Origin: Bacteroidales bacterium
Lineage (GTDB): Bacteria; Bacteroidota; Bacteroidia; Bacteroidales; Muribaculaceae
Direction of reading: 5' to 3'
Assembly (NCBI GenBank): GCA_030524805.1
Contig: JAUNFY010000024.1
Location: forward strand, 1-35,109
Length of the DNA stretch: 35,109 nucleotides
Numbering within the stretch: the stretch's first letter is position 1; every line of letters begins with the position of its first letter. Under the pieces are notes generated by a model, which saw nothing but the letters and a program-made list of their open reading frames with translations, was not told where the DNA came from and made no database searches. The position numbers and the translations under genes are program-made. Of the stretch, positions 1 to 35,109 are shown piece by piece.

Positions 1-14
1 TGGCCTTTGGATTA

Positions 15-79
15 TATTTGATGGTTTGGCTTTTGAGTTTTATCGGGGGCTTTGGCCTTGATCTTATTTGATGCTTTGG
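15..79 (+). repeat. Direct repeat upstream of the ClC gene
   Basis: A 15-bp unit, TATTTGATGsTTTGG, occurs at 15-29 and 65-79, exactly 50 bp apart, with one difference (G/C). The surrounding sequence is rich in TTTG. The bases TATATTTG at 13-20 also fit the Bacteroidetes -7 consensus TAnnTTTG, so this may be the promoter region of the ClC gene, but any -33 element would lie off the window. Function unknown. Confidence 0.35.
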
Positions 80-87
80 AAAATTTT

Positions 88-1458
88 ATGTGGGTAAGAA
101 ATGCCATAGGGAATATCAGGACGTGGAGCTTGCGTAATGAAAACAGTAATGCCTTCATTGTCATACTGTCGTGCATCACGGGTTGCGCGGCGGGATTCGG
201 CGCGTTTCTACTCAAATGGATCATCAAGTTTATCGCCGACCATCTTCAGACACTGACAGGGCACTCGCTGCATTGGCACGAGGCCGACCTGTGGCTGCTC
301 ATCATGCCGCTTGCGGGCATCATGCTGGCCGTGGCGTGGCAACGGTGGGTGGCACATGCCAACATGGTGCACTGCACCTCAAAAATCGTGGATTACCTGA
401 ATTCGAAAAACTATTCAATCCCCGGCAAATTCATCTACAACCCGATCGCGGCGTGCGGCATCACTCTCGGCTTCGGCGGCTCGGCAGGCGCTGAAGGCCC
501 GATAGCATTTGCAGGAGCCTCAATCGGGAGCCGCCTCGGAAAGCTTCTCGGCCTCGACGACAAGGCCCTCCGCCTGCTCGTTGGCATCGGCGCGGGCGCC
601 GGAATAGCGGGAATCTTCAAGTCGCCGATAGCGGGAGTGCTCTTCACGATCGAGGTGCTGCGCATGGACATGGGGGCGGCGCCCGTTACCGGCCTCATCA
701 TGGCCTGCGTATGCGCGTCAGTGACGTGCTACGCATTCACCGGCACGCAGGTGTATATGCCCTATACGCAACAGGCCGGACTCGGGGTGCCAATCCATTG
801 GGTAGCGCTGCTCGGCATCTTCTGCGGGCTTTATTCGCTGCTCTACAATTGGGTGACGATAGTGATGCGCAAATTTTTCAGTTCGCGTCGCAGGCCATGG
901 GTGAGTTGGATAAGCGGCGGCATGATAGTGGGGATAATCCTCTTCATGTTTCCGGCAATATATGGTGAAGGCTACCCCGTGATGACTCAACTCATCAACG
1001 GCGACCACTCCGGGGTGCTCGCCAGCGGACTGCTCGCCACCCCTGAAGGCGACACATCGCGCTTCATACTGATACTCACTGTTATGCTGATACTCAAATC
1101 GCTGGCCACCGTATGCAGCAACAGCGCGGGCGGCGTAGCCGGCGATTTCGCCCCTACCCTCTTCGTGGGAACCCTTGCCGGGACTGTATTCTCGATGGCG
1201 GCGGAATCGCTCTTCGGCATCCACATCCCCGTGTCGCTCTGCGCCATGTTTGCAATGTCGGGAGCATTCGCGGGAATAGTGCATGCCCCGGTGATGGCAA
1301 TCTTCCTCGTGACGGAAATCACGGGCGCCTTCAACTTCATACTCCCCATCACGGTATGCGCCGCCGCTTCCTACATCACCGTGGTGACACTACACCCGGC
1401 AGGACGCTACATCGAGACGCACTACGACGACCTGGCGTCGCTCTTCAGGAAATCATAG
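88..1458 (+). CDS. ClC-family anion channel/transporter
   Basis: Multi-pass inner-membrane protein of the voltage-gated chloride channel (ClC) family, 456 aa from the ATG at 88. An in-frame TTG at 52 would add 12 residues but is less likely. The gating-glutamate motif GAEGP is present (Glu136), as are GIAGIFKSPIAG (about 172-183) and the anion-binding GDFAP motif in the C-terminal half. The first ClC motif (GSGIP in the Escherichia coli homologue) is not recognisable. Aligned through the conserved Pro of KSPIAG, the residue equivalent to the internal proton glutamate (Glu203 of ClC-ec1) is Val190, as in animal ClC channels. No CBS domain follows. Family call is firm; whether it is a channel or a proton exchanger is open. 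It stands alone, with a minus-strand operon converging on it. Confidence 0.9.
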   Translation: MWVRNAIGNIRTWSLRNENSNAFIVILSCITGCAAGFGAFLLKWIIKFIADHLQTLTGHSLHWHEADLWLLIMPLAGIMLAVAWQRWVAHANMVHCTSKIVDYLNSKNYSIPGKFIYNPIAACGITLGFGGSAGAEGPIAFAGASIGSRLGKLLGLDDKALRLLVGIGAGAGIAGIFKSPIAGVLFTIEVLRMDMGAAPVTGLIMACVCASVTCYAFTGTQVYMPYTQQAGLGVPIHWVALLGIFCGLYSLLYNWVTIVMRKFFSSRRRPWVSWISGGMIVGIILFMFPAIYGEGYPVMTQLINGDHSGVLASGLLATPEGDTSRFILILTVMLILKSLATVCSNSAGGVAGDFAPTLFVGTLAGTVFSMAAESLFGIHIPVSLCAMFAMSGAFAGIVHAPVMAIFLVTEITGAFNFILPITVCAAASYITVVTLHPAGRYIETHYDDLASLFRKS

Positions 1459-1484
1459 CCGCACTGCGCCGCGGCATAAACGGC

Positions 1485-1517
1485 AACGCTTCCTGCCTTT
1501 TCGGAGCCGGAAGCGTT
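1485..1517 (+). other. Inverted repeat downstream of the ClC gene
   Basis: A perfect 9-bp inverted repeat, AACGCTTCC (1485-1493) and GGAAGCGTT (1509-1517), is separated by 15 bases and begins 27 bases after the ClC stop. It is not followed by a clear T-run, so it is a weak terminator at best and may instead protect the 3' end of the message. Confidence 0.45.
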
Positions 1518-1736
1518 TCACATATCTTAGCATCCTTTATGGATGAGCAACCCTTTTTAACCGCCAATTAACTAATTTACACTAATATTAGCAAGCCGTC
1601 GCACGTTTCTTATATGAAATTAAGACGACTTTTGGTTGCTACCGTCTGCCATTAAAGAAATGTCTAAATTTTGGGTTATATACATTAGTTATTTCTATCG
1701 CAGCCACCATGTCGGGCACATGGAGGCGGGAAGGTA

Positions 1737-1769
1737 CCGGACGTCGCGACGACGACCGGACTTTTTTTT
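1737..1769 (+). terminator. Intrinsic terminator (plus strand)
   Basis: The stem CCGG-A-CGTCG (1737-1746) pairs with CGACG-A-CCGG (1750-1759), with one A/A mismatch and a CGA loop. Eight T residues follow at 1762-1769. It lies 279 bases past the ClC stop, so either the ClC message has a long 3' tail or an unannotated small RNA ends here. The rest of 1459-1806 shows no convincing gene and no clear promoter. Confidence 0.7.
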
Positions 1770-1806
1770 ATGCCCCCATACGAACCCTTTTATCGGGCCA
1801 TCGACT

Positions 1807-2742
1807 TTATCCGGCTATTGATTTGCGGAGCCGGACGCAGAGGGATTCGTGGCGGCATATCATGTAGATGAGGATCACGTTCATGACGGTGATCTCAAAC
1901 ACGAAATAGACCCAGGGCATCCGCAACACGAGCACCGAGATGAAGAGCGCCCAGCTCCTGACGTTGAAGCTCAGGATGTTGGTGTATTTCATCAGCGGCC
2001 GGCTTCCGGCCCTGAAACGGTCGGCAAACTCCTTGGGTATGTTGGAATGATACTTCTCATAGAGCACCTTGCGCAGACGCTGCATCTGAGGGGTCAGGCG
2101 CTCCTGCGAACGGGTGTAGTTGGCATAGAAGAGCATCACCAGCTTTGGCATGAACTGACGGCGCCACGACATGGCATGAAACTGCCTCCAGAGGGCCTGC
2201 GCATCTTCCAGTTCGGAGCCGGCTTTCCCCTTGAGGAAGAAGAGATGAAACTGCCGGTAGATGTCGGCCATGGCGGCCTGCTGCGCATGGCACAGGCCGG
2301 CGACAGCCGCCAGCACCCATATCTTCCAGTGATGCGACATGAAATAAGTGGATGTCTCGTTCTCGCGCAGACAGAGAGCCACATAGATGGCGACAAACCA
2401 GAGGTCGCTGCTTACGCCGTCGAGTATGCGGCCGAGGCGGGAGTATTGCCCTGTCATGCGGGCGAGCTGTCCGTCGGCGCTGTCGTAGGAATTAGCCCAT
2501 ATCAGAAGGAGCATTCCGAGGATATTTATCCATATATTATTGTAATAGAAAGCCACGCCGGCCCCTATGCCAATGAAAATCGAAGCTACAGTGATCACGT
2601 TGGGGTGAATACCCATCTTACGGGCCAGGACGGCCCACGCAAAACCAATGGGCCGATAGAATATAAGGTCGAACCATTCCTCCGTATCGCCCGACTTAAG
2701 GCTGCCGCGATATTCCTCGCGTAGTCTACTCAGTTTCGACAT
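1807..2742 (-). CDS. CDP-alcohol phosphatidyltransferase family protein (second paralogue, atypical motif)
   Basis: Integral membrane enzyme of the CDP-OH_P_transf family, 311 aa, which transfers a phosphatidyl-type group from a CDP-linked donor to an alcohol. The motif begins canonically at residues 87-95 (DSADGQLAR: Asp87, Asp90, Gly91, Ala94, Arg95). The second half reads G104-RIL-D108-GVSS-D113, so the last Asp is one residue later than in the usual GxxxDxxxD. It is longer than typical members and carries about 190 residues after the motif. It is last in the lipid gene run, 70 bases downstream of the acyltransferase. The head-group substrate cannot be told from sequence. Family membership is clear; involvement in inositol lipid synthesis is inferred from position. 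Confidence 0.85.
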   Translation of the reverse strand: MSKLSRLREEYRGSLKSGDTEEWFDLIFYRPIGFAWAVLARKMGIHPNVITVASIFIGIGAGVAFYYNNIWINILGMLLLIWANSYDSADGQLARMTGQYSRLGRILDGVSSDLWFVAIYVALCLRENETSTYFMSHHWKIWVLAAVAGLCHAQQAAMADIYRQFHLFFLKGKAGSELEDAQALWRQFHAMSWRRQFMPKLVMLFYANYTRSQERLTPQMQRLRKVLYEKYHSNIPKEFADRFRAGSRPLMKYTNILSFNVRSWALFISVLVLRMPWVYFVFEITVMNVILIYMICRHESLCVRLRKSIAG

Positions 2743-2812
2743 CTCTAATCTTTTTCTTGAGTTACGTTTCCTTTTTAATTAATATCTTACGCTCAACCAA
2801 TATCCTATACGG

Positions 2813-3694
2813 TCATTTCAAGTCGCGGAGAGCGTAGGTGCGCTCCCTGAGGAATTTGCCGAGTTCCTCTACAGAGGCACTGTGGGCTTCCTGCTCCTCA
2901 ACCGTTATGGGCTTGCCGATGCTGATGTGGATTTCCTTTCCTCTTTTGCGGAACACCTCGGAGGGCAACATCAGCGAGCGGGCGGGCCAGCAGAGATGGC
3001 CCATGACATTGAACATCCAGCTGTTGCTACCATGGAAATAGATAGGCACCACCGGCACCTTCGCCTTCGAAATGATCTGAAGCACCGATTTCTGCCAGGG
3101 GCGATCCTCGAGATGACCGTGAATGTCGACCTTGCTCATGGCGCCTGCCGGGAAGAAGCCGAGGGGTTTACCTTCCTTCACCTGGCGTATGGCCTCCCTG
3201 ATGCCGAGCATCGACACCTTCTTCTTCTCCGGATCGTTGCTGCTCCACGCGTCGACCGCGATGAAGTTGGGGCGCATGGCCGATATCTTGTTGAGAATCA
3301 TATTGACCATTACCTTGTAGTCGCGGAAGCGGCGGGTGACGAGATAGATGAGAGTGATGCCGTCGAGCGCACCGAAAGGATGGTTGGATACCGTGATGAA
3401 GCGTCCGTCGGGCATATTGTCGAGCACCTCGCGGTTGTCGACCCTAAGCTTGAGCTTGAAGTCCTGCTCCACCATGCGCTCCACAAACTCCGGACCCGGA
3501 GTGTCGCACCAACGGCCATGCACTGCATTCACCTCATCGACCTGAAGGAAATGGAGAAGCCAGTTGACCAACTTCTCGTGTCCGTCAAGTTTAGGCACCA
3601 TCTTCCTGATCTCGTCGTAGTTGAGCACATCGGGATGAACCTCATATTTCTCACGCATCTCTGCGTGATATCTGTCCAATTCTTCTTGTGTCAT
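2813..3694 (-). CDS. PlsC-like lysophospholipid acyltransferase family protein
   Basis: Probable membrane-associated acyltransferase of the LPLAT superfamily, 293 aa. The catalytic block is SNHPFGALDG, with His105 and Asp111. This is HX5D rather than the HX4D of PlsC itself, a form I associate with the divergent NHP-G-DG branch. A second block, GFFPAGAMS (about 176-184), corresponds to the FPEG motif, and VPVVPIYFHGSNS follows. Its ATG overlaps the stop of the AUR1-like gene by four bases (ATGA at 3691-3694), implying translational coupling. It may acylate a lipid made by this cluster. The acceptor (glycerol phosphate, amino-acid lipid or other) is unknown. Confidence 0.82.
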   Translation of the reverse strand: MTQEELDRYHAEMREKYEVHPDVLNYDEIRKMVPKLDGHEKLVNWLLHFLQVDEVNAVHGRWCDTPGPEFVERMVEQDFKLKLRVDNREVLDNMPDGRFITVSNHPFGALDGITLIYLVTRRFRDYKVMVNMILNKISAMRPNFIAVDAWSSNDPEKKKVSMLGIREAIRQVKEGKPLGFFPAGAMSKVDIHGHLEDRPWQKSVLQIISKAKVPVVPIYFHGSNSWMFNVMGHLCWPARSLMLPSEVFRKRGKEIHISIGKPITVEEQEAHSASVEELGKFLRERTYALRDLK

Positions 3695-4626
3695 TTTTTT
3701 GTGAATTTAATATAAGCGGCATAGCGGCCGAGCCATGCACTGAAAGCCGGCATACGCATCAGCACCTGCTCGAAGAGGAGCACCGCCGCCAGAGAGCATG
3801 CGATGCCACCGCACACGTCGAGAATGTAGTGATGAGACGTATATACGGCCGTGAACCATATCCCAAGAGTCACGAATCCCAATATGAACTTCCAAGTCCG
3901 GCTGCTGCCGATGATCATGGCATAAATGAACGCCACAAAGGTATAGGCGGAATGAAGCGAGGGCATGGCCGCAAACACGTTGGCGTTGCGGGCATAAAGG
4001 GCGTTGAAGACACCGAGTCCGGTCATGGAGTCGAAATATCCGAGTCCGGCCACCTCGCCGGGCGTGCCGGGAACAGCCTCGAATCCGTGGGATGCCACAT
4101 ACCATGGCGGTACCGCGGGATGCACGTAGTAAAGTCCGAATCCAATAAGGTTGACCAGCAGGAACACGAGCGCAAAGCGCAGATAGTCGTAATCCTTGCC
4201 CGAGAAATAAAGCCAAAGCCCGTAGAAGATGGGGAGCGGCACCCAGCAGAGATAGAAGATGCCGGCCATGAAGTCCATCAGGGGCACGTGGTGTATGGCG
4301 AAAAACTCATTGGGAGTCAGCATGCCGGCAGCCGTGGATATTCCGAAAAGCGACTTCTCGGTGGAATACAGACCTTCCACGTCGACGGGGTTCACCTCAT
4401 AGTTGGGCAGGAGGTTCATCCAGTCGTAGCTGATGCCGAAGGCAATGAAGGGAAGGAGCGCCACGACGAGCCGCCTCGTAGGGGCTGATGCGAAGAACAT
4501 GCCGGCTATGAGGAGGGCCATGAACACGTGTTCGGGCCTGAAACCTATGAAGAGTATCGTCACGGCGAGCCATATCAGGAGCGCGCCGATGCAATAGAGC
4601 GATTCCTTCAGGACCGGAAGTTTCAT
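3691..4626 (-). CDS. PAP2/AUR1-like protein, candidate inositol phosphorylceramide synthase
   Basis: Polytopic membrane protein, 311 aa, with the AUR1 signature set: HPAVPPWY (169-176), PSLHSA (222-227, His225) and SHHYILD (264-270, His266 and Asp270). The His-His-Asp triad is that of lipid phosphatase-type phosphotransferases. AUR1 enzymes move a phosphoinositol head group from a phosphatidylinositol lipid to ceramide. In Bacteroides thetaiotaomicron the AUR1-like gene of the inositol lipid cluster (BT_1522, from memory) is the proposed synthase, and the neighbours match here. The start at 4626 is chosen because it forms an ATGA overlap with the upstream gene's stop and begins a hydrophobic N-terminus; the frame stays open upstream but reads as non-membrane sequence antisense-like to its neighbour. 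Function is inferred from family and synteny. Confidence 0.82.
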   Translation of the reverse strand: MKLPVLKESLYCIGALLIWLAVTILFIGFRPEHVFMALLIAGMFFASAPTRRLVVALLPFIAFGISYDWMNLLPNYEVNPVDVEGLYSTEKSLFGISTAAGMLTPNEFFAIHHVPLMDFMAGIFYLCWVPLPIFYGLWLYFSGKDYDYLRFALVFLLVNLIGFGLYYVHPAVPPWYVASHGFEAVPGTPGEVAGLGYFDSMTGLGVFNALYARNANVFAAMPSLHSAYTFVAFIYAMIIGSSRTWKFILGFVTLGIWFTAVYTSHHYILDVCGGIACSLAAVLLFEQVLMRMPAFSAWLGRYAAYIKFTKK

Positions 4627-5306
4627 TTCAAATGTTTTTTCAGGTAATTGATTCGTGCGATCGCCGTCATGTTGGTGAAGAAAGCCATCACACCCATCAC
4701 TACAGCCACAATCCACAGCGGATCGAATCCGCAGCGTCCGGACTGACCGCAGATGCCGCTGGCCATGAGCGAAAGGGCTGTCAGCACCACCCTCTCGGGC
4801 CGCTGCATGAAGCCGATCTTGCACACTACCCCGAGGCCTTCACCACGTGCGCGGGTATAGCTCACCAGAAGCGATCCCATCAGCGCCAGGAAAGTGAGCA
4901 GCGCGGCCACGTCCCAGCCTCTGCACAGCATGAGATAGGCCACGGCGCCTACGGTGAGAAACTCGCAGTAGCGGTCGAGCACCGAGTCGTAGAAGGCTCC
5001 GAACTTCGACATCTTGTTGCCGAGGCGCGCCACCTGCCCGTCGAGCATGTCGAAAAGAGAGAACGCTATGATCAATATTCCACCGAGAGTGAGAAGCCCC
5101 CACTGCATCGGCCCGTGGAGCGACAGCCAAGCGGCGTAGCCCACCACAATGGCAGCGGCAAGATTGCCCAAGAAACCTATCGTGGTCACCATGTTGGGCG
5201 TCACGCCCATCCTGATGAGGGTCCTCACCAAAGGATTTATCACAAAATAGATGCCTTGCTGCAGGGAGTCGCGCATCTTTTTTGCTGAGGTCTTTATCGA
5301 TTCCAT
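4623..5306 (-). CDS. CDP-alcohol phosphatidyltransferase, candidate phosphatidylinositol-phosphate synthase
   Basis: Membrane enzyme of 227 aa with a fully canonical motif: D86-ML-D89-G90-QV-A93-R94, then G103-AFY-D107-SVL-D111. Family members condense a CDP-lipid with an alcohol phosphate. In the syntenic Bacteroides cluster the equivalent gene (BT_1523, from memory) makes phosphatidylinositol phosphate from CDP-diacylglycerol and inositol phosphate, and a PgpA-like phosphatase then removes the phosphate. Both partners are present here: the PgpA-like gene lies just upstream and the AUR1-like gene overlaps downstream by ATGA. A phosphatidylglycerophosphate synthase role is possible, but the neighbours favour inositol. 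Confidence 0.83.
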   Translation of the reverse strand: MESIKTSAKKMRDSLQQGIYFVINPLVRTLIRMGVTPNMVTTIGFLGNLAAAIVVGYAAWLSLHGPMQWGLLTLGGILIIAFSLFDMLDGQVARLGNKMSKFGAFYDSVLDRYCEFLTVGAVAYLMLCRGWDVAALLTFLALMGSLLVSYTRARGEGLGVVCKIGFMQRPERVVLTALSLMASGICGQSGRCGFDPLWIVAVVMGVMAFFTNMTAIARINYLKKHLK

Positions 5307-5341
5307 TATATATCAGTCTTGTTTCCTATTGTTGTTATCAT

Positions 5342-5935
5342 TCAATTTTGGTCGCTGCCGTCAGGGTGCTGCCTGACTCCGAAGAAGGTGAGCAGGCGCG
5401 TCATGAACCTTACGGCCGCCGGATCGAATTTCGACGGGCGGTAGACCCAGTTGCGCTGCAGCACGAAATTCCAGAACCACGACACCATGAGCGACATGAA
5501 GAGACGAGCCGCAGTGTAGTATCCGGCCGGCTTGAATCCCATCTCCTCAAGAAATTTGAGTTTGCCGAGCAGCAGATACACCAGTTCGGTGCCGCCGGAG
5601 TTCAATATTAGATTGCCGAGCCATACGAGAGCATACTTCACCACCACGGCTTTCCAGGGCACATCGTCGGCACGGAAGGTGAACTTATAGCAAAGGATGC
5701 AGTTGACGATGCCTCCGGCCACTACGCCAATCGCAGTGGAGAGCCATGAGAGATGATGGTTGAAAACCCAGTTGAATATCACGAAACCCACAGCGAAGTC
5801 TACCCAACCGGACGCCTGGCTCGAGAGGGCCGAGCGCAGGAATGTGGGCACCAGCGACGTGCTTTCAAGCAGCTTGCGCCCCATTTCTTTCGCTTTGTTG
5901 TCGTGATTGTCGTTGACAGAATTATCGGTGTTCAT
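5342..5935 (-). CDS. GtrA-like family membrane protein
   Basis: Small polytopic membrane protein, 197 aa, with about four hydrophobic segments after a charged N-terminus of roughly 35 residues. The pattern (a first segment near WVDFAVGFVIFNWVF, NCILCYKFTF, and a late FWNFVLQRNWVYR) fits the GtrA/DPMS flippase family (PF04138). Such proteins are thought to move polyprenyl-linked sugars or to assist glycosyltransferases. It lies between the PgpA-like and CDP-alcohol transferase genes, as a small membrane protein does in the Bacteroides cluster. A role in flipping or localising an inositol lipid is a guess from position. Confidence 0.75.
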   Translation of the reverse strand: MNTDNSVNDNHDNKAKEMGRKLLESTSLVPTFLRSALSSQASGWVDFAVGFVIFNWVFNHHLSWLSTAIGVVAGGIVNCILCYKFTFRADDVPWKAVVVKYALVWLGNLILNSGGTELVYLLLGKLKFLEEMGFKPAGYYTAARLFMSLMVSWFWNFVLQRNWVYRPSKFDPAAVRFMTRLLTFFGVRQHPDGSDQN

Positions 5936-5961
5936 GATCAGATCGTAGGATTATGGAAAAG

Positions 5962-6474
5962 TCAGAGCAGCCAGATGAGGCCGGTGAGCAGCAATGCCGA
6001 ATATATGGCGGCGAGAATGTCGTCGGCCATCATGCCGAGACCTCCTGGAAGTTTCTCCAGACTTCTGATGCCCAGAGGCTTGAAGATATCGAAAAATCGG
6101 AAGAGTGCGAGCGAGACCGCTATAGTCCACCAAGGAGCCACCGTGGCGCCACCACAGAGGGGGAGCAGTGAAATCAGCTGACCTACCGTCTCGTCGACAC
6201 AAGCCACCACGGGATCCTTGCCCCAGTATTTCTCCGACTCGGAACTTGCCCAGGTGCCGGCTACGGTGAAGAAGACAATGCCTATCGCCGTCGCGACAAA
6301 TGCGGTCAGGCCCGGAGTCCAGATATAGAAGGGAAGCCAAAGCAGTATGGCTACCAGGGCACCCCAGGTGCCGGGAGCCACGGGCAGGAATCCGGCGCCG
6401 AACGAAGTGGCTATCATCTTCGGCAGCAACGGGAATTTCTCGTCGGTGATTGGTTGCGGTATTCTTGATTTCAT
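5962..6474 (-). CDS. PgpA-like phosphatidylglycerophosphatase, candidate phosphatidylinositol-phosphate phosphatase
   Basis: Membrane protein of 170 aa in the PgpA family (PF04608). Family landmarks are FGAGFLPVAPGTWGAL near the N-terminus, the acidic motif DETVGQ in the middle and RFFDIFKPLGI followed by GGLGMMADD near the end, giving the metal-binding acidic residues expected. PgpA dephosphorylates phosphatidylglycerophosphate. In the Bacteroides inositol cluster the equivalent (BT_1525, from memory) acts on phosphatidylinositol phosphate. The start at 6474 is chosen because it forms an ATGA overlap with the upstream ATP-grasp gene; an upstream open frame from 6669 is only antisense-free filler within that gene. 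Confidence 0.87.
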   Translation of the reverse strand: MKSRIPQPITDEKFPLLPKMIATSFGAGFLPVAPGTWGALVAILLWLPFYIWTPGLTAFVATAIGIVFFTVAGTWASSESEKYWGKDPVVACVDETVGQLISLLPLCGGATVAPWWTIAVSLALFRFFDIFKPLGIRSLEKLPGGLGMMADDILAAIYSALLLTGLIWLL

Positions 6475-7325
6475 TTCATTTTCCTCCTTGATTTCAATTT
6501 CCTCGCTCTTGCGAGCACAGACTTCGCTATCATCCTTGCCGCCTCGCGCCTGATAGGTGCGAAGCTGGGCCAGTCGTCGAAATTGACGAGCAGGCATTCC
6601 CCCTCGGGAGTGACCGACAGGTCGCCGCCAAACACGTCGACCTGCAGTGCGGCGGCGGCTTTCATGCACACCTGCCGTGCCTTTTCCGCCAGCTCATCCT
6701 GTCCGCTGTCGCCGGCCGCTCCGGTGGCGTAAGGCTTGAAGCAATGAAACCAGTCCATCGACGCCACACCGTAGAATCTCATCCTTTCACCCCCAATCTC
6801 CTTTGCGACGGCCGCTTTCCTGATGTTGCGGAAGAAGAATTCATGAAGAATCTCCTGCACCTCGTCGACATGGCGGCAACGGCACGTGTCTTCGAGATGA
6901 TGGAGATGATTGTCGGCAATCTTCACCCAGGAGGCTTCGAAACCGGCCTCACGCAAGCGGCGGCGCACATCTACATCGGTATCAACGACGATGGTCTCGG
7001 GCGTAGGCACTCCGGCGTCGCGCAGAATCTTTGTCATGAACATGCGGATGCAATTCTCGATGCCGTAGCCGGAATTGACCGCAATCTTCCCATCGTCTTC
7101 AAGCCGCTGCAGCTTCTCGACAGCCTGCCGTCCGCGACACATGGCGAGAATCATATCCTCATCGATGCGCGATCCGACAAATTGGGTTTCGGTGTAGATG
7201 TTGACAGCAAACCCCTTGCGCCGCAGCTCGGCCACGGTGTCGTGAAGGATAGCCGCATCGTTTCCGATGTGGTTGGGCGAGAAAGTCCCGTCGCGGAGTA
7301 CTGCTGCTATCGTGATGTCGGCCAC
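6471..7325 (-). CDS. ATP-grasp superfamily protein of unknown substrate
   Basis: Predicted soluble protein, 284 aa, with no signal or membrane segment. The C-terminal third resembles an ATP-grasp core: a lysine-bearing strand (SWVKIADNH), then GGERMRFYGV, then VFGGDLSV followed by LLVNFDDWPSF, where the Asp and Asn-Phe-Asp-Asp would hold Mg-ATP. RimK-type ligases and inositol polyphosphate kinases of the ITPK type both use this fold. It is coupled by an ATGA overlap to the PgpA-like gene and follows pdxA by 48 bases. In the Bacteroides cluster I would expect myo-inositol-phosphate synthase here. A kinase acting on scavenged inositol, or a ligase decorating a head group, are both conceivable; neither is shown by the sequence. 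Confidence 0.6.
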   Translation of the reverse strand: MADITIAAVLRDGTFSPNHIGNDAAILHDTVAELRRKGFAVNIYTETQFVGSRIDEDMILAMCRGRQAVEKLQRLEDDGKIAVNSGYGIENCIRMFMTKILRDAGVPTPETIVVDTDVDVRRRLREAGFEASWVKIADNHLHHLEDTCRCRHVDEVQEILHEFFFRNIRKAAVAKEIGGERMRFYGVASMDWFHCFKPYATGAAGDSGQDELAEKARQVCMKAAAALQVDVFGGDLSVTPEGECLLVNFDDWPSFAPIRREAARMIAKSVLARARKLKSRRKMK

Positions 7326-7373
7326 TGTCTTCTATCGTTTGTTACAGGTCTGCGTTAAGTCTTTCGGGTCGGT

Positions 7374-8450
7374 TCAGGATTCCTCAGTCTGCTTCTGCCT
7401 CCGGTCGATCTTTGCTTTTGGGAGAGGATTGGCAGTGGCTTCCCGGTGCATCCTGCGGTTGCGGGCCAGGTCGATGCCTTTGTAGATGGCCTGCCGCATC
7501 GAAGTGGGGTCGGCCTCGTTCTTGCCGGCGATGTTGTAGGCAGTGCCATGGTCGGGGCTTGTCCTCACGTAGGGGAGTCCGGCCGTATAGTTGACACCAT
7601 ATTCCTTTGCAAGCGCCTTGAAGGGAGCGAGCCCCTGATCGTGGTACATCGCCAGAATGCCGTCATATTTGAGATAGTCGGCAGTGCCGAAGAAACCGTC
7701 GGCCGCAAAAGGACCGAAGGCAAGGATGCCGTCTTTCACGCAGTCGGCCACGGCAGGGCTTATCTCGTTGATTTCTTCCTGGCCGAGGAGCCCGTTGTCT
7801 CCATTGTGGGGATTGAGCGAGAGCACCGCGATTCTGGGCTTGTCGAACCTGAAGTCCTGCCGGAGAGCCGCGTCAAGGCATTCAATTTTCTCCTTTACCG
7901 CCTCGCGGGTGATGGCACCGGCCACATCTTTGATGGCACGGTGGGTGGTGACGAGGGCCACACGCATGGTGTCGTCGAAGAGAATCATTGTGGCCTTTGC
8001 GTCGTCGGCTCCGAAACGTGCCTCGAGATATTCCGTATGTCCGGGGAAGGAGAAGCGCTCGCTGTTGGTGGTCTTTTTGTTGATGGGGGCAGTGACGAGC
8101 AAATCGATGTCGCCGCTCTCAAGCGCATCGCAAGCGGCCTCAAGAGCCGTCACGGCAGCCTCGCCTGCTTCGGGCGAAGGATAACCGGGGGTCATCTCCA
8201 GCCCTTTGGGGCATACGTCTACTATATTGACCTTCCCGGTCTGTGCGTCTGCCGCCGACCTCACGGGAGTGAAGCGGAAATTTTCCACCTGCAGGTTCTT
8301 GCGGGTCTGATTGAGCAGCTCCGCGCTTCCAAATATCACGGGGGTGCAGAGGTCGGTGAATTCCTCGTCGGCCAAAGCCTTGATAATCACCTCATAGCCC
8401 ACGCCGTTGAAATCTCCGTGGGTGATACCCACTCTTATATCGTTGCGCAT
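7374..8450 (-). CDS. pdxA: 4-hydroxythreonine-4-phosphate dehydrogenase
   Basis: Cytoplasmic enzyme of pyridoxal 5'-phosphate synthesis (DXP-dependent route), 358 aa, oxidising 4-phosphohydroxy-L-threonine with NAD. The family blocks are present in order: ITHGDFNGVGYEVIIKAL at the N-terminus, PGHTEYL, TTHRAIKDV, SLNPHNGDNGLLG, then ILAMYHDQGLAPFK and RTSPDHGTAYNIAG. The three His of the metal site (in GHTEYL, TTHR and YHDQG) are all there. It is slightly longer than the E. coli enzyme. A candidate promoter lies at 8540-8547, so pdxA may head the whole lipid run, although a separate internal promoter cannot be excluded. Confidence 0.96.
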   Translation of the reverse strand: MRNDIRVGITHGDFNGVGYEVIIKALADEEFTDLCTPVIFGSAELLNQTRKNLQVENFRFTPVRSAADAQTGKVNIVDVCPKGLEMTPGYPSPEAGEAAVTALEAACDALESGDIDLLVTAPINKKTTNSERFSFPGHTEYLEARFGADDAKATMILFDDTMRVALVTTHRAIKDVAGAITREAVKEKIECLDAALRQDFRFDKPRIAVLSLNPHNGDNGLLGQEEINEISPAVADCVKDGILAFGPFAADGFFGTADYLKYDGILAMYHDQGLAPFKALAKEYGVNYTAGLPYVRTSPDHGTAYNIAGKNEADPTSMRQAIYKGIDLARNRRMHREATANPLPKAKIDRRQKQTEES

Positions 8451-8539
8451 AAATACATTTTTTCTGCGATGCCGAGCCCGTCAGGGCGCATCATGAAGCA
8501 TTAATAACTTCCAAAATTAATAAAAAAAGTTGTCTTATG

Positions 8540-8547
8540 CAAAATTA
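8540..8547 (-). promoter_or_regulatory. Candidate Bacteroidetes -7 element for pdxA
   Basis: On the minus strand the sequence reads TAATTTTG followed by C, an exact match to TAnnTTTG. It would start transcription about 80 bases before the pdxA ATG. No TTTG is found about 20 bases upstream, where the 3' end of rlmN lies, so the -33 half is poor. Confidence 0.45.
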
Positions 8548-8563
8548 TCTTCGCTTCCTCCTG

Positions 8564-9613
8564 TCATTTTTTCGAAGCGGGCGTCTTTGCGGCAAGCATT
8601 CCGCACGCTGCGTCGATATCCTCACCGCGCGAAGCCCTGATAGTGGCCGTCACTCCATGTTCGTTGAGAATGTTGCGGAACATCTGCATCCTGTCGTCGC
8701 TCGCGGGATAGAGGTCGACGCCCGGGATGCGGTGGAAACGTATCAGGTTGACCCGGCAGTCCATGCCGTCGATGAGCTTTATCAGCATGTTGGCGTGTGC
8801 CACGTCGTCGTTGACGCCGCGCCACATTATGTATTCGAGCGAGAGCCGCCTTTGTCCGGAGAAATCGTAGGACTTTAGCAATTTCATCACGCTCTGAATC
8901 GGGAACGCCTTCTGCGCCGGCATCATAGACTCGCGCTGCGCCAGGTCGGCCGAGTGCACGCTGATGGCCACATGCACGTTTGTCTTGTCGAGAAGGTCCT
9001 TGAGCTGCGGGAGTTTGCCCACAGTCGACACAGTGATGCGCTTCGGGCTCCACGCGAGGCCCCAGGGGGCAGTGAGAATCTCTATCACCTTCTGCACCTC
9101 AGGCCAGTTGTCGAGCGGTTCGCCCATGCCCATGAAGACAATGTTGGTGAGCTCACCCTTTGCAGCCTCCCCGGCATTGTTGCCACGAATAGGCATCGAG
9201 AGTATCTGGTTCATGATCTGGGCAGCCGTGAGGTTGGCCTTGAAGCCGAGTTTGCCTGTGGCGCAGAAATAGCAGTTCATCTTGCAGCCGGCCTGCGAGC
9301 TGACGCAGAGAGTAGCCCGGTCCTTGTCGGGAATCATCACCGATTCGATACGGTTGCCACCGCCGGCATCGAACAGATATTTCACAGTGCCGTCTTGCGA
9401 CTTCGACGACTTCACCGGGCGTGTGCGCCCGATCTCATAGTTTTCCGAAAGCCATGCCTGGTTTTTCTTCGATATGTTGATCATCTCCGCAATGGAGGTC
9501 ACTCTTTTCTGATATATCCAGTCGGCGATCTGCTTCGCCACGAATCGGGGCATTCCGCCTGCCTTGACCACTCCCTCGAGTTCGTGGAGAGTCATCCCTA
9601 TTAATGTTTCCAT
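8564..9613 (-). CDS. rlmN: Dual-specificity 23S rRNA A2503 / tRNA A37 C2-methyltransferase
   Basis: Radical SAM methyltransferase, 349 aa, that methylates C2 of A2503 in 23S rRNA and of A37 in some tRNAs. The iron-sulfur motif CxxxCxxC is at Cys110, Cys114 and Cys117 (CKMNCYFC). MGMGEPLDNW (SAM binding) and the C-terminal Cys337 in DAACGM, which carries the methyl group during catalysis, are also present, so it is intact. Its ATG lies only about 12 bases beyond the T-run of the upstream gene's terminator, and I could find no good promoter between them. Confidence 0.96.
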   Translation of the reverse strand: METLIGMTLHELEGVVKAGGMPRFVAKQIADWIYQKRVTSIAEMINISKKNQAWLSENYEIGRTRPVKSSKSQDGTVKYLFDAGGGNRIESVMIPDKDRATLCVSSQAGCKMNCYFCATGKLGFKANLTAAQIMNQILSMPIRGNNAGEAAKGELTNIVFMGMGEPLDNWPEVQKVIEILTAPWGLAWSPKRITVSTVGKLPQLKDLLDKTNVHVAISVHSADLAQRESMMPAQKAFPIQSVMKLLKSYDFSGQRRLSLEYIMWRGVNDDVAHANMLIKLIDGMDCRVNLIRFHRIPGVDLYPASDDRMQMFRNILNEHGVTATIRASRGEDIDAACGMLAAKTPASKK

Positions 9614-9625
9614 ATCCTTGTTGTT

Positions 9626-9669
9626 GAAAAACCCCCGTCCGGGAGCCGTATCGGCGCCGGACGAGGGTT
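9626..9669 (-). terminator. Intrinsic terminator after the SurA/PpiD-like gene
   Basis: On the minus strand a stem AACCC-T-CGTCCGG pairs with CCGGACG-G-GGGTT, 7 bp plus 5 bp around one mismatch. A T-run at 9631-9627 follows. It ends the 9694-11835 gene and sits almost against the rlmN start codon at 9613. Confidence 0.8.
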
Positions 9670-9693
9670 CCTTATATTATACGTTGAAATGTA

Positions 9694-11835
9694 TCAGTCG
9701 TTCTGCTCAAACTTGAAGCTGCTGTTGACGAGTTTGTCGCCACCGCGGAGCATCTCGTCGAAGTTGGGGCTGATGAGCTGGAAATACTGCTGCTGATAGT
9801 TAGCCTCATTGTAGGGCATGTCGGCTTTGCCGTTGGCATTGACCACGAAAGCGTAGACACCGTCTTCACCGGGCACCACCACCAGTTTCTTGTCAGCCTT
9901 GGAGCCTGCGATCTGGCCGAGGACCTTGGGGTCGTTGACACCCATGCCGCGAGCCATGCGGAACTCTGTGAGCGAACGGGGCTCAACACCCATAGCCTTC
10001 GAAACAGACGCGAGGTCCTTTCCGGCCTTGGTGTATTCGGCAGCGAGTTCCTTGCCTGCTTTCTGCTTGCGCACCTTTGAGGTGAGATAAGTCTTCACGT
10101 CGGCGTTGGTCACGGGCACGTAATCGTCATATTCAGCATCGACAGCCACGGCGTAGAGCATGGGGTTGGCAGCGTCTTTCGACTCATAGATGTGGCTTAC
10201 CGCACCGGGCTTGCCGTTGATCATGACCCAACCCACAACCTGACGCGAATCGGGGAAGTACTGGTTGTAGCCGGCCATACGGGGCACAGCGGGAGTGGAC
10301 TGAGTGAACTGGAACTTCTGGACATTGTAGCCGGAAGCGCCTGCGTTCTTGCTGAAGAGTTCGGCAGTGTTGTTCTTGGCAAGATATTTCTCAAGTTTTG
10401 TCATCTCGTCGCTGACAGTCTTGGAAGAGGGGTTGAGCTGATAGGAGTATTCCTCAAATTCCACAACCTCGACGGGAGCATTCTGCTTCACGATCTTGGC
10501 GAGGACGGCAGCCTGCGGAGTAGCCATCACGGTTACGTATTTACCTCCAGCGTTGCGGAGCGAGTCGAGCTGCGACGAAGAGAGGGCGTTGGTGGCGCCA
10601 CCTGCAGCGAAGAGGGGAATCCACTGTTCTTTCTGAGCGAACACGCTGTCGGCGGAGAATTCTTTCGACAGGCTGTCGACGGGAAGACCTGCATTGAGGC
10701 GGGCAGCCACTTTTGCGGGGAGTTTGTCGCCGGCCACGTTGATGATGTTGAGCTGGATGGAGTCAACTTCATAAGAGCGCTTGCCCATCTTCACGATGTC
10801 GAAGCCGCGGAGGTTTTCAGTCACCAGCTTGACAGCGCCGGCACCGGCCTCAGCCACGAAGTTCTTCACCGCACCGGCAGTGACGTCTTTCATCCTGACA
10901 TTGGAGCGGGTCATGACCACGCCTTCTTTCTTTATATCTTTCGGGAGGTCGCCGCCGGTGGAGTCGTTGAGGGCAGCGAGGACGTCTTGCGCCAGCTTCT
11001 TGGCAGCTGCGCGGTCGGCATCGGAAGCCGCGATGGGAATCGCGATGAAAGAAACTTCCTTGGTGGGCTCATAAACTTCGTAGAGCGATTTCTCGCTGTT
11101 GTATGCTTCGTTGATCTCAGCGTCGCTCACGGGATATTTCTTTTCGTCGAGATTACCGTAGGGACGGTAGACGAGAGATATGTCGTTGGTGGCAACATAG
11201 TCGTTGTAGAGCGCTTTCTTGTCGAGCTCGTTGGCCTTTACGGTGCCTGCGAGGAGCTGCTGATATTTCTGGCGCTTGATGAGCTGCTTGGTCTCTTCCT
11301 CCATGGCTACCCATGCGTTCTGGAAAGGCTTGGCCTGCTCTTCCGACATGCCGTTTCTCTTGGGATTGAAAATCATCTCGTAGGCCTGGGCGGGAGTCTG
11401 CACGCTGAAGCCTGCGCTGTTCAGTCCGCTGATGATGGCGGTCATCGCCTCACGGTTGATCGGGTTTTCGAGCACGAAGAAACGGAGCTGTTCGGGGCTT
11501 GATTCGATGCCGAGAGCATTCACGGCGTTGTCGAGAAGTTTTTCGCCCACAAGCTGCTCCACAGCCATCTGGCCGAGCACCTGGGAGTCGAAGTTAGCAT
11601 ATTGGCGCGGATTGGCCTGACGCATCTGCTCAAGCTGCTGGTTGAGTTCCTCACGCTTGCGCTGATATTCGGTGTATTCTATTTTCTTGCCGCCGATCTT
11701 AGCGACAGTGTTGTGGTCGCCGAAAAGATTGCGGCTGTTGGTCAGCGCGTCGCCGACGATGAAAGCGAGAAGCGCCACGCCGATTATGACGATCAGCAGA
11801 ACTGATTTGCTTCTGATTTTCTCTAAAGTTGCCAT
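9694..11835 (-). CDS. SurA/PpiD-type peptidylprolyl isomerase-like periplasmic chaperone
   Basis: A 713-aa protein with a single N-terminal membrane anchor (about residues 12-30, LLIVIIGVALLAFIVGDAL) and a large periplasmic part, the architecture of PpiD. Residues about 35-200 resemble the SurA/PpiD N-terminal helical domain, with a long charged helix (YQRKREELNQQLEQMRQ). A degenerate parvulin-like stretch follows in the middle. Such proteins help outer membrane proteins fold at the exit of the Sec translocon. The gene is monocistronic by the look of it: a near-ideal promoter at 11936-11967 and a terminator at 9626-9669. Isomerase activity is uncertain because the parvulin core is weak. Confidence 0.82.
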   Translation of the reverse strand: MATLEKIRSKSVLLIVIIGVALLAFIVGDALTNSRNLFGDHNTVAKIGGKKIEYTEYQRKREELNQQLEQMRQANPRQYANFDSQVLGQMAVEQLVGEKLLDNAVNALGIESSPEQLRFFVLENPINREAMTAIISGLNSAGFSVQTPAQAYEMIFNPKRNGMSEEQAKPFQNAWVAMEEETKQLIKRQKYQQLLAGTVKANELDKKALYNDYVATNDISLVYRPYGNLDEKKYPVSDAEINEAYNSEKSLYEVYEPTKEVSFIAIPIAASDADRAAAKKLAQDVLAALNDSTGGDLPKDIKKEGVVMTRSNVRMKDVTAGAVKNFVAEAGAGAVKLVTENLRGFDIVKMGKRSYEVDSIQLNIINVAGDKLPAKVAARLNAGLPVDSLSKEFSADSVFAQKEQWIPLFAAGGATNALSSSQLDSLRNAGGKYVTVMATPQAAVLAKIVKQNAPVEVVEFEEYSYQLNPSSKTVSDEMTKLEKYLAKNNTAELFSKNAGASGYNVQKFQFTQSTPAVPRMAGYNQYFPDSRQVVGWVMINGKPGAVSHIYESKDAANPMLYAVAVDAEYDDYVPVTNADVKTYLTSKVRKQKAGKELAAEYTKAGKDLASVSKAMGVEPRSLTEFRMARGMGVNDPKVLGQIAGSKADKKLVVVPGEDGVYAFVVNANGKADMPYNEANYQQQYFQLISPNFDEMLRGGDKLVNSSFKFEQND

Positions 11836-11935
11836 TCTTAAATTATACGGTAAGTAGTTGATTATTATACATAACTCTACCCCGACCCATCGGGAGCCGG
11901 GCTAAAGCCCCCGAGCGGTGGAGGCTTTTATCGTG

Positions 11936-11967
11936 CAAAGTTATGAAAAAAAACTCTTAATTGCAAA
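11936..11967 (-). promoter_or_regulatory. Promoter of the SurA/PpiD-like gene
   Basis: The minus strand has TTTG (11967-11964), 20 bases, then TAACTTTG and C (11943-11935), matching both Bacteroidetes elements with ideal spacing. The -33 element lies inside the last codons of the MATE gene. The predicted leader is about 95 bases and contains GC-rich inverted repeats at 11880-11925. Confidence 0.75.
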
Positions 11968-13300
11968 TGTTTTCGCGCTTTTTGCGGGCAAGAGTGCGCC
12001 TGAACGCCACGTAGAGAATCACCGAGGCTGAGAAGAGCGCGAAGGAGAAACTGTAGTAGACACCCACATTGCCGAGGCCGAGCCCCATGGCAAGAGTGAA
12101 CAGCGCCGGCACCCCAATCAGCAGGTAGGCTATTGTGACCCAAATAAATGGGCGCGCCTCACCCATACCCCTCACACCGTTGGCAAAGGTGAGCTGTGTG
12201 GCATCGCCATACTGATAGAGCACGAGCGGCAGCAGAAGCATTTGCGCAGAGGCAATCACATCGAGGTCGGGAGTGAAGAAGCGCACCAGATGCGGACCGA
12301 GGAAATAGAAAACGCACGAAGCAATGGTGGCGAGCAGCAAGATGATATGCACACCGGCCTTTGTGGTGCGTTCCACACCGGTGAAATCGCGGGTACCAGT
12401 GCAGTTTGCCACCCTAATTGACACTGCGACGCCAAAACTGACAAATATCATGTAGCCAAGCTGCGATATGGTGTTGATGACCTGATAGGCAGCCAACTGA
12501 ATCTTGCCAAACCATCCCGACACGACAGCCCCGAGCGTCCACAAAGCCGTCTCGCAACCGGCCTGCACCATCATCGGCCATGACACCGACCAGATTTCGC
12601 GGCGGATATGCCCCACGCGGCTTGATCCGAGCGCACTCCTGACGTAAGGGCGGTAGCGACGGTTGAAGCGGAAGACGAGCATGATGCCCGCCACCGACAT
12701 CCAGCGCGCCGTAAGAGTGGAAAGGCCCGCGCCGTTGAGCCCCATCTCCGGGCAGCCCCAATGTCCGAATATCAGCGCGTAGTTGCCGGCAATGTTCAAG
12801 ACATTGCAACTCAATATTATCCACATCGGCGAGGCTGTGTCGGTCATGGCATTGGCGGTCTGCTGCGAGCAGTTGAATATCGCCATGGGCACGAGCGAAA
12901 ACAATATTATCAGATAATATTCCCTTATCAGCGGCAGGAGTTCTTCGGGCTGCCCGAACCGGTCGAGGAAGAAATAGAGGGAGGCCATCACAGCCGTGAG
13001 CGCCAGGGAAAGCATCCCGTTGGTCTGTAGACCAGCGCGCAGGGCCTTCCCCACCCCTGCCTCGTCTTTGCGACCAAAGAGCGCACCGACAATGGGCGTG
13101 ATACCGGAAGCGAATCCTATCTGCATCACTGTAGAAATGAGAAAAATGGAATTCACAAACGCAGCAGCCGCCAGTTGGTCGACACCGTATGCACCCACCA
13201 TCGCCGTGTCGGCAAACGACACAAGTATCACCCCCATCTGGGTAGCCATCACGGGAAGCCCCAGACCGACAAGCGTCTTATATTCCTGCTTGTATCTCAT
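11957..13300 (-). CDS. MATE family efflux transporter
   Basis: Inner-membrane multidrug and toxic compound extrusion protein, 447 aa, with about twelve hydrophobic segments in two similar halves, as usual for the family. Landmarks are GLPVMATQMGVILVSFADTAMVG at the N-terminus, with the conserved aspartate-threonine pair of the first half, and SWPMMVQAGCETALW at the start of the second half. Proton- or sodium-driven export of cationic compounds is the family role; the substrate is unknown. It starts 40 bases after the phosphatase gene, so the two are likely one transcript. Confidence 0.92.
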   Translation of the reverse strand: MRYKQEYKTLVGLGLPVMATQMGVILVSFADTAMVGAYGVDQLAAAAFVNSIFLISTVMQIGFASGITPIVGALFGRKDEAGVGKALRAGLQTNGMLSLALTAVMASLYFFLDRFGQPEELLPLIREYYLIILFSLVPMAIFNCSQQTANAMTDTASPMWIILSCNVLNIAGNYALIFGHWGCPEMGLNGAGLSTLTARWMSVAGIMLVFRFNRRYRPYVRSALGSSRVGHIRREIWSVSWPMMVQAGCETALWTLGAVVSGWFGKIQLAAYQVINTISQLGYMIFVSFGVAVSIRVANCTGTRDFTGVERTTKAGVHIILLLATIASCVFYFLGPHLVRFFTPDLDVIASAQMLLLPLVLYQYGDATQLTFANGVRGMGEARPFIWVTIAYLLIGVPALFTLAMGLGLGNVGVYYSFSFALFSASVILYVAFRRTLARKKRENICN

Positions 13301-13340
13301 GACTCTTCACTTAATTTTCAGATGCTTTCGAAGTCGATGT

Positions 13341-13850
13341 TCATTCAAGCCACTTCCCTTCTTTCCGAATGCGTTCGAGCAGCGTCCGGCATCCGTCTTC
13401 TATCAGGTCGAGAGCCTTCTCAAAACCCTCGGCTCCTTCATAATAGGGGTCGGGCACGCAGTCCATCCAGGGATGGAGGGTGAAGAAATCGGCCATCCGC
13501 ACAATCTTCTTCTCATCGTCGGGCGTAGGAGCAAGACGGCGCAGGCCGTCGAAGTTGGAATCGTCCATCGCCACAATGATGTCGAAATCGTCGAAGTCCG
13601 ACTCGCTCACCTTGCGAGAGCGGTGAGTGAGTTCGAGGCCCCGCCTGCGGGCATGGATTCGCATTCTGTTGTCGGGCATTTCTCCGGCATGGCCGCCATA
13701 GAGGCCCGCGGAGTCGAGTTCGAAATCCTCTGTCAGTCCACACTCGTCGATGAGCCGCTGCATCACTCCCTGCGCGGCCGGACTGCGGCATATATTACCC
13801 AGACATACAAACAAAATCCTTACCTTATCGGTCGTTTCCAGCGGTGCCAT
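13341..13850 (-). CDS. Low-molecular-weight protein-tyrosine phosphatase
   Basis: Cytoplasmic phosphatase of 169 aa. The P-loop VCLGNICRS gives nucleophile Cys16 and Arg22, and the general-acid loop VPDPYY gives Asp124, so the active site is complete. The start at 13850 is preferred because it puts the P-loop at the usual distance from the N-terminus and leaves room for the promoter at 13899-13929; an earlier in-frame ATG at 13928 would lie upstream of that promoter. Bacterial members often reset tyrosine kinases of polysaccharide export, but no such gene is nearby. Confidence 0.94.
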   Translation of the reverse strand: MAPLETTDKVRILFVCLGNICRSPAAQGVMQRLIDECGLTEDFELDSAGLYGGHAGEMPDNRMRIHARRRGLELTHRSRKVSESDFDDFDIIVAMDDSNFDGLRRLAPTPDDEKKIVRMADFFTLHPWMDCVPDPYYEGAEGFEKALDLIEDGCRTLLERIRKEGKWLE

Positions 13851-13898
13851 AATGAATTTGATTAAACTATTAAAACAGATTCTGATGATTTCCAAGTG

Positions 13899-13929
13899 CA
13901 AAATTACTAAAATTAATTCAAATAGCAAT
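13899..13929 (-). promoter_or_regulatory. Promoter of the tyrosine phosphatase / MATE pair
   Basis: On the minus strand TAATTTTG with a following C (13906-13898) matches the -7 element exactly. ATTG (13929-13926) lies 19 bases upstream as a three-of-four -33 element. The leader would be about 45 bases. Confidence 0.6.
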
Positions 13930-14083
13930 CCGGCGCGTTGAAAATACCTTGACTGAGATGAATTCGGGCTACGCCCTCACACGCTTTCAAAGCATCCCCA
14001 CGGAGGGACAACGGACCGGGGCGGCACGTGGCGAAGCGGGAGGCCTTTACGGAGACCGGGGTGAGGACAGGATGGCGGAAATA
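13930..14083. other. GC-rich spacer between divergent promoters
   Basis: About 150 bases separate the phosphatase and rpoN promoters. Unlike the other intergenic stretches, which are AT-rich, this one is GC-rich and has short inverted repeats such as GGGC-TAC-GCCC. No convincing gene is seen. It may be a dispersed intergenic repeat or the remnant of a lost gene. Confidence 0.3.
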
Positions 14084-14115
14084 TTTGGTGGAGTTGGGGA
14101 AAAATGTTAATTTTG
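14084..14115 (+). promoter_or_regulatory. Promoter of rpoN
   Basis: TTTG (14084-14087), exactly 20 bases, then TAATTTTG (14108-14115) with a following C: a full match to the Bacteroidetes vegetative promoter. The predicted start of transcription falls at about 14119-14123, on top of the first ATG of rpoN. Confidence 0.8.
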
Positions 14116-14119
14116 CAAT

Positions 14120-15526
14120 ATGGATTCGGCTAAACAGCATCTTGCAATGGAGCAACGGCTCACACAGCGCCTCACGCAGCAGCAGTTGCGCCTCGTGAGG
14201 ATGCTCGACATGTCAGCTCCGGAGCTTGACGACGCCGTGCAGCGCGAGATGGAAGCCAACCCGGCGCTCGAAGCTGAAGACGCGCCGGGACACGATGCGG
14301 CCGACTCTTCCGACTACTCGACGTCTGAACCGCGATGGGGCAGTTACCGCACCGCCTCCACCACCGACGACTACAGCGAGATGCCGATGGCCGACGCGTC
14401 GCCATCGCTCTACGACTCGCTGCTGACCCAACTCGGACAACTGTCGCTTGAACCGGATGTGGCCCTTGCCGCCCGATTCATCATCGGCTGCCTCGACCCG
14501 AACGGCCGCCTGCAGCGCGACCCGGCTTTCCTGGTGAACGACATGGCCTTTTCAGAAGGAATAGACCTGCCGCAGGAAGTGATGGACAAGGCATTCGCGG
14601 CGGTGCGTACCCTCGAGCCGCACGGCGTAGGGGCCATATCACTGGCCGACTGCCTGATGCTACAGCTAAAATATCTCCCAAAAAGCCAGCAGCGCGACGA
14701 CGCATTCCGCATACTGAACGAGCAATATGAAGCATTCTCGATGCTCCATACCCATCTGCTTGTGTCGCGCCTGAAGATTTCGAAAGAACGGGTGGCGGAC
14801 GCCATCGACCTGATAAAGACATTAAATCCGAAACCGGGAGCCGCCGTGGAGTCATCAGCCGCAGGCACCAACACCATCATTCCCGACGTAATCATCGACA
14901 CCTCGGGCAAGCAACCGACAATCACACTCAACAACCGCATCCCTGAGCTGCGCATCAGCGAAACTTTCGCCACCGCCCAGCGGCGCCTCGGCCGGAAGGA
15001 CGACAAGGCCAAAGAGAATCCGGACAGGGAGTTTATAGTGAACCGATATAATGACGCCCGGGATTTCATCAAGGCTCTACAGCTGCGGCAGGAAGCGATG
15101 ATGGCCGTGGTGACCGCCATTGTCAAGATACAACAGGAGTATTTCCAGACGGAAGACATCTACCGCCTGCGACCAATGATGATAAAAGACATCGAGGCCA
15201 TCACGGGGCAGAACGCATCCGTGATTTCACGTTGCACCGCCAACAAATATGTGTCGCTCCCCTGGGGCATTCTTCCGCTGCGCTTTTTCTTCAGCGACAC
15301 CGTAGGCGACAATTCAGCCGAGGATGATGCCGACGCCCTGACCAACCGCAAGATAGAGGCCGAGATCAGGAGAGTGGTTGACGGCGAAGACAAGCGGCGC
15401 CCGCTGAGCGATGAGAAAATCACGCAGATACTTGTGGGGGAAGGGCTCAACATAAGCCGCCGCACGGTAGCAAAATACCGCGACCGCCTCCGCATCCCGC
15501 CCGCCCGCCTGCGCAAGTCGATATAA
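14120..15526 (+). CDS. rpoN: RNA polymerase sigma-54 factor
   Basis: Alternative sigma factor of 468 aa that recognises -24/-12 promoters and needs enhancer-binding ATPases. Region I is the Gln/Leu-rich N-terminus (QRLTQRLTQQQLRLVRML). The core-binding region follows, and the RpoN box SRRTVAKYRD sits at about 446-455 just before the C-terminus, so the gene is complete. The promoter at 14084-14115 would start the message at or just before the ATG at 14120. The next in-frame ATG, at 14147 (Met10, MEQRLTQRL), aligns better with the start of other RpoN proteins and may be the true start, giving 459 aa. No enhancer-binding protein gene is in the window. Confidence 0.95.
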   Translation: MDSAKQHLAMEQRLTQRLTQQQLRLVRMLDMSAPELDDAVQREMEANPALEAEDAPGHDAADSSDYSTSEPRWGSYRTASTTDDYSEMPMADASPSLYDSLLTQLGQLSLEPDVALAARFIIGCLDPNGRLQRDPAFLVNDMAFSEGIDLPQEVMDKAFAAVRTLEPHGVGAISLADCLMLQLKYLPKSQQRDDAFRILNEQYEAFSMLHTHLLVSRLKISKERVADAIDLIKTLNPKPGAAVESSAAGTNTIIPDVIIDTSGKQPTITLNNRIPELRISETFATAQRRLGRKDDKAKENPDREFIVNRYNDARDFIKALQLRQEAMMAVVTAIVKIQQEYFQTEDIYRLRPMMIKDIEAITGQNASVISRCTANKYVSLPWGILPLRFFFSDTVGDNSAEDDADALTNRKIEAEIRRVVDGEDKRRPLSDEKITQILVGEGLNISRRTVAKYRDRLRIPPARLRKSI

Positions 15527-15774
15527 AAAAAGCCACGTTAGAGTTTATAACCACCATAACAAAGAATCAGTTAGATTATGTAACCCGTGTCATCGGAGCG
15601 CTGGCTCTAATGACCGGCAAGCCCTGCTCATATATATACCATAAACTCCAATCGGCGGGAATAATAAAGGATTATCTGACCTCTGCCTACGATGTGCTCC
15701 ACACCTTCAGTCTTGAATATGTGGCGGAAGACATCATCAACCTTATGAAAAAGAAAGGACACGCTTTATGTTAG
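15523..15774 (+). pseudogene. DUF3791-like gene that has lost its start codon
   Basis: An open frame of 83 codons encodes a small protein resembling DUF3791; the clearest part is DYLTSAYDVLHTFSLEYVAEDI near the C-terminus. It has no ATG, GTG or TTG until an internal ATG at 15610, which would remove a third of the domain. The frame begins ATA-AAA-AAA-GCC, and ATG in place of ATA would give a natural start (MKKATLEF). That ATA overlaps the rpoN stop as ATAA, so one G-to-A change in an ancestral ATGA overlap would have kept the rpoN stop (TGA to TAA) and removed this start. DUF3791 genes usually sit beside DUF3990 genes, as here. Confidence 0.55.
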
Positions 15775-15923
15775 TCTATCACACATCCGACCAGCATCTT
15801 TCGTATGAAATGCCCAACAACCAGATATGCTTCATCACGCAGAGAGCCATCGACAGATGTCTCCGATTCATTGTCGCCGAAGAAATCATCCGTATGCACA
15901 AATCCATGTCGGCCACAGACTGA
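15768..15923 (+). pseudogene. Truncated DUF3990-like gene
   Basis: A 51-codon frame starts with LVYHTS, like the N-terminus of DUF3990 proteins (usually well over 100 residues). It then runs straight into a segment that resembles their C-terminus (SYEMPNNQICFITQRAIDRCLRF). The whole middle of the domain is missing, consistent with an internal deletion. It overlaps the DUF3791-like frame by 7 bases, the normal pairing. DUF3990 has been grouped with ADP-ribosyltransferase-like folds and the pair has been suspected of toxin-antitoxin behaviour; I hold that loosely. From 15924 to 16007 I see nothing further. Confidence 0.5.
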
Positions 15924-16007
15924 TGGAATCGGCAGACTGCAGTCCGGGTCAAATCACACACATCGGCACATCGAAAAGTGTTAAGGGATGTAAAAAGATT
16001 GTTTTAA

Positions 16008-16039
16008 ATTGGATATTTCGGTAATTTTTGTTTATTTTG
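16008..16039 (+). promoter_or_regulatory. Candidate promoter of the parA operon
   Basis: ATTG (16008-16011), 20 bases, then TTATTTTG (16032-16039) with a following C. Each element differs from consensus at one position, and the spacing is ideal. The leader to the parA ATG would be about 55 bases. Confidence 0.5.
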
Positions 16040-16100
16040 CATTTTCTAATATACCGGCTGCTCCGCATGCCGGGTATCAGGCTATATAGAATACAAGACT

Positions 16101-16874
16101 ATGGGCAAGATAATAGCAATAGCAAACCAAAAAGGAGGCGTCGGAAAGACCACCACCGCGTTCAACCTCGGTGCTTGCCTCGCTACCGAAGGTAAGAAAG
16201 TACTCCTTGTCGATGCCGACCCGCAGGCCAACGCGACCTCCGGTCTCGGCCTCGACGGCAATCAGGCGCCCGCCTCAATATATGAATGCCTCGTCGACGA
16301 CTACCCTGTCGCTGACTGCATCGTCAAATCAGATATCGACGGCCTTGAAGTGATATGCTCCAGAATCGACCTCGTCGGGGCTGAAGTGGAGCTCATGAAC
16401 CGCCGTGAAAGAGAAAAAGCGATGCAACGCGTCCTCACTCCCCTCAAATCTTCCTACGACTACATACTGATCGACTGCTCCCCCTCGCTCGGAATAATAA
16501 CGGTCAACGCCCTGACGGCCGCCGACTCAGTAATCATTCCCGTGCAGTCGGAATATTTCGCCCTCGAAGGCATCTCGCAACTCCTGAACACCATCAGGAT
16601 CATCAAGAGCCGGCTCAAACCGACTCTTGAGATAGAAGGCTTCCTCCTCACCATGTATGATGCCCGCCTTCGACTCGCCAACCAGATATTTGAAGAGTTG
16701 AAAGGACACTTCGGCGACATGGTGTTCAGCACCGTGATTCCCCGCAACATCAAGTTGTCGGAATCGCCGAGCCATGGCCTGCCCGTGATACTCTACGACC
16801 CGGACTCGCGCGGCGCGATAGCCTATTGCCAGCTTGCCAAAGAGCTTATGGCACGCAACCGCAGGAAAGCCTGA
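16101..16874 (+). CDS. parA: Chromosome partitioning ATPase ParA/Soj
   Basis: Cytoplasmic, DNA-binding P-loop ATPase of 257 aa that positions ParB-parS complexes during chromosome segregation. The deviant Walker A motif KGGVGKTT is at residues 10-17, with the signature lysine of the MinD/ParA group. VDADPQANAT and IDCSPSLG provide the magnesium-binding and Walker B elements. No N-terminal helix-turn-helix precedes the ATPase, so it is the chromosomal (type Ib-like) form. It is followed 84 bases later by parB. No parS palindrome was recognised in the window. Confidence 0.96.
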   Translation: MGKIIAIANQKGGVGKTTTAFNLGACLATEGKKVLLVDADPQANATSGLGLDGNQAPASIYECLVDDYPVADCIVKSDIDGLEVICSRIDLVGAEVELMNRREREKAMQRVLTPLKSSYDYILIDCSPSLGIITVNALTAADSVIIPVQSEYFALEGISQLLNTIRIIKSRLKPTLEIEGFLLTMYDARLRLANQIFEELKGHFGDMVFSTVIPRNIKLSESPSHGLPVILYDPDSRGAIAYCQLAKELMARNRRKA

Positions 16875-16958
16875 CCTCTCCCCCGCCCCAACAACTTACC
16901 GGCAACCGGACCCGGCCGCCGGTAATGATCACCCAACCTACAACACACAGATTTGATA

Positions 16959-17840
16959 ATGAAGCGCAATGCACTCGGACGAGGCCTCGACTCGCTGATC
17001 GGCATCTCGGAAGTGAGAACCGACGGCAGCAGCGCCATTTCCGAAATCGACATATACTCCATCGAGCCCAACCCCGACCAGCCCCGACGCAGCTTCTCGG
17101 AAGAGGCTCTCGATGAACTCGCCTCCTCCATCCGCGAGCTCGGCATCATACAGCCCCTCTCGCTCCGCGCCGCCGGCGACGGCCGCTACCAGATAATAGC
17201 CGGCGAACGCCGTTGGCGCGCCGCCAAAATAGCCGGACTCACATCGGTGCCGGCTTACGTGCGCACAGCGTCCGACTCGGAAGTGACCGAAATGGCGCTC
17301 ATCGAGAATATTCAGCGCGAAGACCTCAACGCCATAGAAGTGGCCCTTGCCTTCCGCAAACTGCTCGATACCTACGACCTCACCCAGGAGCGCCTGAGCG
17401 AAAGGGTGGGCAAATCACGCACCGTGATAACAAACCACCTGCGACTGCTGAAGCTCCCGGCTGAAATACAGCTCGCACTGCGCGACAGGAAGCTCGACAT
17501 GGGCCACGCCCGTGCCCTGCTCGCCATCGACGACGCGAAACTCCAGCTCAAAATCTTCAAACAGATATTGAAAGACGGGCTCAGCGTACGCACCGTGGAG
17601 CAACTGGCAAGAAACGCCGCCGAGGCAGACCCCACGCAGCCCAGACAGCAGACGGCCACCAACACGCGACCGAACAACGACTACGATTTCTTCGTGCGCG
17701 ACCTCCAGCACTATTTCCCCACGCCGGTGAAATTCGCACGCAACGAGAAGGGAAAAGGGAGCATCACACTGAAGTTTGACAACGACGAGCAACTGATGCA
17801 GCTCGTAGACGCTTTTGAAAAAATCAAGCAACAGCAATGA
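16959..17840 (+). CDS. parB: Chromosome partitioning protein ParB/Spo0J
   Basis: CTP-dependent DNA clamp of 293 aa that loads at parS and spreads. The start at the ATG 16959 (MKRNALGRGLDSLIG, the usual ParB opening) is chosen over an in-frame TTG six bases earlier. The CTP-binding block GERRWRAAKIAG lies at about 82-93, the helix-turn-helix is SERVGKSRTVITNHLRLL, and a C-terminal dimerisation segment ends the protein. Its stop overlaps the next gene's start by ATGA (17837-17840). Confidence 0.96.
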   Translation: MKRNALGRGLDSLIGISEVRTDGSSAISEIDIYSIEPNPDQPRRSFSEEALDELASSIRELGIIQPLSLRAAGDGRYQIIAGERRWRAAKIAGLTSVPAYVRTASDSEVTEMALIENIQREDLNAIEVALAFRKLLDTYDLTQERLSERVGKSRTVITNHLRLLKLPAEIQLALRDRKLDMGHARALLAIDDAKLQLKIFKQILKDGLSVRTVEQLARNAAEADPTQPRQQTATNTRPNNDYDFFVRDLQHYFPTPVKFARNEKGKGSITLKFDNDEQLMQLVDAFEKIKQQQ

Positions 17841-18568
17841 CTCGAATGGTGTGCAGAATGCGGCTACTGACTTTTCTGACGGTGCTTGTCGGTTGGCAAG
17901 CACTCTCGCTTCATGCCCAGAATACCGACCCCGACGAGCTGCCGCTGCCCAACGACTCCGTGCTCGACGTAGAGATACTTGCCAAAACGCCCATCGAGGC
18001 GGAAATATCTGCCGACGACCCGCATACGGTAGTGGTAGACGATGATTACGAATACGGCCTCAACGGCAAGAAAATATTCAATCCCGACCCCACGCGGGCG
18101 GTGTGGCTCTCGGCCCTCTGCCCCGGCCTGGGACAGATCTACAACCGCCGCTACTGGAAACTCCCCATCATAGTGGCCGGCTTCATGGGACTTGGCTACG
18201 GCACGAGCTGGAACAACACCCAGTTCAAGGATTACTCCAACGGCTACATGGACCTCATGAGCGGCGACCCCGACAGGAAGTCGTATATGAACTTTTTCCC
18301 GCCAAACACCGACGAAAGCTCCCTCAACAAGGAATGGCTGCAGTCGGTGCTGAAAAACCGGAAGAACTACTACCGGCGCAACCGCGACCTCTGCATCATC
18401 TGCATGGTAGCCGTCTATCTGGTGGCCATCGTCGATGCTTACGTCGATGCGCAGCTGGCACACTTCGACATCAGCCCCGACCTCTCTATGGACATCAGCC
18501 CGGGAGTATACACCGAACCCTTCAGCCGGAAATATTCGCTCGGTCTCAACTGGGCTTTCACTTTCTGA
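17837..18568 (+). CDS. DUF5683 family membrane protein
   Basis: Protein of 243 aa with a probable signal peptide (cleavage near SLHAQ) and an acidic segment (PDELPLPNDSVLDVEI). The DUF5683 core has RAVWLSALCPGLGQIYNRRYWKLPIIVAGFMGLGY, a membrane hairpin with the GxGQ-YNRRYWK signature. Another hydrophobic segment lies near residue 185 (CIICMVAVYLVAIVDAYVDA). Its function is unknown. It regularly follows parB in Bacteroidales as I recall, and here the ATGA overlap suggests coupled translation, so a link to the cell envelope during division is a reasonable guess only. Confidence 0.8.
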   Translation: MTRMVCRMRLLTFLTVLVGWQALSLHAQNTDPDELPLPNDSVLDVEILAKTPIEAEISADDPHTVVVDDDYEYGLNGKKIFNPDPTRAVWLSALCPGLGQIYNRRYWKLPIIVAGFMGLGYGTSWNNTQFKDYSNGYMDLMSGDPDRKSYMNFFPPNTDESSLNKEWLQSVLKNRKNYYRRNRDLCIICMVAVYLVAIVDAYVDAQLAHFDISPDLSMDISPGVYTEPFSRKYSLGLNWAFTF

Positions 18569-18612
18569 CATGATTTCACCCAAACAACGATTTTAACAAG
18601 ATAACGACATAT

Positions 18613-20268
18613 ATGATGCGCAAGATAATACTTTCACTGGCCATAATGGCAACGGCCGCCACGGCTGCCGACGCCGCCAATCCCAACGTCAACGACCTGA
18701 AGCATTCCATCACCGACGACGCCATAGTCTTTCCCGAATCGTTTGAGCAAGACACACAGCGGCTTCTCGAAGGATGGTATATGCGCAACTATACCGCGAC
18801 CGACGACAGCTACACCAGCAAACAGGACGTGGCCACCACCGACGAAGAGATAAAACGCCGGCTGGCGCAGATGCCCACAGTGGTGGAGATGCCATTCAAC
18901 TCGATAGTGCGCCAATATATCGACCGCTACACTAAGAACAGCCGTCCGCAGGTGGCCGCCATCCTCGGGCTGAGCCTATACTACATGCCCATCTTCGAGC
19001 AGGCTCTCGAAGAGAAAGGACTGCCGCAGGAGCTCAAGTATCTGCCCGTGATAGAATCAGGCCTCGACCCGAACGCAGTGAGCAAACATGGAGCCACCGG
19101 CCTCTGGCAGATGATGCTCGCCACCGGCAAAGGGTGCGGCCTTGACTGCAACAGCCTTGTCGACGAACGCCGCGACCCCTACGCCTCATCGAAAGCGGCC
19201 GCCGAACTGCTGAAACAGCTCTACGACACCTACGGCGACTGGAGCCTCGCGATAGCAGCCTACAACTCGGGGCCGGGCGCAGTGAACAAAGCGATACGCA
19301 GAGCAGGCCTTGAAAACGGCAAAGCCGACTTCTGGAACATCTACAACTACCTCTCCGACGAAACCCGCGGCTACGTGCCGATGTTCATCGCCGCCACCTA
19401 CGTGATGACTTATTATCCGAAGCACAACATCAGCCCTGTGCTCCCGACCAAGCCCCTGGTGACCGACACCGTAGGCTGCACCGACAGGGTTCACTTCGAC
19501 CAGATCTCGGCAGTGCTCGGCATACCCATCGACGAACTGAGAATCCTCAACCCCCAATATCGCGAAGACATCGTGCCCGGCACTCCGGAGCGTCCCTACA
19601 TGATCACGCTCCCCTCCAAGCAGGTGCACGCCTACATCATGAGCCACGACCAGATACTGGCATACGAGGCTCAGAAATATGCCCACCGCGAAACTGTGGA
19701 ACCTGGTGAGAGCAGCACGCCTGCCGGCCCCGCCATAGTGAGCGGCACGGCCGACACCGCCGACCAGGACCTTGCGGCACTCGCTCAGACCTCCACTCCC
19801 GCTTCGGGCAACACGACTTCCGTCACCCACAAAGTTGCAAAAGGCGAGACATTGGCTTCAATAGCCGAGAAATATGGAGTGCAGGCCACTGAGATCAGGA
19901 GCGCCAACAATCTGCGCCGCAATGCGGTGAGAGTGGGCCAGATGCTGACCATCAACGGCGTATCGCCCGAAAAGGCAGCCATAGCCGCCCAAAGCGTAGC
20001 CGCCGATTTCGACACCTCCGGCCAGGAAACCGCAGCTGCCAAACCGGCCGCCCAACAGAAGAAAAACAGCAAGGCGACAAGCAGCAAGAAAGCCAAAAAG
20101 AAAAACAGCGCCAAGAAGGCTACCACCCACACCATCAAAAGCGGCGAGAACCTCGGCAAGATAGCCAGGAAATATGGCGTGAGCGTCAATGCCATCAAGA
20201 AGGCCAACGGCATGAAGAACGACAACATCCGCGCCGGCTCCACGCTGAAGATTCCGGCTAAGAAATAA
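18613..20268 (+). CDS. mltD: MltD-like membrane-bound lytic murein transglycosylase with two LysM domains
   Basis: Exported cell-wall enzyme of 551 aa that cleaves the MurNAc-GlcNAc bond of peptidoglycan with formation of the anhydro product. A signal peptide covers about residues 1-22. The SLT (GH23-type) domain lies at about 115-250, with catalytic Glu148 in LPVIESGLDPNAVS, then ATGLWQMM and AIAAYNSGPG. Two LysM modules (about 405-447 and 505-549) bind the glycan and flank a Lys/Ala-rich linker. A second ATG one codon later is equally possible. It is in the parAB operon, 44 bases after the DUF5683 gene. Confidence 0.92.
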   Translation: MMRKIILSLAIMATAATAADAANPNVNDLKHSITDDAIVFPESFEQDTQRLLEGWYMRNYTATDDSYTSKQDVATTDEEIKRRLAQMPTVVEMPFNSIVRQYIDRYTKNSRPQVAAILGLSLYYMPIFEQALEEKGLPQELKYLPVIESGLDPNAVSKHGATGLWQMMLATGKGCGLDCNSLVDERRDPYASSKAAAELLKQLYDTYGDWSLAIAAYNSGPGAVNKAIRRAGLENGKADFWNIYNYLSDETRGYVPMFIAATYVMTYYPKHNISPVLPTKPLVTDTVGCTDRVHFDQISAVLGIPIDELRILNPQYREDIVPGTPERPYMITLPSKQVHAYIMSHDQILAYEAQKYAHRETVEPGESSTPAGPAIVSGTADTADQDLAALAQTSTPASGNTTSVTHKVAKGETLASIAEKYGVQATEIRSANNLRRNAVRVGQMLTINGVSPEKAAIAAQSVAADFDTSGQETAAAKPAAQQKKNSKATSSKKAKKKNSAKKATTHTIKSGENLGKIARKYGVSVNAIKKANGMKNDNIRAGSTLKIPAKK

Positions 20269-20298
20269 TCACTTCAAGCAAGCACACATTCTCCTGAA

Positions 20299-22134
20299 AT
20301 GAAGGATTTCATAAGGTTTCTCAAACGTTTTGCCCGCCCCTACGCCGGAACTCTGGCGCTGAGCATTTTCTTCAATCTGCTCAACGGCCTGATGACCGTA
20401 TTCTCGTTTGCGTTCATCATCCCCATCCTGCAGGTGATATTCGGGCTGGAAAGAGGGGAATATTCCTTCCGGCCCTGGACGTCGGGCGACCCGGTGGACA
20501 CAATTACCAACAACTTCTATTACTACACCGGGCACATCATCGACACCCAGGGAGCATCGAAAGCCCTGGCATGGCTCGGCTTCATATTCATCGTGATGAC
20601 CCTGCTGAAGGTGATGACCGGCTACTTCAGCGAATATTTCACCATCCCGATGCGCAACGGCGTGGTGCGCGACATACGCAACGCCATGTACAGCAAGATA
20701 CTGTCGCTTCCGATCGGCTACTTCAGCGGCGAACGGAAAGGCGACATAATGGCGCGCATGAGCGGCGACGTGACGGAAGTGGAGGCATCGGTGATGTCTT
20801 CGCTCCATGCCCTCTTCCGCTATCCGATACTGATCGTAATCTATCTGGCGACGATGATCGCCGTAAGCTGGCGGCTCACCATCTTCGTCTTCGTGCTTCT
20901 GCCCGTGATGGGATGGGTAATGGGAAAAGTAGGCAAGAAACTTAAGGCCCAGAGTCTGCGCACGATGCAGATAGGAGGCCAGATACTCGCCACCATCGAG
21001 GAAAGCCTCGGCGGCCTCCGCATCATAAAGGCATTCAATGCCGAGCGACAGATGGACACCCGGTTCCGCACGGAGACCCTGAGCTACGTGAAATCGGCCA
21101 ACGCCATGCTCCGGCGTCAGGCCCTCGCCCACCCGATGAGCGAATTTCTGGGCACCATCGCCGTGATAGTGGTACTCTGGTTCGGAGGCACGCTCATCCT
21201 GTCGGGTTCCTCGGCCATCGATGCCGCGTCGTTCATATTCTACATGACGATCTTCTACAGCATCATCAACCCCGCGAAAGACCTGTCGAAGACGGGCTAC
21301 ACCGTATCGAAAGGTATGGCCGCCCTCGCACGCATCGACAAGATTCTCGATGCTGAGAATCCCATAAAGAATCCGGAAAAGCCTAAGGAACTGCCCTCAG
21401 GCCAGGAGTCGCCCGCCATCGAATTCCGCGATGTAACGTTCAGCTACGACGGCGACCAGCGCGTGGTGCTCGACCACATCAACCTTGCCGTGCCAAGCGG
21501 AAAGACAGTGGCTATCGTAGGGCAGTCGGGAAGCGGCAAATCGACCCTGGTCGACCTCATCCCGCGCTTCTATGATGTCACCGGCGGACAGGTGCTCGTC
21601 AAAGGACGCGATGTTCGCGAGGTCAAGGTATGCGATCTGCGCGGCCTCATGGGCAACGTAAACCAGGAAGCGATACTCTTCAACGACACCTTCCGCAACA
21701 ACATCGCCTTCGGATGCGACAACGCAACGCAAGCCGACATAGAGAGAGCCGCGAAAATCGCCAACGCGCACGACTTCATCATGTCGACACCCGACGGCTA
21801 CGACACGATGCTCGGCGACCGGGGCTGCCGTCTCTCGGGCGGGGAGCGCCAGCGCATCAGCATCGCACGCTCCATACTGAAGAATCCGGATATCCTGATA
21901 CTCGACGAGGCCACCTCGGCCCTCGACAATGAAAGCGAAAGGCTCGTGCAGGAAGCCCTCGACAGGCTGATGCGCGACCGCACCACCATAGTGATCGCCC
22001 ACCGGCTCTCGACAATTGTCAACGCCGACTTCATCTGCGTGATGAGAGAGGGAAAGATAGTGGAAAAGGGAAGCCACGCCGAACTGATGGCACTCGGCGG
22101 AGACTATGCCCGCCTAAGGGCCCTCTCCTCCTGA
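20299..22134 (+). CDS. MsbA-like ABC exporter (fused membrane and ATPase domains)
   Basis: Half-transporter of 611 aa: about six membrane helices in residues 1-330, then the nucleotide-binding domain. The Walker A motif is GQSGSGKST (about 408-416), the signature is LSGGERQRI (about 511) and Walker B is ILILDEATSALD (about 532); the H-loop is IVIAHRLST. All ATPase motifs are intact. Relatives export lipid A core or other lipids. It lies 30 bases after mltD, where my recollection of Bacteroides genomes has relA, so the operon content differs. Confidence 0.92.
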   Translation: MKDFIRFLKRFARPYAGTLALSIFFNLLNGLMTVFSFAFIIPILQVIFGLERGEYSFRPWTSGDPVDTITNNFYYYTGHIIDTQGASKALAWLGFIFIVMTLLKVMTGYFSEYFTIPMRNGVVRDIRNAMYSKILSLPIGYFSGERKGDIMARMSGDVTEVEASVMSSLHALFRYPILIVIYLATMIAVSWRLTIFVFVLLPVMGWVMGKVGKKLKAQSLRTMQIGGQILATIEESLGGLRIIKAFNAERQMDTRFRTETLSYVKSANAMLRRQALAHPMSEFLGTIAVIVVLWFGGTLILSGSSAIDAASFIFYMTIFYSIINPAKDLSKTGYTVSKGMAALARIDKILDAENPIKNPEKPKELPSGQESPAIEFRDVTFSYDGDQRVVLDHINLAVPSGKTVAIVGQSGSGKSTLVDLIPRFYDVTGGQVLVKGRDVREVKVCDLRGLMGNVNQEAILFNDTFRNNIAFGCDNATQADIERAAKIANAHDFIMSTPDGYDTMLGDRGCRLSGGERQRISIARSILKNPDILILDEATSALDNESERLVQEALDRLMRDRTTIVIAHRLSTIVNADFICVMREGKIVEKGSHAELMALGGDYARLRALSS

Positions 22135-22207
22135 TGAGAGGTCCGGAAACAGACGGAACATTAACAAGAAAACAAGTTTCAAGAACTTCAATATAAAACG
22201 ATAAGAG

Positions 22208-23251
22208 ATGGTCAATATAGCAGTCTTCGCTTCGGGAAACGGCTCGAATGCAATCAACTTAGTGGATAGATTCAATTCCGGCGACCACATCCGCGTGGCA
22301 CTTTGCCTCACCGACAGGGAAAATGCTGCGGTGATGGAGAAAATGGCGGAGAAGGGAGTGCCGGTGGAGTTCTACCCCCGCAGCATCTGGAAGGAAGAAC
22401 CGCAGACCATCCTCGACACCCTGAAGCTCCACAACATCAAGGTGGTGGTGCTCGCCGGTTTCCTCTGCTATGTGCATCCCGAAATAGTGAGAGCCTACGA
22501 AGGGCGTATGCTCAACGTCCATCCGTCGCTCCTGCCGGCCTACGGCGGGAAGGGAATGCACGGCTCGAAGATTCATGAGGCAGTGATCGCTGCCGGCGAA
22601 CTGAAGAGCGGAGCCACGGTGCATCTGGTGACCGAAGACATCGACGGAGGCCCGGTAGTGGTTCAGGAAGAAGTGTCCGTACTGCCCGACGACACCCCTG
22701 AGACCTTGGAAGCGAAAGTGCATCAGGTGGAATACAGGATTCTGCCTGAGGCCACCGAGAAGATTGTAGCCGGTCTGGAGCCGCCGGCCATCCCCAAGAG
22801 CGTGGACGACGCCTGGGCTGAAGCGTTAGGTGTGCCCAACAACGTTCCTCCCGTCCCGACGGGCAACAGCGCGGAACAGGAATCCGGCACACCTCAGCCG
22901 ACACCCAACGCGGGATACCAGCCGCACAACACAGGATATCAGCCGAACCATGGCGGATATCATGGCCAGAATGGCCAGAACCGTGCGGCCGATACCCTGA
23001 CGGCACCATCGGAGCCGATGCCTCCGACATATCTTGTCTGGTCGGTGGTATGCACCATTCTCTGCTGTTTCGTTCCCGGCATCGTTGCCATCATCCAATC
23101 GGCCAAAGTGAGCGGGAAATACTATGCCGGCGACATAGAGGGCGCAAAACGGGCATCGCGCAACGCTGAAATATGGATCATCATCTCATTCGTGCTCGGC
23201 GTCATCTCCAACACCCTCTACGTGCCCCTGACTCTCGCCGGATTGTTCTGA
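22208..23251 (+). CDS. purN: Phosphoribosylglycinamide formyltransferase fused to a CD225/dispanin membrane domain
   Basis: Residues 1 to about 190 form a complete PurN, the purine pathway enzyme that formylates GAR with 10-formyl-THF. The phosphate loop GNGSN is at 10-14, and the catalytic set Asn103, His105 (NVHPSLLP) and Asp146 (DIDGGP) is intact. A Pro/Gly/Gln/Asn/Tyr-rich linker (about 205-272) carries the repeats NAGYQP, NTGYQP and HGGYHG. Residues 273-347 match CD225/dispanin (IFITM-like) proteins: LVWSVVCTILCCFVPGIVAI, then a VSGKYYAGDIEGAKRAS loop and a second membrane segment. The frame is continuous with no sign of an error junction. The fusion would tether a cytosolic enzyme to the membrane. 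Usual PurN length is about 190-210 aa. Confidence 0.88.
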   Translation: MVNIAVFASGNGSNAINLVDRFNSGDHIRVALCLTDRENAAVMEKMAEKGVPVEFYPRSIWKEEPQTILDTLKLHNIKVVVLAGFLCYVHPEIVRAYEGRMLNVHPSLLPAYGGKGMHGSKIHEAVIAAGELKSGATVHLVTEDIDGGPVVVQEEVSVLPDDTPETLEAKVHQVEYRILPEATEKIVAGLEPPAIPKSVDDAWAEALGVPNNVPPVPTGNSAEQESGTPQPTPNAGYQPHNTGYQPNHGGYHGQNGQNRAADTLTAPSEPMPPTYLVWSVVCTILCCFVPGIVAIIQSAKVSGKYYAGDIEGAKRASRNAEIWIIISFVLGVISNTLYVPLTLAGLF

Positions 23252-23293
23252 TAAAACGCGACACACAAACATATCCATGCCAACAGACTACAA

Positions 23294-23323
23294 GGAAGGC
23301 CTCCCATCACTGGGAAGCCTTCC
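23294..23323. terminator. First hairpin after purN
   Basis: The stem GGAAGGC (23294-23300) pairs with GCCTTCC (23317-23323); after one mismatch TCCCA pairs with TGGGA around a TCAC loop. There is no T-run on either side, so termination would be Rho-dependent or assisted. It lies between convergent genes. Confidence 0.5.
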
Positions 23324-23327
23324 AACT

Positions 23328-23363
23328 AAGCCGATCGCCTGATAACAAGGTCTTGATCGGCTT
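23328..23363. terminator. Second hairpin after purN
   Basis: A perfect 9-bp stem, AAGCCGATC (23328-23336) with GATCGGCTT (23355-23363), has an 18-base loop. It is four bases from the first hairpin and could serve either the purN operon or the GH97 end of the starch operon. Confidence 0.45.
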
Positions 23364-23411
23364 TCCAACATGTAGAACCTAAAATTTGCAATATTTCACT
23401 TTTGCTTATCG

Positions 23412-25526
23412 TCATTTGAGGGGGACGACACGGATCGCGACGCCACCACCCGGGGCCAGAGGCTGCTTGAGACGCGTCTTGTCGGTAACTTTCACCGTGC
23501 GGATGCGGTAGGCCTGCGGATTAGTGCGGTAGTCGGCATCGGGAGCATCCTCATATATCGTGGCCTCATATTTCGCACCCTTCGGAAGGAATGAGAAATC
23601 GATCAAAGCCGTGCGCCGCTGATCGTCGGTGATCGCGCCCACATACCAGTCATCGCTGTTCTTGTCTTTGCGGGCCACCGTGATGTAGCGGTTCGGCTCC
23701 GCCTCAAGATAGCGGGAATCGCTCCAATCGACGGGCACATCCTCGATGAACCTGAAGGCATCGGCAAACCTTTCATAATTCTCCGGCAGATCACAAGCCA
23801 TCTGCATTGGCGACGGCATCGTGAGGTAAAGGGCAAGCTGACGCGCCAGAGTAGTTCCGGCCTTCGAGGTCTTGCCCTCGCCATAGTAGCTGAGGTCGCC
23901 CTGGAAAAGACCGGGAGTGTAGTCCATCGGTCCGCCCTTGAGCCTTGTGAAGGGGAGCATGCAGGTGTGGCTCGGCGGATTGCCGCCAAACGATTCGAAC
24001 TCACCTCCACGCGCCGACTCCTGTGCCAGCCAGTTGGGCCATGTACGGGCCAAACCAGTGGGACGCGGCGCCTCATGGCTGTCGACCATGATGTGATAGT
24101 CGGCGGCACGTTTCGCAACATCGAGAACATGGTCTACCATCCACTGGCTCGTATGGTGCTCCGAGCGGGGAATGACAGCGCCGACATATCCGGTCTTCAC
24201 GGCATCATAATTATTATCCTTCATGAATTGGAATGCGCGGTCGAGCTGAAGGGCATAGTCGGCAGCGTTGGCGGCAGTCTCGTGGTGCATCACGAGTTTG
24301 ACACCCTTCGCCTTGGCATATTCGCGGAGTTGCTCCACATCAAAGTCGGGATAAGCCTTGTCGAAGAGGAACTGACGGTTCTTGCGGTAGGAAGCCCAGT
24401 CTTCCCAGCCTTCATTCCAACCCTCCACAAGCACGGCATCAATACCATGGGCGGATGCGAAGTCAATGTATTTCTTCACATTCTCAGTATTGGCGGGATG
24501 GCGTCCGTTGCTCCTGAGGCTGCTGTAGTCGGTGACACCAGGCTTCGCGAGATAATCGTCGCTGTAGGCCCAGGTCTTGACATTGCCGGTGAACATCTCC
24601 CACCAAACGCCCATGAACTTCATCGGCTTAATCCAGGAAGTATCTTCAATCTTGCAAGGCTCGTTGAGATTATAGATCAACTGCGAGGCAAGGATGTCGC
24701 GGGCATCATCGCTGACGATGAGCGTGCGCCACGGCGTAGAGAACGGGAGCTGCAGATATCCGCTCACCCCGAGCCTGTCGGGGACAAGGCTCGCCTTCAT
24801 GTCGAAGCCTTCGGTGTCGACATCGAGCAGCATGGCGGGATAACCTACGAGGGCCGCCTCGTGGATGTTGACATAAACCGGGTGCTCGCCTTTGGTCTTG
24901 ATGAGCATCGGGGTCTGAATCACGGTGCCACCGGTGCGCTGCGCCTCCGAATGTTTCCTGTAGTTGCCGAGAGCCTCGGGAAGATTGGAGAAGGTGGTTT
25001 CCGACCATAGATATTCATCGGTGTCATAATCGCCGGGTATGCAGAACAACGTATGGTCGTCGGCAAAATTGAATTCGGTGGCCTCTCCGCGCAAAGTCAG
25101 ATAATTGTTTTTGCTTTGCGCCGGGAGTTCATAGCGGAATCCGAGACCATCGTCGAAGACACGGAATCTCAGCGTGAGAGCCCGTTCGGGATTGTCGGCC
25201 ACAAGATTCACCGCCATTTCGCGGAAATGGTCGCGCACTTCGGAATATTCGCCCCAGACGGGTTGCCATGTGCGGTCGACAGTGAGGGTATCGACCGAAG
25301 CGATTCTGAAACCGTCGTTGAAACTTGTCTCGTCGGCGGTCAGTCCAAGGCGGCTGTTCTCCACAAGGGGGGCACCCTTGTAGGCGACGCTATAGAAAGG
25401 CGCGCCCTGCGGGTCAAGATCGACAGTGAGCCTCAGCATCCCGTCGGGCGACGCTATTTCGGCGGCAGACGCGGATAAGCCTGCGGCCAACATTATTATA
25501 GAAAACAGATTTTTCATAAAGTTCAT
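23412..25526 (-). CDS. Glycoside hydrolase family 97, SusB-like alpha-glucosidase
   Basis: Exported enzyme of 704 aa that releases glucose from starch oligosaccharides in the periplasm. A signal peptide covers about residues 1-21 (ends SASAA). Glu416 (MHHET), Glu485 (DSHEAPRPTG) and Glu509 (ARGGEF) have the same spacing (69 and 24) as Glu439, Glu508 and Glu532 of SusB, and Glu171 fits the calcium ligand Glu194. The position of the nucleophilic Asp in retaining GH97 enzymes reads KTGYVG, so the inverting mechanism is expected. The start at 25526 overlaps the GH13 stop as TGATG; an ATG at 25517 gives a shorter signal peptide. It is last in the locus, unlike susB in Bacteroides thetaiotaomicron. 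Confidence 0.93.
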   Translation of the reverse strand: MNFMKNLFSIIMLAAGLSASAAEIASPDGMLRLTVDLDPQGAPFYSVAYKGAPLVENSRLGLTADETSFNDGFRIASVDTLTVDRTWQPVWGEYSEVRDHFREMAVNLVADNPERALTLRFRVFDDGLGFRYELPAQSKNNYLTLRGEATEFNFADDHTLFCIPGDYDTDEYLWSETTFSNLPEALGNYRKHSEAQRTGGTVIQTPMLIKTKGEHPVYVNIHEAALVGYPAMLLDVDTEGFDMKASLVPDRLGVSGYLQLPFSTPWRTLIVSDDARDILASQLIYNLNEPCKIEDTSWIKPMKFMGVWWEMFTGNVKTWAYSDDYLAKPGVTDYSSLRSNGRHPANTENVKKYIDFASAHGIDAVLVEGWNEGWEDWASYRKNRQFLFDKAYPDFDVEQLREYAKAKGVKLVMHHETAANAADYALQLDRAFQFMKDNNYDAVKTGYVGAVIPRSEHHTSQWMVDHVLDVAKRAADYHIMVDSHEAPRPTGLARTWPNWLAQESARGGEFESFGGNPPSHTCMLPFTRLKGGPMDYTPGLFQGDLSYYGEGKTSKAGTTLARQLALYLTMPSPMQMACDLPENYERFADAFRFIEDVPVDWSDSRYLEAEPNRYITVARKDKNSDDWYVGAITDDQRRTALIDFSFLPKGAKYEATIYEDAPDADYRTNPQAYRIRTVKVTDKTRLKQPLAPGGGVAIRVVPLK

Positions 25527-26866
25527 CAGTTAGCAAAGATGAGATAGCCGAAAGCGGGCAGCTCGGCCGACACGGGAACGACAGTCGCCTCATCAGTGAG
25601 CATATTGGTCATGGATGTTCCGGTAAAGGCAATCGGGAGCTTCACCGAAGCCGGCTGATTTGCCGGATTCGCCACCACGAGCAATTTCCGGCTGCCGTTG
25701 GCAAATCCCAGTATCACCGCATCCTTTGAGGTATAGGTGGTGAGGGAGCCGCCACGCGCCGCGGCGGTCTTCACGAAAGCGGCGTTGATGTCGGCATATA
25801 CCTTTGTCAGTTTGTCGGAAAAAGAGAGTTTCCTATGGGCGTTGCCGAAAAACGAGAGCCGTCCCGACAGGCCTTCCACATCCATCGAAGAATAGATGAG
25901 GGGAGTCTCTCCGGAGAAAGCCGCCAGCAGATATGCGAGCACAGTTCCGTCCGTGCCGCCATACATGGTGGCCACATCGTTTTCAGCCGCCACATCGTGG
26001 TTGAAAGCGTAGCGGAGCATCGACTTTCCCGACGGCACGAGGGCATTGCGCGAAACGATATAGTCGTAAAACCTTGCAGTGTTGCCCGATTTATAAAGGG
26101 AGGTCACGGCATCGGGGAAACCCCAGTCGTAGACCATATCGAAGCCATCGGAATAAAAGGAGGTGTCGTTGGTCTCGGCAAGCATGAAAATGTCGGGGCG
26201 GAGAAGAGTCAGGGCCTCAATATCCTCCTTCCAGAAATCGTGGGGCACGCCATCGGAGTAGTCGCAGCGGAACCCGTCGACGTCGGCCTCCCTCACCCAA
26301 TAACCCATCGCATCGATCATGGCCTCGCGGGTGGATGGAGAGTTGTAGTCGAGCTGCGCCACATCACCCCATGCCGGAGTGGCTGCGATGTTGCCGTCGG
26401 TATCCTTGCGGTAGCGCTCTGGATTGGTAAGGGTCCAGGGATTGTCGAACGCGGTGTGGTTGGCCACCCAGTCGAGAATCACCTTCATGCCCGCGCCATG
26501 AGCGGCCTTCACAAGCTGGCGGAAGTCGTCGATGGAGCCGAGCGCCGGGTCGATCTTCTTATAGTCTTTCACACAATAAGGAGAACCGATGGATTTCAAC
26601 TCCCCTATCTCGTAGGGAGGCATCACCCAAAGGATGTTGACGTTCATGCTTTTTATGCGGGGAATGTCGGCAGTCAGCGCCTTGAGGCATTCTTTGTCGC
26701 CATAAAACCTGGGATTCACCTCATAGAGCACGTCGGCCGGAGTATCCTGACCCGTAGCGGGGACCTCGGGATCGGGGGGCGTCTGCGGCGCATCGTCGGA
26801 ACTGCACGCAGCGGCCATAAAGGTCGCTGCGCCCAGTATCAGAGCATTTATCCTATTGAGATGCAT
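25526..26866 (-). CDS. GH13 alpha-amylase family lipoprotein (SusG-like role)
   Basis: Lipoprotein of 446 aa (lipobox MAAAC, Cys21, followed by SSDD, which may favour surface export). The GH13 barrel starts at about residue 45. Region I is DWVANH (132-137), region II is DGFRCDYSD with nucleophile Asp202, region III has acid Glu231 (MLAETND) and region IV is FNHD with Asp291. It is much shorter than SusG (about 690 aa) and lacks any room for an inserted starch-binding module. It likely makes the first cuts in glucan at the cell surface. Its start is 4 bases after the SusE/F-like stop. Confidence 0.9.
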   Translation of the reverse strand: MHLNRINALILGAATFMAAACSSDDAPQTPPDPEVPATGQDTPADVLYEVNPRFYGDKECLKALTADIPRIKSMNVNILWVMPPYEIGELKSIGSPYCVKDYKKIDPALGSIDDFRQLVKAAHGAGMKVILDWVANHTAFDNPWTLTNPERYRKDTDGNIAATPAWGDVAQLDYNSPSTREAMIDAMGYWVREADVDGFRCDYSDGVPHDFWKEDIEALTLLRPDIFMLAETNDTSFYSDGFDMVYDWGFPDAVTSLYKSGNTARFYDYIVSRNALVPSGKSMLRYAFNHDVAAENDVATMYGGTDGTVLAYLLAAFSGETPLIYSSMDVEGLSGRLSFFGNAHRKLSFSDKLTKVYADINAAFVKTAAARGGSLTTYTSKDAVILGFANGSRKLLVVANPANQPASVKLPIAFTGTSMTNMLTDEATVVPVSAELPAFGYLIFAN

Positions 26867-26870
26867 ATCC

Positions 26871-28319
26871 TCATTTTTGTTCCAGCATGGTGGCGCCGGC
26901 AGCTTCTGCGATGAAGAAGTAGTCGCGGTCGAGAGTGATGTTGGTCACATCATACTGAGTGCCGGCATTATCGTTGAAGATAAGGTTTTCCGACTCACCG
27001 GCTCCCACTACAGGGAATACGAGATATTCCACTCCGTCGATAGTCTCGGTGGAAGAAGCGGCAGCCCCGGGCCAACCGCCGAAGCATTCGGTGTCGCCCC
27101 ACGCATAGATGTAGAAGTCGCTCCATCCGGTGAGGTTCTGCACATACACCTTGTATTCCTTCGATTCGGCAGGAGGAGTGACAGGCTCGTCACCACCGCC
27201 CACGTCGCCGGAGGGCTGGAATGTGGCGGGATCCACCTCAGTGGCCTTCTTGCCGTCGAAACTGAGATATACATCCCTGTCGAGGTTGAACACCACTACG
27301 TCGTCTACCTGCTTGCCATTGCCGTTGTTGAGGATGAGATGCTCCTCCAGACCCTGGTCGCAGTTGGCGGCGCCGAGATCGAAATATTTATATTCCACTC
27401 CGTTCACCTTCTGAGTGCCGGTGACCGCCATGCCGGGCCATGCGCCGTTGACGTCGTTGACAGTACCCCACATGTAGAGGTAGAGGTCGTCCCAGCCGGA
27501 AGTGTCGTATACATACACAGCGTAGCCGTCGTGCTGCACCACGTTGCTCGGGTCGAACTCAAAGACACCATCGGGCGTGATTTCAAGATAATAGTCCTGA
27601 TTGAGAGTTACATTATAGTCGGCAAGCTGTTTTCCGGCACCGTTATTATTGAAGATAAGGTTTTCGTTAAGGCCCTCGTTGTTGACACCAGTGTCGAAAT
27701 ATACATAATCGACGCCATCGATGGAAACTTTGCCTGTGGGCAGCATTCCGGGCCAACCGCCGAATGCCTCGGCATCACCCCACGCATACATGGCCAGTTC
27801 ATCCCAACCGGAGTTGTCGACCACGTAGATCACATAACCGTCGTGTACGATTTCTCCCGGATCGACGGGCTTGTTGAAGTAGTCGGCCCAACGATATACA
27901 ATCACGTTGTCGCGCTGTCCGAGCGCGGGGCTCTGGCGATGGATCACGGTGTCGTTCTGTAGCGAACGCTCCACACCCTGCTCCTTGCTGAAGAAAGTGT
28001 AGCCATCGGCAAGAGTCTTGCCGGCGACGAAATCGGCGGGGTTGAGGTAGATGCCGAATTTGCCATCTGTATCGGGAGCCTTCTCGAGCTGCCAGCGGGG
28101 ATCGCCAACAGCTTCCATGTTGCCGTTGAATTCGCCGATGATGTAAATCTCATCGGTCGGATTAGTGGTCTGAGGCACGATGACCTCAAGGAGCTGGTAT
28201 CCCTCGCGCAGTTCGAAGCGGGGCAGCTCGATGTCGAACACGATCTCTTCCTTGGAGCATGCGGCGAGAAGCGGAAGCAGCATCCACACAAAGAGACGGA
28301 ATATCTTGTTTATATTCAT
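26871..28319 (-). CDS. SusE/SusF-like starch-binding lipoprotein with three CBM26-like modules
   Basis: Lipoprotein of 482 aa (LPLLAAC, Cys21, followed by SKEE). Residues about 27-150 form an N-terminal SusE-like and CBM-like region (DEIYIIGEFNGN). Three repeats follow at about 159-250, 263-358 and 388-472. Each opens with a YxxYVxxxSGW-type strand, then YAWG or YMWG, GxWPG, a VDGVxYxYF-type strand and ENLIFNN, the pattern of CBM26 starch-binding modules, in which the aromatic residues stack on glucose rings. A Gly/Pro-rich linker (370-386) precedes the third. It follows susD after a 9-bp hairpin, and no separate second SusE/F gene exists here. Confidence 0.85.
   Translation of the reverse strand: MNINKIFRLFVWMLLPLLAACSKEEIVFDIELPRFELREGYQLLEVIVPQTTNPTDEIYIIGEFNGNMEAVGDPRWQLEKAPDTDGKFGIYLNPADFVAGKTLADGYTFFSKEQGVERSLQNDTVIHRQSPALGQRDNVIVYRWADYFNKPVDPGEIVHDGYVIYVVDNSGWDELAMYAWGDAEAFGGWPGMLPTGKVSIDGVDYVYFDTGVNNEGLNENLIFNNNGAGKQLADYNVTLNQDYYLEITPDGVFEFDPSNVVQHDGYAVYVYDTSGWDDLYLYMWGTVNDVNGAWPGMAVTGTQKVNGVEYKYFDLGAANCDQGLEEHLILNNGNGKQVDDVVVFNLDRDVYLSFDGKKATEVDPATFQPSGDVGGGDEPVTPPAESKEYKVYVQNLTGWSDFYIYAWGDTECFGGWPGAAASSTETIDGVEYLVFPVVGAGESENLIFNDNAGTQYDVTNITLDRDYFFIAEAAGATMLEQK
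26904..27845 (-). repeat. Three tandem coding repeats (CBM26-like modules)
   Basis: Within the SusE/F-like gene the modules occupy 27570-27845, 27246-27533 and 26904-27158. They share the WG, WPG and LIFN/LILN core residues but have clearly diverged at the base level, which points to old duplications rather than recent slippage. Confidence 0.8.
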
Positions 28320-28345
28320 TTTATACTATTTGTTATGTTGATGGA

Positions 28346-28378
28346 GGCCGAGGGATGAACAGATCGCAGCCCTCGGCC
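28346..28378 (-). promoter_or_regulatory. Intergenic hairpin between susD-like and susE/F-like genes
   Basis: A perfect 9-bp stem, GGCCGAGGG (28346-28354) with CCCTCGGCC (28370-28378), fills the 70-base gap. No T-run follows on the minus strand, so it is more likely an RNA-stabilising or partially terminating element setting the ratio of SusCD to downstream proteins. Confidence 0.6.
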
Positions 28379-28389
28379 GGTCCACTCCG

Positions 28390-30201
28390 TTATTTATAAT
28401 TAGGATTCTGCACAAGGCCGGGATTGACCATAAAAGCCGACTGGGGAAGAGGATACCATTCATACTTGCGGTCGCGCTGAGCGGGGAGCTGACGGCCATC
28501 AGTCTCAGTGGCACGTCCGAAGAACCACCACTGACCCTGGGTGAACTTGTCGAAGCGGCGGAGGTCGGTGCGGCGGCGGCGTCCCTCGTCGAGGAATTCA
28601 AGACCCCATTCCGAGAGCATCCAGTCGAGGTCGAAGGCAGTGAAGCCGGGGCCGGGCTGCTCCACGACGGCAGGATTGGTGAAATAACGTTGACGGACGT
28701 CGTTGACCAGAATCTTGGCCTGATCGGGGTTTCCTGCACGCATCTTGCATTCTGCCAAGGTGTAATAAACCTCTGCAAGGCGGAACTCAACCTGGTCGGA
28801 GTTGCGCCAGTCGAGCCCTGTCGATTCCGGCAGTATGGGGTAGCGGAGCAGACGGAAGCCGGTGTTGGTCATGCCCCAGCGGGGACTCATGACAGGCTCG
28901 AGGTCGCGACCGAGGTTGCTGAACGTGCCGCACTGGTCGACGTAGATGAGCGGCTGGTCCTGAAGGTCGGCGTCGGCGAGCACGTCGGCACCTGTGCTGT
29001 AGTTTTTCTGCGCACCCATAGCGAAGATGCCTTTCCAGTTGCCTGCAGCATCGGAAGAGAAGGGTTGCTTGCGGATGTCGAGGTCGTTCATTCGGTCGAA
29101 GGGAGCGCCGAGCTTGTCGCCATAGTCAAAGATAAAGCTCTTGGCACCGGCCGAACCGTAGGCACTGTTGTTGGGGGCGTAAAGGAGTGTGCCTGTGTTA
29201 TCCTTCGAAGGAGCGATGCAGACGCAGTTCCAGCCCGACTGGTCGCAGGAGTACCCGAACATCTCGTCGTAGTTGTAGGGAAGCATGGGGGTGTCACGGT
29301 TGTTGTTGGTCAGCATACCGGCTTCCATAGCGAAAGCGAACACCACTTCGGGGCAAGTGTTGTTGTCAACACCGTAAATGTCGCGATAGTCGGCGGCAAG
29401 GTTGTAGTTGCCATACTTGCCATCGATTATCTCCTGGCAGAGAGTCGCGCAGTCGTCATATCTGTCGATTCCTGTCCAGAGCTGCGAGTTGAGGAGCAGA
29501 CGCATCTTCAGCATTCTGTTCACACCCTGGTTCATGCGTGTGCGGGTGGAGTTGGAACCGTCTTCCACCGGAAGTTTCTCCCAGCAAGCGTCAAGTTCAT
29601 CGGCCATGAAGTTCCATATCACCTTGCAGCCGGTGTCGAAATCGGCATCAGCCGAGCCGGGAATGTCACCCTTAGTGTCGGTGCAGAGAGGGAGAGCACC
29701 GCCCCAGAGCTCGAAGTTGTTGTAGTAGGCCCATGCGCGTATGGTGCGCAGTTCGGCGATATACTGGTCGAGCAGGTCCTGAGTTACGCCCAGCTTGTCG
29801 GGGTCGAGCTTCTCAAGATCGGCGAGCATTGTGTTGCAGAGGCCGATACATTCCCAGGCACGTTCCCATGCCGAGCGCACGATCTTGGATTCAGAATTCC
29901 ACGTCTGGGTGGAAAGCACGAATTTCTCAGCCTCGTCGTAGCCCCATGCGCCACCATTCCATGACCGCCATGCGATCTGGTCGGCGGGAAACTCATTGAG
30001 ATACCAGAAGTATTCGAGGAAACCGCTCTGTGCGCTTGAATAGATTGCCGCCACAGCGCCGTCGAGACTCTTTTTATTTTGATAATAAGTGGAAGCGTCG
30101 ATGAGGTCGAACGTCTTCTCATCAAGGTTGGTGCACGAAGTCGCGCCTCCAGCCAGCGCGGCAGCGCAGAGCATGCCGCCTATATATTTGATGGTTTTCA
30201 T
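28390..30201 (-). CDS. SusD/RagB family nutrient-binding outer membrane lipoprotein
   Basis: Surface lipoprotein of 603 aa (lipobox GATSC, Cys23) that acts as the lid on the SusC channel. SusD-family features are the N-terminal TNLDEKTFDLIDASTYYQNKKSLDGAVAAIY-type TPR region, a middle region with RAWAYYNNFELWGG, and the C-terminal block RLAEVYYTLAECKMRAGNPDQA followed by ERRRE-like FLDEGRRRRTDLRRFDKF. It starts 18 bases after susC, so the two are co-expressed. Starch or maltooligosaccharide binding is inferred from the amylase and GH97 neighbours. Confidence 0.95.
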   Translation of the reverse strand: MKTIKYIGGMLCAAALAGGATSCTNLDEKTFDLIDASTYYQNKKSLDGAVAAIYSSAQSGFLEYFWYLNEFPADQIAWRSWNGGAWGYDEAEKFVLSTQTWNSESKIVRSAWERAWECIGLCNTMLADLEKLDPDKLGVTQDLLDQYIAELRTIRAWAYYNNFELWGGALPLCTDTKGDIPGSADADFDTGCKVIWNFMADELDACWEKLPVEDGSNSTRTRMNQGVNRMLKMRLLLNSQLWTGIDRYDDCATLCQEIIDGKYGNYNLAADYRDIYGVDNNTCPEVVFAFAMEAGMLTNNNRDTPMLPYNYDEMFGYSCDQSGWNCVCIAPSKDNTGTLLYAPNNSAYGSAGAKSFIFDYGDKLGAPFDRMNDLDIRKQPFSSDAAGNWKGIFAMGAQKNYSTGADVLADADLQDQPLIYVDQCGTFSNLGRDLEPVMSPRWGMTNTGFRLLRYPILPESTGLDWRNSDQVEFRLAEVYYTLAECKMRAGNPDQAKILVNDVRQRYFTNPAVVEQPGPGFTAFDLDWMLSEWGLEFLDEGRRRRTDLRRFDKFTQGQWWFFGRATETDGRQLPAQRDRKYEWYPLPQSAFMVNPGLVQNPNYK

Positions 30202-30219
30202 TGGTAATCACAGATTGAT

Positions 30220-33186
30220 TTAACGGAAACGGAAGGTTACACCCAACGTCAGCGAAGTAGCCGAGGGGTATGCGCTCGACACGTCGACTCCGGGAGTGAT
30301 ACCTGTGGAAGGAACAGCCGAAGGATCGGTGCCGGAGTATTTAGTGAGGGTGAATACATTCTTGGCCGACAGATAGACTCGGAGCGAGTCGAGCAGACGG
30401 CGGTTCTTGAAAGGCACGTTGTAGCCGAGAGTTATGTTCTCGAGTTTGAAGTAGTCGCCTTTCTCGAGGAAGTAGGAAGAAATCACGCCGCCACCGCTCC
30501 AGGTGTCCTTGTCGTCGAGATAAGCGGAGCGAAGCAGGTTGTCGGCGCCGCATCCCTGCAGACCCATGCCATATTTGCGCATGTTGAAGATGTCGAAACC
30601 GAAAGCACCCTGGAACTGCAGCGAGAGGTCGAAGTTGTTCCAGCGCAGGGTGTTTGACCATGTGAGGAAATGCTTCGGAGCGCCGTCGCCGATGTAGCGT
30701 TTGTCTTCTGGAGCTGCGAGAGCTGCGTTGATCACCTCGCCGTCTTTGTTGTAGACGAGCATCTGATGGTTTTCATCGGTGCCGGCATATTCGTAGCCGT
30801 AGAACTGTGCAATCTGGGCGCCTTCCTCGACGCGGAAGAAATATTCGCTTGTGCCTACGCCCGGCTTCTGATAGAGGTCGAGATAAGAGGCCTCGTAGAT
30901 GCTGTTGCTCAGTTTGGTGAGTTTGGTGGTGCCGTAGGAATAGTTGATACCCATGTTCCACTTCACGGGAGTGTTGTCGAGCACATCGCCGTTGAGGGCG
31001 ATTTCGATACCGGTGTTCTTGGTGGTGCCTACGTTGACAAGGATGTTGCTATAGACGTAGGGAGGTTGGGGTGCGGTGTAGTTGTAGAGCAGATCCTGCG
31101 AGCGGCGGTCGAAATATTCAATGCTACCGTTGATGCGGTTGAAGAGCATGAAGTCGACGCCGACGTTGAAGCTGGAAAGTTTCTCCCATCCGAGATTAGG
31201 ATTGGCGTTGGAAGAGGGACGATAGCCGGTGACCCATGAGCCGTCGATGAGGTATGTTCCGTTTGCGCTGTAGGTCGAGATCGACTTGTAGGGGTCGAAG
31301 TCGCTTCGGCCGGTCATACCATAGGAGAAACGGGGCTTGAGGCTCTGGACAGCCTGGCTGTAGTCGGCCATGAAGGGAGTGTTGGCGATTTCCCACGCTA
31401 TTGAAGCGGAGGGGAATGTGCCCCACTTATGGTTGGCACCGAACTTGGTGCTTCCTTCGTGGCGCACGGATACGGAAGCGAAGAGCATGTTGTCCCAGGC
31501 GTAGTTCACGCGAGCGAAGAAACCTGCGAGCGTAGACTGGCTTTTTCCGGCCCACATGTTGGCCTTGCCATCCTTGAGCCACGAACCGGCACCGATGCCC
31601 CACCAGAGCGGGCTGTCGTAGGCGAAGTCGTAGTTGGTGGCGCCCATGCTTTCCCAGTCGGTGCGCTGCCAGGAGAAACCGCCGACGAAGCGGACGTCGT
31701 GGTTATCGTTCTTGAAGCTATAGTTTGCAATCCACTCGAGGCCGTTGGTCCACCACTTCTGATATTCGATGTTGGCGCGACCGGCATAGCCACCCCAGAA
31801 GCTTTCGCCGGAAGTGGAGGGAGTGTAATAGTTGCTCTTGAGGTCGTTGTAGTTGTAGGAGTAAGAGAGAGTCGTGCTCACGGTGTGCAGGTCGTCGTGC
31901 CAGATGTCATACTTCACGTCGGCAGTGCCGAGGATGTAGTTGCGGTGGCCTTCGGAAGTGTTGACCTTGAGCTGCTGCACGGGGTTCTTGATATCAGTGG
32001 GGGAAGTGGGCTGATAGTAGGAGCCGTCTTCCGCATAGACCGGGATAGTCGGGTTCATGCTGAGGGCAGTGTCGAACATGCCGTCGTCGCCCCATTTCTC
32101 GTTGACCTTGCGGGCATTGAGCGATGCAGTGAACTTGAGGTGATTGTCGAGAGTGTTGGCCGACACAGCCGCGCGACCGCCGAATTCCTCGCGACCGCTC
32201 GTGATGTCGAGGCCGTTGGCTTTCTTGTAGTTGACCGATGCTGTGTAGTATCCGCCGCTGGGGAGCGAGCCGTCGATGCTTACATACTGGTTGGTGTCGT
32301 AAGCGACATCGCGGGTGATGAGGTCGTACCAGTCGGTGCTTGCGCCGTAGTCGTTGCCACGGCGTGCGAGACGCCACTCGTAGGGCGAGAGCACTTCAGG
32401 TTTGCGTGTGGCTATCGACATGGCGGCGTAGGAATCGTAGGTGATCACCGGCTTGCCGACTTCGCCGGCACCACGTTTGGTAGTGATAAGGATCACGCCG
32501 TTGGCGCCGCGCGTACCATATATTGCAGCGGATGCGGCGTCTTTCAGCACTGACATCGACTCAATGTCCTGAGGAGCGAGAGTGCGTATGTCGCCGCCCG
32601 CCACGCCATCGATCACGATGAGGGGTCCGTTGCCGGCGCTGAGCGATGTCGCGCCGCGCACCTGGAGATCGGCGGAGCCGTTGGGGTTGGCTGAAGCGGT
32701 GCTCGAGACGTTGAGACCCGCCACCTTGCCCTGGAGCATTTCCATGGCATTGTTCATGGCGCCTTTCTGGAAGTCGTCTTTATTTACCTGCACGATAGAG
32801 CTTGACACCTCGCGGCGGCTCACTGTGCCGTAGCCTACCACGACCACTTCATCGAGCAATTCCACATCCTCGCTCATAGTGACATCTATCACGCTCTGAC
32901 CTTTCACAGATTTCTCCACAGTCTGGAAACCTACCAGGCTGAAAATGAGAGTGCCGTTTTCGGGAACGTTTTTAAGTTCATATCTGCCATCAAGATCGGT
33001 TGCTGTGCCTATGCCCGGTTGACCTTTGACCGCGACAGTGGCTCCGATCACCAAATCTCCGGCCGTGTCGTGGACAGTACCGGTCACCGTCTTGGTCTGC
33101 GCCATCAGTGAAGGAGTGAGCATGAAAGCCATCATCCACGAAAGGCAAACCACTGCGGTGCGTAAGAACCTTGGGTTGATCTTCAT
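30220..33186 (-). CDS. SusC/RagA family TonB-linked outer membrane transporter
   Basis: Outer membrane barrel of 988 aa. A signal peptide covers about residues 1-29 (ends SLMAQ). A carboxypeptidase-regulatory-like domain (about 33-120, TVTGTVHDTAGDLVIGATV) precedes the SusC linker EVVVVGYG and the plug domain, which has LQVRGATSLS, PLIVIDGV and AAIYGTRGANGVILITTKRG. The barrel ends in the aromatic C-terminus VTFRFR used for outer membrane insertion. No STN domain precedes it, so signalling through an anti-sigma factor is not expected, consistent with the separate SusR-like regulator. It would import oligosaccharides produced by the GH13 enzyme. Confidence 0.96.
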   Translation of the reverse strand: MKINPRFLRTAVVCLSWMMAFMLTPSLMAQTKTVTGTVHDTAGDLVIGATVAVKGQPGIGTATDLDGRYELKNVPENGTLIFSLVGFQTVEKSVKGQSVIDVTMSEDVELLDEVVVVGYGTVSRREVSSSIVQVNKDDFQKGAMNNAMEMLQGKVAGLNVSSTASANPNGSADLQVRGATSLSAGNGPLIVIDGVAGGDIRTLAPQDIESMSVLKDAASAAIYGTRGANGVILITTKRGAGEVGKPVITYDSYAAMSIATRKPEVLSPYEWRLARRGNDYGASTDWYDLITRDVAYDTNQYVSIDGSLPSGGYYTASVNYKKANGLDITSGREEFGGRAAVSANTLDNHLKFTASLNARKVNEKWGDDGMFDTALSMNPTIPVYAEDGSYYQPTSPTDIKNPVQQLKVNTSEGHRNYILGTADVKYDIWHDDLHTVSTTLSYSYNYNDLKSNYYTPSTSGESFWGGYAGRANIEYQKWWTNGLEWIANYSFKNDNHDVRFVGGFSWQRTDWESMGATNYDFAYDSPLWWGIGAGSWLKDGKANMWAGKSQSTLAGFFARVNYAWDNMLFASVSVRHEGSTKFGANHKWGTFPSASIAWEIANTPFMADYSQAVQSLKPRFSYGMTGRSDFDPYKSISTYSANGTYLIDGSWVTGYRPSSNANPNLGWEKLSSFNVGVDFMLFNRINGSIEYFDRRSQDLLYNYTAPQPPYVYSNILVNVGTTKNTGIEIALNGDVLDNTPVKWNMGINYSYGTTKLTKLSNSIYEASYLDLYQKPGVGTSEYFFRVEEGAQIAQFYGYEYAGTDENHQMLVYNKDGEVINAALAAPEDKRYIGDGAPKHFLTWSNTLRWNNFDLSLQFQGAFGFDIFNMRKYGMGLQGCGADNLLRSAYLDDKDTWSGGGVISSYFLEKGDYFKLENITLGYNVPFKNRRLLDSLRVYLSAKNVFTLTKYSGTDPSAVPSTGITPGVDVSSAYPSATSLTLGVTFRFR

Positions 33187-33221
33187 TGTGTTTGGGGTTT
33201 TAAGTTATTGTATTAGGTTTA

Positions 33222-33257
33222 GATTTAAAGATTTTTTCAAATTGATTTAAAGATTTT
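33222..33257 (-). repeat. Direct repeat upstream of susC-like gene
   Basis: GATTTAAAGATTTT occurs at 33222-33235 and 33244-33257, 22 bases apart, about two helical turns. It lies 36-71 bases before the susC ATG. Such spacing could serve a dimeric regulator, but it may also lie within the transcribed leader. Confidence 0.45.
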
Positions 33258-33261
33258 CCCG

Positions 33262-33297
33262 AAAAAGATGGGGCGCGATAAAAAATATCCACGCCCC
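33262..33297 (-). terminator. Hairpin with T-run between the regulator and susC
   Basis: GGGGCG (33270-33275) pairs with CGCCCC (33292-33297), and inside it GATA pairs with TATC around an A-rich loop. On the minus strand a T-rich tract (33266-33262) follows. It fits a terminator for the regulator gene 144 bases upstream. It would also form at the very 5' end of the susC message if the candidate -7 element at 33297-33304 is used. Confidence 0.55.
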
Positions 33298-33304
33298 AAA
33301 ATTA
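33297..33304 (-). promoter_or_regulatory. Candidate -7 element of the susC operon
   Basis: The minus strand reads TAATTTTG, an exact match to TAnnTTTG, but the nearest TTTG upstream is 26 bases away instead of about 20. A poor -33 element would suit an activator-dependent promoter. The leader would be about 105 bases. Confidence 0.4.
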
Positions 33305-33440
33305 GTATTAAAAATTCAGAAAAAATATCACAAAAACTTAAATCTAAACAACATCAAAACACAACTTCTTGGTAATCAGATACATAAAACATCCATCTTC
33401 AAGGCTTTTTCAAAGTGGATTTCGGGGCATCGTGGGCCCC

Positions 33441-35054
33441 TCAGAGGAGGAGATCGTCTTCAAACGAGTCGGGATTCAGGGCCCGTTTGCGTATTTTCGA
33501 GCGGTAGGTGTAGATGGTGGTGAGCGAACAGCGGAGGAACTCGGCTATCTTCTCGCTGTCGGTGACACCGATCCGGATGAGCGCGAGCACACGGAGCTCG
33601 GTGTTGAGTTTATTGCCGGGTTTGGGTATGAGCTGCTGGTCGGGCTGCAGGAGGGCGTTGACATGCTCCACAAAGTCGGGATAGATATTGAGGATGGCGT
33701 CGTCGAATTTCTTGTAAAAGTCTTTCAATATCTGGTCGGCGACATTCTCGCCCTCGATCTTCTTCACCAATTCCTTCACATTGCCTTTCACCGCAAGATT
33801 ATGGAGTTTCTGATGATAATTCTCCAGATTCCTGATGGTAAGCGACGAGAACTGCATGAACAGGCCGGCATACTGCTCCTTGATGGAGTCGGATTGCCTG
33901 AGGGAGCCGATTGCAGCCGCGAGTTCGTCGTTGGATTTGCTGAGCTGCGATGATATCTGCGACAATTCGTCGTTACGGCTTTTGATGGTGGAATGCGCCT
34001 GATGCAGCTTGCGCATCTGCTGCAAGATAAAGAGAATGGCGATCGAGAGCACAACCACGAGGGCAACAGCGAGGGTGAGCAGCCATTTCAGTCTTGTCTG
34101 CAATTCCAGTTGCCTTGCGTCGTAGGCCGAGTCGATGACGGGAAGCATCCTCGCCGACTGGGCAGTACGCATTCTCGCGGCATAGAAATTGGCGTCGTCG
34201 AAACTTTTCTGCAGGTAGTATTTTGCCCGGTCGATGTAGCCGTCGTCGAAAAGTTGCTGCGAGAGGGCACGGAAAGCCATGTTTTCCTTAGTGCTGCCCT
34301 TGATGTCGCTGATCGCACTGAGAATAAGGTATTTCTTATGGTTTATGTCGTCGTTTTCCCTATTGCAGGTATAGGCGAGAATTGACGAGAGTATAGAATA
34401 TTCATGCGAGCCGGGCTGATATTGCTTCAGTTTTGCCTTTATTATATCCTGAGCCGCGTCGGTGTTTCCGTCGGATATATAGGAATTGGCCCGATAGGTG
34501 ACACAGATGAATGAATCGGCATCCGACACACTTAGCAGCGAATCGATATAGATGCGCTGAAGATTCTTGTAGGTGTCGACAAGATCGTTTTCGTTGTTGT
34601 ATTCGATAAGATACTGATACAGCCCGCAATTTACGTAGTAGTATTCCTCAAACAATGTCGGATCGAGGCGGCTGCGGTCGAGTTTCTGCATCTCGTTGAG
34701 GGCATCTCCGAAGAGACCGGCATGACTCATCACGTCGATGCGCTGCAGCTTGAGTTTCTGCACCTTGACCTCATCGCCCGCTTTCTGCGCGAAACGTATG
34801 TTGGCATTGATGTAGCAGAGGGCGGAGTCGCTGATGTATGATTCATATTCACCGATGAGGTTGTCGGCGATCCGGATCTTGTCGTCGTTGCGCGATGCCG
34901 AGGCCAATTCCTGCTTCAGCCTTGCTATGCGCTGATTCTTGACAGCATCGTATTCATCCACTTTCCGGAGTTCATCGTCGAGCAGTCTGAATTGTTCTTC
35001 AAGTTCGGGAGGATACTTCGCAACATTCATGCCGCATCCGGAGGCCAACAACAT
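33441..35054 (-). CDS. SusR-like membrane-spanning transcriptional regulator (TPR, transmembrane, helix-turn-helix)
   Basis: Protein of 537 aa. The N-terminal 320 residues are helical, TPR-like and likely periplasmic. One membrane segment follows (about 324-346, LLTLAVALVVVLSIAILFIL), then a coiled coil (about 347-395) and a C-terminal LuxR/GerE-like helix-turn-helix (about 490-525, TDSEKIAEFLRCSLTTIYTYRSKI). This is the layout of SusR-type regulators that sense maltooligosaccharide and switch on sus genes. Position just upstream of susC supports that. The start at 35054 gives LLASGC within seven residues, a lipobox too close to the N-terminus, and the frame stays open to the window edge. The true start may therefore lie outside, although a weak -7 element at 35078-35085 supports 35054. 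Confidence 0.85.
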   Translation of the reverse strand: MLLASGCGMNVAKYPPELEEQFRLLDDELRKVDEYDAVKNQRIARLKQELASASRNDDKIRIADNLIGEYESYISDSALCYINANIRFAQKAGDEVKVQKLKLQRIDVMSHAGLFGDALNEMQKLDRSRLDPTLFEEYYYVNCGLYQYLIEYNNENDLVDTYKNLQRIYIDSLLSVSDADSFICVTYRANSYISDGNTDAAQDIIKAKLKQYQPGSHEYSILSSILAYTCNRENDDINHKKYLILSAISDIKGSTKENMAFRALSQQLFDDGYIDRAKYYLQKSFDDANFYAARMRTAQSARMLPVIDSAYDARQLELQTRLKWLLTLAVALVVVLSIAILFILQQMRKLHQAHSTIKSRNDELSQISSQLSKSNDELAAAIGSLRQSDSIKEQYAGLFMQFSSLTIRNLENYHQKLHNLAVKGNVKELVKKIEGENVADQILKDFYKKFDDAILNIYPDFVEHVNALLQPDQQLIPKPGNKLNTELRVLALIRIGVTDSEKIAEFLRCSLTTIYTYRSKIRKRALNPDSFEDDLLL

Positions 35055-35109
35055 AAGAAGCTCTAAGTTTGCAGTGGCAAAATAAGAGAGTGGAAAATTT
35101 ATCTTAAAA

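Follow-up and report, generated by a model that had tools for sequence, protein, structure and literature searches.

GAR formyltransferase (PurN) catalyses the third step of purine synthesis, and PurT is a formate-dependent substitute for it. In human trifunctional GART, PurN is read in frame with further domains, which are soluble enzyme domains. The protein described here likewise carries PurN in frame with a second domain, but its partner is a membrane domain of the CD225, or dispanin, type, whose members include IFITM3 and PRRT2. To our knowledge no bacterial CD225 protein has an assigned function. A search of open-access titles and abstracts found no description of a PurN-CD225 fusion, and CD225 together with formyltransferase gave no match in the open-access literature, in agreement with the original prediction that the pairing is undescribed. 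CC, G-D and A-X6-A are named as dispanin motifs, and the dispanin loop is reported to lie inside the cell and in many cases to carry many K and R residues (PMC3282796). A GxxxG motif is reported to mediate oligomerisation of IFITM3 and PRRT2 (PMC7665892).

The window, by which we mean the whole 35,109-nucleotide stretch of Muribaculaceae DNA that was analysed, belongs to a draft genome of 128 contigs (95% complete as listed) and contains the following features:

20299..22134, + strand: ABC exporter gene, 73 bases upstream of the fusion gene (Pfam ABC_membrane and ABC_tran)
22208..23251, + strand: whole fusion gene, PurN, W-A-x-x-L helix, linker and CD225 (open frame, 347 amino acids plus stop)
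22208..22777, + strand: PurN (GAR formyltransferase) domain, residues 1-190 (Pfam PF00551, AlphaFold, Foldseek)
22802..22828, + strand: short helix, residues 199-207, with the W-A-x-x-L motif (W203, A204, L207; AlphaFold model)
22829..23017, + strand: low-complexity linker, residues 208-270 (mostly low pLDDT)
23018..23218, + strand: CD225/dispanin membrane domain, residues 271-337 (Pfam PF04505)

A single ATG-to-stop frame of 347 codons plus stop spans exactly 22208-23251, and the only Pfam matches in its product are Formyl_trans_N (PF00551; residues 3-183, 137.8 bits against a cut-off of 26.1) and CD225 (PF04505; residues 271-337, 84.8 bits against a cut-off of 27.1). The original prediction of one in-frame PurN-linker-CD225 protein was thus borne out, as was its low-complexity GYQP-type linker between the two domains. 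An AlphaFold model, for which the window protein and named relatives were aligned in 36 rows, gave pLDDT values of 90-98 for the block of residues 1-190 and 87-95 for residues 271-347, with values below 50 at linker residues 221-259. The draft state of the window genome leaves room for the idea that the fusion is an artefact of assembly or sequencing. However, the same frame is found in another species (G012) at 68% protein identity, the same domain order recurs as a full fusion in 42 of the 111 genomes of the genus, and dN/dS is low in both domains. These 42 open, conserved fusions rule out an assembly or frame error, including the read-level indel that had been raised as a possible cause, and leave an artefact with a vanishingly small probability. 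The named relatives, catalogued as Muribaculaceae, Porphyromonadaceae, Bacteroides sp., Bacteroidales and similar names, are mostly metagenome assemblies; few of their titles mention a sample, and those that do suggest animal gut (of 189 confirmed loci, 80 were kept). A scan of the locus for promoters and terminators returned nothing usable, and a search of a plasmid collection returned only the purN stretches of two Paracoccus records. None of the PADLOC families matched the fusion protein at E <=0.01; the ABC neighbour matched six PADLOC models (best mad3, 120 bits), which we take as general ABC ATPase similarity.

The N-terminal part has the hallmarks of a complete PurN. The NCBIfam PurN model TIGR00639 has a cut-off of 150.1 bits; the protein scored 148.1 bits with hmmscan, and the genome search gave 149.8 bits, or 150.1 when adjoining sequence of the frame was counted in. 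Foldseek matched this part of the AlphaFold model to solved GAR transformylases (E 5.8e-18). Residues N103, H105 and D146, which we take to be the positions of E. coli N106, H108 and D144, are invariant in all 42 full fusions, as is N14 of the conserved G-S/T-N loop; the intact active site of the original prediction is therefore present. In fold, in catalytic residues and in its position on the tree, inside the cluster of PurNs native to the family, the domain resembles other PurNs, but among the matches listed the free PurN of other family genera ends at about 190-200 residues, whereas the window PurN continues into a membrane tail. PurD and PurH of the window genome lie together on another contig, so the purine pathway is not simply absent.

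The tail is a two-segment CD225 domain, as had been predicted, with hydrophobic stretches centred at about 280-293 and 329-338 in addition to the Pfam match. The dispanin motifs can be read at C286-C287, G308-D309 and A313-A320, and the CC motif is present in 41 of 42 full fusions. Residues 299-322 form a basic loop with five K/R and three D/E, and within it G308-D-I-E-G312 forms a GxxxG motif, which we presume to occupy the same place as in IFITM3 and PRRT2. Its second glycine is kept in 42/42 full fusions, 34/35 broken-down forms and 16/16 forms lacking PurN (92/93 together), and its first glycine in 39/42, 34/35 and 5/16, respectively. The window protein therefore shares with IFITM3 and PRRT2 the Pfam match, the two hydrophobic stretches, the three dispanin motifs and the loop GxxxG, but differs from them in having an N-terminal enzyme and the W-A-x-x-L helix. 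This W-A-x-x-L motif was present in 92 of 93 proteins of the genus, the one exception being cut by a contig end. None of the solved structures among the best 60 of 67 matches covers the CD225 part. One full-fusion genome (G021) also has a second CD225 protein at a contig end, with GYGQPQQ-type repeats before the domain (L047:3-449).

To survey the genus, we searched 111 genomes with a profile of the part from W-A-x-x-L to CD225 (E <=1e-20) and found the CD225 gene in 93. Reading the frame in all 93 gave 42 full fusions, 35 proteins with a broken-down PurN (shortened, or with the active site lost) and 16 without PurN, which have a short start before the motif and are in some cases cut by contig ends; start sites and motifs were picked by regular expression, the classes were assigned partly by reading, and most of the genomes are drafts. 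Therefore, 51 of the 93 genomes keep the tail with a PurN part that is non-catalytic or gone. In the usual shortened form PurN stops near the strand of the catalytic Asn and a helix follows, and the broken-down forms can be arranged in a graded series that starts with G072, whose domain is mutated but of full length, passes through half-domains and finishes with the remnants in G063 and G113. The full-fusion PurN profile was the best match for 33 of the 35 broken-down N-domains, three of these at less than 10 bits. When modelled, a broken-down half-domain forms a compact half-fold, with pLDDT of 90-97 over residues 1-130. GAR transformylases are still found as structural matches to it, the best with E 6.1e-7 and an rmsd of 1.9 over 109 columns. 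In most broken-down forms the G-S/T-N loop is altered, as judged by reading. The genus thus offers a natural domain-swap test in which the same tail occurs with a live enzyme, with an inactive half-enzyme or on its own, so that its job can be separated from that of the enzyme.

The 18 genomes without a CD225 match are not all true absences. The ABC gene, sought in six of them, was present in three (E <=1e-150). One of these stretches (G127) begins with a broken-down PurN-like start followed by the W-A-x-x-L motif, beyond which the fetched sequence stops; in another (G036) the contig runs out after a PurN-like start, and the third (G070) holds an unrelated gene. An apparent triple ABC-PurN-CD225 frame of 829 amino acids in G080 was rejected as merely a long open stretch, since the ABC gene lies in another frame.

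Selection on the parts of the gene was compared by pairwise dN/dS in 25 hand-picked pairs (13 broken-down, 10 full and 2 without PurN), with saturated values omitted; several dS values exceed 2 and are rough. In full-fusion pairs dN/dS was 0.04-0.07 for the PurN part (7/10 finite) and 0.04-0.13 for CD225 (9/10 finite), and the linker, at 0.21-0.41 (7/10 finite), was the fastest-changing part. In broken-down pairs CD225 remained at 0.00-0.19 (9/13 finite), and the N-half was at 0.08-0.14 in seven of nine finite pairs, the other two giving 0.32 and 0.41, the latter with a dS of only 0.04. Indeed, the tail is the constant part of the gene and outlives the enzyme under strong selection. The constraint on the N-halves, together with their compact half-fold, argues against their being mere passengers, which should evolve faster.

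These data bear on several explanations of the fusion. The original prediction had suggested a membrane-bound purine assembly, in which the tail serves to hold PurN near other purine enzymes or a transporter. The retention of the full fusion in 42 genomes, with strong selection on both domains, would suit such an arrangement, but the 51 genomes that keep the tail beside a non-catalytic or missing PurN do not, and PurD and PurH are encoded on another contig, PurH being no fusion as judged by frame length. That the tail persists under strong selection after the enzyme has gone counts against a membrane purine factory and favours a membrane job of its own; we did not uphold the assembly as the reason for the fusion and consider it improbable. 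A second explanation would make two products of the gene, a soluble PurN and a CD225 peptide, by proteolysis of the linker or by an internal start at M271. The disordered, fast-changing linker fits this, as does M271 itself, which stands at the start of CD225 and is nearly invariant in the 36-row alignment. However, M-P is part of the general CD225 consensus, and the W-A-x-x-L motif lies upstream of M271 and is kept with the tail in all but the one truncated protein, from which it follows that the functional unit begins before M271. We regard two products as a slightly smaller chance still, although an internal 77-residue CD225 product starting at M271 may be made. M271 is an in-frame ATG at window positions 23018-23020, and GGAG stands a few bases before it.

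The PurN part might instead act as a metabolic sensor, whether active or not, reporting a ligand such as GAR, folate or another compound to the CD225 tail and perhaps also signalling to the ABC exporter, with the broken-down forms serving as a purely non-catalytic adaptor. The constraint on the half-domains and their modelled folding are what such a sensor would lead one to expect, yet 16 of the 93 genomes have the tail without any PurN part, and the G-S/T-N loop that is uniform in full fusions is altered in most broken-down forms. We know of no ligand for a PurN-CD225 sensor, and consider this explanation unlikely. Our preferred reading remains a working enzyme joined to a tail with its own membrane job.

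The distribution of other formyltransferases is informative here. A PurN profile search in the same 111 genomes, with counts taken from the matches listed, found a stand-alone PurN in none of the 42 full-fusion genomes, in 28 of the 35 with a broken-down form and in 11 of the 16 with the PurN-less form. The comparison of full fusions with the rest (0/42 versus 39/51) gives a Fisher p of 1.1e-15, with the proviso that the species are related and the samples not independent. PurT was present in 58 of the 111 genomes (56 over cut-off). Among the 27 genomes at least 90% complete that carry a non-catalytic form, a stand-alone PurN is present in 23 and PurT in the remaining four; the substitute is clear in 26 of them, and in the remaining one (G103, 90% complete, no PurT match) it is a divergent PurN relative at 118 bits, below cut-off and on a very long tree branch. 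Four further genomes with non-catalytic forms, 68-87% complete, have neither enzyme among the matches listed. The genus is also a clear case of an essential enzyme domain whose decay is almost confined to genomes with a substitute enzyme. Conversely, 19 of the 42 full-fusion genomes have neither PurT nor another PurN among the matches listed, 12 of them at least 90% complete. The window genome is one of the 19, so that its fused PurN is the only GAR formyltransferase found among the matches listed. Because no second PurN accompanies any of the 42 full fusions and spare enzymes occur elsewhere, the fused PurN is very probably active as a GAR formyltransferase, as far as sequences can tell.

The neighbouring ABC exporter gene, an old partner of purN in this family, bears on the history of the locus. 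It lies directly upstream of the CD225 gene at 72 of the 90 loci in the genus with enough flank (36 full, 23 broken-down and 13 PurN-less), and in other genera a free purN directly follows the same ABC exporter gene at 9 of 20 loci, most of which were high-ranking family matches. On a tree of 119 PurN rows, a single starred cluster holds all 42 full fusions, two free PurNs from other genera and the mutated form of full length. Two changes on this tree are required for the full fusions, and the two free PurNs may therefore sit among them. The stand-alone PurNs with strong scores (L224-L257; 34 genomes, of which 27 have a broken-down form) reach 193-228 bits to TIGR00639. A long branch of 1.43 changes per column separates them from the rest, the family's native PurN included, which would fit an origin in some other family. 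Of the 13 weaker-scoring ones, 12 group with four PurNs of other genera.

On the ABC tree (85 rows, rooted with ABC genes of other genera) the earliest branches are full fusions, and the other forms arise within. In constraint tests on 82 rows, with three long or gappy rows omitted, the full fusions as one clade were rejected (p-AU 1.3e-43), all other forms as one clade were not (p-AU 0.166), and the tree requires four changes between full and other forms. The likely order is therefore an ABC-purN pair, then one fusion, then gain of another PurN or of PurT, and then decay or loss of the fused PurN, although transfer of the whole locus between species could blur this order. The reverse history, with a CD225 gene as the ancestral ABC partner and purN added later, was rejected, since other genera have the ABC gene followed by a free purN at those nine loci, with the CD225 genes read there lying elsewhere, and since full fusions branch first. 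As side observations, the full-fusion gene lies away from the ABC gene at four loci (L009, L013, L201 and L202, in G028, G018, G098 and G087), where the gene after the fusion resembles RelA/SpoT by eye. At four broken-down loci (L208, L192, L194 and L197) the next gene, again by eye, encodes a short membrane protein with a GCGSQR motif, which we presume to be DUF2752-like.

The source of the tail was sought among CD225 proteins of other Muribaculaceae genera. All 20 that were selected carry GYF_2 and CD225, none of the 20 genes adjoins this ABC gene within the stretches fetched, and W-A-x-x-L has a match in only one, inside the CD225 region. These proteins share the CD225 domain with the window protein but differ from it in their GYF_2 domain, which the window protein lacks, and in lacking the ABC neighbour and a comparable W-A-x-x-L motif. 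For these reasons the tail was probably borrowed from a protein of the GYF_2-CD225 type, with W-A-x-x-L gained anew.

Taken together, we propose that a CD225 module with a W-A-x-x-L helix was joined once to the purN end of an ABC exporter-purN pair, no later than the base of this Muribaculaceae genus. In the window species the PurN part would be the working GAR formyltransferase of the cell, held as a head on a flexible linker at the cytosolic face of the inner membrane. With IFITM topology as the model and PurN on the cytosolic side, the second hydrophobic stretch would span the membrane, whereas the first would dip into it. The tail would do a membrane job of its own for which the enzyme is not needed, most likely oligomerising through the GxxxG loop and docking a partner through the W-A-x-x-L helix. 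The charge of the loop, the GxxxG motif and its conservation are the grounds for proposing such an oligomeric module with docking helix and PurN head, and by analogy the tail is probably an IFITM-like oligomer in the membrane. We judge the combination of a single fusion origin, a working tethered PurN and a tail with an independent membrane job to be moderately probable. A further and more speculative suggestion concerns the broken-down forms. After gain of a spare PurN, the fused enzyme may have become a pseudoenzyme, its catalytic half cut out and the half-fold retained as a non-catalytic sensing or docking head on the oligomeric CD225 module, which would regulate the envelope, perhaps via the adjacent ABC exporter. 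We offer this tentatively, as rather doubtful; if true, a housekeeping enzyme would have given rise to a membrane regulator of a new kind. The W-A-x-x-L motif supplies a defined bait for finding the partner of the tail.

Outside the genus, where the genomes searched were samples, full-length fusion matches among 397 genomes of the family, a set that included the window's own genus, came from that genus only, among the matches listed. In 395 genomes of the phylum only the window's own genome passed 1e-72, which makes this a weak test, because fusions built on a more divergent PurN would not reach that threshold. A long PurN frame in another genus (G392) proved to be an upstream stretch of open frame. 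The family does contain a different fusion, however: in another genus, L337:1407-2627 (G290) encodes a PurN-GNAT protein with Formyl_trans_N at residues 37-218 and Acetyltransf_3 at 231-372. It resembles the window protein in having PurN in frame with a second domain but, as in GART, the partner is a soluble enzyme domain, and L338 (G252) resembles this PurN-GNAT fusion by reading.
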